The notes under the pieces: generated by a model
The model's database searches: none
Told to the model about the DNA's origin: nothing
Seen by the model: only the letters and a program-made list of their open reading frames with translations
NCBI GenBank assembly: GCA_016794345.1
Contig: JAEUKE010000124.1
Coordinates: 1-64,000, forward strand
Origin: Myxococcales bacterium
Lineage (GTDB): Bacteria > Myxococcota_A > Polyangia > Polyangiales > Polyangiaceae
DNA length: 64,000 bases
Direction of reading: 5' to 3'
Shown here: positions 1-64,000 of the stretch, piece after piece
Position numbering within the stretch: the first letter of the stretch is position 1
Layout: the number at the start of each line of letters is the position of its first letter
Position numbers and translations under genes: made by a program

Positions 1-1
1 G

Positions 2-679
2 GCGTGGGCGCGGGCCGTGGCGGATGCGCGTCGGCGCGCCGTGGATGTGGCGTGGGTACACGGGGTGGATGAGGAACGGTGGCGAGGGCGGCTCGATGCG
101 GTGGCCCGGGCTCGCGCGGTGGCGGAGGCGAGCGCCCGCGCGGAGGACGAGGCGTGGCTTCGCGCCGAAGAAGAGGCACGGGCGCGCGCGCGGCTCGAAG
201 CGGAGGCCCGCGCTCGCGCGGAGGCGGAGGCCAAGGCCCGCGCCGCGGAGGAAGCACGACGCGTCGCCGAGAATGAGCGGCGCGAGCGCGCGGAGCTCCT
301 GGCGCGGGCTCGAGAGGAAGAGGCGCGGGAGCGAGCCGAAGCCGTCGCGCGCGCGCGCGCCGAGGAGGAGGAGCGCCTCCGGGCCGAAGAGGAGGCGCGC
401 GCCAAGGCCGCAGCTGCGCGCGCGGAGGCCGAGGCGAGGATCCGCGCGGCCGCGGAGCGGATCGCGGCGGAGCGCGCGGAGGCCGAGCGGATCGCGGCGG
501 AGCGCGCGGCCGAGGAGCAGCGAGAAGCCGAGGCGCGTGAGGCGGCGGAGCGCGCGGCCGAGGAGCAGCGAGAGGCCGAGGAGCGCGAGGCGCTCCAGCT
601 CGCCGCGCAAGCCGAGGCCGCGGCCGAGCGCAAGGCGGTGCTCGAGCGCGGCTGGGCCCCGAAGAAGCGGCGGCGCTGA
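2..679 (+). CDS. Ala/Glu/Arg-rich coiled-coil protein, 5' end outside window
   Basis: The frame is open from the left edge, so the true start lies outside; the GTG at 17 is probably internal. The visible 225 residues are almost entirely A, E, R and K with a repeating pattern such as AEERAREEAR, typical of one long charged helix or coiled coil. Near 465-590 the DNA holds two near-identical copies of a segment encoding AAEEQREAE, a local tandem duplication. The C-terminus is basic (PKKRRR). No enzymatic motif is visible. Such tails occur on TolA-like, Rne-like and cytoskeletal proteins, but composition alone cannot decide between them and no function is assigned. The next gene begins about 70 bases downstream. 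Confidence 0.6.
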   Translation, partial: AWARAVADARRRAVDVAWVHGVDEERWRGRLDAVARARAVAEASARAEDEAWLRAEEEARARARLEAEARARAEAEAKARAAEEARRVAENERRERAELLARAREEEARERAEAVARARAEEEERLRAEEEARAKAAAARAEAEARIRAAAERIAAERAEAERIAAERAAEEQREAEAREAAERAAEEQREAEEREALQLAAQAEAAAERKAVLERGWAPKKRRR

Positions 680-750
680 AGCCGGGACCGAGACCAAAAT
701 GACGGCGTGCTTCGTGTACGCTCGCAGCTCACCGAAAGCGAGACGGCTCC

Positions 751-2397
751 ATGCTCGACACTCGAATGATGCCCTTCTCCCTCTCCGTTACGCACTTGCT
801 CGAGCGAGGGCGTGCCATCCACCCCGGCTCCGAGGTCGTCAGCCGGTTGCCGGACAAGTCGCTCCACAGGCAGACCTACCGCGACACCTACGAGCGCAGC
901 GAGCGCTTGGCCAAGGCGCTGACGCGGCTCGGGATCGGGCGAGGTGACCGCGTGGCCACGCTGTCGTGGAACCACCGCCAGCACCTCGAGGCCTACCTCG
1001 GCGTCCCGGCGATGGGTGCGGTCGTGCACACGTTGAACCTGCGGCTCTTCCCGGCCGAGATCGGCTACATCGCCAACCACGCCGATGACAAGGCTGTCAT
1101 CGTCGATCGGACGCTCTTCCCGCTCTTCGAGAAGTTTCGCCACGAAGTGAAGAGCCTCCGCCACGTGCTCTGCGTTCGCGACGACGGGGGACCGCTGCCC
1201 GACGGCGCGCTCGATTACGAGGTCTTGCTCGCCGAGGAGGCGCCCACCGCACGCCCCGACGGGTTCGGCCCGCCGGCGGGGTCTCCGTTTTTTCACCCCG
1301 ACGAGCAGGCCGCGGCGATGGTCTGTTACACGTCCGGCACGACGGGCAACCCCAAGGGTGTCGCCTACACCCACCGCTCGACGGTGCTCCACGCGCTGGT
1401 CGCGTCGATGCGGGACAACCTCGGCGTGGGAGCTGACGATGTCGTCATGCCTGTCGTGCCGATGTTCCACGCGGCGGCCTGGGGCCTTCCTTACGTGGCT
1501 TGGGTGAACGGCGCCAAGGTGGTCTTCCCCGGGCCGCACCTCGATCCCGAGTCGCTGCTCGATCTGATGCAGGCCGAGCGCGTGACATTCGCCGCTGGGG
1601 TGCCCACCATCTGGAACGGCATCCTGGCGAAGCTCGACGCCGAGCCGAAGCGGTGGGACCTCTCCGCGATGCGGACGATGGTCATCGGCGGCTCCGCCGC
1701 GCCGCCGGCCATGATCCGGGGTTTCGCCGAGCGGCACGGGCTGCTCGTCACACACGCCTGGGGGATGACGGAGACGAACCCGCTCGGCACGGTCGCCAGC
1801 GTCAAGGCGAACGTCGCGGAGCGCGGCGCCGACGCGGTGCTGCACGCCCGGTCCTCCCAGGGGCTGCCGGTCGCCTTCGTGGAGACGCGGCACGTCGACG
1901 AGCGAGGCGCGATCATGCCTTGGGACGGAAAGACGATGGGCGAGCTCGAGGTCCGCGGGCCCTGGGTGGCGCGGAGCTACATGGGTGACGAGGGGCCCGA
2001 TCGGTTCACCGCGGACGGATGGTTCAAGACCGGAGACGTCGTCACGATCGACGGGGACGGATACGTCCGGATCACCGACCGCTCGAAGGACGTCATCAAG
2101 TCGGGCGGCGAGTGGATCAGCAGCGTCGCGCTCGAGAACGCGCTCATGTCTCACCCCTCCGTCCTGGAGGCAGCCGTGTTCGCGAGAGAGGACTCGAAAT
2201 GGGGTGAGCGCCCCGTCGCGGCGATCGTGTTGCGCCCCGATCAGGAGGTGACGGAGAAGGAGCTCGAGGGGCACCTCGCGCCACACTTCGTGAAATATTG
2301 GCTCCCGGACAGCTACGTGTTCGTCCCGGAGATCCCGCGGACTTCGACGGGAAAGTTCCTGAAATCGAAGCTCCGAGAGGAGTACGGAAAGAGCTAG
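751..2397 (+). CDS. AMP-forming acyl-CoA ligase, AlkK-like
   Basis: 548 residues, normal for an AMP-forming fatty-acid CoA ligase. Such enzymes activate a free acid with ATP to acyl-AMP and then load it on CoA. The P-loop [12 protein letters not shown] lies at about 193-204. The A8-type region with GWFKTGDVV and the C-terminal catalytic lysine in STGKFLK are intact. The N-terminal region ([24 protein letters not shown]) resembles medium-chain ligases of the AlkK/DmdB branch, so the substrate is inferred to be a medium-chain or methyl-branched acid. The ATG at 751 is taken; ATGs at residues 6 and 7 are alternatives. The stop is one base before the start of the next gene, so the two are probably co-transcribed. 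Confidence 0.9.
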
Positions 2398-2398
2398 G

Positions 2399-3409
2399 AT
2401 GCCCAGCATGGGGCATCGGCATCCGAGCATCCTGCGCGTCGGCAGCGAGGTGCTGAGGAACAACGCCCTCGGCGATCCGCACGAGCGCGAGGCGTGGATC
2501 TACACGCCGCCCGACCACGATCCGTCGGTCCCCATCCCGGCGCTGCTCGCGCTCGCCGGGTTCACCGGCCACGGCCCGATGTTGTTCAACACGGACCCGC
2601 TTGGTGACTCGCTCGGGGCGCGGCTCGACCGCCTCATCGGCTCCGGGGGGTGCCCGCCGTGCCTGGTCGTGGCGCCCGACTGCTTCACGCGCTTCGGTGG
2701 GAACCAATACATCGACTCCACGGCGACCGGTCCCTACGCGACCCACCTCGTGAAGGAGGTCGTGCCTGCCGTGGAGGCGCGGTACGCCGTCTCGAGCTGG
2801 GGGGTGTTCGGCAAGAGCTCCGGCGGGTATGGCGCGGTGGTCCTGGCGATGCTCCACCCGGAGACCTTCCGCGCCTTCGCCGATCACTCCGGGGACGCGA
2901 ACTTCGAGCTCTGTTATCTGCCCGACGCGCTCGACGCGCTCGATCAGGTCCGGCAGGCCGGCGGCAAGCGAGCCTGGCTCGAGGCGTATTGGGCAGGAGC
3001 GCAGCGGCGAGGGAGCAAGCAGATCAAGGCGCTCAACTTCCTGGCAATGGCCGCGCATTATTCGCCGAACCCCGACGCCGAGCTCGGCTTCGACCTCCCG
3101 TTCGACGAGTCGGGGCGCTTCCTGGCCGACGTGTGGGCGAGGTGGCAGGCCTGGGACCCCGTTCGAATGGTGGCGCGCCACAAGGAAGCGCTCCGGCACC
3201 AGCGAACCATCTTCCTCGACTGCGGCTCGCGCGACGAGTTCGGCCTACATTGGGGCGCGCGCGCCCTCTCCGAGGAGCTGACGAAACATGGGGTGGCCCA
3301 CGTTTTCGAGGAGTTCGACGACGGGCACATGAACATCCCTTACCGGTTCGAGCGGAGCGTGCCGGTGCTGGCGCGCGCGCTCGGCTCCTCGGCGGAGCGG
3401 CGGGGTTGA
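2399..3409 (+). CDS. Alpha/beta-hydrolase, esterase-D-like
   Basis: 336 residues with the layout of the esterase-D / putative esterase family. It has the strand and oxyanion region ALLALAGFTGHG, the nucleophile elbow GKSSGGYG (Ser at about 142), an acidic residue in DCGSRDEFG and a late histidine in FDDGHMN. No signal peptide is visible, so it is probably cytoplasmic. It starts one base after the ligase stop and overlaps the kinase start by 4 bases (TTGA), which indicates translational coupling of ligase, hydrolase and kinase. It may cleave an ester or thioester linked to the ligase substrate; that is inference from position only. A deacylase or lipase-like esterase is equally possible. Confidence 0.8.
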   Translation: MPSMGHRHPSILRVGSEVLRNNALGDPHEREAWIYTPPDHDPSVPIPALLALAGFTGHGPMLFNTDPLGDSLGARLDRLIGSGGCPPCLVVAPDCFTRFGGNQYIDSTATGPYATHLVKEVVPAVEARYAVSSWGVFGKSSGGYGAVVLAMLHPETFRAFADHSGDANFELCYLPDALDALDQVRQAGGKRAWLEAYWAGAQRRGSKQIKALNFLAMAAHYSPNPDAELGFDLPFDESGRFLADVWARWQAWDPVRMVARHKEALRHQRTIFLDCGSRDEFGLHWGARALSEELTKHGVAHVFEEFDDGHMNIPYRFERSVPVLARALGSSAERRG

Positions 3410-6400
3410 GTCGGCCTCGCGACGACACGCGGTTCGAGACCCTCGAGCGCGTCGGCGCCGGAGGGTCGAGCGCCGTTCATCGCGCGAGAGATCGCGAGAC
3501 GGGCCACATCGTCGCTTACAAGGAGCTCTTCGGCCTGGGCCCAGACGACGGCGCTCGCTTCGCCAGGGAGTGCGCGCTCCTCTCCACGCTCTCCGCGCCG
3601 GGTATCGTCCGGTACGTCGCGCACGGCTTCACGCCGACCCCGTGGCTCGTGATGGAGTGGGTGGAGGGGCCGACGCTCTCGAAGCTCCTCCGAGCGCGCG
3701 GGCTCACCTGGAGCGAGAGCCTCGACCTCGTGCAGAAGGTGGCCCGCGCCGTCGGCGAGCTGCACCGGCGAGGGATCGTCCACCGGGACATCAAGCCCTC
3801 CAACATCATCCTCGAGGACGGCGACGTGGCGAGGCCCAAGCTCATCGATCTCGGCATCGCGCGCCCCGAAGGGGAGTCGACGACCATGACGGGCGTGGTG
3901 GTGGGGACGGCCGGCTACATGGCCCCTGAGCAAGCGCGCGGGGAGAGCCACATCGACGCGCGCGCCGACGTCTTCGCCCTTGGGTGCCTCCTCTTTCGCA
4001 CCCTGACCGGGCAGGCCCCGTTCAGCGGGGACGACGCGCTCGCCGTCATGCTCCGGGTCACGCTGGAGGACGCGCCCCGCCTCGGCGAGATCGACTCACG
4101 TTTCCCGGTGGAGCTGGAGGAGCTGTGCGGGCGGCTCCTCGCGCGCCAGCGTGAGGCGCGGCCGCGCGACGGGACGGAGGTTGCCGACCTCCTCGGCGCC
4201 CTGGGTGAGATCGAGAGCGTCCCGACGAGGCGCAGCTTCAACGACCTGGGCGCCGTCACCACGACCGAACGCCGCCTCGTGGTCCTCGTCCTCGTGCGCC
4301 CGTACGGCGGCGACCCGTCCGCGCTCGACGAGCCGCTCCGGGCGCTCGGCCTCCGCCCAGACAGACTGGCTGACGGAACCGTCGTGATCCCCGTGACGTC
4401 CGAGGGGGACGCGGGAGGCTCCGCGCTGCGAGCGGCGCGGGCCGCGCTGCGGATCAGGGCTGTCTCGCCGCGAGCGATGGTCACGATCGCCATCGGCCGA
4501 GCGGCCGAGGCGAGGGGCGGGGAGCTCGTCGGTGAAGCCGCCGGCCGCGCGAGCTCGCTCCTCGCGCAGCTCGCGACGGGGGGGCAGCCCGGGGAGATCG
4601 CCGTCGACGCCGGGACGGCGCGGCTGCTCGCCGACCGCTTCATCGTCCGACCCCGCCCGTTCGGCGGCGTGCTCGTCGCGGAGCACGTGGGGGCGAGCCT
4701 GGGCGCGGTCGATCTCGGGCGGGACTTCGTCGGGCGCGATCGAGAGCTCACCTTCTTGAGCGACCTCGTAGGCCAGGCGTGGAACGAGCGACGCGCGACG
4801 GCCATCGTCGTCACTGGCGCCGCCGGCACGGGCAAGTCCCGCCTGGCACGCGAGCTCCTCGGCCGCCTCGGCGACCGGTCGGAGGTCTGGGTCGTCCAGG
4901 GGGACCCGCTCACCTCCTCGACGCCGCTGGGCATGTTGAGGCCGCTCCTCGTCAAACAGGCGGGCATCGTCGCGGGTGAGCCACCGTCGACCTCGATGCA
5001 GCGCGTGCGCGAGCTCGTGGCCGCGCTCCTCCCGCCGGCCTCGGTCGACAGGGTCACGGAGTTCTTGGGGGAGCTCCTGGCGCTGGCGCCGGAGGGGCCT
5101 CGCAGCGTGTCGTTCGCCGCCGCGCGTCGCGACGCGACCCTGATGGGTGATCAGCAGCGCAGGGCGGTCTGCGAGCTCATCGATCAGGTGAGTCGCAGGG
5201 CGCCGCTCCTCTTCGTGGTGGAGGACCTGCAGTGGGCGGATCAAGCGACGATGTCGCTCTTGCAGAGCGTGCTCGGCGCGCTCGACTCGTCGCCGCTCTG
5301 TCTGCTCGCGCTCGCCAGGCCTGCGGCGATCGAGACCTTCCCGCGTCTGTTCTCGCTTCGCGGCGTGCACGAGCTCAAGCTCGATGCACTCTCGAGGGGA
5401 TCGAGCGAGCTCCTCGGGCGCGCGCTGCTCGGCGCCGATGCGCCCGAGGAGGTCGTCCAGTCGATCGTGGAGCGAGGTGGGGGGAACCCGTTTTTCCTCG
5501 AGGAGCTCGTGCGGGCGTTTCGCGCGGGGGGCTCGGCGGCCGCGCTCCCGGACAGCGTGCTCGCCGTGCTCGAAGCCCGACTGGAGTCGCTCCCCGCGGC
5601 GGCGCGGCGCGCGCTGCGCGGCGCGAGCGTGTTCGGTCGCCGGTTCTGGGAGGCCGGCCTCGCGGCGCTCCTTCCCAAGCTCGACGTCGGCGCGCAGCTC
5701 GACCAGCTCGAGCGGGCGGAGCTCATCCGACCCACGACGACGAGCCGCTTCGAGGGCCACGTGGAGTGGGCGTTCCGAAGCAGCGCTCTGCAGGAGGCCA
5801 GCTACGCCAGGCTGCCGGCGGAGGACCGGCGACGAGCCCACCTCGCGGCGGCGCATTGGCTCGAGCGCGCGGGCGAGAGCGACCCGACGCTGCTCGCGGA
5901 GCACTTCGAGCGCGGCGGCGACCAGAAGAGCGCGGCCGGGCTCTTGGCCGGCGCGGCCCATCTCGCGCTCGAGGCGAGCGACCTGGAGCAAGCGGTGGTG
6001 CTGGCAGAGCGGGCGAAGCGTTGTGGGTTCGAAGGGAAGGAGCTCGGGGCCGTGCTCGCCGACGAGGCGGAGGCGCGCCTGTGGCTCGGTCAGAACCCCG
6101 AGGCGCTCGCAGCCGCCAAGGAGGCGCTCGCGCTGATCGATGGGGGCTCCTCGCTCTGGTGTCGCGTGGCGACGGTGGTCGTGACCGCCGGGAGCCGGAC
6201 CCAGGATCGGAGCGCGGTGTCGGACGTCCTCGAAGCGCTGCTCGAGCTCGAGCTCGGTGACGGCGCGCCGGTGGAGCACACGAACCTGGTGTCGCAGGCA
6301 GCCATCCAGCTCATCTTCCTCGGGAGCCTCGACGCAGCCGACCGTGTGCTCGCGCGGACGCCCGCCGGTCTCGCGCACCGCGACCCCGGGCAGGCCGCCT

Positions 6401-7266
6401 GGATCCTGCGGGCACGCGCCTGGCGCGCGCTCGCGGCGGGCGACACCGCGAGCTACGGCATGTTGATGCGGCACTCCGCCATCGCCTTCAGCGAGATCGG
6501 CGATCAACGCAACGCCTGTGTGCAGCAGGTCAACGTGGCGTACGCGGCGACGCTCCTCGGCCAATACGAGGACGCGGTGGCGGGCCTCGAGGCCGTGATG
6601 CGCGAGACCAAGCCGCTCGGGCTCACCGCCGTGAGCTCCGTGGCCCGGCACAACCTCGGGCTGGCCCTCGCGCGGTCGGGCAAGATCGAGGCCGGCGAGC
6701 GCGCGGAGCGCGAAGCGGTCGAGGCGTTTCGCGCCCAGGGCGACCTGCGGATGCTCGCCGCCAGCCTCGGTTACCTGTCCCACATCCTGCTGGAGAAGGG
6801 CGACGTCGACGGCGCCGTCGAGGCGGGCAAGAGCGCGGTGGAGGTCGCGCCCGATCGCTCACCGGTGCGGGCCATCGCGCTGGCGACGCTCGCCACGGCG
6901 CTCCTCGGCAGGGCCGTGCCGCGAGGTGCCCTCCGCGCCCGACCCGAGGCGGCCGGCGACGTGAGCGCCGCGATCGCCGCGGCGTCGAGCGCGCGTGCAT
7001 TGCTCGGCGCGCTCGGGGGCGTCGACGAAGGGGAGGGGGCGATCCTGGTCGCGTATGCCCGCGCCATGGCCGCCGCCGGGCGCGAGTCCGACGCGCGAGT
7101 CGCCTCCACCGCGGCGGCGTCGCGCCTGCGTGAGCGGGCCGACAAGCTCAGCGACGCGCAGCGCGGTCCGTTCCTCGAGCGCGTGCCGGAGAACCGAGAG
7201 CTCGTGGCGCTGGTGCGCGCGCTCGGTCTGGAGGACCCCGCCGAGGCCGACGACGACGCGTTCTGA
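3406..7266 (+). CDS. Ser/Thr protein kinase fused to cyclase-like, STAND-ATPase and TPR regions
   Basis: Starts at TTG 3406, overlapping the upstream stop; the same frame is open further left but there it is antisense noise over the esterase. 1286 residues. The kinase domain (about 10-270) has ATP lysine K39, HRDIKPSN at 126, a DLG in place of DFG at 148 and an APEQ motif, so it looks active. Residues about 287-425 resemble a class III nucleotide cyclase that lacks the metal-binding aspartates. A STAND/AAA_16 ATPase follows, with Walker A GAAGTGKS at about 472 and Walker B FVVEDLQWAD at about 604. From about 800 on there are helical TPR-type repeats. This is the myxobacterial one-protein signalling layout. 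Kinase substrate and ligand are unknown. Confidence 0.9.
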   Translation: MSRPRDDTRFETLERVGAGGSSAVHRARDRETGHIVAYKELFGLGPDDGARFARECALLSTLSAPGIVRYVAHGFTPTPWLVMEWVEGPTLSKLLRARGLTWSESLDLVQKVARAVGELHRRGIVHRDIKPSNIILEDGDVARPKLIDLGIARPEGESTTMTGVVVGTAGYMAPEQARGESHIDARADVFALGCLLFRTLTGQAPFSGDDALAVMLRVTLEDAPRLGEIDSRFPVELEELCGRLLARQREARPRDGTEVADLLGALGEIESVPTRRSFNDLGAVTTTERRLVVLVLVRPYGGDPSALDEPLRALGLRPDRLADGTVVIPVTSEGDAGGSALRAARAALRIRAVSPRAMVTIAIGRAAEARGGELVGEAAGRASSLLAQLATGGQPGEIAVDAGTARLLADRFIVRPRPFGGVLVAEHVGASLGAVDLGRDFVGRDRELTFLSDLVGQAWNERRATAIVVTGAAGTGKSRLARELLGRLGDRSEVWVVQGDPLTSSTPLGMLRPLLVKQAGIVAGEPPSTSMQRVRELVAALLPPASVDRVTEFLGELLALAPEGPRSVSFAAARRDATLMGDQQRRAVCELIDQVSRRAPLLFVVEDLQWADQATMSLLQSVLGALDSSPLCLLALARPAAIETFPRLFSLRGVHELKLDALSRGSSELLGRALLGADAPEEVVQSIVERGGGNPFFLEELVRAFRAGGSAAALPDSVLAVLEARLESLPAAARRALRGASVFGRRFWEAGLAALLPKLDVGAQLDQLERAELIRPTTTSRFEGHVEWAFRSSALQEASYARLPAEDRRRAHLAAAHWLERAGESDPTLLAEHFERGGDQKSAAGLLAGAAHLALEASDLEQAVVLAERAKRCGFEGKELGAVLADEAEARLWLGQNPEALAAAKEALALIDGGSSLWCRVATVVVTAGSRTQDRSAVSDVLEALLELELGDGAPVEHTNLVSQAAIQLIFLGSLDAADRVLARTPAGLAHRDPGQAAWILRARAWRALAAGDTASYGMLMRHSAIAFSEIGDQRNACVQQVNVAYAATLLGQYEDAVAGLEAVMRETKPLGLTAVSSVARHNLGLALARSGKIEAGERAEREAVEAFRAQGDLRMLAASLGYLSHILLEKGDVDGAVEAGKSAVEVAPDRSPVRAIALATLATALLGRAVPRGALRARPEAAGDVSAAIAAASSARALLGALGGVDEGEGAILVAYARAMAAAGRESDARVASTAAASRLRERADKLSDAQRGPFLERVPENRELVALVRALGLEDPAEADDDAF

Positions 7267-7286
7267 GGTGGCGCGTGCGCGTTACA

Positions 7287-7317
7287 GCGAGGGTCGGTTG
7301 CCTCGACCGACCCTCGC
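7287..7317. terminator. Bidirectional hairpin terminator between convergent genes
   Basis: A perfect 12-bp inverted repeat (GCGAGGGTCGGT, 7-nt loop, complementary arm) sits 20 bases after the kinase stop and about 90 bases after the stop of the convergent M28 peptidase. There is no strong T-run, so it may act as an intrinsic-like stem for both directions. A second small palindrome (CCAAGGG-AG-CCCTTGG) is at 7379-7394. Confidence 0.6.
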
Positions 7318-7408
7318 CATTGACGAGCGAGCGGCGGGTGCAGAGGGGTGGCATGTGTGCCGCGGAAAGGGCCCTCACCCAAGGGAGCCCTTGGAGCGGC
7401 AAACTCGA

Positions 7409-8443
7409 TCACGGCAACCGAACACCGCTGTAGCGCTGCCCCGCTCGCAGCGCGCGAACGACCTTTGCGAGTCCGTCCACCGCGAGCGTCAATCGATCGA
7501 AATCGATCTTGTCGGGGGTGTCGCTGTCTCGGTGGTAATGCGGATAGCGGAACGGGGCCGTGTCGGTGACCATCACGGCGGGCCAGCCCTCGAGCCAGAA
7601 CGACTCGTGATCGCTCCAACCTGCACCGGGAATCCAACCCGGAATGGCTGCCCCCTCGGAGGGCAAGACGTCGGCCTCGCGAAAGGTCTCGACGACGTCT
7701 CGGACGAGCGCTCGCGACGAGAGGTCGCCGACGAACGCCAGGAAGCTCCCGCGGCTCGGGTAGATGACGCTGAATGGCGGCGGGTATTGCTGGGAGCCCT
7801 CGGTGTCGTCGTAGTAGCCCAAGGTCTCGAGGCTCAGCATCGCGACGATGGGCTCGCCCGCTAGTCTGGCGTTTCGCGCGTGGACGCGGCTCCCCATTGC
7901 TTCGGTCCGGAAGTGCGGGGGCTCCTCGTTGGCGAACAGGACGAAGCGGAGTCCGAGCTCGGCTCGATCGCTGCGGAGGCGGCGCGCGAGCTCGAGCAGG
8001 GCGACGACGCCGCTGCCGTTGTCGTTGGCCCCGGGGCTGCCGCGCGCCGTGTCGTAATGGGCGCCGACCACCACCCACCCGGCGCCCTCCCCGGAGGCCT
8101 CCGCGACGACGTTGTGACACGCTCGCCCATTCACGTCGAACGTCTCGCTGCGCGGCTCGTAGCCCGCCTGTCGCAGCCTCTCCTCGAGGAAGACGCGCGC
8201 GCGCTCGTACGCGCGCGGAAGACCCACGTGCCGCTCGCCGATCTCGACGGCGAGCACGTCGAGATCGGCGGACAGGCGCTGCCGCGCGGCGCGCTGGGCC
8301 TCGTCGAGCGGAGGCGGCGGCTCTCGCCGTGACGTGCCCGGCATGGAAGCCGTGCAGAGGTAGGCGCCGAGCGGGAGCGCGAGGAGCACGAGCGCGGCGG
8401 CGAGAGGGCGCCACACGCGACGACGTGTCTTCACGCTCGCCAC
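7409..8443 (-). CDS. Exported M28-family zinc aminopeptidase
   Basis: 344 residues. Residues 10-32 are a hydrophobic signal or anchor segment after basic residues, so the enzyme faces the periplasm or outside. The zinc set of family M28 is visible in order: His129 (GAHYDT), bridging Asp141 (GANDNGSG), catalytic Glu173 and ligand Glu174 (ANEEPP), an acidic residue in the SLETLGY region and a late His in HYHRDSDTPDKID. It therefore probably releases N-terminal residues from peptides using two zinc ions. It begins 5 bases after the stop of the upstream acyl-CoA ligase on the same strand, so the pair is likely one transcript, although no functional link is obvious. Confidence 0.88.
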   Translation of the reverse strand: MASVKTRRRVWRPLAAALVLLALPLGAYLCTASMPGTSRREPPPPLDEAQRAARQRLSADLDVLAVEIGERHVGLPRAYERARVFLEERLRQAGYEPRSETFDVNGRACHNVVAEASGEGAGWVVVGAHYDTARGSPGANDNGSGVVALLELARRLRSDRAELGLRFVLFANEEPPHFRTEAMGSRVHARNARLAGEPIVAMLSLETLGYYDDTEGSQQYPPPFSVIYPSRGSFLAFVGDLSSRALVRDVVETFREADVLPSEGAAIPGWIPGAGWSDHESFWLEGWPAVMVTDTAPFRYPHYHRDSDTPDKIDFDRLTLAVDGLAKVVRALRAGQRYSGVRLP

Positions 8444-8448
8444 GGCCG

Positions 8449-10095
8449 TCAGTCTCCGTCCGTGATCTCGTCGGGGGCGCCTCCGCCCTCTCGCTGCTCC
8501 TTCTCGAGCGTCTTGAGCTCGACGCGACGGATCTTGCCGCTGATCGTCTTGGGGAGCTCTCGGAACTCGAGGCGCTTGACGCGTTTGTAGGGCGGCACGC
8601 GCTCGCGCACGAAGGTGAGGATCTCGCGGCCGAGCTCGCGGCCCGCCACGAAGCCCGGCGCGAGGACCACGAACGCCTTCGGGACGGCGAGGCGAACCGG
8701 GTCGGGGCTCGGAACGACCGCCGCCTCGGCGACGGCCGGGTGCTCGAGGAGCACGCTCTCGAGCTCGAACGGGCTGATGCGATAGTCGCTCGCTTTGAAG
8801 ACGTCGTCGGCTCGGCCGACGTAGACGACGTACCCATCCCCGTCGGCCTCCGCCACGTCGCCCGTGTGATAGCGGCCGTCACGCATGACGTGGTCGGTCA
8901 TGACAGGATCGTCTTCGTACCCGACCATGAGCCCGGTGGGCCTCGGCGAGGTCGCGACCGTGATCTCGCCCTCGACCAGCTCGACGGGGCAGCCGGGTAG
9001 GGGCCGACCCATCGACCCCGGCTTCACGGGCTGGCCCGGCGTGTTGCCCACGAGCGCGGTGGTCTCGGTCTGGCCGTACCCATCGCGCACCGTGATGCCC
9101 CAGGCGTCGCGCACCCGCGCGATGATCTCCGGGTTCAGGGGCTCGCCTGCGGCGACCGCCTCGCGCAGGGTCTGCGGGAAAGACGCGAGATCTTCGAGGA
9201 TGAGCATGCGCCAGACCGTGGGCGGCGCGCAGAGGCTCGTGACCTTCTCCTCCGCGAGCAACGCGAGCGCCGCCTTGGCCGAGAACCGCGGGAAGTCGGA
9301 GACGACGACCGTGGCCCCCGCGTTCCAGGGGGCGAACACGTTGCTCCAGGCGTGTTTCGCCCAGCCCGGGGAGCTGATGTTCCAGTGGACGTCGCCGGGC
9401 AGGAGGCCCAGCCAATACATCGTCGTGAGGTGCCCGACCGGGTAGCTGGCGTGGGTGTGCAAGACCAGCTTCGGCTTCGCGGTCGTGCCGGAGGTGAAAT
9501 AGAGGAGCAGCGGATCGGTCGCGCGTGTGGGGCCATCGGGCTCGAACGCCTCGGATGCCGAGTCGACCTCGTCGAAGTCGTGCCAGCCGGGGGCCGCGCC
9601 GCCGCAGAGGACGCGGGTCTGGATGCCGGCCGTCGCCTCCACCTTCGCGCGTCCGCCGACGTCGGTCATGACGTGACGGACACCGCCGCGCTCGACGCGA
9701 TCTTTGAGGTCGAGCGGCGTCAGCTGCGTCGTCGCCGGGACGATGACCGCGCCGAGCTTCATGCAACCGAGCATGGCCTCCCAGAGCTCGACTCGGTTGG
9801 GGAGCATCAAGAGGACGCGCTCACCTCGCGACACGCCGAGCGATCGCAGGTAGCTCGCGACCCGGCTCGAGCGGCGCGCGAGCTCGCCGAACGTCCTCAC
9901 CTCACGCGCGCCGTCTCCGCCGCGAACCACCAGCGCCGGGCTGTTGCTCTCGCGCGACAGCTCGTCGAAGTGGTCGATGGCCCAGTTGAAGTTTTCCAGT
10001 GTGGGCCATCGGAAGCCGCGCCGTGCCGCTTCGTAATCCGTTCGCGACGCAAGAAGAAAGTCTCGCGCGTCGAGGAAACGTTGCCGTTCCGTCAT
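8449..10095 (-). CDS. AMP-forming acyl-CoA synthetase, medium-chain (MACS) type
   Basis: 548 residues from the ATG at 10095; the frame stays open upstream but loses coding character there. The P-loop YFTSGTTAKPKLV, the region WNISSPGWAKHAW and the motif DGYGQTETT are those of the MACS/AcsM branch (medium-chain and short branched acids). The C-terminal lysine loop SGKIRR is intact. The N-terminus (NFNWAIDHFD) also fits this branch and separates it from the AlkK-like ligase at 751, so the two enzymes are not recent duplicates. It catalyses acid + ATP + CoA to acyl-CoA + AMP + PPi in the cytoplasm. The M28 peptidase gene follows after 5 bases. Confidence 0.9.
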   Translation of the reverse strand: MTERQRFLDARDFLLASRTDYEAARRGFRWPTLENFNWAIDHFDELSRESNSPALVVRGGDGAREVRTFGELARRSSRVASYLRSLGVSRGERVLLMLPNRVELWEAMLGCMKLGAVIVPATTQLTPLDLKDRVERGGVRHVMTDVGGRAKVEATAGIQTRVLCGGAAPGWHDFDEVDSASEAFEPDGPTRATDPLLLYFTSGTTAKPKLVLHTHASYPVGHLTTMYWLGLLPGDVHWNISSPGWAKHAWSNVFAPWNAGATVVVSDFPRFSAKAALALLAEEKVTSLCAPPTVWRMLILEDLASFPQTLREAVAAGEPLNPEIIARVRDAWGITVRDGYGQTETTALVGNTPGQPVKPGSMGRPLPGCPVELVEGEITVATSPRPTGLMVGYEDDPVMTDHVMRDGRYHTGDVAEADGDGYVVYVGRADDVFKASDYRISPFELESVLLEHPAVAEAAVVPSPDPVRLAVPKAFVVLAPGFVAGRELGREILTFVRERVPPYKRVKRLEFRELPKTISGKIRRVELKTLEKEQREGGGAPDEITDGD

Positions 10096-10133
10096 TGGAA
10101 CGAGGATAGAATGCGCGCCCAGAGGTGACACGT

Positions 10134-10631
10134 ATGCAAGTGACCAGGAAGCGCTTTCTTCAAGCAGCAGTGTCCGCCGTGGGCGCGTCCGCGCTCGGTG
10201 TGGCGGCCTGCGGGGACGACTCGGGCTCGGGCGGTTCGGGCGGCAGCACGACGACGACGGGCAGCACGACGACCGGAGGCTCCCCCACCACGACGACCGG
10301 AGGTACGACCACCAGCGGGACAACCACGGGGACCACCACCGGCTCGACCACGTCGAGCACGACGGGCAGCACGACGACCGGCGGGAACCTCACCTGCGGG
10401 GCCGAGATCGCCACCAATCACCCGATGGCGCACGAGATGACGGTCAGCGCCGCGGACGTTCAGGCGGGCGTGGACAAGACCTACAACATCCAAGGGGCGT
10501 CCATGCACCCCCACACCGTCACGCTCACCGCGGCGGATTTCACCACCCTCGCGGGCGGAGGCACGGTCACCAAGACGTCGTCGTCGGACGCGATGCACAC
10601 CCACGAGGTCACGGTCACCTGCATGGCGTGA
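10134..10631 (+). CDS. Tat-type lipoprotein with duplicated His-pair motif
   Basis: 165 residues from ATG 10134, chosen because AGAGG lies 8 bases upstream; the GTG at 10125 is less likely. The N-terminus has TRKRFLQ, a hydrophobic stretch and a lipobox (VAAC), so it looks like a Tat-exported lipoprotein with Cys23 lipidated. Residues about 25-85 are a Thr/Gly/Ser linker. The folded part is small and holds two similar segments, MHPHTVTLTA and MHTHEVTVTC, each with an HxH pair; the second ends in cysteine. A metal-binding (copper-like) role is a reasonable guess but unproven. It is divergent from the acyl-CoA synthetase, whose start is 38 bases away. Confidence 0.75.
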   Translation: MQVTRKRFLQAAVSAVGASALGVAACGDDSGSGGSGGSTTTTGSTTTGGSPTTTTGGTTTSGTTTGTTTGSTTSSTTGSTTTGGNLTCGAEIATNHPMAHEMTVSAADVQAGVDKTYNIQGASMHPHTVTLTAADFTTLAGGGTVTKTSSSDAMHTHEVTVTCMA

Positions 10632-10649
10632 CGCAAGTGGTGCGCGATC

Positions 10650-10862
10650 TCACGCAACCTTCGCCGTGGGCCTCACGCTCGGCGTTCGCGTGAGCTCCTC
10701 GAGCGCATCGGCGAGGCTGAGCGCCTCGGCGCGCGCGAGCCGCACGGCTTGCCGCCGGGGCGCATCGACTCGCCCGGACAAGGTGTCGAGGCGTCTCGCC
10801 ACCGCCTCCATCAGGTCCTTGAGGACGAGGATCTCCTGTTCGACCGTCATTCCGTCGTTCAT
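10650..10862 (-). CDS. Small hypothetical protein, helical
   Basis: 70 residues from ATG 10862, preceded by AGGGAG 8 bases upstream. An upstream extension of the same frame has no good start signal. The sequence (MNDGMTVEQEILVLKD) is helical and charged, with regular hydrophobic spacing that suggests a small coiled coil. There are no cysteines, signal peptide or membrane segment. No family was recognised. It is convergent with the Tat lipoprotein, with 18 bases between stops. Confidence 0.5.
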   Translation of the reverse strand: MNDGMTVEQEILVLKDLMEAVARRLDTLSGRVDAPRRQAVRLARAEALSLADALEELTRTPSVRPTAKVA

Positions 10863-10968
10863 GTTCGCGCTCCCTGTTCCGCCCGCCGCACGGGTTAGCA
10901 AAGACGGTGCCGATCGCACATGCGGGACAGGCGCCGCTTTCGTGACAAGGGAGTGAAAGCTGCGAAGC

Positions 10969-10998
10969 CTCAAACTGAGACGGCGATCTCAGTTTGAG
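10969..10998. terminator. 12-bp perfect inverted repeat downstream of ligA
   Basis: CTCAAACTGAGA and its exact complement are separated by 6 bases. It lies 30 bases beyond the ligA stop and about 107 bases upstream of the small minus-strand gene. No T-run follows on either strand. It could be the ligA terminator or an operator for the small gene; position favours the terminator. Confidence 0.45.
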
Positions 10999-11027
10999 AT
11001 GTCGTCCGGCACCATCCGAGATCGGCC

Positions 11028-16545
<5,518 letters not shown>

Positions 16546-16563
16546 AATGGTCGACGGTGCGTC

Positions 16564-17166
16564 ATGAGCGGGGGGGCTCGAGCGGCGGTGGCCGCGTACG
16601 TGGAGGCGCTCCCGAAGGGGCTCGCCTCGTATTCGGACTACCAGCAGAAGGGCGCCATCTTTCGGGAGTTTCTCGCAGGTCTTCGCCTGCGCGATCTGGC
16701 CGAGCACCTGCCGCCGGAGCTCGCGGAGCTCGTGCGCTCTCCACCCCCGGTCAACGCCTGGGTGTCCGAGGTGCACGCCCACGCCGTCTATGAGGCCGCA
16801 TGCGCCGCCTTCTTCTCGGACCAAGACGCCTTCGTGGAGGCCGCGTACGAGCACAACCGGCGCCTCATCGAGGGGCCGCTCTACGGCATCCTGTTCAAGC
16901 TCGTCTCGCCCGAGCGTGTGCTCGCAGGTGGCGTGTCGAGGTGGACCAAGTTCCACCGAGGGCAGCGACTGCTGATCGAGCGCGTCGCGTCGGGCCACGC
17001 CGCCGTGCGTCTGATCGCGCCGCCAGGGTTGACCACGGCGCTGCTGGCCCGGTGTTATGGGACCGGATTTCGTGCCGCCCTCGAAGCCGCGGGCGGGACC
17101 GCGGTGACCATCGACGTCAGCCCGTCGGGACCGGGTGAATACCGCTATCACGCCTCCTGGAAGTGA
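16564..17166 (+). CDS. Hypothetical protein, DUF2378/TIGR02265-like
   Basis: 200 residues, starting 18 bases after icmF and on the same strand, so probably co-transcribed. It has no signal peptide or membrane segment. The second half (RWTKFHRGQRLLIERV, then VRLIAPPGLT and GFRAALEAAGG) resembles the C-terminal half of the Myxococcus paralogous family TIGR02265 (DUF2378). The resemblance is from memory of sequence style, so it is only moderate. Function is unknown. Its stop TGA lies back to back with a minus-strand stop in the palindrome TGATCA (17164-17169). Confidence 0.6.
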   Translation: MSGGARAAVAAYVEALPKGLASYSDYQQKGAIFREFLAGLRLRDLAEHLPPELAELVRSPPPVNAWVSEVHAHAVYEAACAAFFSDQDAFVEAAYEHNRRLIEGPLYGILFKLVSPERVLAGGVSRWTKFHRGQRLLIERVASGHAAVRLIAPPGLTTALLARCYGTGFRAALEAAGGTAVTIDVSPSGPGEYRYHASWK

Positions 17167-17277
17167 TCACACCCAGAGGCCCTCGAGCGGCTTCGTGCCC
17201 AGCGCCTCGTCGCCGAACACCTCGCCCGGCGCAAACGCGCCGGTCGCCTCGAGCGCGGACTGCCAGACGTCGTTGAT
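17167..17277 (-). pseudogene. 3' fragment of an unidentified minus-strand gene
   Basis: On the minus strand about 36 codons run to a stop at 17167-17169 (NDVWQSALEATGAF ... LGTKPLEGLWV). Nearly every codon ends in G or C (one exception, TTT), and the product has a natural, non-repetitive composition, unlike most antisense frames here. Upstream the frame becomes Ser/Cys/Arg-rich noise antisense to the Fis-like HTH. It looks like the surviving C-terminus of a gene whose 5' part is lost. The family was not recognised. Confidence 0.35.
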
Positions 17278-17434
17278 GCAGCGGTTCGGCGTGCCCGACA
17301 CGGACGCGCACCAGCTCGAGCAGCGCTTCCTCGAGCGGCTCTTGGCCGAGCACCAGGGCAACGTCTCGCGCGCGGCCGCGGCCTCCGGGATCGCGCGGCG
17401 CCACTTGCAGCGGCTGCGGGCGAAGTCAGGCTGA
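17276..17434 (+). pseudogene. Fis-type HTH fragment, tail of a sigma-54 activator
   Basis: 52 codons from ATG 17276. The last 40 residues (LEQRFLERLLAEHQGN, VSRAAAASGIARRHLQRL) match the Fis-type DNA-binding helix-turn-helix that ends NtrC-like sigma-54 activators. The AAA+ and receiver domains expected upstream are absent. It could be a free-standing mini-Fis protein, but the missing ribosome-binding site and the adjacent minus-strand 3' fragment favour a gene remnant. Confidence 0.5.
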
Positions 17435-17445
17435 TCGCGCCGGCG

Positions 17446-18096
17446 TCAGCGGGAGGCCTGCCGATCGTCGAACAGCGACCGGACGAGCGGCTCTCGGAGC
17501 TCGCCCCCGGGCGGGTAGTAGCTCGCGAGCATGGTCCGAAGCGGCGCTGGGCCGCCGTGGGTCATGTCCAGGAGCTTCGCTTGTTTGGCGTCGTGGAAGA
17601 GGGTCCGCAGCCCTCGCTGGCCGCCCCGATAGCCGAGCCGATCGCCCTCGCGCATGCCGCGCTCTTTCAAGAAGCCAAACCACTCGGGCAGGCCGGCGTG
17701 GACCCGATCGTATTCGGCCTTGCCGATCATCTTCGCGTCGAGCGCGCGCTTGAGGCTCTCGCGCCCGCTGTCGACGAACTGGTCCATGTCGAGGTCCATC
17801 AAGAACACGATGCCGGCGGCGCCGTCGGTCGTCTTGATGATTTCGCGCACCACGCTCTCCTCGAGCTCCCTCGAGTACGGCTTGCGCTTGACGAGCTTCT
17901 CGAGGCTCGCCGCGGTGCTCTGCGAGACGATCACCTCCATGTCGAGGACGTCGATCTCGAGGAACGTCTTCTCCAGCCGCATGGACATCCTGGCGTAGCG
18001 GCCCCTTCCCAGCTCGTCGGCTGTCGCCTCCCGGCCACCGGCCAGAGAGCCCAGACCAGCGCCAAGACCGAGCAAGAACGTCCTTCGCTGCAGCAT
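17446..18096 (-). CDS. Exported chalcone-isomerase-like protein
   Basis: 216 residues from ATG 18096; the open frame further upstream reads as Arg/Pro noise. Residues 1-28 (MLQRRTFLLGLGAGLG) form a signal peptide with a twin-arginine-like RR, so it is exported. The mature part (RLEKTFLEIDVLDMEV, LEESVVREIIKTTDG, LPEWFGFLKERG) resembles bacterial chalcone-isomerase-fold proteins, which are usually non-catalytic ligand or fatty-acid binders. Recognition is by overall pattern and only moderately sure. Its start is 128 bases from the divergent mutA start. Confidence 0.6.
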   Translation of the reverse strand: MLQRRTFLLGLGAGLGSLAGGREATADELGRGRYARMSMRLEKTFLEIDVLDMEVIVSQSTAASLEKLVKRKPYSRELEESVVREIIKTTDGAAGIVFLMDLDMDQFVDSGRESLKRALDAKMIGKAEYDRVHAGLPEWFGFLKERGMREGDRLGYRGGQRGLRTLFHDAKQAKLLDMTHGGPAPLRTMLASYYPPGGELREPLVRSLFDDRQASR

Positions 18097-18224
18097 CTTG
18101 TCTCGTCCTCGGTGCACGCCCCGTGCCCTCCCGCCGCGGCGCTGCGCCGCGCCGTGACCGGGCGGCTGTCCTGCTCGGGACACGAGGTCGACGCACGCGA
18201 GCGGCAGGATTAAGGGACAGGGCC

Positions 18225-20011
18225 ATGTCCTCCGGTTCGCCGAACGAAGACGACTGGCGCCGCCTCGCGGAGGCCGGCCTCGAGGGGTCGACAATCGACA
18301 AGCTCGTCACCAAGACCCCCGAAGGGATCGCGGTCGAGCCGCTGTACGTGCCCCGCCACCTCGCCGGCCTCGCTGCGCGCGGGGAGCCGGGCGCGGCGCC
18401 GTTCGTACGCGGCGGGGGACGGCCCGGGCCCTCCTGGGTTGTCGCAGAGCGCCTCGACGTGCGCGCCACACGCGCCACGAGCCGGGCCGCGTCGGCGAGC
18501 CGCGCCGGAGCCGGCGCGCTCTGGCTGGTCGGCGCGGAGGGGACGCCTCCTGCCTCGTGGGAGGCGGTAGGGCACGCAGCCGCCGGACAGGACCTGCACG
18601 TCCTCTGCGACGCAGGGGTGAGCGCGCTGAGCGCCGAGGAGGCCCTCTCGCGCGGCGGCGCGCGCCGCGTGAGCGCGCTCTACGATCCGATCGGCGCCGC
18701 GTTCGTCGCGGGACCGCCCACGGGCGGGCTCGAGGCCCGGTTCGGCGAGGCCGCGCGGGCAGTCGAACGAACGAGCTCGGCCGACGTTCGTCCGCTCGCG
18801 GTCGGAGCGAGCGCCGTGCACGAGGCCGGCGGGCACGCGGCGCTCGAGCTCGGGTTCGTCCTCGCCTCGTTGGCCGAGCTCGTGCGGCGGCTCGCGCCAC
18901 ACGGGATCTCTGCCGAGCGGGTGCTCGCGAGCGCGGCCCTCTCGGTGACGGCCGGCGTGGATCAGTTCGCCGCCATCGCCAAGCTCCGCGCGCTCCGGCT
19001 CGCGTACGCCAAGCTCGCGCACGCGCTCGGCGTCGCCGTCTCGAAGCCACCCCTCGTCGTCGGCCACGTCTCGCGTCGCGGGCAGAGCCGCGCGGACTCG
19101 GCGACGAACCACGTGCGCGCGACCATCGAGGTCTTCGCGCTCGCGGTCGGTGGCGCCGACGTGATCGTCGGCCGAGCATTCGACGATCTCGCCGTGGAGC
19201 CGACCGCGCTGGGCGAGCGCATGGCCCGAAACACCGCGCTCGTGCTGCGCGAGGAGAGCCGGCTGGGGGAGGTCGCCGACGCAGCGGGCGGCTCCTACTT
19301 CATCGAGCGCCAGACCGAGGATCTCGCGCGGGCGGGCTGGGAGGAGCTCCGCGCGATCGAGCGTGAGGGAGGCATCACGCAGTCGCTCGCGAGCGGCGTG
19401 TTCGGCGGCCGGGTTCGGCAAGCCGCGGCGGCGCTCCTGTCCGAGACGCGCCGTCGCAAGCGCGTGATCGTGGGCACGAGCGAATACGCGGTCCCGGGCG
19501 AGCGGCTCGCCGCAGCGCGCCCCGCGCCGCGCGCCGCGGATGATCACGCGCGGCCCGTCCGCGTGGCCGAGCCGTTCGAAGCGGTGCGCGAGCGCGCCGA
19601 GGCCCTCGAGCAGGGAGGAGCGCGCCCCGTGGCGGTCACGGTGCGTCTGGGCGCCCCGCCCGATTGGCGGGCGCGCGACGAGTTCGCGCGGCGGCTCTTC
19701 GAGGTCGGCGGGTTCGAGGTGCGCGCCGCGTCCCTCGACGACGCGAAGTCGATCGCGCGGGACGCGGGGGCGTCGGCGCGGACCGCGTTTGTCCTCTGCT
19801 CGTCGGATGCGCGGTACGCCGAGCTCGGCGCCGACAGCACACGCGAGCTCGCCCTGGCGGGCGCGCGCGCCGTGGTCCTGGCCGGCAAGCCCGGCGCTCT
19901 CGAAGGCGCCCTCCGAGCCGCGGGGCTCTTCGCCGAGATCTACCTCGGGTGCGACGTGCCGGGCGTGCTCGAAATGGTTCTCCAGCGTCTGGGCTCGAAG
20001 GAGGTGGCATC

Positions 20012-20015
<4 letters not shown>
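18225..20015 (+). CDS. mutA: Methylmalonyl-CoA mutase small (beta) subunit
   Basis: 596 residues from ATG 18225. It is the non-catalytic partner of MutB and shares its mutase barrel fold, seen in [26 protein letters not shown] and [15 protein letters not shown]. The C-terminal flavodoxin-like domain lacks the DxHxxG cobalamin motif, as expected for the small subunit. Its stop overlaps the GTG start of mutB (GTGA), so the two are translationally coupled and should form a stable dimer. The central part is rich in Ala and Arg and more diverged than mutB, normal for this subunit. Confidence 0.93.
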
Positions 20016-22159
<2,144 letters not shown>

Positions 22160-22161
22160 GG

Positions 22162-23154
22162 TTGTCGCGCCGCCTTTCGATCGACGAGGCCGAGCGCGGG
22201 CTCGCCGCAGGAGACCGCGGCGTGCTCGCCCGGGCGATCACCTTGATCGAGAGCCTGCGTGAAGACGACCGACTGGGCGCGGAGGATCTCGTCTCGCGCG
22301 TTCTGCCGCGCACCGGGCGGGCCGTGCGGGTCGGCCTGAGCGGCGTCCCCGGAGTGGGCAAGAGCACGTTCATCGAGGCGCTGGGGATGCACCTCGTGGA
22401 GTCGGGCAAGTCGGTCGCGGTGCTCGCGGTCGATCCGTCGAGCGCGGCGACCGGCGGGAGCATCCTGGGCGACAAGACGCGTATGCCGCGCCTCGCGGCG
22501 GAGCCGCGCGCCTTCATCCGGCCGTCCCCGGCTGGCGGGGAGCTCGGCGGCGTCGCGCGCCGCACGCGCGAGGCCATGCTCCTCTGCGAGGCGTTTGGTT
22601 TCGACGTCGTGCTCGTGGAGACCGTGGGCGTCGGGCAGAGCGAGGCGGTCGTGGCGGAGATGGTGGACTGCTTCGTCCTCCTGGCTCTCCCCGGCGCGGG
22701 CGACGAGCTCCAGGGGCTCAAGCGCGGCGTGATGGAGCTGGTCGACGTCGTGGCCGTCAACAAAGCCGACGGCGACAACCTCATCCGCGCCAAGCGAGCG
22801 GTGCGGGACATCAAGGCCGCGCTCCAGTACCAGCGCCGACGCCTCCACGCGTGGGAGCCGCGCGTGCTGCCGGTGAGCGCGCTCACCGGCAGCGGCGTGG
22901 TGGACCTGTGGGCGACCGTCGAGGAGCACCGCGCCGCGATCGCGGCGAGCGGCGAGCTCGAGTCCATCCGCAGATCGCAGACCAAACGCTGGCTCTGGAG
23001 CCTCGTGAAGGAAGGCGTCATGGCCGCCTTCCGCGAGACCCCCGAGGTCGCCGCGCGGCTCTCGCAGATCGAGGCCGCGGTCGAAGCCGGCGCGCTCACC
23101 GCGCCGCGTGGCGCGCGCGAGCTGCTCGAGGCGTTTCGCGCGCGCCTGAAATGA
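22162..23154 (+). CDS. meaB: MeaB/ArgK-type GTPase chaperone of methylmalonyl-CoA mutase
   Basis: 330 residues from TTG 22162, three bases after mutB; a GGAGG sequence lies at the mutB end. It is a G3E-family GTPase that gates adenosylcobalamin loading and protects the mutase from inactivation. Visible motifs: P-loop GLSGVPGVGKST at 58-69, DPSSAATGGSILGDKTRM, switch-like ETVGVGQSE and the NKAD base-specificity motif (VAVNKAD). The C-terminal dimerisation arm is present. icmF nearby carries its own built-in chaperone, so this protein presumably serves MutAB only. Confidence 0.95.
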   Translation: MSRRLSIDEAERGLAAGDRGVLARAITLIESLREDDRLGAEDLVSRVLPRTGRAVRVGLSGVPGVGKSTFIEALGMHLVESGKSVAVLAVDPSSAATGGSILGDKTRMPRLAAEPRAFIRPSPAGGELGGVARRTREAMLLCEAFGFDVVLVETVGVGQSEAVVAEMVDCFVLLALPGAGDELQGLKRGVMELVDVVAVNKADGDNLIRAKRAVRDIKAALQYQRRRLHAWEPRVLPVSALTGSGVVDLWATVEEHRAAIAASGELESIRRSQTKRWLWSLVKEGVMAAFRETPEVAARLSQIEAAVEAGALTAPRGARELLEAFRARLK

Positions 23155-23163
23155 CGCGCGGCC

Positions 23164-23733
23164 TCAGTACAGGCTGGCCGTCACCGGCTCGCCCGGCGGC
23201 ACCGGCCAGCTGACGAGGCCGTCCGCGCTCGCCACGACAAACGGGCTCTGCCCTTCGCTGAACAGGCCGCGTCCGGCGGCGAGCACGAGCTCCGCGCGCG
23301 AGAAGCTCCCGACCTGGTCGAACTTGTAGTCGTCGAAGTCGATCTCGAGCGCGCGCGTCGCGGTCACGTCGGCGTAGCCGACCATGCGGTATTTGATCGC
23401 AGGCGAGGCGACCGTCGTCTGGACCAGCGGCCTGACCGTCGCCCAGGGGATGAGCACCGGCACCTGCACGAGGGTGCCGCGCCCGGAGGGGAGCCACTGC
23501 TGGGGCTGCGCCTCGACCGGAGGCAACATCGTGTTGCCGATGCTGACGTTCGTGCGCACGCCGCGGACCATGATGTCGAACGAGTTGTCGTTCAGGACGC
23601 GCATGGTCACGCCCAGGGTGACGCCTTGCGGGCCCACGCCTCCGATGCGCGCGCCGTACAGCTTGACCGCGGGCTCGGAAACGCAGCCGGTTCCGGCGAG
23701 CAGGGCCACAGCGAGGAAGAGGACCGTCCGCAT
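23164..23733 (-). CDS. LEA14/WHy-type lipoprotein
   Basis: 189 residues. An N-terminal signal ends in the lipobox LAGTGC (Cys17), giving a lipidated periplasmic protein. The mature part (ARIGGVGPQGVTLGVT, MRVLNDNSFDIMVRGV) is the typical start of the LEA type-2 / water-stress-and-hypersensitivity domain, an all-beta fold. The role is structural or protective and not known in detail. It is convergent with meaB, with 9 bases between stops, and probably follows the metallophosphoesterase on one transcript (24 bases apart). Confidence 0.8.
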   Translation of the reverse strand: MRTVLFLAVALLAGTGCVSEPAVKLYGARIGGVGPQGVTLGVTMRVLNDNSFDIMVRGVRTNVSIGNTMLPPVEAQPQQWLPSGRGTLVQVPVLIPWATVRPLVQTTVASPAIKYRMVGYADVTATRALEIDFDDYKFDQVGSFSRAELVLAAGRGLFSEGQSPFVVASADGLVSWPVPPGEPVTASLY

Positions 23734-23757
23734 TTCTCCGTTACCTTACCTTCGGGC

Positions 23758-25092
23758 TCAGGCCTTCTCCAGCGTGATGAGCGCGGCCTCGCTGGGGCAG
23801 TCGAGGCGGAACGCGAGCCAGTGCCCGGCCCCGCTGGAGGTGTAGAGCCGCTTTCCTTCTCGGTCGTACGTGCCACGCAGGAAGGATCCCTTCGCGAGCG
23901 GCTCGAGCAGGCTTCTGTCGCCGAACCCGACCTGTGCGCCGTGGGTGTGGCCGCTCAGCGTGAGATCCACGCCGGCCGAGGAGAGCGCGACGAAACCGGA
24001 AGGGCGATGGCTCAAGCCCAGGTGGAACGCGTCGCTCGGTGCACCCGACAGCGCGCGGTCGATGGCTCGCTCGAAATACGCGTCGCTCGCGCGGCCGACC
24101 GGATCGTCGACCCCGGACACGACGAGCTTGCCGCTCCCGACGCGGATCACCCGGTGCGTGTCGTCGAGCAGCTCGATGCGGGTCTTGGCGTAGCTGCGCC
24201 GCGTCTGCAGGGAGCCGCGGTAGTGCTCGTGGTTGCCCATCACCGCGAACAGACCCAGCCGCGGATCGAGGGTCTCGACCGCGCGGAGCGCTGCTTCCAG
24301 CCAGGGCAGATGATCGCAGATGTCACCGGTGAGGACGACGAGGTCGGGCTTCGTTTCCCGGGCGCGCTCGACGAGGTCGACCACGCCCGACGGATCCATG
24401 AACGCACCGAGGTGGACGTCGGTGAGCTGCAGGATCTTCAATCCGGCGAGGTCGTCGGGCAGCCCCGAGAAGGAGAGGGGCCGCGGCACGACGGCCGTGG
24501 GGACAAACGCGCCCGCCACGCCGACCGCGCCGAGCCCCAGCCCCGACGCGGGGATGGCCGCAGCCGCCGTCTCGAGCACCGTGCGCCGGGAGAGGGCGGG
24601 TGCGGAGCGCTGCGGGGCGGAGCGCTGCGGGGCGGCGCTCGCCGGAGTCTCCTCATCCCCGGACGTCGTCGTAGCAGCGCTCCTCGGCTCGGCAGGATCG
24701 GCGGGCTCGGTCTTGCGCCGCGCCGCGAAGCCCAGAACCTTGCGCACGATCCCGGCGAGCGGGACCGTGAACAGCAACGAGAGGACCCAGATCACGCCGA
24801 TGCCGCCGCCGATGCCGCTCGCGATCGTGAGCGCGGGCGAGCGATAGCTCGGAACGAGCCTGCCGAGACCGAGCTGGCGGGTCAGCACCATCACCAGCGT
24901 CCCCGCGACCATGAGGACGAGCGCGCGCCGGATCCAAGGGCGCTGCCACCAGCTCGGGTGGAGCCAGCGCATGAGGCCGGCCACGAGGAGCCCGATCGTC
25001 AGGAGGAAGAAGCCGGCGCCGAACATGCCCGTCGGCGAGTATGGGCCACGGCCCGGCGAGCTGCCAGGATCCAGGCCAGCAGCGGCGGGCAT
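23758..25092 (-). CDS. Membrane-anchored metallophosphoesterase
   Basis: 444 residues from ATG 25092, which has GGAGG just upstream; ATG 25026 (MFGAGFF), which begins directly with the first membrane helix, is a good alternative. About four hydrophobic segments precede a linker containing the tandem repeat [12 protein letters not shown], encoded by a duplicated 16-base unit near 24600-24635. A calcineurin-like phosphoesterase domain follows: LTDVHLG, GDICDH, GNHEHY, and GHTHGAQ near the end. These are the metal ligands of the YaeI/YkuE-type subgroup, which act on phospholipid or UDP-sugar substrates in the envelope. The exact substrate is unknown. It is divergent from cysK. Confidence 0.88.
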
Positions 25093-25157
25093 CGCCCTCC
25101 GCGCGGGCGGCTGCGAGGTCGACTCGGGTGAGCTCTGGGCTTACGCTTAGCGCCACG

Positions 25158-26132
25158 ATGCCCGTCTACCCCGACAACTCCAGGACGATCGGTCGAAGCC
25201 CGCTGGTCGAGATCAACCGAATCACCCGCGGCCTCGGCGCCCGCGTCCTCGCGAAGATCGAAGGACGAAACCCGGCCTACTCCGTCAAGTGTCGCATCGG
25301 CGCGGCGATGGTCTGGGACGCGGAAGAGCGCGGCGTGCTCAAGCCGGGCGGTGGGATCATCGAGGCGACGAGCGGCAACACCGGGATCGCGCTCGCGTTT
25401 GCGGCCGCCTCGCGCGGCTACCGCTGCGTCCTCACCATGCCGGACACGATGAGCATGGAGCGGCGCAAGGTCCTCGTCGCCTTCGGGGCGGAGCTCGTGC
25501 TCACGCCCGGCACGCAGGGCATGAAGGGCGCGATCGCCAAGGCGGAGGAGCTCGCGGCGGCCGACCGCTCGCTCCTGCTCATGCGCCAGTTCGAGAACCC
25601 GGCCAACCCGGCCATCCACGAGAAGACGACGGGGCCCGAGATCTGGGAGGACACCGAGGGCGGCGTGGACGTCTTCGTGGCGGGGATCGGGACCGGCGGG
25701 ACGATGACCGGTGTCAGCCGTTACATCAAGAACACAAAGGGCAAGCCCATCCTCAGCGTCGCGGTCGAGCCCGCTCACTCGCCGGTCATCACGCAGACCC
25801 GAGCGCGGCAGGAGCTCGCGCCCGGACCGCACAAGATCCAGGGTATCGGCGCGGGCTTCGTGCCGAAGAACCTGGACCTGTCGCTGGTCGATCGCGTCGA
25901 GCAGGTCACGAACGACGAGAGCATCGCCATGGCGCGGCGCCTCGCCCGGGAGGAGGGCATCCTCTGCGGGATCTCGTGCGGTGCGGCGATGACGGTCGCG
26001 GCCAGGCTCGCGGCCGAGCCCGCCCTGGCCGGCAAGACCATCGTGACCGTCCTTCCCGACGCGGGCGAGCGCTACCTCTCCGGGGCGCTCTTCGAGGGAA
26101 TGTTCGATCAAGTCGAGAAGATGACCGGATGA
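25158..26132 (+). CDS. cysK: Cysteine synthase A (O-acetylserine sulfhydrylase)
   Basis: 324 residues from ATG 25158. It makes cysteine from O-acetylserine and sulfide with PLP. The PLP lysine is K44 in AYSVKCRIG; the substrate loop [11 protein letters not shown], the phosphate cup GTGGTMTG and the C-terminal GISCGAA are intact. Length and motif order fit CysK rather than cystathionine beta-synthase. cysE follows after 41 bases on the same strand, so the two steps of cysteine formation are encoded together and the products may form the cysteine synthase complex. Confidence 0.95.
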
Positions 26133-26173
26133 CCGCTGTGAGGGCCCCAGACGCCCTCGAGAGCTGAAGCACT

Positions 26174-27160
26174 ATGTCTGCTGTTTCTCCCCCCCAGCCC
26201 CCCTCACTGCGTGAGGGGGGAGTCACGGAAGCTGCGAGCGAGCTGGACGCGCTCGTGAACGGTATCGTCGCGAGCTACCGGTCCGACAAACGAGGGCAGT
26301 TCATCAACCGCCGCTTCTTGCCCTCGCGCGACGAGGCCCGCGAGATCATCGAGCTCTTCCTGCAGCTCTTCTACCCGGGTTATTTCGGCAGGCAGGACCT
26401 GACGGACGAGAACCTCGCCTACCACGTGGGCACGCTCGTCACGACGCTGCGCGACAAGCTCGTCGAGCAGATCCGGCTCTGCCTCTGTCACGCCGCCGAG
26501 TGTGGCGCGCCCATCGACACCTGCGTGGACGAGGCGCGGCGCCTCGCCAACAAGCTCCTCTCCGCGGTGCCGGAGCTGCGGGCCGTGCTGATCTCCGACG
26601 TGCAGGCCGCGCTCGACGGCGATCCGGCGGCCTCGAGCATCCACGAGATCATCCTCGCGTACCCGGGGCTCCTGGCGGTGACCATCTACCGGGTCGCGCA
26701 CGAGCTCCAGCGGCTCGGGATCCCGCTCCTGCCGCGCATCATGACGGAGTGGGCGCACGCGCACACGGGGGCCGACATTCACCCGGGGGCGACGATCGGA
26801 AAGAGCTTCTTCATCGATCACGCGACCGGCGTCGTCGTGGGGGAGACGAGCTACATCGGCGAGAACGTGAAGCTCTACCAGGGCGTGACGCTCGGCGCGC
26901 TGAGCCACCCGAAAGACGACGAGGGACGGGTCATCCGCGGCACGAAGCGCCACCCCACGGTGGAGAGCGGCGTCACCGTCTACGCAAACGCGACGGTGCT
27001 CGGCGGCACCACCTCGCTCGGCTCGGGTAGCGTGGTGGGCGGCTCGGTGTTCCTGACCAAGAGCATCCCCCCGGGCTCGCGCGTGGCGATGAAGCCGCCG
27101 GAGCTCTCGGTGCGCACGACCGAGCCGCCCGCGCCGGCCGTCGCCGAGCGAGACGGCTGA
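26174..27160 (+). CDS. cysE: Serine O-acetyltransferase, long EpsC/SAT-like form
   Basis: 328 residues. It transfers acetyl from acetyl-CoA to serine, giving the CysK substrate. The N-terminal helical part (about 20-180) is longer than in E. coli CysE and matches the long form in which a domain such as FLQLFYPGYFGRQDL precedes the catalytic part. The left-handed beta-helix follows with hexapeptide repeats and the catalytic region THTGADIHPGATIG then FIDHATGVVVGET. The first about 18 residues are encoded by a palindromic element (26198-26220), so the functional start may be later, for example the GTG near 26222. It is convergent with the HIT gene, 9 bases apart. Confidence 0.9.
   Translation: MSAVSPPQPPSLREGGVTEAASELDALVNGIVASYRSDKRGQFINRRFLPSRDEAREIIELFLQLFYPGYFGRQDLTDENLAYHVGTLVTTLRDKLVEQIRLCLCHAAECGAPIDTCVDEARRLANKLLSAVPELRAVLISDVQAALDGDPAASSIHEIILAYPGLLAVTIYRVAHELQRLGIPLLPRIMTEWAHAHTGADIHPGATIGKSFFIDHATGVVVGETSYIGENVKLYQGVTLGALSHPKDDEGRVIRGTKRHPTVESGVTVYANATVLGGTTSLGSGSVVGGSVFLTKSIPPGSRVAMKPPELSVRTTEPPAPAVAERDG
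26198..26220. repeat. GC-rich palindromic element at the cysE 5' end
   Basis: CCCCCCTCAC, a 3-base loop, then GTGAGGGGGG form a perfect 10-bp hairpin, preceded by a C-run (TCTCCCCCCCAG). It lies inside the first codons of cysE as annotated. A related element is at 61228-61251 at the rlmE start. The shared layout (C-run, short spacer, CCCCTC arm, loop, GAGGGG arm) suggests a dispersed REP-like family. Confidence 0.6.
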
Positions 27161-27169
27161 GCCCCGCGA

Positions 27170-27583
27170 TCAGAGCGCGTCGGCGATCGCCTTGGCGAGA
27201 GCCGGCGCCGCTGCGTGATCGAGCTTGCCTGCCGGCCAGCCGACGCCGAGGCCGTCCTCGTCGTTGGGCTTCGGGATGATGTGGAAATGGACGTGGAAGA
27301 CCGCCTGATGCGCGGCCACCCCGTTGTTCTGGAGGATGTTGTAGTCCTTGCAGCCGGTCGCCTTCGCGACCGCTCGGCACAGCCGCGGCAACACGCGCCC
27401 GATGGCCGCGGCCGACTCGTCGGACAGCTGGTCGAGCGTCTCGGCCGGCTCCTTGGGGATGACGAGCGTGTGGCCCTTCGAGAGCGGCATGATGTCGAGG
27501 AACGCGAGGACCTTCTCGTCCTCGTAGACCTTGTGACAGGGGATCTCGCCTCGCAGGATCTTGCCGAAAATGGTGTCCGCCAT
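27170..27583 (-). CDS. HIT-family nucleotide hydrolase (HinT-like)
   Basis: 137 residues, a full-length HIT protein. The histidine triad is visible as HVHFHIIP at about 97-104, with the fold's N-terminal start FGKILRGEIPCHKVYED. HinT-like proteins hydrolyse purine nucleoside phosphoramidates and aminoacyl-AMP. The protein is cytoplasmic and stands alone without fused domains. On the minus strand it follows the radical SAM gene after 38 bases, so both may share a transcript. Confidence 0.93.
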   Translation of the reverse strand: MADTIFGKILRGEIPCHKVYEDEKVLAFLDIMPLSKGHTLVIPKEPAETLDQLSDESAAAIGRVLPRLCRAVAKATGCKDYNILQNNGVAAHQAVFHVHFHIIPKPNDEDGLGVGWPAGKLDHAAAPALAKAIADAL

Positions 27584-27621
27584 GCAGGGAAGCTAAGCCG
27601 AGAGCTCGCGCGGCGTCGACC

Positions 27622-28710
27622 TCAGCTCGCCGCGGCCGCGCGCGGCTCGAACACGCAGGCCGGGTCGCTCTCGAAGGCCGAGCCGGTCGCCGCGTAGGCG
27701 CGCGCCCGCGAGCCGCCGCACACGCCCCGGTACTCGCAAACGCCGCAGCGGCCCTCGAAGCTGCTCGCCTCGTGCAGCCGGAGGAACATCTCCGAGCTCC
27801 GGTAGATATCGACGAGCGAGCGCTCGCGGACATTGCCCGCCGCGGTCGGCAGGAAGCCCGAGGGGCACACCTCGCCTCGGCTCGACACGAACACGACTCC
27901 GTGACCGTCCCGCACCGCGCCCGATGGCGCGGCCGCGCGCGCCGAAGGCGACGCGCCGTGCGCCCGCGCGCGAGAGAGCAGGACGCGCCGGTAGAAGGGC
28001 GCCTCCGTGGTCGAGACCACGAAGGGCAGGGAAGGGGCGCTGTCGGCGAGCCAGCTCAGGATGCGCTCGGCCTCGCTCGCCGTGACCGGCTCGAGCCCGG
28101 CGCCTCGCCCGACCGAGATCAGAAAGAACAGGCTCCAGCGCGCGATGCCGAGCGTCTTCACGAGCTCGGCGACAGCCGGCAGATCGGCCTCGGTCTCGCG
28201 GGCCACGAGCGTGTTCACCTGGAGCGGGACACCGAGCTCCGCGGCCCAGCCCGCAGCGGCGATCGTCTTGTCGAAGCAGCCCGTCACGCCGCGGATCGCG
28301 TCGTGACGCTCGGCCGTCGAGGCGTCGAGGCTCGTGCCGAAGGCGGTGACGCCATGGGCCGCGAGCTCGCCCATCGCTTCACGCGTGAGGCGCGGCGTCG
28401 CGCTCGGCGTGACGGCGACCGAGAGGCCGAGCCCCACCGCCTCGTCGATGAGCTCGTGGAGGTCGGGTCGGAGCAGCGGGTCGCCGCCGGTGAACACGAG
28501 GTTCGGCAAGGGGTCGCCAAAATTGCGCAGGCTACGCAAGAAAGCGCGCCCCTCTTCGGTCGTGAGCTCGCCCGGTGGTGGCGTGGGAACCGCCATGGCG
28601 CGGCAGTGCTTGCAGGCGAGGGCGCAGGCGTTCGTCACCTCCCAGTACACGTTGAGAGGTGTGACGCGGTAGTCGCGGGCGACGGCGTGTGAGGCGTGGG
28701 GATGGCTCAT
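27622..28710 (-). CDS. Radical SAM/SPASM protein, TIGR04053-like
   Basis: 362 residues from ATG 28710. The radical SAM cluster motif is C29-x3-C33-x2-C36 (CALACKHC), followed by the SAM-binding FTGGDPLLRPD. The C-terminal SPASM region carries cysteines in EVCPSGF, then GRCGVCEYRGVCGG and DPAC, which would bind extra Fe-S clusters. The segment RWSLFFLISVGRGAG fits the TIGR04053 subgroup, related to AhbD and PqqE types. Substrate is unknown; SPASM enzymes modify peptides or decarboxylate haem precursors. It lies between smc and the HIT gene on the minus strand, with a 20-codon Cys-rich ORF directly upstream. Confidence 0.85.
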   Translation of the reverse strand: MSHPHASHAVARDYRVTPLNVYWEVTNACALACKHCRAMAVPTPPPGELTTEEGRAFLRSLRNFGDPLPNLVFTGGDPLLRPDLHELIDEAVGLGLSVAVTPSATPRLTREAMGELAAHGVTAFGTSLDASTAERHDAIRGVTGCFDKTIAAAGWAAELGVPLQVNTLVARETEADLPAVAELVKTLGIARWSLFFLISVGRGAGLEPVTASEAERILSWLADSAPSLPFVVSTTEAPFYRRVLLSRARAHGASPSARAAAPSGAVRDGHGVVFVSSRGEVCPSGFLPTAAGNVRERSLVDIYRSSEMFLRLHEASSFEGRCGVCEYRGVCGGSRARAYAATGSAFESDPACVFEPRAAAAS

Positions 28711-28759
28711 GGCTCGCTTGCGCCTCAAGCAGAAACGCGGCCAACCCGATTCCGCTCCG

Positions 28760-28822
28760 TCAGCGGAGGAAATTCGGGCAGGCCGCGCAGATCTTGCAGA
28801 GCGAGCAGGCTGCCTTGCTCAC
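28760..28822 (-). CDS. Putative 20-residue peptide with CxxCxxCxxC
   Basis: From GTG 28822 the minus strand encodes MSKAACSLCKICAACPNFLR then TGA. Four cysteines are spaced CxxCxxCxxCP, like one half of a bacterial ferredoxin cluster site. It lies after the smc stop and 49 bases before the radical SAM/SPASM start. No clear ribosome-binding site is seen, and it is too short for a standard leader-plus-core precursor. It may be a tiny metal-binding peptide, a ferredoxin remnant or chance. Confidence 0.25.
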   Translation of the reverse strand: MSKAACSLCKICAACPNFLR

Positions 28823-28872
28823 GCCCGGCGTCGGAACACCGAGTCGAGAGGGCGCGCCCGCCCGGCAGGACG

Positions 28873-31800
28873 TCAGGCCACCGCCGCCGACTCGCTCGGC
28901 GGGACCGACGGGGCGTTGGCGCTGCGTGCGACCGCGGCCTCGTTGATCTTCACGCTGACGAGCTTGGAGACGCCGGGCTCCTGCATGGTGACGCCGTAGA
29001 GGACGTCGACCATCTGCATCGTCTTCTTGATGTGCGTGATGAGGATGAACTGCGAACGGTCGGTCATCGACCGGATGCCCTCGTTGTACCGAGCGACGTT
29101 CGCCTCGTCGAGCGGGGCGTCGACCTCGTCCAGGATGCAGAACGGGCTCGGCTTGAACTGGAAGATCGAGAAGATGAGCGAGACCGCCGTGAGCGCCTTC
29201 TCGCCGCCGCTCATCAGCTCGATGCTCGAGAGCTTCTTGCCAGGGGGCTGCGCGAGGATCTCGATGCCGGTCTCGAGCATGTCCTCCGGGTTTGTGAGCC
29301 TGAGCTCGGCCTGGCCGCCGCGGAACATGCGCGGGAAGACCGTCTTGAAGCGCGAGTTGATCCCGTCGAACGCGTCCTTGAAGAGGCGCTTCGACTCGCG
29401 GTTCATCTGGGCGATGGCGCGCTCGAGATCGTCGAGGGCCTTCTCCAGGTCGGCCTTCTGGGTCGTGTAGTAGGTGTACCGCTCCTCGGCCTCCGCGTGC
29501 TCGCGCACCGCGTCGAGGTTCACCGGGCCCATGCGATCGAGCAGCTCCGTGAGCTCCTGGATGCGCGCGCGCTGGGCGCCGTCCGCCGGGGGGCGCTTGT
29601 GGTAGTCGCCGATGACGGTCGGGAGCTCGAGGCCGCGGAAGCGCTCGCGGATGCCGCCGAGCAGGTGATCGAGCGCCATCTTGAGGCGATCGAGCGCCGC
29701 CTCGTGGGCCCGGAGCGCCTCGGCCGTCTCGGTCGACTCGTCGCGGAGGCGCTTGAGATCGACCTCGGCCAAGCCGAGCTCGTGTCGGACCTCCTCGAGG
29801 GTGGTCTTGGCGGCCATCACTGCGTCCTCCGCGGCCTTGGCGACGTCGAGGGCATCGAGGAGCTTCTCGCGCTCCGCGACGATCTTCGCCGCGGCCTGCC
29901 CGGCCTGCACCGCGCAATCCACCTGCTCGGTGGCGAGCTTGACGATGCGGCCCTCCATCTCCTCACACGACTTGCCGATGCGCTCGGCCGTCTGGCGCAC
30001 GGCGGTGGCGCGCTCGCGGGCCTGGGCGAGCAGGACACGCCGCTCGGTCACGATGGACTGCTGCGACGAGACCTGCGCCCGCCAGCCGCTCGCGCGCTCC
30101 TCGGCGCCGAGGACCTCCATGTCCACCTCGGTCTTCTCGGCGCGCTGCGCGTCGAGGGTCGCGACGGCGCGCTCGTGCTCCTCCGCCTGGGTGAGGATCT
30201 TCGACGAGAGGTCGCCGTGATCGCGGGAGAGGGACTCGAGGCGCCTGACGATGCCGGCGACCACCTCGCTCGTCCGTCGCTCGTCCTTCTCGGCCGTGAC
30301 GAGCGAGATCTCCGCCTCGTGGGCCTGGGTACGCGCGGCGTCGAGCGCGGCGCCGAGCTCGTTCAGGCGCGTCCGAAGGGCGGCGTGGTGCTCGAGCATG
30401 GCCGTGACCTCACGGTCCGCCTCCGCCACCTTGCCCTCGAGCTCGCGCATCTCGCGCTTGTGCTCGACGAGGCCCGCGGCGACCTCGTCGCGCGCGCCGC
30501 CGATGACGGAGCCGTCAGCGACGAAGAGCGTGCCCTGCGAGGTGACGGCGCGCCCGAGGAACCCGGCCGCGAACGCGGCGGTCGCGGCCGCCTCGTCTTC
30601 GACCCAGAGCACGTCGCCGAGGACGCAGCGCGCGAGCGCGTCGTCCGCGGCGTCGAACCCGACGTGGTCGAGCAGCCAGCCGTGCACGCCCGCCGCGACC
30701 TCCGGCATCTGCGCCGAGCCCGAGATGAACCTCGGGTTCTTCGGGACGAGCCCCGCGCGCCCGCTGCTCTTCTCCGCGAGCATCGTGGCGAGGCGGCGGC
30801 CGCCCTCCGCGTCGGCGACGACGACCCACTCCACCCGATCGCCGAGCGCGCCCGCAAACGCGGCGGTGAGCTCGGCGGGGACCTCGAAGCGGTCGCCGAG
30901 CAGGCCGATGACGGCGTCGTCCTTCGTGTGGACGAGCGTCTTTGCGCCCTGGCCGACACCCTCGAGGCGGTTGTGGATCTCTTCGAGCGCGCGCAGGCGG
31001 CCGCGGACGCGCGAGAGGTCCCCCTTCTTGGCGTCGAGCGCGCGCTCGTGGCCGACCGCCTCCTCGCGGACGACCCGGAGCTCGTTCACGAGGGCCTCGC
31101 GCCTGGCCGCGCTCTCCTCCTTGTGGGCACGCTTGTTCGCGAGCTCGCTCGTGATGTGGTCGAGGTGGACCTGCTGCTCGGCTGCCTCGAGCTCCAGGCG
31201 GCGCTGCTCGTCCTCGATCTTGCCGCGACGGAGCTCCATGTCCGTCCGGCGCTCCTCGAAGCCGCGCAAGGTAGCCTCGGCCGCGGCGACGGAAGCCTGC
31301 AGCTTCGAGGCGCGGGCGCGCAGATCGTTCACCTCCGCGTCGGCCGCGTCCTGCTCGCGCTTCAGGTCGTCGAACTTCTCGACCTCCACGCGGGCGGCTT
31401 CGGCTCCGCGCGCCTCCTCTTCCGCGGCGGTCTCGAGCGCGAGGAGCAGGGCCTCGCGCTCCGCGCGCAGGCCGACGAGCCGCTCGGCGAGCTCCGCCTC
31501 TTCCCGAGCGTCGGTCAGTCGGCGGTCCTCCACCGTGCGCAGCCGCTCGCGGTTGCGCTCGATCTCGCCCTCGTGGGTGCGGACCTGGTTCGTGGCGCGG
31601 AAGCTCTCCGTCTGGGTCTTCTCGGCGACCTCCTCGGCCTCGAGCGCGCGGAGCCGGACGACCTCGAGCTCGGCCTCGCGCACGCCGAGCGTGGTCTTCA
31701 CCATCTCGCTCGCCTCGGCGCGCTCGGCCCGGGCGGCCTCTTCCACCTGCGTGCGGACGGTGAGCTCCAGGAAGCGATGGGACGCCTCCCACAGCACCAC

Positions 31801-32493
31801 GTCCTCGAGCTCCTTCTTGTGCGCGATGTAGCGCTCCGCCTTGGCGGCCTGGCGCTTCAGCGAGGCGAGGCTGCGCTCGATCTCGCTGACGATGTCGCCC
31901 ACACGCAGCAGGTTCTGCCGCGTCTGATCCATCTTCTGCTCGGCCTGCTTCTTCCGGGCCTTGTATTTCGTGATGCCGGCGGCCTCCTCGATGAGCACGC
32001 GGCGGTCCTCGGGGCGCGCCGAGACGATGAGGCCGACCTTGCCTTGCTCGATGATCGAGTAGGCCTTCGAGCCCACGCCGGTGCCGAGGAACAGGTCCGT
32101 GATGTCCTTCAGTCGGACCTGCGTCTTGTTGATGAGGTACTCGCTCGTGCCGTCGCGGTAGAGCCGGCGCGTGACGGCGATCTCGGCCCAGTCGCGGTAC
32201 TCGAGCGGGAGCTCCTGCGCGGTGACCTTGTCCGAGTTGTCGTAGGTGATCGTCACCTCCGCCATGCCGTGCGGGCCGCGGGAGGCCGAGCCGGCGAAGA
32301 TGACGTCGCTCATCGAGCGGCCGCGGAGATGGCGCGCGCTCTGCTCACCCATGCACCATCGAATCGCGTCAACGATGTTCGACTTGCCGCACCCGTTCGG
32401 GCCGACGATGCCGACGATGTCGTGATCGAAATGGATCACGGTCCGGTCGACGAAGGACTTGAAGCCGCAAATCTCGAGCTTCTTGATGTGCAT
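28873..32493 (-). CDS. smc: Chromosome segregation ATPase SMC
   Basis: 1206 residues, full length for bacterial SMC, which dimerises and with ScpA/ScpB organises and separates chromosomes. The N-terminal head has Walker A GPNGCGKSN at about 31-39, then SARHLRG. Two long coiled-coil arms (about 170-500 and 680-1020) flank a hinge at about 520-670 (GAKTLVHTKDDAVIGLLGDRF onward is cut here: hinge start GVGQGAKTLV). The C-terminal head has the signature LMSGGEKALTA and Walker B CILDEVDAPLDEANV. The ATG at 32493 is supported by the conserved opening MHIKKLEICGFKSF. Confidence 0.97.
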   Translation of the reverse strand: MHIKKLEICGFKSFVDRTVIHFDHDIVGIVGPNGCGKSNIVDAIRWCMGEQSARHLRGRSMSDVIFAGSASRGPHGMAEVTITYDNSDKVTAQELPLEYRDWAEIAVTRRLYRDGTSEYLINKTQVRLKDITDLFLGTGVGSKAYSIIEQGKVGLIVSARPEDRRVLIEEAAGITKYKARKKQAEQKMDQTRQNLLRVGDIVSEIERSLASLKRQAAKAERYIAHKKELEDVVLWEASHRFLELTVRTQVEEAARAERAEASEMVKTTLGVREAELEVVRLRALEAEEVAEKTQTESFRATNQVRTHEGEIERNRERLRTVEDRRLTDAREEAELAERLVGLRAEREALLLALETAAEEEARGAEAARVEVEKFDDLKREQDAADAEVNDLRARASKLQASVAAAEATLRGFEERRTDMELRRGKIEDEQRRLELEAAEQQVHLDHITSELANKRAHKEESAARREALVNELRVVREEAVGHERALDAKKGDLSRVRGRLRALEEIHNRLEGVGQGAKTLVHTKDDAVIGLLGDRFEVPAELTAAFAGALGDRVEWVVVADAEGGRRLATMLAEKSSGRAGLVPKNPRFISGSAQMPEVAAGVHGWLLDHVGFDAADDALARCVLGDVLWVEDEAAATAAFAAGFLGRAVTSQGTLFVADGSVIGGARDEVAAGLVEHKREMRELEGKVAEADREVTAMLEHHAALRTRLNELGAALDAARTQAHEAEISLVTAEKDERRTSEVVAGIVRRLESLSRDHGDLSSKILTQAEEHERAVATLDAQRAEKTEVDMEVLGAEERASGWRAQVSSQQSIVTERRVLLAQARERATAVRQTAERIGKSCEEMEGRIVKLATEQVDCAVQAGQAAAKIVAEREKLLDALDVAKAAEDAVMAAKTTLEEVRHELGLAEVDLKRLRDESTETAEALRAHEAALDRLKMALDHLLGGIRERFRGLELPTVIGDYHKRPPADGAQRARIQELTELLDRMGPVNLDAVREHAEAEERYTYYTTQKADLEKALDDLERAIAQMNRESKRLFKDAFDGINSRFKTVFPRMFRGGQAELRLTNPEDMLETGIEILAQPPGKKLSSIELMSGGEKALTAVSLIFSIFQFKPSPFCILDEVDAPLDEANVARYNEGIRSMTDRSQFILITHIKKTMQMVDVLYGVTMQEPGVSKLVSVKINEAAVARSANAPSVPPSESAAVA

Positions 32494-32686
32494 GGTCTCT
32501 CGGTTGTCTTTTTGGCGTGTGGCAGGACCGACCCGGCTCGCCCCCCTCAGGGACGCGTCCGCTGCGCAACTGAGGTCATGTCATGCCATGGCACGTAGGG
32601 TCACTTGGAGGTACAGGAGAAGGTACGCGCGTTCAAGTCTTGACAGCTGCCCAGGGCACAATTGCTCAACTACCACCTCAGCAAAC

Positions 32687-32705
32687 GCTCAGGAAACACC
32701 TGAGC
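32687..32705. promoter_or_regulatory. Inverted repeat in the smc / zinc-ribbon intergenic region
   Basis: GCTCAGG, AAACA, CCTGAGC: a perfect 7-bp inverted repeat in the 279-base divergent region between smc (minus) and the FmdB-like gene (plus). Position and symmetry suggest an operator. The rest of the gap shows only the weak promoter noted at 32726 and lower GC than its flanks. Confidence 0.35.
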
Positions 32706-32725
32706 ATGTGCCGGACCCCTTGGGC

Positions 32726-32753
32726 TTGACGTCAAAAAATGCGAGCTTATTGC
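32726..32753 (+). promoter_or_regulatory. Possible sigma-70-type promoter for the FmdB-like gene
   Basis: TTGACG, a 16-base spacer and TATTGC end 19 bases before the ATG at 32773. The -35 is close to consensus, the -10 weak. The AT-rich stretch TCAAAAAAT between them is unusual for this genome. The assignment is by eye only. Confidence 0.3.
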
Positions 32754-32772
32754 AGCAGCCAAAAGGGTTTTT

Positions 32773-33108
32773 ATGCCGACCTACGAATATGCGTGCAGTA
32801 GCTGTGGCCACGAGTGGGAGCAGGAGCAGTCGATCAAGGCCGATCCGCTGAAGGACTGCCCGTCCTGCAAGGCTGCCACGGCCAAGCGCCAGATCTCGAA
32901 GGGCACCGGCTTCATCCTGAAGGGCGGGGGCTGGTACTCGGACCTCTACTCCGGGTCGAGCAACCAGAAGGGCGGGCCCAGGCCCGAGCCTGGGACGACC
33001 ACGAAGACGGAGACGGCGACCACCACCACCACCGTGACGACGACGAACGAGACGATCACGACGACGGTGGAGCCGAAGAACCTGCCCACCCCGAGCTCGA
33101 GCAGCTGA
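32773..33108 (+). CDS. FmdB-family zinc-ribbon protein
   Basis: 111 residues. It begins MPTYEYACSSCGHEWE and continues with DCPSCKA, the two CxxC pairs of the FmdB/CxxC_CxxC_SSSS small zinc ribbon. The C-terminal half is a low-complexity Thr-rich tail (TTTTTVTTTNETITTT), longer than in most relatives. The family was named from a putative regulator of formamidase, but the function is generally unknown; it probably binds one zinc. AAGGG lies 7 bases before the start. The phe-type gene follows 58 bases later on the same strand. Confidence 0.85.
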   Translation: MPTYEYACSSCGHEWEQEQSIKADPLKDCPSCKAATAKRQISKGTGFILKGGGWYSDLYSGSSNQKGGPRPEPGTTTKTETATTTTTVTTTNETITTTVEPKNLPTPSSSS

Positions 33109-33166
33109 CGCGACGTCGCCGCCTTGGGCGTCAGCTCTCGCGCACGGCCGTGCTAGCTTTCGCCTC

Positions 33167-34276
33167 ATGAGCCAGCGCGAGAAGATCGAAGAGATCGCGA
33201 AGCGCCTGCACGAGGCCGACAAGGACATCCTGCGGGCCATCGAGAAGCGGGCGCGTCTCGTCCAGGACCTCGTGGCCCTGCGCAGCGACGCGGCCAAGCT
33301 CTCGCCGATCATCGACGTCGAGCGGTACCGAGCGCTGGAGCAGGCGGTCGCGGCTCCGCTCTCGGCAAGCGCCGTTCGACCGATCTTCGCCGCCATCGAC
33401 GCGGCTTGCCGCGTCTACGAGGTCGCGCCGCGTGTCGCCTGCGTGGGCCCGGAGGGTGGCTTCCCGTGGCTGGCCGGCGGCCTGCACTTCGGGCCACGCG
33501 CCGAGCTCGTGCGCGCCGAGACCCCGGAGAAGGCGTTGGAAGAGGTCGCGCGCTCCCAGGTCGACTACGCCGTCGTCACCTACGAGACCCTCCGCGACGG
33601 GCTCGCGTTCGCGACAATCCAGGCGATCGCAGCGCTCGATCTGAAGCTCGTCGGCGAGCGAGAGGTCACGCACACGCTGGCCCTGGTGAACAAGACCGGC
33701 AACGGCGCCGACGTGGAGCGCGTCTACGCGAGCTCCCACCACCACTCGCTCTGCGAGGCGTGGCTCGCGGCGAACTACCCCAAGGCCACCGTCCTCCACG
33801 TCCGGAGCGCGGTCATGGCCGCCGAGCTCGCGGCGGAGAACCACGGCGCCGCGGCGGTCATCCCGGCGCGTCTCTTCACGGCGCACCAGCTGCGCACCGT
33901 CGCCGAGAACGTCGGGGACGAAGGGGAGATGCGCATCCGCTACGGCGTCGTCTCGCGCCTGCCCATGGCGCGGACGGGCCACGACGCGACCGCCCTGCTC
34001 TTCGGCGTGCACGACCGCCCCGGCGCGCTCTACGACGTGCTCCAGTCCTTCAAGGAGAAGAACTGCAACATGCGTCGGATCCAGTCTCGCGCGGTCCCCG
34101 GCGGGGACGGCTGGGAGTACGTGTTCTACGTGGAGGTCACCGGCCACGTCACGGACAGGCCGGTCGTCGCCGCGCTCGAGGGCGTGAAGCAGAAGGCGCG
34201 CCTCCTCAAGATCATCGGCTCGTTCCCGCTCGACGTTGCTGACATGACGCCTCCGTCATCGAGCGCAACCCACTGA
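33167..34276 (+). CDS. PheA-like protein (chorismate mutase, prephenate dehydratase, ACT) with degenerate active sites
   Basis: 369 residues in P-protein order: AroQ-like helical domain (about 1-85), prephenate-dehydratase fold (about 88-270) and ACT domain (about 275-355). The fold is clear (CVGPEGGFPWLAGG, HHHSLCEAWLA, PGALYDVLQSF, WEYVFYVEVTGHV). Expected dehydratase motifs are altered: GPEGTYS reads GPEGGFP, the ENS motif reads YETLRDG, and the TRF catalytic motif reads SRL. In the ACT domain the Phe-binding ESRP reads QSRA. The mutase domain keeps KRARLV and DVER but lacks the usual Glu after the latter. It may have lost activity and Phe control, or act on another substrate. The next gene overlaps its stop by one base. 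Confidence 0.8.
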   Translation: MSQREKIEEIAKRLHEADKDILRAIEKRARLVQDLVALRSDAAKLSPIIDVERYRALEQAVAAPLSASAVRPIFAAIDAACRVYEVAPRVACVGPEGGFPWLAGGLHFGPRAELVRAETPEKALEEVARSQVDYAVVTYETLRDGLAFATIQAIAALDLKLVGEREVTHTLALVNKTGNGADVERVYASSHHHSLCEAWLAANYPKATVLHVRSAVMAAELAAENHGAAAVIPARLFTAHQLRTVAENVGDEGEMRIRYGVVSRLPMARTGHDATALLFGVHDRPGALYDVLQSFKEKNCNMRRIQSRAVPGGDGWEYVFYVEVTGHVTDRPVVAALEGVKQKARLLKIIGSFPLDVADMTPPSSSATH

Positions 34277-35316
34277 TGCTCCGTCGCGAGATCCTCGAGC
34301 TCGCGGCGCTCCTGGGCGCCGCGTCGGCCGCCGGCTGCGCGAGCACGCCTTCCCTCGTCCCCATCGGCGGGCAAGACGTCGATCCGGCCGAGATCGACAA
34401 GGACCCCATCGCCCTCTTGCCGTCCGGCGTCCTGCTCTTCGGGCAGATCGACCTCGTCGCCCTCTTCCAGACGCCGATCGGCGCCGACATCGGCGCGCTG
34501 GTTCAGTCGCTCGTCCCGCTCGGTAACGAGTCGAACTTCGTCCCCGCGCGCGACACGCAGCGCTCGATGCTGGGGGTCTACGCGATGCAAGGCGTCGACT
34601 TCTGCGCGGTGACGCAGGGCAGGTTCGACGTCGAGGCGATCCGCCGCGCGGCTGACGCCCGCGTCACGACGCCGGCCGGCGTCCCCTTCGTGAAGAGCCG
34701 CTACGGGCAGTTCGACCTCTACACCGTGGGCAACATCGGCTTCGTGCTCCTCACGTCGAAGACGCTGCTCTCGGGCAACGAGACCGGGATGCGTCGCGCG
34801 CTCGATCGGCTGCGGTACAACCGGCTCAGCCGCAGCGTGCCGGAGTGGATGGTGGAGCTCACGGAGAACAAGAGCTCGTCGTTCGTCGTGGCCGGGGACT
34901 TCGGCGCCGCCACGGTCACCGAGCCGGCCTCGCCGGACAAACGTCCGCCGCTCACGGTCGCGCCGACGGGCTCCGCCGCCGAGCCGGTGCTCGAGGCCGC
35001 GGCCGCGAATTTCCCGTTCCTCTCGGGCCTGCGCGCGCTCCGGCTGCTCGGCAACTTCCTCGCGCCAGGCCTCAATTTCGCCGGTGCCCTCACGTACGCC
35101 TCCAACGAGAAGGCGGCCTCGGGCGCCGAGTCGCTCCGTCACCTGGCGGAGCTGGCGCAGTGGGCGAACCTCCTGACGAGCTTCGGCTTCGGCGCGTCCA
35201 TCCAGCCCGCGCAGATCGCCATCGCCGAGCGCGAGGTCGCGTTCGTGCAGCCGGTCGACACCTCGATCGCCCGCGCCTTCTTGAGCATGGTCTCGGGCTA
35301 CGTGCGGCGCGGCTGA
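34276..35316 (+). CDS. Putative lipoprotein of unknown function
   Basis: 346 residues, ATG overlapping the upstream TGA by one base. The N-terminus (RREILELAALLGAASAAGC) has a lipobox at Cys21. The mature part has a regular alpha/beta look (SGVLLFGQIDLVALFQ, YGQFDLYTVGNIGFVLL), with a long C-terminal helix region (AESLRHLAELAQW). I did not recognise a family. It would sit in the periplasm, tethered to a membrane. Its stop lies back to back with the hrpB stop in one TGATCA hexamer (35314-35319). Confidence 0.65.
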   Translation: MLRREILELAALLGAASAAGCASTPSLVPIGGQDVDPAEIDKDPIALLPSGVLLFGQIDLVALFQTPIGADIGALVQSLVPLGNESNFVPARDTQRSMLGVYAMQGVDFCAVTQGRFDVEAIRRAADARVTTPAGVPFVKSRYGQFDLYTVGNIGFVLLTSKTLLSGNETGMRRALDRLRYNRLSRSVPEWMVELTENKSSSFVVAGDFGAATVTEPASPDKRPPLTVAPTGSAAEPVLEAAAANFPFLSGLRALRLLGNFLAPGLNFAGALTYASNEKAASGAESLRHLAELAQWANLLTSFGFGASIQPAQIAIAEREVAFVQPVDTSIARAFLSMVSGYVRRG

Positions 35317-37851
35317 TCAGCGCCTGCGCGGCGCGGGCGGCTCGGCATGGCGCGGGTCGTCGGGCCACGCGTGCCGCGGGTACTTCCGGCGGAGCTCCTT
35401 GGCGATGGTCGGGTAGTGGCGCTCCCAGAAGCCCGCGAGATCGGTGGTGACCTGCACGTCGCGGCCGTTCGGCGCGAGCAAGTGGAGGACGAGCGCGACA
35501 CGCCCGCGCGCGATCTTGGGCGCGTCGACCATGCCGAAGAAGTCTTGCAGTCGCGACGACACGCTCGGCGGGGCGCCGCGGACGTATTCGATGGCGAGCT
35601 GGCGACCGGAGGGCAAGGTGAGCTTCTCCGGCGCGTGCTCCCGGAGCGCGCGCTGCTCCTCCGCCGGTAGCGAGGCGAGCGCGAGGCCGGCGAAGTCCAC
35701 GTGTCTCGCCTCGTCGAGCGAGGCGAGACCGCGGCACCCGGCCCGGACGAGGGAGGGAAGGTCCACGCCGCCCTCGCTCGGCGCGCCGAGATCGGGCACG
35801 TGCGCGCGGAGCATCTCGAGCCGGGCCGCGAGCCTGTCGAGCGCACCCGTCTGGTCCGGCGTGAGCCCGGCGGAGAGCACGGCCTGCGCGAGCACCTCGG
35901 CGACGCGCTCGGAATCTGACGGGACTGTCCTTGTGCGCTCGAGCACGATGCTGCCGAACCGGAGGGTGCGCACCGCCTCGACGCGGCGCGAGCCGGGCGG
36001 GATCTCGACGGACTCCTCGTCGGTTACGTCGTCCAGGAAGTGCTCGAGCAGCCAGTCGGAGTCGATCGCGCTCGCGAGCTTCACGACCGCGCGCCGGCGC
36101 ATCCCCTCGGTCCGCTCCTCGACGTCGACCGCGACCAAGAGATCGGCCTCCCGCACCCGGCTGGACTCGGAGAGGATCGCGGTGCCACCCGAGGCGAAGA
36201 GCACCTCCGCCGGGCCGCGACCCGCGCCTTCGGCCCTGCGGACGCGCCCGACCCGGTCCGGGAACCCCATCAAGATGGCGAGGCGCGTCTTGTCCTCACG
36301 TTCGCTCTCGGTCGTGGGCTCGGGGGCCACGTTGCGTGTGAGGCGCGCGAGCCTGTCCCAGGATCGGGAGATGGCGCTCACGCGCTCGCGCTCGAGGCCG
36401 GCGGCGCGGCCGCCTGCGTCGATCTCGGAGAGCAGCGCCGTGACGTCGCTCCGCTCGGCGGCGCGACCGCGCATCCGATCGTCGACCGGGGTGCGCTCGG
36501 CGAGCAGCGCCGCGACTCCCGCGCACGTCGGTCCGACGCCGAGGCGCTCACCTTCGACGATGATGCGCGCGTGCCGGGGGTGGCACGGGAAGCGCAACAT
36601 GTCGCGCCCGATCTTCGTGATGGACACCTCGGGCGCGGCGCCCTCGATGGCGCCCAGCCGGCGCAAGAGCACGAGGCCGCCCTCGGCGCCGCTCGGGGGC
36701 GGCGCGTCGAACCAGGCGAGCGCGGCAGGATCTCCCACGCCGTGCGCGACGACCTCGAGCAGCGCTTCGGAGAGATCGAGCCTCGCGATCTCCGGAGTCT
36801 CGAACGCGGCGCGGGCCGCGAAGTCTGACGCGGTGTAGAGTCGCACGCAGCGGCCCGCGCGGGTTCGACCGGCGCGCCCGGCCCGCTGCGTGGCGGAGGC
36901 CTTGGAGATCTTCGACAGCGTCAGCGCGGGAACGCCGGTCCATGGGGAGCACGAGGCGACGAGTGCGAGGCCCGAGTCGATGACGACGCCGACGTCGTCG
37001 ATCGTCACGCTGGTCTCGGCGACGTTCGTCGATAGGATCACCTTCCGCGCGTCGGAGCCGCCGATCGCGCGATCCTGGTCGCGCGCCGTCAGCGAGCCGT
37101 GCAGCGGGAGCACCGCGAGCCCGCGTCGGTCCGCGAGCTTCGCGCACGCCTCCTCCGCGAGCCTGATCTCTCGCGCGCCGGGCAAGAAGACCAGGACATG
37201 GCCGCTGTCGGTCGTCGACACGACGTCGGCGACCGCGGCGGCGACGCGCGCCGCGAGGGGGCGATCGTCGGGCTTCGTCGCGTGCTCGATCTCCACGGGG
37301 AAGACGCGGCCCGGGGCGGAGATCACAGGCGCGTCGAGGAAACGTGCGACCGCCTCGGCGTCGAGCGTGGCGCTCATGGCCACCACGACCAGGTCGGGCC
37401 GCGTGGTCTTCCGGAGCCGTCGCAGGAGCGTGAGCGCGAGGTCGGTGGCGAGGTGACGCTCGTGCAGCTCGTCCAGCACGACCGCGCCCACGCCGCGTAG
37501 CGTCGGATCGGTGAGCAGACGGCGGGTGAGGATGCCCTCCGTCAAGAAGCGCAGGCGCGTCCGGCCCGACACGGCTCGTTCGAGGCGCGTCTCGTAGCCG
37601 ACGCGCTCGCCGGCGCGCTCGCCGAGCTCGCTCGCGACGCGCTCGGCCGCGAGGCGCGCGGCGAGACGGCGCGGCTCGAGCACGAGGACCTCGCCCTCGA
37701 GCCAGGCGGCGTCGAAGAGCGCCCGGGGCAGACGCGTCGTCTTGCCGGCGCCGGGCTCGGCGACCAGGACGAGCGCGCCACGCTCCGCGCAGGCGGCCAC
37801 CGCCTCGGGCAGCAGGGGATCGATGGGGAGGGGAGCGCGAGGCGGCGACAC
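35317..37851 (-). CDS. hrpB: ATP-dependent helicase HrpB
   Basis: 844 residues, the expected size. It is a DEAH/RHA-type superfamily 2 helicase: Walker A AEPGAGKTTRLP at about 31-42, motif II as DELHERH (DELH, as is usual for HrpB), SAT in VVAMSATLDAE, motif V in STNVAETSVTIDDV and motif VI QRAGRAGRTRAG. The HA2 and HrpB C-terminal domains complete the chain, with the family-specific segment PNGRDVQVTTDLAGFWERHYP near the end kept intact. The in vivo role is poorly known; it is thought to act on RNA structure. It is divergent from the amidase gene, with 98 bases between starts. Confidence 0.95.
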   Translation of the reverse strand: MSPPRAPLPIDPLLPEAVAACAERGALVLVAEPGAGKTTRLPRALFDAAWLEGEVLVLEPRRLAARLAAERVASELGERAGERVGYETRLERAVSGRTRLRFLTEGILTRRLLTDPTLRGVGAVVLDELHERHLATDLALTLLRRLRKTTRPDLVVVAMSATLDAEAVARFLDAPVISAPGRVFPVEIEHATKPDDRPLAARVAAAVADVVSTTDSGHVLVFLPGAREIRLAEEACAKLADRRGLAVLPLHGSLTARDQDRAIGGSDARKVILSTNVAETSVTIDDVGVVIDSGLALVASCSPWTGVPALTLSKISKASATQRAGRAGRTRAGRCVRLYTASDFAARAAFETPEIARLDLSEALLEVVAHGVGDPAALAWFDAPPPSGAEGGLVLLRRLGAIEGAAPEVSITKIGRDMLRFPCHPRHARIIVEGERLGVGPTCAGVAALLAERTPVDDRMRGRAAERSDVTALLSEIDAGGRAAGLERERVSAISRSWDRLARLTRNVAPEPTTESEREDKTRLAILMGFPDRVGRVRRAEGAGRGPAEVLFASGGTAILSESSRVREADLLVAVDVEERTEGMRRRAVVKLASAIDSDWLLEHFLDDVTDEESVEIPPGSRRVEAVRTLRFGSIVLERTRTVPSDSERVAEVLAQAVLSAGLTPDQTGALDRLAARLEMLRAHVPDLGAPSEGGVDLPSLVRAGCRGLASLDEARHVDFAGLALASLPAEEQRALREHAPEKLTLPSGRQLAIEYVRGAPPSVSSRLQDFFGMVDAPKIARGRVALVLHLLAPNGRDVQVTTDLAGFWERHYPTIAKELRRKYPRHAWPDDPRHAEPPAPRRR

Positions 37852-37949
37852 GTCGGTCTGCGAGCCTCTTGTCGCATTCCCGCGTCGCCGACAAGAGCGG
37901 GCCTTTTCGACACACGTCCCGGCGAGCGCTGGGTTTATCCTGCGCCGCG

Positions 37950-39530
37950 ATGGCGTTCAGACAGGACGATCCGTTGACCGCGATGTCCGCGACCGATCTT
38001 CATGCGCTCTTGGTCCGACGCGAGGTCTCCGCGGAGGACGCGGCGCGCGCGCACCTCGATCGGATCATCACGCTCGACGGACGCGTGAACGCGTTCGTCG
38101 CGGTGCTGCGAGGCGACGCCCTCGAGGCGGCGCGCGCGATCGATGAGCAGCGCGCGCGAGGCGCCGACGTGGGGCCGCTGGCCGGTCTCCCCGTGACGGT
38201 CAAAGAGAACCTCGATTTCGAGGGCCGCGCGGCGACGCTGGGCATCGTCGCTCGCAAGTCCAAGATCGCGAAGCGCGATGCGACGATCGTGCGCGCGCTG
38301 AAGCGCAGCGGGGCGGTGATTTTGGGGCAGACGAACGTCCCGCAGCTCCTGCTCTCCCACGAGACGCGCAACCCGGTGTACGGGGCCACGTCGAACGTGT
38401 TCAGCCGAGATCACGCGCCCGGCGGATCCTCCGGAGGAGAGGCGTCCGCCATCGGGGCGGGGATGAGCCCGGCCGGTGTGGGGACGGACATCGGCGGGAG
38501 CATCCGCGTGCCCGCGACCTGGAGCGGTGTCGCCGGCTTCAAGCCGACCCTCGACCGCTGGTCGAACCGAGGCTCGAACGGCTCGATGCCGGGCCAGGAG
38601 GGCGTGCGCAGCCAGACCGGCCCCATGGCCCGAAGCGTGCGGGACCTCGTGTTGCTCCTCTGCAACATCGATGTCGTGGCCATGGCCGCGGACGATCCGT
38701 TCGTCCCGCCGATGCCTTTTTCGGATCCCGCCGAGATCGATCCGAAGACGCTGCGTGTCGGGTACTACGTGGACGACGGGCTCGTCACGCCGTCGGCGGC
38801 GGTTGCCCGGGCCGTGATGGAGGCGGCCCTGGCGCTCCGGGAGCGCGGCGTGGAGACCAAGCCGTTCAGCCCGCCGCGCATGCGCGACGCCATGGGCCTC
38901 TACTTCGGGCTCATGAGCGCGGACGGCGGCAAGACGGCGTGGGGCCAGCTGGACGGCACCGCCATCGAGCCGACGCTCCTCCCGCTGCGGCGCATGGCCG
39001 GTCTCCCCGACGCGGTTCGGTCGACGCTGATCCGGGTTCTCCGCGCGACGGGGGAGGAGCGGCCTTCGTGGCTCCTCTCGCAGCTGGGCGAAAAGAGCGT
39101 GCAGCGGCTCTGGCAGCTCACGCTCGCGGCCCGGGCGTACCGGCTCGAGGTGCTCGAGGCCATGCAGGCGGCGCAGGTGGACGTGTTGGTCTGCCCGGCC
39201 CACGCGACTCCCGCCGTGCCTCACACAGCGAGCGCGCAGTTCCAGATCGGCGGGAGCTACTCGATGCTCTTCAACCTGCTGCAGTTCCCTGCCGGCGTGG
39301 TCCCGGTCACGACCGTTCGTCCGTCCGAACGGGTGAGGGCCGGAGCGCCCCAGGACCGGTTCGATCGCGTCGCCGCGGCGGTCGACGAGAAGAGCGCCGG
39401 CCTTCCCGTGGGCGTCCAAGTGGTCGGGCGGCCCTTCGCCGACGAACGCGCCCTCGCGGTCATGCTGGCGCTCGAGGCCGCCGTCGAGGGGACCGCCGGT
39501 CGGCCGGTCGTGCCGCGGTCTCCGGCCTGA
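37950..39530 (+). CDS. Amidase-signature family hydrolase
   Basis: 526 residues from ATG 37950. The Ser-cisSer-Lys triad is visible as Lys85 (PVTVKEN), Ser160 (PGGSSGGEA) and Ser184 (GTDIGGSIRVPA). The spacings 99 and 24 equal those recalled for rat FAAH (142/217/241). The chain is a stand-alone hydrolase rather than GatA: it has no gatC/gatB neighbour and carries a FAAH-like region PLRRMAGLPDAVRS. The substrate is an amide or ester, not determined. No signal peptide is seen. Confidence 0.9.
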   Translation: MAFRQDDPLTAMSATDLHALLVRREVSAEDAARAHLDRIITLDGRVNAFVAVLRGDALEAARAIDEQRARGADVGPLAGLPVTVKENLDFEGRAATLGIVARKSKIAKRDATIVRALKRSGAVILGQTNVPQLLLSHETRNPVYGATSNVFSRDHAPGGSSGGEASAIGAGMSPAGVGTDIGGSIRVPATWSGVAGFKPTLDRWSNRGSNGSMPGQEGVRSQTGPMARSVRDLVLLLCNIDVVAMAADDPFVPPMPFSDPAEIDPKTLRVGYYVDDGLVTPSAAVARAVMEAALALRERGVETKPFSPPRMRDAMGLYFGLMSADGGKTAWGQLDGTAIEPTLLPLRRMAGLPDAVRSTLIRVLRATGEERPSWLLSQLGEKSVQRLWQLTLAARAYRLEVLEAMQAAQVDVLVCPAHATPAVPHTASAQFQIGGSYSMLFNLLQFPAGVVPVTTVRPSERVRAGAPQDRFDRVAAAVDEKSAGLPVGVQVVGRPFADERALAVMLALEAAVEGTAGRPVVPRSPA

Positions 39531-39552
39531 GAAAAAAATCGACGGCGGCCGT

Positions 39553-39573
39553 GCGACCGCGTAAGCCGGTCGC
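39553..39573 (+). terminator. Possible terminator after the amidase gene
   Basis: GCGACCG, a 7-base loop, CGGTCGC: a 7-bp hairpin starting 23 bases after the amidase stop, in the 117-base gap before the GAF gene. A short A-run (GAAAAAAAT) directly follows the stop codon. No T-run follows the hairpin. Confidence 0.3.
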
Positions 39574-39647
39574 GCGTAGCCCCCACGTCGAGGTGTGTCC
39601 GCGAGCGGCGACCGCGTCGTCTCGCAGGGTTTGAGGAGTTCAGCAGC

Positions 39648-40808
39648 ATGAGCCCGGCAGAGAAGCTCGCAGAAGAGGCAGCAGCCGTCTGGCTGGAGGG
39701 CGAGGTTGTCTCGACCGGCGCGCCCACCGAGCGAGCCGCGGAGGACTCGGGGGTCCGGGAGCGCGCCAGCGGCGGTCACTCCCCGAGCGCCCGGGCGCTG
39801 GTGAATGCTTCCGATACGGTAGCCCGGCTCTCCGCTGCGGCCGCGGTGCCGCCCCCCCAGACGCTGCGTTCGCGCGTGCTCGCCGGGGTGAGCCGCGTGG
39901 TGTCTCAAGCAGGGTCGTCCCAAGCAGGGGCGCCCCAAGCAGGCGCCTCGGGAGGAGAGCCCGGCGCGGGCTCGGTCGCGGCCCCGAGCGAGCTCGTGGG
40001 GCGCCTCCACGCTGCCGACCCTCGAGAGGTCGTTCGCCGACAGCGCATCGAGGGGCTCCGCGCCTCCGGCGGACCGGGTGAGGAGCGCACGGACGAGGCG
40101 CTCACCGTCCTGCTCGATCAGATCGCGCCCTACTTCGGCCACGAGATCGTGCTCGTCAGCGCGGTCATCGGCGACAAGACAATTCACCGCGTGCACCGAG
40201 GTTTCCCTCCCACGCTCGGCAACATGGACGTCGTGCCGCGCGAGCTGAGCTTCTGTACGCACACGGTCTCGGCGGGTGAGCCGTTCTTCGTCGAGAACAC
40301 CCTGGCGGAGGCCTTCTTCCGGAGCAGCGTGTTGGTCCAGCAGCTCGGCGCCCGTGCGTACCTCGGCGTGCCGCTCTTCTCGGAGGACGTGGCGCTCGGG
40401 TCGCTCTGCGTGATCTCCGGCGCGCCCCAGCGGGTGAGCGGCCTCGACGTGACGATTCTGTCAGGCTTTGCCAAGGTGGCGCAGGCCCTCGTGTTGCACG
40501 ATGAGCGCGCGCTGTCCGCGCTCTTGGCGAGCCGCGTCGAGGGCGAGCCCTGGGTGTACGCCGCTCCGTTCCTCGACGAGCTCCTGACCGCTCAGGCCGC
40601 GCGCGCGAAGAGCGATCCGGCGGCCCACGCCACACGTCACGTGCGACTCTCGGGCGCCGCCCGGGACGCGGCGCCGAAGCTCCCGCCCAGCCTCGTCGTC
40701 GGGGAGGACGGCGACGCGCGGGTCGTCCTCGTGCCGAGCCGGCATCCCGACGCCGCTGCGGTCGTCGACGAGCTCGCCGGTCGCGGGGCCGCCGTCCGTT
40801 CGCTCTGA
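39648..40808 (+). CDS. GAF-domain protein
   Basis: 386 residues, ATG preceded by GAGGAG at 9 bases. The N-terminal 130 residues are low complexity and include a stretch like the end of an anti-sigma factor (PPPQTLRSRVLAGV), then SQAGSSQAGAPQAG from a 15-base tandem repeat. A GAF domain spans about 135-285 (LDQIAPYFGHEIVLVS, SFCTHTVSAGEPFFVEN, YLGVPLFSEDVALGSLCVI), a sensor fold for small ligands or redox signals. The last 100 residues match nothing known to me. There is no output domain, so it may act by partner binding. Confidence 0.8.
   Translation: MSPAEKLAEEAAAVWLEGEVVSTGAPTERAAEDSGVRERASGGHSPSARALVNASDTVARLSAAAAVPPPQTLRSRVLAGVSRVVSQAGSSQAGAPQAGASGGEPGAGSVAAPSELVGRLHAADPREVVRRQRIEGLRASGGPGEERTDEALTVLLDQIAPYFGHEIVLVSAVIGDKTIHRVHRGFPPTLGNMDVVPRELSFCTHTVSAGEPFFVENTLAEAFFRSSVLVQQLGARAYLGVPLFSEDVALGSLCVISGAPQRVSGLDVTILSGFAKVAQALVLHDERALSALLASRVEGEPWVYAAPFLDELLTAQAARAKSDPAAHATRHVRLSGAARDAAPKLPPSLVVGEDGDARVVLVPSRHPDAAAVVDELAGRGAAVRSL
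39906..39947 (+). repeat. 15-base tandem repeat within the GAF gene
   Basis: Nearly three copies of a 15-base unit beginning CAAGCAGG occur at 39906, 39921 and 39936. The frame is kept, giving SQAGS / SQAGA / PQAGA. Being a multiple of three, copy-number change would alter linker length without breaking the gene. Confidence 0.65.
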
Positions 40809-40915
40809 TCGCGTCCGCAACGCGGTGCCCGCCTTCGACACGCCGCGTGGAAGGGCGGCGTTTCGGTCGGTCGCCCTTGGCGCTGGCGGCCGTGATGGGG
40901 TAACACGCGCGGGCC

Positions 40916-42154
40916 ATGCCTCGTACCGGTCTCGCCCTCGGGCTCTCGCTGGTCTCGCTCGTCGCGCTCGCGTGCGGCGAAGAGAAGAACCCTCTCGCCA
41001 CGGCCGACTCGGCCGCTTCTGCGAAAGCCGGCCAGGCCGAGCTCGGCGGACGACTGGATGAGGCGGTGAAGGGCCTGGCCACCTCGTCCGCCGCGGCGCC
41101 CGGCCAGATCGATCCGAACCAGCCACCGCCCGGCGGGATCTTCGCGCCCGGCGTCGCGGATCGCGCGCACCCCGCCGGCGCGCCGCCGAAGCTGCAGCTG
41201 CTCGGCGAAGGCCAAGATCCGAAGGTCGTCATCCACGCGAGCGTGCCGAAGGGCCCCGAGCGCGTGAACGTGCTCTTGCAGATGGCGCTCGGTGGGAAGC
41301 AGCTCCCGGCGCTCCTCGTCGGTCTGGACATCGGCCCGGCCCCGGCCGCCGGCGCCGAGCCGACCGACAAGCCCGCTGCGAGCGCAGCGCCTTCTGCCGC
41401 CCCGGCCGCCGGCTCGGCGGCGCCGGTTGCGCTTGGCCCCGCGCCCACGACCGATCAGCCGATGGTCGCCACCATCGGTCAGGTGGCGCTGCCGCAGATG
41501 GAAGAGCCTCCGAAGGAGCTGGTGGACGCGCTGAAGGGCGCGGTCATCCGCTTCACCATGACGAAGACCGGCCCCACCGGCTTCGCGCGCAGCTTCCCGC
41601 AGGGGACCGATCCGAAGCTCGAGCAAACGCTGGACCTCGAGCTCGGCGCGATCGAGGACGCCTTCACGGCGATGTACACGCCCGCGCCCGACAAGCCGGT
41701 CGGGGAGGGTGGCTACTGGATGGTGACGGACAGGCGCAAGTCGCTCGGCGCCGAGGTCGTGCGCTACCGCGTCTTCACGGTGAACGAGATCGACGGCGAC
41801 AGCGCCGTCCTCTCCGTGCAGATCAAGCAGTACATGGTCGACGAGAAGAGCGACATGACCTCCTTCGTTCGCATGGAGAACCCACTCGTCATCGAGTATT
41901 CGACCGAAGGCAAGGCCGCGCTCCAGGTGGGTCCGGGCTCGCGCTTCCCGAAGGTCGGCCAGCTGGAGTCGCAGTTCCAGACCACGGTCATCCCCGCCGC
42001 CGCGAAGGGGAATCCCCAGGCTCCGCACGCCGAGCTCTCGGTGCAGGTCGTCGCGCAGACCGGCCCGATCGAGCTCAAGGCTCCCGGCAAAGAGGGGGCT
42101 CCGGGCAAAGAAGGCCCCAAGCCGAAAGAGAAGCCGAAGAAGACCGCGCCCTGA
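40916..42154 (+). CDS. Lipoprotein of unknown function
   Basis: 412 residues. The signal peptide ends at the lipobox LVALAC (Cys20). A linker region and an Ala/Pro-rich insert (PAAGAEPTDKPAASAAPSA, about 140-180) interrupt an otherwise folded beta-rich chain (GEGGYWMVTDRRKSLG, YRVFTVNEIDGDSAVLSVQ). The C-terminus is a low-complexity KEGAPGKEGPKPKEK tail. A family resembling DUF6263-type periplasmic proteins is possible but not asserted. It is probably an outer- or inner-membrane-tethered periplasmic protein. Confidence 0.65.
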   Translation: MPRTGLALGLSLVSLVALACGEEKNPLATADSAASAKAGQAELGGRLDEAVKGLATSSAAAPGQIDPNQPPPGGIFAPGVADRAHPAGAPPKLQLLGEGQDPKVVIHASVPKGPERVNVLLQMALGGKQLPALLVGLDIGPAPAAGAEPTDKPAASAAPSAAPAAGSAAPVALGPAPTTDQPMVATIGQVALPQMEEPPKELVDALKGAVIRFTMTKTGPTGFARSFPQGTDPKLEQTLDLELGAIEDAFTAMYTPAPDKPVGEGGYWMVTDRRKSLGAEVVRYRVFTVNEIDGDSAVLSVQIKQYMVDEKSDMTSFVRMENPLVIEYSTEGKAALQVGPGSRFPKVGQLESQFQTTVIPAAAKGNPQAPHAELSVQVVAQTGPIELKAPGKEGAPGKEGPKPKEKPKKTAP

Positions 42155-42221
42155 CCGGCGCGGCAAACAACGTCCGTGCGGCAGCTCCTGCTGGGCTGCG
42201 CGGCGCGCTCGTTCTCGCGTC

Positions 42222-43457
42222 TCAGCCGAGCGCTTGCGCGTCGGCGGCGGCGAGGATCTGCTCCTCCGCTTGGTTCGCGAGCTTCTCGACCGCGTTCGCC
42301 GCCTCGCTGGGCGACAGCTTGAGGAAGAACGAGAGGAACTCCTCCTCGGCGCCCGGGTGAACGGTGCTGAGGACGAGGACGATCGGGACGGCCGGCTTCT
42401 CGATGTCGGCGAGCGCGAGCGCGCGCTCGCGGAAGTGCTTCGGCTGTCCGGCGCTGCGGAGGACGATCTGGATGAGCAGGCCGGCGAGCAGGCCCGCTGT
42501 GACGCCGGCGACGTACCAGTCCGGATCGGTCCGGCCCACGAGCCCAGCGATCACGCCGCCGATCCCGGCGCCGATCACGAGCCCCGGCTCTCCGCCGCTC
42601 GGCTCGGCCGCCAGCCGCAGGATCGTCGCGGCCTGCAGCCCTCGCTCCGGCGGACGCGTCGCCTTGCGATAGGGCGCCAGCGAACGCGAGCGGCGGAGCG
42701 ACGTGGCCCGCAGGCTGAAGAAGCTGACGAGCAACGCGAGGAGAGACAGGAGCACACCAGCGGCGACCGCCACCTCTCGACCGAGCAAGCCGCGCGGGAG
42801 CGGTTGCTCGACGACGGCGCCCTTCGCGCGCTCCTCCGCGAGCTTCGCAGCCGCCTCGGCCTCGCGTGATGCCTCGGTCACGTGCGCTTCGAGCGCGCCG
42901 AGGTCGACGCTCTCGAGCGCGGTGAGCACCTCTCGAGCGCTCGTTCGTTGCGCGGACGGGGCCGCGTCGTTGCCCGGCGCCTTCACGTCCGCGGCCTTCT
43001 CGACGCCCTTCCAGGCCGTGGAGGCCTTCGCCTCGGGCGGCACGACGGCGGTCGCCGGCTCGGCGCAACCCAACATGGCCCTGGCCCGTTCGTGTGTGGG
43101 CTTGGCGCCAGGCCAGGCCGGCGCGGCGATCTCGGGCGGCTTCGGCTTGGGACGCGGCGCGCGGGGGTTCTGCGGCGGCGGCTCGTCCGGCTCGGGCTCC
43201 TTCAAGACCCCGGAGGTGTCGCTGAACTCGCGGAAGAGCCCGAGCTCCTTCCGGAGGTCCTTCGCAGATTCGGGGCAACGGGCGACCGCGTCGGCGCGTG
43301 CGCGGAGCGCCTTCGCTTCAGCGCGCGCCTCTTCGTCCGGCACCACGCTGGGCTTGGCGCTCAAGAGGAGGCCCAAAGCGCCAGCCACACAGACGACCAG
43401 CACGACGGCGGAGACGAGGATCCACCTCACTTCTTCGCGGCGCGTGTATTCGTTCAC
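42222..43457 (-). CDS. Membrane protein of unknown function
   Basis: 411 residues from GTG 43457 (GTG 43430 is an alternative). There is one N-terminal membrane helix (ILVSAVVLVVCVAGALGLLL). A periplasmic-looking segment with a Pro-rich stretch (EPEPDEPPPQNPRAPRPK) and a helical region follow. A second helix (VAVAAGVLLSLLALLVSFF) comes near 240 and a Gly-rich hydrophobic segment at about 290-345 may form two more. The C-terminus is soluble and helical (SPSEAANAVEKLANQAEE). The layout recalls sensor or MotA/ExbB-like accessory proteins, but no family was recognised. It is divergent from the AmpG-like permease across a 252-base region with inverted repeats. Confidence 0.6.
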   Translation of the reverse strand: MNEYTRREEVRWILVSAVVLVVCVAGALGLLLSAKPSVVPDEEARAEAKALRARADAVARCPESAKDLRKELGLFREFSDTSGVLKEPEPDEPPPQNPRAPRPKPKPPEIAAPAWPGAKPTHERARAMLGCAEPATAVVPPEAKASTAWKGVEKAADVKAPGNDAAPSAQRTSAREVLTALESVDLGALEAHVTEASREAEAAAKLAEERAKGAVVEQPLPRGLLGREVAVAAGVLLSLLALLVSFFSLRATSLRRSRSLAPYRKATRPPERGLQAATILRLAAEPSGGEPGLVIGAGIGGVIAGLVGRTDPDWYVAGVTAGLLAGLLIQIVLRSAGQPKHFRERALALADIEKPAVPIVLVLSTVHPGAEEEFLSFFLKLSPSEAANAVEKLANQAEEQILAAADAQALG

Positions 43458-43529
43458 CCAGCTTTTCGGACCTCTACGAGCGTTTTCTCGCCCTGTCCAC
43501 GAGTTTGCGGTCCGAGCCCGCGGAGGCGA

Positions 43530-43553
43530 ATTCGCTCGGGTCACCGAGCGAAT
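43530..43553. promoter_or_regulatory. 10-bp inverted repeat in a divergent promoter region
   Basis: ATTCGCTCGG, GTCA, CCGAGCGAAT form a perfect 10-bp inverted repeat with a 4-base centre, 73 bases upstream of the minus-strand membrane gene. The half-site CCGAGCGAAT recurs at 43635-43644. Repeated half-sites in a divergent region suggest an operator for a dimeric repressor or activator. Confidence 0.45.
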
Positions 43554-43634
43554 CAGAAAGCAGGATTCAACTGGCTCGCGCGCGCTCTCCCCCGGCTCCC
43601 CGCGTGACCGCCTTCCGCCGTAAGCGTTCGTAAC

Positions 43635-43678
43635 CCGAGCGAATTTGCTCCTTGATTCACCCGTCAAGCCAGGTGAAT
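43635..43678. promoter_or_regulatory. Second operator-like cluster upstream of the AmpG-like permease
   Basis: It holds one more CCGAGCGAAT half-site (43635-43644), then ATTCACC (43655-43661) and its complement GGTGAAT (43672-43678) around a 10-base centre. The cluster ends about 30 bases before the permease start. Confidence 0.35.
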
Positions 43679-43709
43679 TGTTTTCCTCCGGGGGTCGTTC
43701 GTGTAGGCG

Positions 43710-45032
43710 ATGGGGGGCGTGACCGCAGCCTGCCCCGACATGATGCGACAGAGCGACGACGACCGACGGGGCGCTGCCGGAGCCGGACCGGTCCCGGTCG
43801 ATCCGTACGCTCCGCCGCGCGCCGCGACAGGGGCCGGCGCGGCGCTCGGGGCGGGCGCGCTCGCCTGGGTGCTCTCCACGTATTTCGCCGAGGGTTTGCC
43901 CTACTCGCTCGTCCACCAGGTCATCGCGCAGCAGTATTTCACCGACGCGGGGCTCTCGTTTGCGGCCCTCGGGCTCACCGCCCTCTTGCACGCTCCTTGG
44001 AACGCCAAGTTTCTCTGGGCGCCGCTCGTCGACCGCATCGGCAACGCGAAGAGCTGGCTGGTGGGCGCGCAGCTCGTCCTCTCCGCCGCGCTCCTCGTCG
44101 CCTCGCTCCTGGCCTCGCAGCTGGCCATCAAGCCCATGGCCGTCTTGCTCGTGGGGATGGCCGTCGCCGCCGCGACGAACGACATCGCGATCGACACGTA
44201 TTACATGCGGGCGCTCGCCAAGCCCGACCAGGCTCGGTTCACGGGCGCCCGCGTGATGGCCTACCGCGCGGCCCTCGTCGCCGGTAACGGCGGGCTCGTC
44301 GTGCTCGCCGGGTTCGCGGGCTGGAGCGTCGCCCTTGGCGCGGGCGCCGCGCTCCTGTTCGCCTCGGCGATGTTGCACCGGGTCTACCTCGCCGGAGACC
44401 CACCCGGCGAGGCGCGCGGCCTCCCGATGCGGGAGACGGTTCTGTCATTCTTTCAGCGACCGGGCATCTTGCTCTCGGTCGCGTTCATCGTCGTCTTCAA
44501 GGCCGGCGACGCGCTCATGTTCGCCATGAACGCGCCGCTCTTGAAGGACCTCGGCCTGCAGACGGCGGAGCGCGGCTTCTATTACGGCACCCTGGGCACC
44601 GGCGCCTCGGTCGCCGGGTCGATCCTGGGCGGCGTGGTCGCGGCGCGTGGCCTCGCTCGCTGGCTCACACCGGTCGCCGTCGTCCAGAGCCTCGCCATCC
44701 TCCTCTACGCGGGCCTCGCGGCCTTTCGCCCCAGCTTGCCCGTCATCGCCACGGTCATCATCACCGAGCAGCTGGTGGCCGGCATCGGCTCCTCGGTTTT
44801 CGTCGTCTTCATCCTCCGGCTCTGCGACGGCCCCCACAAGGCGACCCATTTCTCCTTCGGCACGGCGATCATGAGCCTCGCGGTCACCGGGGCAGGGACC
44901 GCGAGCGGCTTCCTCCTCGAGCGCGTGGGCTTCACCGGCTTTTTCCTCCTCGCGTTCGCCGCGTCGATCCCCGGCGTGCTCCTCGCCCCCCTCGTTTCGC
45001 GCGAGCGGGAGGCCCCGCGCCAGCCGGCCTGA
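43710..45032 (+). CDS. AmpG-like MFS permease
   Basis: 440 residues; the start is uncertain (ATG 43710, GTG 43719 and ATG 43740 are all possible). About 12 membrane segments are visible after a polar leader. The opening LSTYFAEGLPYSLVHQV, APWNAKFLWAPLVDRIG and ATNDIAIDTYYMRAL are typical of the AmpG/muropeptide and acetyl-CoA transporter branch of the major facilitator superfamily. By analogy it may import anhydro-muropeptides for cell-wall recycling, but no recycling enzyme gene is nearby. Acetyl-CoA or lipid-like substrates remain possible. Confidence 0.85.
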   Translation: MGGVTAACPDMMRQSDDDRRGAAGAGPVPVDPYAPPRAATGAGAALGAGALAWVLSTYFAEGLPYSLVHQVIAQQYFTDAGLSFAALGLTALLHAPWNAKFLWAPLVDRIGNAKSWLVGAQLVLSAALLVASLLASQLAIKPMAVLLVGMAVAAATNDIAIDTYYMRALAKPDQARFTGARVMAYRAALVAGNGGLVVLAGFAGWSVALGAGAALLFASAMLHRVYLAGDPPGEARGLPMRETVLSFFQRPGILLSVAFIVVFKAGDALMFAMNAPLLKDLGLQTAERGFYYGTLGTGASVAGSILGGVVAARGLARWLTPVAVVQSLAILLYAGLAAFRPSLPVIATVIITEQLVAGIGSSVFVVFILRLCDGPHKATHFSFGTAIMSLAVTGAGTASGFLLERVGFTGFFLLAFAASIPGVLLAPLVSREREAPRQPA

Positions 45033-45075
45033 CGGGGTCTTGCAACCGGCGGCACGATCCCACACCCTTCGCGCC

Positions 45076-46509
45076 ATGCACGTCCGTGCTTCGTTCGCGC
45101 TCGGTGTGGCGCTCGCTCTCTCCACGGCCTTCGCCGCCCAGGCGCAGCCCGCGGCTCCGCCGCCGGCCGCCCCGCCGATGACGACCCCGTCGAGCAAAGA
45201 GCTCCGTATCCCCTTCGAGAAGTACACCCTGAAGAACGGGCTCGTGGTCATCCTCAGCGAGGACCGGACCATCCCCATGGTGACCGTGAGCACCATGGTG
45301 CGTGTCGGCTCGCGCTTCGAGCCCAAGAAGCGCACCGGCTTCGCCCACCTCTTCGAGCACCTGATGTTCATGGGGACCGAGCGCGTGCCCACGGGCAAGC
45401 TCGACGCGTGGATGGAGGCGGAAGGGGGCTGGAACAACGCGTGGACGTCGGAGGACCGGACCCACTACTTCGACGTGGGCCCGTCCCACACGCTGCCCCT
45501 CCTGCTCTGGCTCGAGGCCGACCGCATCTCGTCGCTGGGCAAGACGATGACGCAGGAGAAGCTGAACGCGCAGCGTGACGTCGTGAAGAACGAGCGGCGC
45601 CAGCGCATCGAGAACAAGCCGTATGGCTCGGTGGAGCTCGCGCTCCCGGAGATGCTCTACCCGGCGGACCACCCGTACCACCACCCGGTCATCGGCTCAC
45701 ACGAAGACCTCGAGGCGGCGCAGGTGGAGGACGTGAAGAAGTTCTTCGCCGACTGGTACGTGCCGAACAACATGGCCCTCACCGTGGTCGGCGACTTCGA
45801 CACGGCGAAGCTCAAGCCCGAGATCGAGCGGCTGTTCGGGGGCCTGGCCACGGTCAAGGTCCCACCCGCTCCGCCCGCGACGCCCCCCGTCCTCGCCGGG
45901 GTCGAGCGGAGGACGATCGAAGACGACGTCGCGCTCCCCAAGATCGTGATGGCGTTCCACTCGCCTGCTCATTTCGCAAAAGGCGACGCAGACCTGGACA
46001 TCCTCGGGAGCGTGCTCGACAAGGGCAAGACGAGCCGGCTCTACAAGGCGCTCGTCTACGACAAGGAGCTCGCGCAGAGCGTGTCGGCCACGCAGGTCTC
46101 GGCGGAGCTCTCGAGCTACTTCGAGATCGAGGCCGTGGCGCGCCCCAACGTCTCGCTCGACGAGCTCGAGAAGGCGATCGACGGCGTCCTGCGAACCGCG
46201 ATCGACAAGGGCGTCACGCAGCCCGAGGTCGATCGCGCGAAGAACGACTACGAGACCGCGTTCGTGCGGCAGCTCGAGTCGGTCCACAACCGCGCCAGCC
46301 TGCTCGCCTCGTACGAGACGTTCCTCGGTGACCCAGGCTTCATCGCGAAGGACCTCGCGCGGTACCGCGCGGTCGACGTCGGCTCGGTGAACGCCGCCGC
46401 GAAGAGCCACCTCGATCTCGACAAGCGTGTCATCATCCGCGTCGTGCCGCGGCCGAAGGCGCCACCGCCTGGGAAGCCGTCCGCGTCGAAGGAAGGGAAG
46501 AAGCAATGA
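45076..46509 (+). CDS. M16-family zinc protease, catalytic subunit
   Basis: 477 residues from ATG 45076. A Sec signal peptide (ALGVALALSTAFAAQAQ) directs it to the periplasm. The inverted zinc motif is HLFEH with His91, Glu94 and His95; a downstream ligand lies in VVKNERRQRIENKP. The chain has the two M16 halves (insulinase/pitrilysin fold). Its stop overlaps the start of the second M16 gene (ATGA), so the two products are made together and probably form a PqqL/MPP-like heterodimer. The peptide substrate is unknown. Confidence 0.93.
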   Translation: MHVRASFALGVALALSTAFAAQAQPAAPPPAAPPMTTPSSKELRIPFEKYTLKNGLVVILSEDRTIPMVTVSTMVRVGSRFEPKKRTGFAHLFEHLMFMGTERVPTGKLDAWMEAEGGWNNAWTSEDRTHYFDVGPSHTLPLLLWLEADRISSLGKTMTQEKLNAQRDVVKNERRQRIENKPYGSVELALPEMLYPADHPYHHPVIGSHEDLEAAQVEDVKKFFADWYVPNNMALTVVGDFDTAKLKPEIERLFGGLATVKVPPAPPATPPVLAGVERRTIEDDVALPKIVMAFHSPAHFAKGDADLDILGSVLDKGKTSRLYKALVYDKELAQSVSATQVSAELSSYFEIEAVARPNVSLDELEKAIDGVLRTAIDKGVTQPEVDRAKNDYETAFVRQLESVHNRASLLASYETFLGDPGFIAKDLARYRAVDVGSVNAAAKSHLDLDKRVIIRVVPRPKAPPPGKPSASKEGKKQ

Positions 46510-48065
46510 GCCCGCGCCCCGTCGCCCTCCTTCTCGTCGCCGCGCTGGCGGCCGCCGGCTGCGACTACGGCATCCGTCTCTCGGGGAGCCCGCCGGCCGC
46601 GCCGGTGGCCAAGTCGTCCGCGAAGCCTCGAGCGAGCGCGACGGTGGCCGCCGCCGACGACCCGCTCGGACCGAAGCCCACGCTCGGCGCCCCCGCGACG
46701 TTTGCGCCGCCGACCCCGCAGGTGTTCCAGGGGCCGGGTGGCATCACCGTCTGGCTCGTCGAGAGGCCCGCGATCCCGCTCGTGACGGCCACGTTCGTCG
46801 TCCCGTACGGCTCGGCGAGCGACCCGGCCGATCGTCCGGGCGCCCTGTACCTCCTGGCGGACATGCTCGACGAGGGCGCCGGGAAGCGGAACGCGCTCGA
46901 GCTCTCGGACGCCGTGTCCGCGCTCGGCGCGAGCCTCAGCGTCTACGCGACGAACGACGGCAGCTTCGCCCAGGTGAGCTCGCTGCGCGGCAAGTTCGAC
47001 GAGGCCTTTGCGCTCCTCGCGGACGTCGTCTCGCGCCCGCGCTTCGACGAGAAGGAGTTCAACAGGGTGAAGAAGCTCTGGAAGAACTCGCTGAAGAAGC
47101 GCGCGGACGAGCCGACCGCCGTGGCGAACGTGGTCACGGCGAGCGTGCTCTACGATCAGAAGGCCCCCTACGGCCACCCGAGCTCGGGCCTGCTCGCGAA
47201 GGCCGACGCGCTCGACCTCGCGTCCATCAAGGCGACCTACGACAAGACATGGCGCCCCGATCGCGCGACGCTCGTCGTCGTCGGACAGATCACGAAGAGC
47301 GAGGTCGAGGCGCAGCTCACCGCCCAGCTCGGCTCCTGGAAGCCGAAGGGTGAGGCGCTCGCGGCGCCCAAGCTGACGACGGTGTTGGCCGAGCGGCCCC
47401 GGCTGGTCCTCGTCGACAGGCCCAAGGCCGTGCAGACGGTCATCCTCGTCGCGCGCGACGGCATCGTCGCGAGCGACGAGCGCGCGCCTTCGCTCTCCTT
47501 GCTGAACTCGGCGCTGGGCGGGTCGTTCACCTCGCGCCTGAACCTCAACCTCCGCGAAGAGAAGGGGTGGACCTACGGCGTGGGCTCGGTCTTCACGGCC
47601 ACGCGCGGTCAGGGCTCGTTTTACGTCAAGACGGAGGTCGAGGCCGGGAAGACGGGCGCGAGCGTGAAGGAGGTCCTGGGTGAGCTCTCCAAGATGGCCG
47701 CGAGCGGCCTCACCGAGGAGGAGCTGGGGAAGGTGAAGGCGCTCGACCGCGGCGACCTCGTCGAGACCTACGAGACCGCCTCGGGGTCGGCTTCGCGTCT
47801 GGGACAGCTGGTCTCCATCGGCTTGCCGCCAGGCTTCGACGCGTCGGCGAGCCGCGTCCGCCAGGCCGCGCGCTTGGAGGACCTCGCCCGCCTGGCGAAG
47901 ACCCACTTCGACCCGGCAGGCTTCACCGTCGTGCTCGTCGGCGACAAGGACACGGTCGGCCCGCAGATCGCCGATCTGGGTCTCGGCGAGCCGGCCGTGT
48001 ACTCGGCAGAAGGTGAGCCTTCCAAGAAGGCCGAGAGCGGCAAGCCCGCCAAGCCGAAGAAGTAG
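46506..48065 (+). CDS. M16-family lipoprotein, non-catalytic partner subunit
   Basis: 519 residues. The signal ends in the lipobox LAAAGC (Cys19) followed by Asp. The M16 fold is clear, but the place of the zinc motif reads LLADMLDEGAG, without HxxEH. It keeps the R/Y substrate-binding pair region (LNLREEKGWTYGVGS), which in M16 dimers is supplied by the inactive subunit. So it should position peptides for the upstream protease and, being lipidated, tether the pair to a membrane. The C-terminus is a KKAESGKPAKPKK tail. Confidence 0.9.
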   Translation: MSPRPVALLLVAALAAAGCDYGIRLSGSPPAAPVAKSSAKPRASATVAAADDPLGPKPTLGAPATFAPPTPQVFQGPGGITVWLVERPAIPLVTATFVVPYGSASDPADRPGALYLLADMLDEGAGKRNALELSDAVSALGASLSVYATNDGSFAQVSSLRGKFDEAFALLADVVSRPRFDEKEFNRVKKLWKNSLKKRADEPTAVANVVTASVLYDQKAPYGHPSSGLLAKADALDLASIKATYDKTWRPDRATLVVVGQITKSEVEAQLTAQLGSWKPKGEALAAPKLTTVLAERPRLVLVDRPKAVQTVILVARDGIVASDERAPSLSLLNSALGGSFTSRLNLNLREEKGWTYGVGSVFTATRGQGSFYVKTEVEAGKTGASVKEVLGELSKMAASGLTEEELGKVKALDRGDLVETYETASGSASRLGQLVSIGLPPGFDASASRVRQAARLEDLARLAKTHFDPAGFTVVLVGDKDTVGPQIADLGLGEPAVYSAEGEPSKKAESGKPAKPKK

Positions 48066-48074
48066 GCCGGCGGC

Positions 48075-48641
48075 TCAGGGGACGAAGTCGACCGGATTGG
48101 TCGGCGGCGGTCCCGCGATCTGTCCGCCCGAGACCCAGGACACGAAGCGGCCGTCGAGCTCCCCGTCGAGCCAAACCTCCAGCCGGAGCGGACTGCCTTC
48201 TTCGATCTCCACGATGACCCCGTCCGTGTCGGAGCCGGTGCTGAGCGTAGCGCGCAGGCTGTCGCCGCGCTCCTCGAGCTCGTCCGCGCCCTCGAGATCC
48301 TCCGCCACGGACGCGTCGAGCGCGGCGCCGTCGAGGTACAGGTCGAAGGCGCAGTCGTAACCCGTGAGGTCGGTGTCACAGGTGGTCCACACGCGCCAGG
48401 CCCCGCCGCCCTGATACTCCACGAACACGCCCACGCCAGCGCCCGGCTCGGCCTCGAGCTGCGCGCCCTCGTCGATGCTCACGCTCGCGACGTTCGGCTC
48501 CGCGGGCGGCGGATCGTCGACGTAGTCGTAGTCGTCATCGTCGTCGACGACGATGCAGCCCACGGCCGCGACGCTCAGCGCTCCGAGAACGGGCAGCCAC
48601 AGCCAGCGTGACCGGCGGTTTACAGGGTCTGCGCGAAACAT
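48075..48641 (-). CDS. Small lipoprotein with acidic N-terminal tract
   Basis: 188 residues from ATG 48641, chosen because AAGGAG lies 8 bases upstream (the TTG at 48662 reads through that site). The signal ends in the lipobox VAAVGC (Cys29) and is followed by a striking Asp/Tyr run (VVDDDDDYDYVDD). The rest is beta-rich and acidic (LYLDGAALDASVAED, RLEVWLDGELDGRF). No family recognised. The acidic tract could bind calcium or space the domain from the membrane. Confidence 0.65.
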   Translation of the reverse strand: MFRADPVNRRSRWLWLPVLGALSVAAVGCIVVDDDDDYDYVDDPPPAEPNVASVSIDEGAQLEAEPGAGVGVFVEYQGGGAWRVWTTCDTDLTGYDCAFDLYLDGAALDASVAEDLEGADELEERGDSLRATLSTGSDTDGVIVEIEEGSPLRLEVWLDGELDGRFVSWVSGGQIAGPPPTNPVDFVP

Positions 48642-48701
48642 CGGGAAAGCTCCTTCGTTCAAGGTTCAGTCGAAGAGAAATGCGAAACGGAGGCCAAGGC
48701 G

Positions 48702-50030
48702 TCAGCGGCGCCCTCGCGACGGCTTCGAGGGGCCCGGGCGTCGCGCGGGGGACGGCACGGAGGGGGCGCTGCGTGTCGACTTCTTCGTGACCGAGGGGGA
48801 AGGCGCGCGCGGCGACGAGGACGGGCGGCTGACCGAGGGCTCCGAGCTACGGCTCGGCGCGCGTGAGCTCGGCGCGTCGTCCGAGGAGCGCGAGCGCGAG
48901 CTGGGCTTCGAGCGCGGCGTGTCGTTGTCCGGCGCGGAGGGCGCGCTGCTCGAACGAGAGGGGCTCGCCGACGACGGCTTGCCGCGCTTCTTCTTCGGGG
49001 CCTCGGCGCGAGACGCGCCGCTCGAGAAGGAGCCGCCGCGCTTCGACTTGCTGCGGAAGGCAGGCTCGTCGTCCGCACCGGCCGTGCGCTGTGCGGAGCC
49101 CAGGCTGCGCGACTTCGAAGGCTGCGAGCCGAACGAGCCGCGCACGCCCGACTTCTGCATCGCTGCAGACTTGGGGGATTTCGGGTCGGGTCGCATGAAG
49201 GCCTTCGCCTTCGGGTCGTCTTTGCCGAACGACTTGGGCGCCGCCTTGCGCGGGACGCCGGCGTCTTTCAGCGTCGGCTGCGCGGGCTTGTGGCCCTGCC
49301 CTTTCACGGTCGGCGTCGCCGCATGGTACGGCTTCGTTCCCTTCACCGCGCGCTGGACCTCGTCGCGATCGCGGACGACCACGGTGTGCACGTGGTGGTG
49401 GAAGACGTGGTTGCTGTGGCAGAACACGTAAGCCGCCGGCGGAACGGCCCAGAACGTCACGGCGACGCCGTCGACCCAGTAATAGGCAGGCGGCATCGGA
49501 GCCCAGCCCAGGTAGCCGTACGTGCCGGTGCGCCAGACGACCCACGCCGGCGCGTACACGCGGCCGGGGATCCACGCCCAGCCCACGTCCGAGACCCAGA
49601 CCCATCGACCGTAGTGGAAGGGGATGTAGCCCCAGTCGTAGTCGCTGACCCAGAGCCAGTCGCCGTCCTCGGTCAGCTCCCAGTGGCCGGAGCTCACGTA
49701 GGGAGCGAAGTCGGAGCCGACGACGGCCGAGCTTGGGACCCAGACGGTCCCGTAGCTGGGGTGATCGACCCACGAGCCGTAAGGGGAGAGCTTGTCGCGG
49801 AAGACGACCACCGCGCTCGGGTCGGTGTCCTTGATCACGATGGTGGTCGAGGAGCCTTCCTCCTCGTCCTCCATCTCCTCATCGCCCGAGACCTCGTCGC
49901 TCTCGAGGACGTTGTCGTCGTCCGCGTCTTCGTCATCGGCGAAGGCCATCGACGGCGCTCCCACGAAGAGCAGGCCCGAGACGAGCCAAGCGTGAAGGAC
50001 GAAGCCGAGCTTCCGAAGGTTCATGCTCAT
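48702..50030 (-). CDS. Exported WxxP-rich protein, DUF6600-like, with disordered tail
   Basis: 442 residues. Signal peptide (about 1-31, ending SMAFA), then an acidic segment (DEDADDDNVLESDE). The core (about 75-215) is dense in Trp, Tyr and Gly with repeats such as YGSWVDHPSYGTVWVP, YGRWVWVSDVGWAWIP and TYGYLGWAPMPPAY, the hallmark of the DUF6600 group. A His-rich patch HSNHVFHHHVH follows. The last about 200 residues are Ser/Arg/Lys/Pro-rich and disordered. It probably acts in the envelope; the family function is unknown. GGGAGG lies 12 bases before the start. Confidence 0.75.
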   Translation of the reverse strand: MSMNLRKLGFVLHAWLVSGLLFVGAPSMAFADDEDADDDNVLESDEVSGDEEMEDEEEGSSTTIVIKDTDPSAVVVFRDKLSPYGSWVDHPSYGTVWVPSSAVVGSDFAPYVSSGHWELTEDGDWLWVSDYDWGYIPFHYGRWVWVSDVGWAWIPGRVYAPAWVVWRTGTYGYLGWAPMPPAYYWVDGVAVTFWAVPPAAYVFCHSNHVFHHHVHTVVVRDRDEVQRAVKGTKPYHAATPTVKGQGHKPAQPTLKDAGVPRKAAPKSFGKDDPKAKAFMRPDPKSPKSAAMQKSGVRGSFGSQPSKSRSLGSAQRTAGADDEPAFRSKSKRGGSFSSGASRAEAPKKKRGKPSSASPSRSSSAPSAPDNDTPRSKPSSRSRSSDDAPSSRAPSRSSEPSVSRPSSSPRAPSPSVTKKSTRSAPSVPSPARRPGPSKPSRGRR

Positions 50031-50240
50031 GATGATGGATCCTCCCGCTGGCGGTCGCTACCGAGGACAGGCAGGAAACGCCACGTAGGCTGCAAGCCTC
50101 GTTCCACCCTCGGTGGATGTCCCTGAGCCTTTTGACGGACGGGCTCCGCAAAACCTACCCCCGCGTCTGGACCGCGGTTTCTTGGGGCACGATCCCCACG
50201 CCGGCCGCCGTCCGAGTGCGAGAGGCGCGCACCTCATTCG

Positions 50241-50252
50241 TGTCTCGAGACA
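50241..50252. promoter_or_regulatory. 12-bp palindrome in the gap upstream of a small gene
   Basis: TGTCTCGAGACA is a perfect palindrome 47 bases before the ATG at 50299, in the 268-base divergent gap. It could be an operator. Nothing else convincing was seen in that gap. Confidence 0.25.
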
Positions 50253-50298
50253 GGTTGGCGCGCGCCCCGTGAGAGCCGCGGTGGTAACCTCCGCTTCG

Positions 50299-50661
50299 AT
50301 GCACGTTCGTGCCTTCGCGGTGCTTTCTTTCCCTGAAAGCGCCGGCCTTTGCCTCGCGCGCGCCATCGAGCGCGCGTTCGCGGACCCGACGGTCGATCAC
50401 CCGGAGGCGTGGGTCGTTCACGAGCGCGACATCCAGGTCGGTTTCGAGGGGGGCCTGGGACCAGCGGCGGTCGAGGCCTACAAGAGGCTTCTCTCCGAGC
50501 TGCTCCGCGAGGCCGCGGCAGGCGAGGCCTACCTCGACGTCGACGGCGTCCGGTGGGACGCACGGGCTGCGGCTTCCGGCGTTCCGCGGCCCGAGCAGTC
50601 GGGCCCTGCGGAGCCCGACCCGGAGCTCAGCCTCCCCACGATCCGGACTCGCCTCCGCTGA
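50299..50661 (+). CDS. Small hypothetical protein
   Basis: 120 residues from ATG 50299; the frame is open further left but non-coding in style. It begins MHVRAFAVLSFPESAG, contains VDHPEAWVVHERDIQVG and GEAYLDVDGVRWDAR, and ends in a Pro/Glu-rich tail. There is no signal peptide or membrane helix. Composition is normal for a small cytoplasmic alpha/beta protein. I do not recognise the family. Confidence 0.5.
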   Translation: MHVRAFAVLSFPESAGLCLARAIERAFADPTVDHPEAWVVHERDIQVGFEGGLGPAAVEAYKRLLSELLREAAAGEAYLDVDGVRWDARAAASGVPRPEQSGPAEPDPELSLPTIRTRLR

Positions 50662-50804
50662 CGCCTCACGATCCGCGCGCCGGGTTGGCAGGCGTCGAGA
50701 GACGCGGGCGCCTGGTTCGCCAAATTGGCAAAGCACGGTCCGACAGCTCCCTCGCGACTTCGGCATTTGCAGCGTGGCACGGGCTATGCTCAAAACCGCC
50801 GTCG

Positions 50805-52823
50805 ATGCGCGCTCCTGTCGCCGCCCTCGTGTTGTTCGCCTCGCTGCTCCTCACCGCTTCGGCGTGGGCGCAGAACATCACCGTCGACAACGTGAGCCGC
50901 CCAGGCAACGACCGCCAGGGGGACCGCAAGTACCACGTGTCGCGCGCCGACTGCGAGAGCGCGGACGTGTTCGAGTTTCCGTTCACCGTCGGCAGCACCT
51001 CGGGCATCGATCAGATCGAGGTCTGGCTGAGCGAGGGCTCGAGCGGACCCGATTGCTCGCTCTACGAGTCGCGCGGGGGCACGAGCACCACCACGAAGTG
51101 CACGCAGATCCCCGCGGGCACCACCAACATCGACACGATGGGGACGATCGCGATCACGGCGGCCGACATCGCCAACGCGGTTCCCGGCGTGACGGATTGC
51201 GCCGACAGCTACACGGGGGACGCCGCGCACCAGGTCACGCTGTACTTCCTCCTCACGACCGGGCCGGGCGACGACGTGACGGCAGAGAACACCGCGACCT
51301 ACGCCACGGAAGTGGACCTCGTCGGCCCCGCCGCGCCAACGGATGTCACCGCGAAGGAGGCCGAGGAGGCAACGCGACTCGAGTTCACGGCCGAGCAGTC
51401 CGAGACGCCGATCCGGTACTTCGTCTACTGCGATCCGATCCCCGGCCAGGAGGATGCCACCACCTCGAGCACGACGGGCTCCGGTGGCTCGGGTGGCTCG
51501 GGTGGCGCAGGCGGCAGCGGCGGCAGCGGCGGCTCCGGGGGATCGGGTGGCGACGGCGGAGCCGGCGGCAGCGGCACGTCGAGCGCCACCACCTCGGCGA
51601 CCGGCACCGGTGGGAGCACGGGATCCGGCTCCGCGGCGTGCGGAAACGGGGTCCTCGTCGAAGGTGCAACACCGCCGCCGCCCCGTTACCGGTGCGTGCC
51701 AGCTGACGGTAACGATCCGGTCGACGCCACGAACGGCATCAGCGTGACCGGCCTGAAAAACGGGACCACGTACGCGATGGCCGTCGCCGCTGTTGACGAC
51801 CTCGACAACCCCGGCGTTCTCTCCGCCGTCGTCTGCGCGACCCCTCAAGAGGTCGACGACTTCTTCGACGTCTACCGTGGCGCGGGTGGAACGGGGGGCG
51901 GCCTCTGCAGCGTCGGACCCTACGGGGTGGGCGTCGGCGGTGCGCTCGGCTTCGGCGCGGTCGTGCTCGGCGCCGGCCTGAGCCTCGCGGCGAGGCGTCG
52001 CCGCCGCCGAGTCGGTCCGAAGACGATTGGCCTCCTCACGATCGCCGGCCTCTCGCTCGCGCTCCCCGAGATGGCGCGCGCGCAGAGCCGCATCGTCGAC
52101 AACGACTGGCGACAGGAGAACCGCTACCCGGACGAGCCGGCGAACACGCAGTTTGCCGTCGAGGTTCGGTTCGCTCCGTATTGGCCCGCCGTCGACAGCG
52201 AGCCGGGCCTCACGGGCACGCCCTACGAGGACACGTTCGGGACCGACCCCAACTTCTATTTCGGGCTCGAGTTCGACTACATGCCGCTGCGCATCCCGTA
52301 CGTCGGCACGTTCGGGCCGGGCTTCGGGTGGGGCTACACGTGGGCGAGCGAGAAGGCGCGCCTCACCGGCTGCACCCCGCGCGACTCGGAGGCGTGTCAG
52401 TCGGAGGACGTGACGTCGCTCACGATCATGCCCATGCACCTCTCGGCCGTGCTTCGCGCCGACGAGATGATGCGCCGGACCGGCGTGCCCATCGTGCCGT
52501 ACGGCAAGTTCGGCTTCGGGCTGGCGTATTGGTCAGCCGACCAGACGGCGGGCCAGAGCGTCTCGACCGAGCAGCAGAACGGCAAGCCCGTGAACGTCAG
52601 CGGTGAAGACGTCTCCTGGGGCCTGCACGTCGCGCTCGGCGCGGCCTTCGCCCTCAACTGGCTCGACGCGAGCTCGGCCGGCAGGCTGCGCGAGAACACG
52701 GGCATCGGCCACGTGTATCTCTTCGGCGAGTGGATGAACGCGATGCTCACCGGCCTCGGCTCCGGCGACACGATGTACGTCGGCACGTCCACCGTGGTGG
52801 CGGGCCTCGCGGCCGACTTCTGA
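50805..52823 (+). CDS. Secreted Fn3-like protein with MYXO-CTERM-like tail, fused in frame to an outer-membrane beta-barrel-like protein
   Basis: 672 residues from ATG 50805. The signal peptide ends in ASAWAQ. A beta-rich domain and a fibronectin-III-like part (AAPTDVTAKEAEEATRL ... ISVTGLKNGTTYAMAV) are split by a Gly/Ser linker. At about 365-405 comes a cysteine, a Gly-rich spacer, a membrane helix (ALGFGAVVLGAGLSLAA) and RRRRRR, the layout of a MYXO-CTERM sorting tail that should be C-terminal. The frame continues through a second hydrophobic stretch ending LPEMARAQS, like a second signal peptide, into about 260 residues with beta-barrel features (YFGLEFDYMPLRIPY, GPGFGWGYTW) and a final Phe. 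This looks like two exported proteins joined without a stop. Confidence 0.75.
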   Translation: MRAPVAALVLFASLLLTASAWAQNITVDNVSRPGNDRQGDRKYHVSRADCESADVFEFPFTVGSTSGIDQIEVWLSEGSSGPDCSLYESRGGTSTTTKCTQIPAGTTNIDTMGTIAITAADIANAVPGVTDCADSYTGDAAHQVTLYFLLTTGPGDDVTAENTATYATEVDLVGPAAPTDVTAKEAEEATRLEFTAEQSETPIRYFVYCDPIPGQEDATTSSTTGSGGSGGSGGAGGSGGSGGSGGSGGDGGAGGSGTSSATTSATGTGGSTGSGSAACGNGVLVEGATPPPPRYRCVPADGNDPVDATNGISVTGLKNGTTYAMAVAAVDDLDNPGVLSAVVCATPQEVDDFFDVYRGAGGTGGGLCSVGPYGVGVGGALGFGAVVLGAGLSLAARRRRRRVGPKTIGLLTIAGLSLALPEMARAQSRIVDNDWRQENRYPDEPANTQFAVEVRFAPYWPAVDSEPGLTGTPYEDTFGTDPNFYFGLEFDYMPLRIPYVGTFGPGFGWGYTWASEKARLTGCTPRDSEACQSEDVTSLTIMPMHLSAVLRADEMMRRTGVPIVPYGKFGFGLAYWSADQTAGQSVSTEQQNGKPVNVSGEDVSWGLHVALGAAFALNWLDASSAGRLRENTGIGHVYLFGEWMNAMLTGLGSGDTMYVGTSTVVAGLAADF

Positions 52824-52829
52824 CGGCGC

Positions 52830-53438
52830 TCAGCCGTTGCCGCAGTAGCTGTAGCCGCCGCCGAGGAGCTGGCTCGGCTGGCACATGGTGTTGAGCTCGC
52901 AGACCGAAGGGTCTCCTTCGCACATCAGGAGCTCGTTGCCGCCGTTGCAGCTGTCCTGACAGGACACGTCCACCCACGACTGGTTGTTGAATGTGCCGCA
53001 ACAAACCTGGTTGGGGCAGTCGTCCGGACCGTTGCAGCTGAGCTCGATCCACCCGTCGTTCCCGGGGCACGTGCCGGGCGCCGAGCAGAAGTCCTGGCCG
53101 GCCTCGAAGATGAGGTAACAACACACCTCGCCCGCGTTGCAGGGCGCGTCGTTGCACGAGACCGTGGGGGACAGGGGGCCGCCCGTCGTGGTGGTCGCCA
53201 CGCTCGTGCTGGTCGCCACGGTCGTCGTCGTCGTCGCGGAGCTCGTCTGCGCGCCCGGTCCGGTCGTCGTCGGACCGCCGGGGCCCGTGGTCACCGACGA
53301 CGTGACGCCGGGGCCGGCGCCGCCCGCGGCGCCTCCGCTACCGCCTTCGCTGGCCGAGCTGCCGAAGAGGTCGTCCACGTCGGTGCTGCAAGCGAACACA
53401 GCAGTGGCCAGGCCCACGAGGAGGAAGGAAGCTCTCAT
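52830..53438 (-). CDS. Cys-rich lipoprotein with Thr/Gly linker
   Basis: 202 residues. The lipobox is AVFAC (Cys17). A long Thr/Gly/Ser/Pro linker (TTGPGGPTTTGPGAQTSS) precedes a C-terminal domain with about 16 cysteines in short spacings (APCNAGEVCCYLIF, CPNQVCCGTFNNQ, CNGGNELLMC). These probably form disulfides in a small surface domain, repeated about twice (the CC pairs). Function unknown; such lipoproteins are frequent in this group of bacteria. Its stop is 6 bases from that of the convergent fusion gene. Confidence 0.7.
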   Translation of the reverse strand: MRASFLLVGLATAVFACSTDVDDLFGSSASEGGSGGAAGGAGPGVTSSVTTGPGGPTTTGPGAQTSSATTTTTVATSTSVATTTTGGPLSPTVSCNDAPCNAGEVCCYLIFEAGQDFCSAPGTCPGNDGWIELSCNGPDDCPNQVCCGTFNNQSWVDVSCQDSCNGGNELLMCEGDPSVCELNTMCQPSQLLGGGYSYCGNG

Positions 53439-53498
53439 GAGAAATGACTCCGGAGGCGAGCCTACCAGGCCGCCTCCGGATTTTACAGCGCCGCCGGC

Positions 53499-54947
53499 TC
53501 AGAAGCCTTGCAGGTCCATCGCGGCGTCGTTCGCCTCGAGCGCTTGTTTGCGCTTCTCCTGCGGGCGAGCGGCGGGCGGCGCAGCGGCGGCCTTGGCGGC
53601 GCCGGCTCGAGCGCGACCCACACGCGAGGCGGACGCCTCCAGGCGGTCCTTGTCCGCCTTCGTGGTGGCCGTCGACGCCTGCTGACGCAGCTTCTGCTCG
53701 GTCGCGGCGAGCGACCTCTCGGCCTCGTCGAAGTTGTCCGCGTTGATCGACTGCGCGGCGATCTCGGTGGCGCGACCCGCGTCGATCAGCGCAAAGACGC
53801 TCTGCGCGCGCTGGTTCGTGCGCTGGGCCGCGAGCGTGGGATCGTTCACCACGTCGAAGCGCGCGACCGCCTCCTGCACGCGCTCGAGGTTGTTCTCCGC
53901 CGGATCGTGGAACAAGAGGCGCACGCTGGCGACCGGGTGTGACCCGGCCTCGGGCGCCATCAGGCGGACTCGCACGATGAACTCCTTGTGTTGCCCGGCG
54001 AACATGGAGCCGAGCGGGACGTCCACCGGGCACGCGCCCATTCCGCACGACTGGAAGGTGCCGCGCGCCCCCTCGACCGAGACGATCTGCACGCCCGGCG
54101 CTGGCACGATCGACACGCGGGTGTTCGTCGCACGCGTTCCCTTCAGGAGGCCCATCTCGGAGCCGATGATCTCGGGGAGCGCTCGCGTGTCGGTGAGGTG
54201 GTAGAGGCGGCCGCTCGAGCGAAGGGCGAGCTGGTTGAGCGTCAGCTCGTCGTACTCGAGGCCGACGCCGATCGCGGTCACCTGCACGCCGCGGTCACCG
54301 GCCTTCTCGCCCAGCATCGCGAGCTGATCTCGCGAGGTGAGCCCCACCGTGGCGAGCCCGTCCGAGATCAACACGACGCGGCGGATTGGGTGCGTCGTAG
54401 GCGCGCCCATGACGCTCATGCCCGCCTGGCGCACGCCCTCGAAGAGGTTGGTGCCGCCGTCGGCCTTGAGCTCGGCGATGACGGAGGCGATCTGCGCGCG
54501 TGATCGCGCGTCGAGCCGAACCGGGGCCACGCGATCTTCCGCGCGGTCGTTGAAGGTCGTGAGGCTCACGATGTCGCCGTCGCGCAGCTCGGTGACGAGC
54601 TTCTGCGCGGCTTCCTTGGCGTGGCGGATCTTCTCGCCGGCCATCGACCCGGAGGTGTCGATGACGAGCGAGACCGCCGCGGGGGCCTTGCCGACCTTGT
54701 CGTCCTTGGGGACGTCGACCCAGACGGCGACGAAGGTATCCTGCATCCCGGGCACGAAGGCGTCGCTCCCCGCGGCGGTCCCGACCCAGGAGCCGTTCGG
54801 GTTGGGCGCGTCGTTGGAGGCCGGGGTGAGCGGGTCCGTCTGGGCGGCCACGGTGTTCGTCGTCGGGCGCGAAGGCCCGTACGAGCTCGCGCTCGCGCCG
54901 CACCCCACGAGGGCGGAGATTCCGAGGGCCAGGATCAAGCGTCGCAT
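53499..54947 (-). CDS. von Willebrand factor A (VWA) domain lipoprotein
   Basis: 482 residues, ATG preceded by GAGGAG at 6 bases. The lipobox is ALVGC (Cys16). The VWA domain (about 85-265) has an intact MIDAS: DTSGSMAGEK, a threonine in SLTTFNDRAED and an aspartate in VVLISDGLATVG, so it should bind a divalent metal and a protein ligand. A beta-rich region follows, then a helical C-terminus (FDEAERSLAATEQKLRQ). The order resembles YfbK-type VWA lipoproteins. Probably exposed at the envelope; partner unknown. Confidence 0.88.
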   Translation of the reverse strand: MRRLILALGISALVGCGASASSYGPSRPTTNTVAAQTDPLTPASNDAPNPNGSWVGTAAGSDAFVPGMQDTFVAVWVDVPKDDKVGKAPAAVSLVIDTSGSMAGEKIRHAKEAAQKLVTELRDGDIVSLTTFNDRAEDRVAPVRLDARSRAQIASVIAELKADGGTNLFEGVRQAGMSVMGAPTTHPIRRVVLISDGLATVGLTSRDQLAMLGEKAGDRGVQVTAIGVGLEYDELTLNQLALRSSGRLYHLTDTRALPEIIGSEMGLLKGTRATNTRVSIVPAPGVQIVSVEGARGTFQSCGMGACPVDVPLGSMFAGQHKEFIVRVRLMAPEAGSHPVASVRLLFHDPAENNLERVQEAVARFDVVNDPTLAAQRTNQRAQSVFALIDAGRATEIAAQSINADNFDEAERSLAATEQKLRQQASTATTKADKDRLEASASRVGRARAGAAKAAAAPPAARPQEKRKQALEANDAAMDLQGF

Positions 54948-55001
54948 GAAGTGCTCCTCGTCCAGGAGCTGGCGCCCCGGGACCTTGGTCGGTTCGGGGA
55001 G

Positions 55002-55922
55002 CTAGTGGAGGTGGCTTGGGCTTTTGTGACAAGCGAAACGGGCGCTCATGGCCTGGATGTGGGCGGGGGTCGTTCCACAGCACCCGCCCACCACCGAAGC
55101 GCCGAGCGCCACCCAGGCCTCGGCGAACGCGGCGTATTTCGCCGCGCGTGTGGCCAGCTCTTCCACCCCCGGTCGCGGCTCCCCCCAGTCGACCAGGGCG
55201 CCCAGCCCTTCCGCCGCGGACCCCACGTTGGCGTAGGCCCCGAACGCAACGCCCGCTCGCGACAGGGGCTCGAGCAACCGGACCATCAACGAGGCCGGCG
55301 AGCAGTTCACGAGGACGGTCTGCGCTCCGTGGTCGGCCGCCTCTCGGGCGAAGCGGGCGATGGCGTCCGGCCCGAGGAGGTCACCGGCCGGGCCGGCCGT
55401 GAGCGACACCCAGACGGGCAAGCCGGTCGTCCGAGCCGCATCGACGGCGATCAAGGCCTCCTCCGGGACCACGAACGTCTCGCAAAGGAAGAGATCCACG
55501 CCCGCCTCGGCGAGGCGCTCGGCCTGCTCGCGGTGTAGCCGGCGAGCGTCGGGCTTGGGCGGGGTTCGGGCGTAACAGTCGTCGAGCGGAGCCAGGCTTC
55601 CCGCGACGCGGTGCCCAACCGGGACGGCTTCCCGCGCGATGCGCACCGCCTCGGCGACCCAGGCGCGAGCCGTGAGCCCCGGCGGCGCGCCGCTCCACGC
55701 CTCGAGCGCGCTGGGCGTCGTCCGGAACGTGTTGGCCGTGTGCACCACGGCGCCCGCCGCGGCGTAGGCGGCGTGGAGCTTCGCGACCTCTTCCGGCGCC
55801 TCGACGACGGCGCGTGAGCTCCAGGCAGGGCCTTCGATCCTTACCCCCGCGAGGGCGAGGGCCGAGCCCATCGCCCCGTCGAGGAGCACCGGGAGGCTCT
55901 GCTGCGCGTGGACGGAGACCAT
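55002..55922 (-). CDS. Homocysteine S-methyltransferase family enzyme
   Basis: 306 residues from ATG 55922 (MVSVHAQQSLPVLLDG); a 14-residue longer form starting at 55964 would run closer to the divergent gene. It has the (beta/alpha)8 homocysteine-binding fold: LLDGAMGSALALAG, TANTFRTTPSALEA, the zinc cysteine in VLVNCSPASL and the pair GGCCGTTPAHI near the end. All three zinc cysteines are present. It may methylate homocysteine from S-methylmethionine or betaine, or act on a related thiol; the donor cannot be told. No cobalamin or folate domain is attached, so it is not MetH. Confidence 0.88.
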   Translation of the reverse strand: MVSVHAQQSLPVLLDGAMGSALALAGVRIEGPAWSSRAVVEAPEEVAKLHAAYAAAGAVVHTANTFRTTPSALEAWSGAPPGLTARAWVAEAVRIAREAVPVGHRVAGSLAPLDDCYARTPPKPDARRLHREQAERLAEAGVDLFLCETFVVPEEALIAVDAARTTGLPVWVSLTAGPAGDLLGPDAIARFAREAADHGAQTVLVNCSPASLMVRLLEPLSRAGVAFGAYANVGSAAEGLGALVDWGEPRPGVEELATRAAKYAAFAEAWVALGASVVGGCCGTTPAHIQAMSARFACHKSPSHLH

Positions 55923-55974
55923 CGGCCTTGTCACAATCTTGGCCCGGAGGACGCCCATGGTCATAGTCCCGCCG

Positions 55975-56598
55975 ATGCGTCCCGTCGTCTTTGCTCTGGC
56001 CGCGTGCCTGTTCGCCTGCTCCTCCGTCCACGAGGAGCCGAAATCATCGAAGGACGCGAGCGCCGCTCATGACGCGAAGGCGGACGCGCCCGCGAAGGAC
56101 GAGGCGCCCCCGGGGACCGTCGCGCGCCGAGCCCTCGACGCGGTCCTGCTCCGCAGGCCGCCCTACGTCCTCGGCCGCGTGCAGATGGAAGAGGTCCTCA
56201 AGCAGAACAAGTTCATCGGTTGGCGCCTCACCTCGTTCCCGGCCGACTGGGACAAGACCGGGCTCCAGCCCGGCGACGTGGTGACGGACGTCAACGGCGT
56301 CGCGCTCGAGAAGCCCGAGGACCTGTGGACCGCCTGGCTCGCGCTGGCCGAGGCGAGCGAGATCCGGATCGGGTTCGAGCGAGACGGAAAGGCCGCCTCG
56401 ACCTCGGTGAAGATCCACGGCGCACCCGTGCCGGAGACGAAGGTCGCCCTCGAGACCGGCACCGGCATGCCGGTCGACGACGCGCCCGCGGGGCCGTCGC
56501 AGCCGCGGTCGAAGCCGAGCCGCAAGAAGGACACAATCGTCATCACCGACGAGAGCGCGAGCCCGGGCGACGACGACTCGAGCATGGTGAACTACTGA
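55975..56598 (+). CDS. PDZ-like lipoprotein
   Basis: 207 residues from ATG 55975. The lipobox is ACLFAC (Cys15). After a charged linker (about 20-50) comes a PDZ-like domain: FIGWRLTSFPADWDKTG, LQPGDVVTDVNGVAL, then EIRIGFERDGKAAS, similar to the PDZ part of type II secretion protein GspC. There is no gsp gene nearby, so it may be an independent peptide-binding adaptor. The C-terminus is polar and acidic (PGDDDSSMVNY). Its 3' end overlaps the antisense extension of the truncated yihY-like frame. Confidence 0.75.
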   Translation: MRPVVFALAACLFACSSVHEEPKSSKDASAAHDAKADAPAKDEAPPGTVARRALDAVLLRRPPYVLGRVQMEEVLKQNKFIGWRLTSFPADWDKTGLQPGDVVTDVNGVALEKPEDLWTAWLALAEASEIRIGFERDGKAASTSVKIHGAPVPETKVALETGTGMPVDDAPAGPSQPRSKPSRKKDTIVITDESASPGDDDSSMVNY

Positions 56599-56599
56599 C

Positions 56600-57231
56600 G
56601 CCGCGGCGCACGCTCGCCCGTCGTCATGCCGTCGATCTCTCCGCCGAGCAAGCCAGGCCTCCAGCACGCCCCCGAACACGACGAGGCCGAGGCCGCCGAC
56701 GACCAGCAGGAAGAACGCGAGGGTCAAGAGGAGCGCGACGGCGCGCGCGCGGAAGAACGATCGCCGCTCGCGCACCCCGTAGACCACGTTCAGCTGCTGC
56801 ATGATGGCGTAGAGGCCGCTCGACGCCGACCACAGCGACAGGAGCAGACCGAACGAGAGCAGCCCGCCGCGACGGCGCGACAGGACGTCGCTCACCGTCC
56901 CGGTGAAGAGGTCGGCTGCGGCCGGCGGCATCGCGTCGTGGATCAGATCCAACACGGCCTGCTCGAGCCGCGGGATCGGCAGGTAGGGCAGGAGGCTCAG
57001 ACCGAAGATCGCCGCCGGGAAGATGGCGAGGACGAGGTAGAACGCGAGCGCGGCCGCGCCGCTGCCTGCGCGATCGTCCCGGACCTCGCGCGCCAAGGCC
57101 TTCGTCCGGTCCTTCCAGCGGCCCACGACGTGCTCGACCACAATCCACCAGCTTGCGAGCCGCGTGCCGGAGCCGCGGCTGCCGTCGCGCGCATCGACAT
57201 CACCGGGGCGTTTCGGTAGAGAGCGAGCCAT
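56600..57231 (-). pseudogene. Truncated YihY/BrkB-family membrane protein
   Basis: From ATG 57231 (or 57237) about 195 codons encode the N-terminal two-thirds of a YihY-type inner-membrane protein: GAAALAFYLVLAIFPA, SFGLLLSLWSASSGLYAIMQ, LNVVYGVRERRSF and ALLLTLAFFLLVVGGLGLV. The family is normally about 280-300 residues with about six helices. Here homology stops after FGGVLEAW at about 56650. The same frame then runs antisense through the PDZ gene as Arg-rich noise; a neighbouring frame stops at once. The 3' part is therefore missing. Its start overlaps the divergent lipoprotein start (57230). Confidence 0.7.
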
Positions 57232-57775
57232 GCCCATCAACCATGCGTTCACTTCGCTCGCCATCGTGACCCTCCTCCTCGGCTGCGGGGACGGCGGTGG
57301 CGGCGCGGCGAGCGGCTCGGCGGCCAAGCCGGCGAGCTCCGCTCCCGCCAAGTCCTCGGCGAAGCCCAGCGCTTCGGCGACGGCCGCCGCGTCCGCCACG
57401 GCTGCGCCCACCGCGTCGGCCTCCGCCTCGGCGTCGGCCGAGGCGGCCGGGAGCGACGCCATCAAGAAGATGCTCGAGGACGTCCAGACAAACGAGGCCA
57501 ACTACAAGGACAAGCCCCTCAAGGTCGACGGCCTCTACCTGAACACGAACAGCATGTCCTCGGGCGGCAAGAAGACGTTCAACATCGTCGTCGCCGACAG
57601 CAAGGAGGACAAGGACAACACGCTCACGTGCGAGCTCGGCGAGAGCGAGCCGAAGGACCTCAAGCAGTGGGACGCGGTCACGATCGAGGGCAAGGGCTCG
57701 GTCAGCAACGTGACGAAGGGCGACAAGAAGATGAAGAGCCTCTCCGTCGCCGAGTGCAAGGTCACGAAGAAGTAG
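57230..57775 (+). CDS. Lipoprotein with OB-fold (tRNA_anti-like) domain
   Basis: 181 residues from ATG 57230. The lipobox is TLLLGC (Cys19). A long Ala/Ser linker (ASATAAASATAAPTASASA) precedes a small domain: YKDKPLKVDGLYLN, FNIVVADSKED, LTCELGESEPKDLKQWD, AVTIEGKGSVSN and SLSVAECKV. The repeating K-V-x-G and V-T-I-x-G strands fit the periplasmic tRNA_anti-like OB fold. Two cysteines could form a disulfide. Function unknown. Its ATG and that of the divergent YihY remnant share two bases. Confidence 0.75.
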   Translation: MPINHAFTSLAIVTLLLGCGDGGGGAASGSAAKPASSAPAKSSAKPSASATAAASATAAPTASASASASAEAAGSDAIKKMLEDVQTNEANYKDKPLKVDGLYLNTNSMSSGGKKTFNIVVADSKEDKDNTLTCELGESEPKDLKQWDAVTIEGKGSVSNVTKGDKKMKSLSVAECKVTKK

Positions 57776-57784
57776 CCCTCGACC

Positions 57785-59755
57785 TCAGCCGCCCCGGGGG
57801 GGGCGTCGGCGGTCCCGGAACCAGGGGCGGAACTTGCGCTCCATCGTCGAGCGGTCGGCGGAGGACGCGCGGCGGCGGCACGTCTTCATCTCGTCGGAGC
57901 CCTCGGGCGCGCCCCAGCGGACCTCGGGGCAGTCGTTCGGGTTGTAGGCCATCTCCAGCTCGCGCTTGCGCGCGACCAGGTCCGCGAGGCTGATCTCGAA
58001 GAGGCTGCCGTCGGTCCGGCTGTAGCCGAGCTTCGCCTCGCCGAGCTGCTTCGCGAGGCTCGCGCGCAGCGCCTCGACGGTCGCCTCCTTCGATTGTCCG
58101 GCCGGCATGCGGAAGCGCTCGGGCCGCCGGCCCACGAGATCCGGGAAGCCGGCGACGACGTCGATCGCGATGAGCAGCCGGAGGTCGCGCGACGGCGTGG
58201 AGAAATCCTCCCAGTCGCCGGTCGTCTCGAAGATCGCGGACCCGGCGGGCATCTCGATCCGCCCGCCGCCCTCGCGGAAGTGTTTCTCGCCGTTCTCGAC
58301 GGAGGTGACGCGCGCTTCGGCTTGCTCGCGCAGCGCCCGGACGGCCTCGGCGAGCGCGCGCTCGGGGTCGAGGGGCTCGGGGGAGAGCACGTCGTCCATC
58401 GCGTCGTAAAACGCGCGCTCGTCCATCGTCGCTTGCTCGGCGGAGAAGTCGGCGCCTGCTCCCGCCGCGATCTCCGCGTTCGTCAGCGGGCGCAGCGCCC
58501 CGCCCTCCACGGTCACCGGGCGGAAGCGCTTGAAGCCCGGCGTCCCCATGGACGGCTCCGCGGTGGAGAAGAGGAAGTTGCCTTGCCAGAAGCGCTTCTT
58601 GGCGACAGTACCGTCAGGTTGGCCGTCCACCGCGAAGAGCGCGCCCGCTCGGTCGGCGGTCTGCGGCACGCGGCGCGCCACGACGAGCACGTGGCCGTAA
58701 GGATCGGCGAAGATGGCGCCCGGACGCAGCGTCTCGCGCGAGAGGCGGATGGGGTAGTAGTCCGTGAAGTCGTCCTCGGCGCGCGTCCGGCCCGTGCCCG
58801 AGTGCACCATGTTCGCGAGCGTCACGCGGATGAAGCGCTCCATCCGACGCACCCGACCGCGCGGCGGATCATCCATCGGATCCAGGCTGGAGGCGCGCTT
58901 GAGGCACCTCGGCGCGGACTCGCGCGTCCCGCGCGTGCAGGACGACATGGCGAACGGCAGGCCCATCTTGAAGGCGAAATACGCGCGCAGCGTGTAAGGC
59001 AGGTCGGCGCAGTCGGGGTCGAGGCGCAGCCCCTTCGGCGGTGGCTCGTCCTCGCCGAGGCCGAGGTGATCGAAGAGGAAGTTCCGCGCCGGGTCCTTCG
59101 TCAGCTCGTGCAGGGCCGGGACGCCCAGCGCCTCCGTCTCGCTCACGTCGAAGAGCTTCTCCACCCACGCCGAGTAGAGATCCTCCATCGGCTCGCTCCA
59201 CGCTCGTTCGAACGCCCACGGGCGCGTCCCCGGGGCGCGCGTGCTCGGCGGCCGGCGCTCGGCGATCTCCACGTCCTCGCAGGCCACGATCTGCTCGCCG
59301 CGGACGGCGAGCACCCTCGTCTTGCCGGTCTCGGCGCTGGCGACCGATGCAAACGCGGATCGTGGCGGGCCGAGGCGAGCCTGCGTCGTGGGAGCGACGG
59401 CCCTTCCGCTCGGTGGAACGACGACGATCGCGAGCGCGCCGTCCGGCTCGTGTGTCGTCGCGACGATCCGCAGCGAGCCGCCGGGGGCGGGGGACGCAGG
59501 CGAGACGAACAGGGCCGCGGAGCGACCGCGCTCGCACCCCGCGGTCGCTCGCGCCGCGATGGTGGCCGCGTCGATCGGTGGCGGGGCAGGGGCGACGCTC
59601 GCCGAGGCCGAGGCTGGTGCACGGGCAGACGACGACGCGACCGGAGCGGGCAGGCTCGCGCCGGGCTGGGGCTCGCTGCCCGTGGCCTCTTTCTCCCTGG
59701 CGTTGCCGCAGGAGAACGAGGCGCTCACGAGGACGGCGAGCACCAGCCTTCTCAC
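57785..59755 (-). CDS. Large lipoprotein, possible papain-like (NlpC/P60-type) fold
   Basis: 656 residues from GTG 59755, overlapping the stop of the upstream LOG gene (GTGA). The lipobox is SASFSC (Cys16), followed by an Ala/Ser/Pro linker to about 65. Residues about 75-170 are a beta domain. A helical region contains DPDCADLPYTLRAYF with Cys249, and later FADPYGHVLVVARRV with His355, the order and style of a Cys/His papain-like peptidase such as NlpC/P60. The assignment rests on those two motifs only. The C-terminus is charged and ends in Arg-rich residues. It may trim peptidoglycan or be an inactive relative. Confidence 0.65.
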   Translation of the reverse strand: MRRLVLAVLVSASFSCGNAREKEATGSEPQPGASLPAPVASSSARAPASASASVAPAPPPIDAATIAARATAGCERGRSAALFVSPASPAPGGSLRIVATTHEPDGALAIVVVPPSGRAVAPTTQARLGPPRSAFASVASAETGKTRVLAVRGEQIVACEDVEIAERRPPSTRAPGTRPWAFERAWSEPMEDLYSAWVEKLFDVSETEALGVPALHELTKDPARNFLFDHLGLGEDEPPPKGLRLDPDCADLPYTLRAYFAFKMGLPFAMSSCTRGTRESAPRCLKRASSLDPMDDPPRGRVRRMERFIRVTLANMVHSGTGRTRAEDDFTDYYPIRLSRETLRPGAIFADPYGHVLVVARRVPQTADRAGALFAVDGQPDGTVAKKRFWQGNFLFSTAEPSMGTPGFKRFRPVTVEGGALRPLTNAEIAAGAGADFSAEQATMDERAFYDAMDDVLSPEPLDPERALAEAVRALREQAEARVTSVENGEKHFREGGGRIEMPAGSAIFETTGDWEDFSTPSRDLRLLIAIDVVAGFPDLVGRRPERFRMPAGQSKEATVEALRASLAKQLGEAKLGYSRTDGSLFEISLADLVARKRELEMAYNPNDCPEVRWGAPEGSDEMKTCRRRASSADRSTMERKFRPWFRDRRRPPRGG

Positions 59756-60303
59756 GTCGCTTCCTCCAACGCGTCGAGCAGCTCGTCCGCTTCCCGCCGG
59801 ACCACCAGCATCCGGCTCGAGGTCTTCGACAGCAGGCCCGCGTCCTCCACGGAGGCCAGGAACCGGACGAGGTGCTCGTAGAAGCCGAACGCGTCCAGGA
59901 TGCCCACCGGCTTGTGGTGGATCCCGAGGTATCGCCACGTCCAGGCCTCGAACAGCTCGTCGAAGGTGCCGATGCCGCCGGGCAACGCGAGGCATGCGTC
60001 GGCGCGCTCGAGCATGGTCGCCTTCCGTTCGTGGAGGTTCTTGGTCAAGATCAGCTCGGTGAGCCCGTCGTGCCCGATCTCCCGCTCGGTCAACACGTCC
60101 GGCAAGACGCCCACGACCTGGCCCCCGGCGGCCAGGGCTCCGTCCGCGAGCGCGCCCATGAGGCCCACCCGCGTCCCGCCGTAGACGACGGCGACCCCGC
60201 GGCGCGCGCACCGCTCGCCGAACCCCCGGGCCGCCTCGAGGAGGCGAGGATCGCTCGGTTTTCCGGCCCCGCAATAGACCGCCACAGCCCTGAGCTTCTT
60301 CAC
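59752..60303 (-). CDS. LOG-family nucleotide phosphoribohydrolase (cytokinin-riboside type)
   Basis: 183 residues. It is a Rossmann-fold LOG protein of the TIGR00730 group: AVYCGAGKPSDP, VVYGGTRVGLMGALAD, KNLHERKATM and the signature PGGIGTFDELFE, with the conserved Arg and Glu. Such enzymes remove ribose 5-phosphate from nucleoside monophosphates, including cytokinin precursors and AMP. Cytoplasmic. Its stop overlaps the start of the lipoprotein gene downstream on the minus strand, so the two are coupled. Confidence 0.92.
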   Translation of the reverse strand: MKKLRAVAVYCGAGKPSDPRLLEAARGFGERCARRGVAVVYGGTRVGLMGALADGALAAGGQVVGVLPDVLTEREIGHDGLTELILTKNLHERKATMLERADACLALPGGIGTFDELFEAWTWRYLGIHHKPVGILDAFGFYEHLVRFLASVEDAGLLSKTSSRMLVVRREADELLDALEEAT

Positions 60304-60393
60304 CGTATTTTTCCTTTCCCCGGGTCTCTCCGCGAGCTATGACTCGCGCCCTTCCAATCCGCCCGGCCCCAGTTCCCCAGGAACCGGTGGGCC

Positions 60394-60415
60394 CCGGTCC
60401 TTGCCTCCGGACCGG
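60394..60415 (+). promoter_or_regulatory. Hairpin 1 in the rplC leader
   Basis: CCGGTCC, an 8-base loop and GGACCGG, about 75 bases upstream of rplC. It lies in the 186-base divergent region shared with the LOG gene. Ribosomal protein operons are often controlled by folded leaders, so a role in rplC expression is possible. Confidence 0.35.
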
Positions 60416-60431
60416 CCGTGCGGGGAGGAGC

Positions 60432-60450
60432 TGCCCGCGTCACGCGGGCA
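60432..60450 (+). promoter_or_regulatory. Hairpin 2 in the rplC leader
   Basis: TGCCCGCG, loop TCA, CGCGGGCA: a perfect 8-bp stem with a 3-base loop, 39 bases before the GTG of rplC. No T-run follows, so a simple terminator is unlikely. Confidence 0.4.
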
Positions 60451-60489
60451 ATTCGATACCACCCTTTGGAGGCGCAGCGAGAAGAAGCC

Positions 60490-61158
60490 GTGAACAAGAA
60501 CCCCGGAATCGTGGGCAAAAAAGTCGGCATGACCCAGATCTTCGACGAGAAGGGCGAGGTCAAGCGTTGCACCGTCGTGCAGGCGGGCTGCGTGGTGCTC
60601 GGCAAGCGAACGCAGGAGAAAGACGGCTACGACGCCCTCGTGGTCGGCCTCGGCGAGCGCAAGGAGAAGCACACGAACAAGCCCCTCGCCGGCTACTACA
60701 AGAAAAACGGGCAGACCCCGAAGCGCATCGTCCGCGAGCTCCGCCTCGCCGCCGACGAGGTCGCCAAATACGAGGTCGGCGAGAAGGTCGCCGTCGACAA
60801 GGTGTTCGAGGTCGGCCAGTTCGTCGATGCGCAGGGCAAGACGCGGGGTCGCGGCTTCACGGGCGTCATGCGCCGCTGGAGCTTCGCCGGCTTCGTGAGC
60901 AGCCACGGTACCCACGAGTACTTCCGCCACGGCGGCTCGATCGGTACGAACATGACGCCCGGTCGCACGCTCCCCGGCCTCAAGATGCCCGGCCACTACG
61001 GCGACGAGACCGTCAGCACGCTCAACCTCAAGATCGTCAAGCTCATCCCCGAGGACGACATCGTCCTGGTGGAGGGCGGCATCCCCGGCTCCAAGAACAG
61101 CGTCATCGTGCTGCGCGGCGCCGTGAAGAAGAAGAACGGCGGCAAGCCGAAGAAGTGA
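60490..61158 (+). CDS. rplC: 50S ribosomal protein L3
   Basis: 222 residues from GTG 60490, supported by the family start NPGIVGKKVGMTQIFDE. L3 binds 23S rRNA early in assembly and reaches to the peptidyl-transferase centre. The central extension (RGFTGVMRRWSFAGF, SSHGTHEYFRHGGSIG) is present. At the position of the methylated Gln of E. coli L3 (GQNQTPG) this protein reads GTNMTPGR, so that modification site is absent. The tail is basic (KKKNGGKPKK). The usual S10-operon neighbours (rpsJ, rplD) are not next to it; rlmE follows 105 bases later. Confidence 0.96.
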   Translation: MNKNPGIVGKKVGMTQIFDEKGEVKRCTVVQAGCVVLGKRTQEKDGYDALVVGLGERKEKHTNKPLAGYYKKNGQTPKRIVRELRLAADEVAKYEVGEKVAVDKVFEVGQFVDAQGKTRGRGFTGVMRRWSFAGFVSSHGTHEYFRHGGSIGTNMTPGRTLPGLKMPGHYGDETVSTLNLKIVKLIPEDDIVLVEGGIPGSKNSVIVLRGAVKKKNGGKPKK

Positions 61159-61227
61159 CGTCCCGCCGAGCCGGAGAGGTGGGGGACCTGCGGGAGCATC
61201 ATCCCCGTGGTGTCCTCACCCCCCGGA

Positions 61228-61251
61228 CCCCTCTCCGCGAGCGGAGAGGGG
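61228..61251. repeat. GC-rich palindromic element at the rlmE 5' end
   Basis: CCCCTCTCCGC, 2 bases, GCGGAGAGGGG: an 11-bp hairpin preceded by CTCACCCCCCGGA. It is laid out like the element at 26198-26220. Its right arm and the following GGGGGAG supply the purine-rich ribosome-binding stretch for the GTG start of rlmE. Confidence 0.65.
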
Positions 61252-61263
61252 GAGAATGACGTC

Positions 61264-61860
61264 GTGCGGAAGCCCAACCCTTACAAGAAGCCGGACGTCC
61301 ACACGCGCGCCGCGAAGCAACAAGGCTTCCCGGCGCGCAGTGTTTTCAAGCTCGAGGAGATCGACAAGCGCTGCCGGCTGCTCCGGCAGGGCCAGCACGT
61401 CGTCGACCTCGGGGCGGCCCCCGGCTCCTGGTCGATGTACGCCTCCCAGGTCATCGGTCGTGGTGGGCGCCTTTTGTCGATCGATCTCGATCCGCTGAAG
61501 TCGAGCCTGGGTCCGAACGCGACGGTCGTGCAGGGGGACGCGTTCGACGTCGCGTCGGAGGTGTTCGCCGAGCACGGCCCGTTCGACGTCGTTCTCTCGG
61601 ACATGGCCCCGCGCACGAGCGGCAACCGCGACGCCGATCAGTGGCGCAGCTTCGAGCTGGTCATGCGCGCGATCGAGGTGGCGCGCGCCCACGGAAAGCC
61701 TGGCTCGAGCTTCATCGCGAAGATCTTCATGGGGCCCGACTACGAGAAGGCCCGCGCCGCGCTGCGCGAGCTCTACGCCGAGGTGCGCACGCTGCGGCCG
61801 GAGACCGTGCGAAGGAACAGCATCGAGGTGTTCCTCGTGGCGATGAAGAAACGCGCCTGA
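61264..61860 (+). CDS. rlmE: 23S rRNA 2'-O-ribose methyltransferase RlmE (RrmJ/FtsJ)
   Basis: 198 residues from GTG 61264, chosen because GGGGAG lies 9 bases upstream and the first family-like residues (RKPNPYKKPDVHTR) follow. An ATG at 61207 would add 19 residues encoded by the palindromic repeat. It methylates U2552 of 23S rRNA with SAM. Motifs: RSVFKLEEID (catalytic Lys), VVDLGAAPGSWSMY (SAM loop), LSDMAPRTSGN (Asp), FIAKIFMGPDYE (Lys) and NSIEVFLVA (Glu), completing K-D-K-E. Confidence 0.94.
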   Translation: MRKPNPYKKPDVHTRAAKQQGFPARSVFKLEEIDKRCRLLRQGQHVVDLGAAPGSWSMYASQVIGRGGRLLSIDLDPLKSSLGPNATVVQGDAFDVASEVFAEHGPFDVVLSDMAPRTSGNRDADQWRSFELVMRAIEVARAHGKPGSSFIAKIFMGPDYEKARAALRELYAEVRTLRPETVRRNSIEVFLVAMKKRA

Positions 61861-62044
61861 GGCGGCTGCCGAGCGGATGGCGGTGCCCGGCCCGTCCAAC
61901 AGGCGTCCGCTAAAGTAGACGACCTTGCTCCCAGTCAGCGCGTCCAGCGCCCCGGGGGCGAATGCCGGACGGTGTGTGCCGCTTGCCATCTACGGATGAA
62001 TGTCTAATATGGCGGACGTCGCCCAGCGGCGAACGGAGGACGTC

Positions 62045-62344
62045 ATGCGCGTAGCGGTGATCGGCGGCGTCGAACGAACCCAGACAACCCTCGTCCGCCT
62101 CGCGGCGGATCTCGGGCACGAGCTCGAGTTCCACCCGGGCCACATCAACGGCAGAGGCGTCGAGGAGATCCGGCGGGCGGTGGGCCGCGCCGATCTCGTC
62201 GTCGTCCTGACGGACGTGAACAGCCACGGCGCGGTGAAGGTCGCGCGTATCGCCTGCCAGAAGCTCGGGCGTGAGCTCGTGCTCACCAAGCGAATGGGGA
62301 CGCGGGATCTCATCCGCCGCTTGAGCCCCGCGGTGGCCGCATGA
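62045..62344 (+). CDS. DUF2325-domain small protein
   Basis: 99 residues from ATG 62045, preceded by GGAGGA at 4-5 bases; an ATG at 62000 in frame lacks such a site. The whole chain is one domain: VAVIGGVERTQTTLVR, ELEFHPGHINGRGVEE, ADLVVVLTDVNSHGAVK and GRELVLTKRMGTRDL, matching the DUF2325 pattern of a small Rossmann-like protein. The function of the family is unknown. Its 3' end overlaps, antisense, the tail of the frame holding the dioxygenase remnant. Confidence 0.75.
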   Translation: MRVAVIGGVERTQTTLVRLAADLGHELEFHPGHINGRGVEEIRRAVGRADLVVVLTDVNSHGAVKVARIACQKLGRELVLTKRMGTRDLIRRLSPAVAA

Positions 62345-62366
62345 AGCGCGGAGCGGCCGGCCCATG

Positions 62367-62564
62367 TCGGATGCGGGCCTCGTCGATCGTCAGGTCGTCC
62401 GGCAGCTCCGACGAGTCCACGGTCCGCTCGCGCGTGAGCGGATGCCTGTCGACGTCGCAGTTGTGGCGGAGCCACTGGAGGTGGAAGTCCGCCTTGTGAG
62501 CGCGGAGAGGAACGCGAATCCAGCCGGAAAACCGCTCAATTTTCTCTGAGTCCTGTATTGCGAC
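62367..62564 (-). pseudogene. Remnant of a TauD/butyrobetaine-hydroxylase-type dioxygenase N-terminus
   Basis: In one minus-strand frame about 66 codons lie between a stop at 62565-62567 and unrelated sequence. The product includes KADFHLQWLRHNCDVDRHP and LTRERTVDSSELPDDL, close in style to the N-terminal domain that opens gamma-butyrobetaine/trimethyllysine hydroxylases and related TauD-type enzymes (WLRDNC motif). Codons from about the 24th on end almost only in G or C, so this was coding DNA. There is no ATG/GTG/TTG start, and the catalytic HxD...H domain is gone. Confidence 0.5.
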
Positions 62565-62694
62565 TCAAGTGTCCACTATAACGGATGTTTGGCGTAGCGT
62601 CTCTCCTTGGCGGCCGGTTCGACGATCATTCTCCCAGGCGGCTTGCTGCAGCGGCCACGCCGCCGAGCACACCGAAGTGCTGCGACAGCACTGG

Positions 62695-62714
62695 GGCAGC
62701 GAGCGCTCGCTGCC
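62695..62714. promoter_or_regulatory. 20-bp perfect palindrome upstream of the Asp-box lipoprotein
   Basis: GGCAGCGAGC joined to its exact complement GCTCGCTGCC without spacer, about 97 bases before the ATG at 62811. It is a plausible operator or cruciform. The remaining part of 62568-62810 shows no convincing gene; it contains AT-rich DNA near 62560-62585 and then GC-rich sequence. Confidence 0.35.
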
Positions 62715-62810
62715 GTCCGCGGCTCGTCGCACCGCACCCGGCCTTCGGCTGCCGAGCGCGGCTCGTGCGCGCGCCTGTGGCGTGGAACGACGCGTGCTAG
62801 AAGGTCGCCG

Positions 62811-63893
62811 ATGCGCGCTCTCGCCTCCAGCTTGGTCTTCGGTGTCTGGCTCGTCGCCGCGTGTGGTGACGATGACGCTTCTTCCTCCAGCGGGACGGGG
62901 GCGGGCGCGACGACCGGCGCGGGCGCGGGGGCGACCACGGGCTCGGGCGCGACCACCGGGACGGGCAACACCAGCACGGGGAGCGGAAACACCGGGGGTG
63001 GGGGCAGCGGGGTCGGCGGTGGCCCTCCGCAAGGCACTCCGATGCTCGTCGCGGTCGGCTACGGCGGTCGGCGGCTCTCTTCGCTCGACGGGCTCGTCTG
63101 GGAAAATGACATCATCGTCGACCCGAACGGTGGAGACGACAACAACCTCTTCCGTGGGGTGGGCTTCGGCGACGGCGTCTTCGTCGCCGTGGGCGGAGGC
63201 AGCGAAGGACAGGTGGCCACCTCGACCGACGGCGTGAGCTGGACGTTCCAGTCACCGGCCACGAGCTGGATCGGCGACGTCGCGTTCCTCGGCGGCGTCT
63301 TCGTCGCCGCGGGCGGAAACGGGCTGCGCATCCGCTCGACCGACGGCGGCGTCACCTGGACCGACGACCAAGGTTATTACGCCGGGCATTACCGCGGAAT
63401 CGCTGCGGGCAATGGGGTCTTCGTCGCCGCGGGGCACACCTACGGCGGCGGCGATCAAGGCCTCATCAGCACCACGACCGACGGCGTGACGTGGACGGCG
63501 GAGCAGACCGGCGGCGCCACCTTCCACTCGATCACCTACGGCGCGGGCGCCTTCGTGGCGGTCGGCAACGACCGCTGCTCGGTCTCGTCGGACGGCGCGA
63601 CCTGGAGCGACTGCGCGATCAGCGCGACCGATCTCGGCCACGTGGTCTTCGGCGACGGACTCTTCGCGCTCCGCGCAGCGGAGGGCATCTTTACGTCGGC
63701 CGACGGGATGACGTGGCAGAGTGTGGCCGCGCAGCAGCCGCCGCAGGGCATCCTCGGCTTCGGGGCCGGCACCTGGGTCGGCGCCTCCTGGCCCGGTCAT
63801 CTCTTCGGCTCGGCCGACCTCTTGGGCTGGCAGACCGCGACGGTGGACGACGGTCCGGCGATCGTCGACGTCCAGCTCGGCTTCATCGAGTAG
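62811..63893 (+). CDS. Asp-box (BNR-like) beta-propeller lipoprotein
   Basis: 360 residues from ATG 62811. The lipobox is WLVAAC (Cys18), followed by an Asp/Ser run and a Thr/Gly/Ala linker (TGAGAGATTGSGATTGTGN) to about 75. The folded part repeats a motif S-x-D-G-x-x-W at least five times (TSTDGVSWT, STDGGVTWT, TTTDGVTWT, SSDGATWS, TSADGMTWQ), each preceded by a GVFVAAG-like strand. This is the pattern of sortilin/photosystem-stability-like Asp-box propellers. It is probably a surface protein; ligand unknown. Confidence 0.8.
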   Translation: MRALASSLVFGVWLVAACGDDDASSSSGTGAGATTGAGAGATTGSGATTGTGNTSTGSGNTGGGGSGVGGGPPQGTPMLVAVGYGGRRLSSLDGLVWENDIIVDPNGGDDNNLFRGVGFGDGVFVAVGGGSEGQVATSTDGVSWTFQSPATSWIGDVAFLGGVFVAAGGNGLRIRSTDGGVTWTDDQGYYAGHYRGIAAGNGVFVAAGHTYGGGDQGLISTTTDGVTWTAEQTGGATFHSITYGAGAFVAVGNDRCSVSSDGATWSDCAISATDLGHVVFGDGLFALRAAEGIFTSADGMTWQSVAAQQPPQGILGFGAGTWVGASWPGHLFGSADLLGWQTATVDDGPAIVDVQLGFIE

Positions 63894-63929
63894 CGAGCAG
63901 TCGACGCCGTCACCCAGGCCCAAAGCCGA

Positions 63930-63956
63930 AAGGGGCTGCGGAATCCGCAGCCCCTT
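63930..63956. terminator. Strong bidirectional terminator hairpin
   Basis: AAGGGGCTGCGG, loop AAT, CCGCAGCCCCTT: a perfect 12-bp stem, extendable past one mismatch, 36 bases after the lipoprotein stop. It begins with A's and ends with T's, suiting both strands. It lies before the apparent 3' end of a minus-strand gene at 63978. Confidence 0.7.
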
Positions 63957-63977
63957 CCGGCGATGCGCCCGCCTCTC

Positions 63978-64000
63978 TCAGTTCTCGGCGGGAACGTCCG
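63978..64000 (-). CDS. Possible C-terminus of a minus-strand gene running off the window
   Basis: The minus strand ends DVPAEN then TGA at 63978-63980. The bidirectional terminator just beyond supports a convergent gene here. Only six codons are visible, so the product cannot be named. Confidence 0.3.

Follow-up and report, generated by a model that had tools for sequence, protein, structure and literature searches.

The open reading frame at 50805-52823 (+ strand) of the window, the 64,000-nucleotide stretch of Myxococcales DNA analysed here, is a real fusion of a secreted protein with an outer-membrane protein. We put a probability of roughly 0.72 on the reading that this natural fusion works as a secreted polyprotein that receives two cuts. 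Between its two proteins the chain retains a sorting tail and another export signal, with one arginine cluster shared by both, so that it is probably split after export. As proposed in a preliminary description of this DNA, one frame runs without a stop from the secreted protein through the tail and the second signal into the barrel. The parts of the gene and a promoter-like site in front of it are the following.

50775..50790, + strand: sigma-54-type (-24/-12) promoter-like site TGGCACGGGCTATGCT, 14 bases 5' of the start codon
50805..52823, + strand: whole fused gene, 672 aa plus stop; open frame, fused in 3/3 genus members
50805..50870, + strand: N-terminal signal peptide, MRAPVAALVLFASLLLTASAWA/QN; read from the sequence, cut position predicted
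50871..51839, + strand: secreted/surface part, beta-sandwich domains flanking a Gly/Ser-rich disordered linker (aa 216-276); from the NF045522 relationship, AlphaFold and Foldseek
51906..51908, + strand: Cys368, presumed myxosortase/lipidation site; a Cys precedes the first helix in 36/51 fused loci
51927..51992, + strand: first hydrophobic helix (sorting-tail helix), aa 375-396; from hydropathy, with a low-confidence model helix at 384-399
51993..52022, + strand: basic cluster RRRRRRVGPK, sorting-tail end and n-region of the internal signal; at least two basic residues in 51/51 fused junctions
52026..52082, + strand: internal signal peptide with h-region IGLLTIAGLSLALP and AxA-type site ARA/Q; cut expected between 52082 and 52083
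52149..52820, + strand: outer-membrane beta-barrel of the MXAN_2562 family, about eight strands; from the NF040596 score and the model fold

Families and folds of the two halves

Residues 449-672 match the NCBIfam profile NF040596 (MXAN_2562 outer-membrane beta-barrel) with 221 bits (1e-65; cut-off 100), and the profile is covered in full (positions 1-208 of 208). The sequence up to residue 399 matches NF045522 (MXAN_2561, MYXO-CTERM-anchored) in two stretches with 90.9 bits, which falls short of the cut-off (150). Judged by the cut-off rule, the N-terminal half is a relative of this family and not a member. The two families are named after consecutive Myxococcus locus tags, MXAN_2561 and MXAN_2562, so the frame joins two proteins whose genes are neighbours elsewhere. 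Pfam added a weak OMP_b-brl match for the fused protein and little else that was informative. A literature search on MXAN_2561 and MXAN_2562 found no paper naming either, and a sequence search of the PDB with the barrel found no relative.

The AlphaFold model of the fused protein was built from 16 sequences and reached a mean pLDDT of 72.7. Strands of the N-terminal part lie mostly at pLDDT 85-95, the Gly/Ser linker under 50. Using Foldseek, the model barrel was found to resemble OmpA, NspA, OmpW and OmpX, and the N-terminal half matched tandem two-domain FnIII/cytokine-receptor folds. At the junction the model places helices at 384-399 and 408-428 with low confidence, and since the pLDDT of this hairpin is 30-49, the model is no test of topology.

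The junction and its predicted processing

The tail of the window protein consists of GGGLC(368) and 34 residues that end in the Arg run (397-402), followed by VGPKTIGLLTIAGLSLALPEMARA(426)/QS and the barrel. Cys368, the helix 375-396 and Arg397-402 together give the MYXO-CTERM layout, with a single Cys in the tail. The preliminary description had read the order as Cys-Gly-helix-Arg6; Cys, helix and the six Arg are present, but the Cys is directly followed by Ser-Val-Gly and not by Gly. The window tail did not match TIGR03901 at its cut-off of 20 bits. The excised tails of both genus sisters scored 24.4 and 21.1 bits, and the separate-gene tails in the window's family reached 12.7-14.8 bits against the cut-off of 20, one of them being unreported by the search, so that the miss of the window tail is partly a family trait. 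Since TIGR03901 is not matched and 270 residues follow the Arg cluster, placing the tail away from the C-terminus, the fused protein is by family definition not a MYXO-CTERM protein. The tail itself probably works like a MYXO-CTERM tail. The genome encodes one clear myxosortase copy (NF040914, 142.6 bits; cut-off 100), the type II secretin GspD (TIGR02517, 483.6 bits) and about 48 MYXO-CTERM matches over the cut-off. Among the other tails that could be followed, 46 of 47 lie within 38 residues of the frame end; a sorting tail in mid-protein is therefore unusual in this genome.

We propose that a single chain would be translated from 50805 and that its N-terminal signal peptide would bring the MXAN_2561-like domain to the periplasm. 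Transfer would then stop at the MYXO-CTERM-like helix and leave the Arg cluster in the cytoplasm, where the same cluster would serve as the n-region of an internal Sec signal peptide exporting the barrel. Myxosortase would cut after Cys368, yielding a lipid-anchored surface protein that would be sent out via type II secretion, and signal peptidase I would cut after Ala426 and free the barrel for insertion into the outer membrane. The discarded piece would be a two-helix hairpin. We infer the topology, both cuts and the 1:1 use of the products from the sequence, and the predicted mechanism is well supported by the anatomy of the junction. A real fusion cut at the tail was one of three options raised previously and is the best backed of them; the fusion is real and the cleavage is a prediction.

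The second signal has the features of a signal peptidase I substrate, namely the n-region RRRRRRVGPK, the h-region and ARA at -3/-1. An AxA site alone is weak evidence, since AxA is frequent in Ala-rich helices; in the window's family the site sits at the ordinary signal-peptide site of the separate relatives. When the fused genus members were aligned with these relatives, A424, A426 and Q427 were invariant, and the whole internal signal segment corresponds to an ordinary N-terminal signal peptide in the separate relatives. The order of helix, basic cluster, second helix and signal-peptidase-type site is kept in 51/51 fused loci. All 51 junctions have the basic cluster between the helices (mean 5.7 basic and 0.16 acidic residues) and a signal-peptidase-compatible site, which is a strict AxA in 46. 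Those lacking a Cys before the first helix (15/51) have CFI-box-type tails, with the exception of the doubtful G203.

A genuine fusion might also remain uncut or be cut only once, with the hairpin staying in the inner membrane and tethering the surface domain, the barrel or both. We consider this unlikely, even though the hairpin is present in all fused loci and the window tail is a weak MYXO-CTERM match. A barrel joined by about 25 residues to an inner-membrane helix could, as we see it, hardly reach the outer membrane. Moreover, the AxA is kept where the separate relatives cut their signal peptide, including the three invariant residues, and the junction residues are without the conservation expected of a structural linker.

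A tail of the CFI-box type (CFIATAAYGS...), in place of a MYXO-CTERM tail, was seen on MXAN_2561-like partners that are likewise fused to the barrel (L135, L146, L153, L157, L158, L172 and others); these loci belong to families f10, f12, f42, f43 and f45. A literature search on the CFI-box tail found no paper naming the box. As fusions with this tail occur in several families, fusion is not tied to myxosortase.

Gene pairs, internal starts and the age of the fusion

NF040596 is present in 275 of 379 Myxococcota genomes. We fetched a sample of 140 loci and added others via family and named-genome searches, which gave roughly 150 loci from the phylum, and an iterated profile built on the N-terminal domain served to call fused and separate states. 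The partner lies directly upstream of the barrel gene in nearly every locus, the one exception being located at a contig end. In total, 51 distinct fused loci stand against 101 separate rows, three of the latter being the same genome fetched twice. Long open frames in G057, G349, G351, G095, G211 and others had the appearance of fusions and were rejected as spurious high-GC extensions, the N-domain profile placing them with the separate genes. By frame, G203 belongs to the fused loci; we treat it as doubtful, since an internal ATG is present and its linker runs to about 70 residues.

Separate pairs overlap by four bases (ATGA, GTGA or TTGA) in 89 of 101 cases and by one base in five. A strict Shine-Dalgarno sequence (GGAG or GAGG at the right distance) was found in 75 of 91 four-base overlaps, counted slightly differently, and that of gene 2 often falls within the Arg codons of the tail, with a CGG-AGG Arg-Arg pair in 25. 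Since a four-base overlap places the genes in different frames, fusion requires a change of frame and not just the loss of a stop. The fusion would have arisen from overlapping, translationally coupled genes, probably through a frame-changing indel at the overlap. In L193 (G412) both genes are in the same frame and a single TAG is directly followed by ATG; in this layout a fusion could arise through loss of one stop.

The position of gene 2 in the separate relatives, where it begins inside the tail codons, raises the question whether the frame is open while the barrel is translated separately from a hidden internal start, so that two proteins are made. The rare start codon ATT at 52026 in the window, the Shine-Dalgarno sequence plus start kept in G306 and G063 and the internal ATG of G203 speak for such a start. 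We nevertheless regard it as quite improbable. The combination of Shine-Dalgarno sequence and in-frame start occurs at the junction in 2 of 51 fused loci, G306 and G063, and is missing in the other 49. Nearly all fused loci have lost the internal start of gene 2. Neither the window nor G450 has an in-frame ATG, GTG or TTG in the stretch that separates the first helix from the h-region. Around 52020-52080, where the preliminary description had advised looking for an internal start, no usable one is present; the only in-frame ATG (52071) forms part of the MARA cleavage motif. Further candidates in frame are two GTG codons (51927 and 51963), which fall within the first helix, and the ATT at 52026.

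The fusion was found in all three genomes of the genus that were examined. Besides the window these are a Lake Erken bin (G451, L201) and a Polyangiaceae bin (G450, L202); in the latter, a contig boundary truncates the 5' end of the gene. Both sisters share about 50-56% protein identity with the window over the compared rows, and the three junctions differ among themselves in length and sequence. Junction dN/dS was 0.09-0.55 in 12 of 13 fused-gene pairs, the values within the genus trio being rough because synonymous sites are near saturation. The sole exception to constraint is the G371/G368 hairpin with a dN/dS of 1.23 on few codons. The junction evolves as coding sequence under purifying selection, and the hairpin residues are the least conserved part of the gene in most of the 13 pairs. 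Two further options of the preliminary description fall with these data: a sequencing error is excluded by the independent fused genomes in the genus and by purifying selection across the junction, and a recent loss of a stop codon by the depth of divergence within the genus; loss of a stop would also not have been enough, as the two genes are in different frames (NTGA overlap) in family relatives. Judged by this divergence, the fusion is old at the genus level. The preliminary description would have been refuted by two separate genes in relatives together with a stop or frameshift here; half of this holds, as the window's family outside the genus has two separate genes, but a stop or frameshift between the two parts is absent here. 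That the frame stems from an assembly or sequencing error, with two real genes merged through a missing stop or a false frameshift, is most improbable: the window genome is a draft with 321 contigs and 5% contamination, and relatives outside the genus have two genes, but L201 and L202 independently carry the same fusion with different junction sequences, coding constraint is continuous through the junction, and gene 2 has lost its start as well as its Shine-Dalgarno sequence, more than one error alone would bring about.

A gene tree was calculated by a quick IQ-TREE run with SH-aLRT support only, on 470 columns that combined both domains and excluded the junction. It requires at least 16 changes of state, at least 10 of them imposed by branches whose support is 95% or higher, and gives no direction of change between fused and separate. 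The window's trio forms a fully supported clade inside the separate-gene relatives of its family. Because the window genus is nested among separate pairs, fusion is the simpler direction there. Across the phylum, fusions of this kind seem to have formed repeatedly. The repeated four-base overlap together with the repeated fusion suggests that the products of MXAN_2561 and MXAN_2562 act as partners.

A second internal tail and comparison with known systems

The sole exception among the 47 followable tails is an internal MYXO-CTERM tail at G000:C278:96206-96319. The protein that contains it (L253:6719-10819, minus strand) carries the tail, an Arg-rich sequence, a lipobox (ASGAFSGC/SCDDD) and a second domain. 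An internal tail with lipobox recurs in G450, G451 and G294 (loci L255, L257 and L258), and many relatives of the protein have frames of about 1400 aa. NF033207 matches it weakly (18.6 bits; cut-off 45). The arrangement may be a counterpart of the window design that relies on signal peptidase II.

Internal sorting tails are already known from MXAN_5598 and HVO_0405, and the interesting parts here are the recurrence and the second case with a lipoprotein signal. MXAN_5598 of Myxococcus xanthus has an internal MYXO-CTERM followed by an outer-membrane barrel and was called an atypical configuration; the authors propose a fusion of two genes with the N-terminal part processed at the tag, and note that internal MYXO-CTERM motifs are rare (Guo, Haft and Wall 2025, PMC11980579). 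It differs from the window fusion in its families, a large adhesin and a barrel plus OmpA domain. According to the passage on it in PMC7157517 (citing J Bacteriol 199:e00802-16), HVO_0405 of Haloferax volcanii is a two-gene fusion with a central tripartite sorting signal for which ArtA-dependent cleavage was shown. In contrast to the window fusion it is archaeal, uses PGF-CTERM and an unrelated protease, and is described in that passage as strain-specific. In the TraA-TraB operon, the gene for a MYXO-CTERM surface protein shares a four-base overlap with that for an envelope partner acting in one pathway with it (PMC3325183); the families are others and the frames are separate. The MXAN_2561/MXAN_2562 pair has the same two domains in the same order and adjacency as the window fusion, but in most of the phylum it consists of two genes, usually with a four-base overlap, while the window has one frame. 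The midcut-by-XrtH family (NF033207) is, by its name, cut in mid-protein by the sorting enzyme exosortase H and differs in being an exosortase system. Among bacterial polyproteins, the fbcH cytochrome b/c1 of Bradyrhizobium contains an internal signal at which signal peptidase cuts; it has no sorting tail and comprises inner-membrane respiratory proteins.

Viruses commonly have polyproteins that are split after export, whereas in bacteria such proteins have, to our knowledge, rarely been described; a literature search for bacterial secreted polyproteins found no bacterial case. We see roughly even odds that secreted polyproteins are recurrent in Myxococcota, with overlapping genes for a sorting-tail protein and an envelope partner fused many times around a shared Arg cluster, the hairpin cut out by two membrane proteases and the products made in equal amounts, the second tail with its lipobox being the signal-peptidase-II version. 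Since fused and unfused states occur side by side across the phylum, one can ask what selects for fusion, such as a fixed ratio or coordinated delivery, and whether sorting enzymes are able to work within a chain. Cases in mid-protein will escape any annotation that looks for sorting tags solely at protein ends.

Upstream of the fused gene lies the sigma-54-type site listed above, and 33 of 154 loci carry a TGGCAC-N5-[AT]TGC motif close to where gene 1 begins, compared with 1 of 770 shuffles. This suggests that the MXAN_2561/MXAN_2562-type pair is under RpoN control, with a leader that is very short or absent. A neighbouring 442-aa frame (48702-50030, minus strand; MSMNLRKLGF...) has a tryptophan-rich middle (DWGYIPFHYGRWVW...) and ends in a long basic tail rich in Ser, Arg and Pro.
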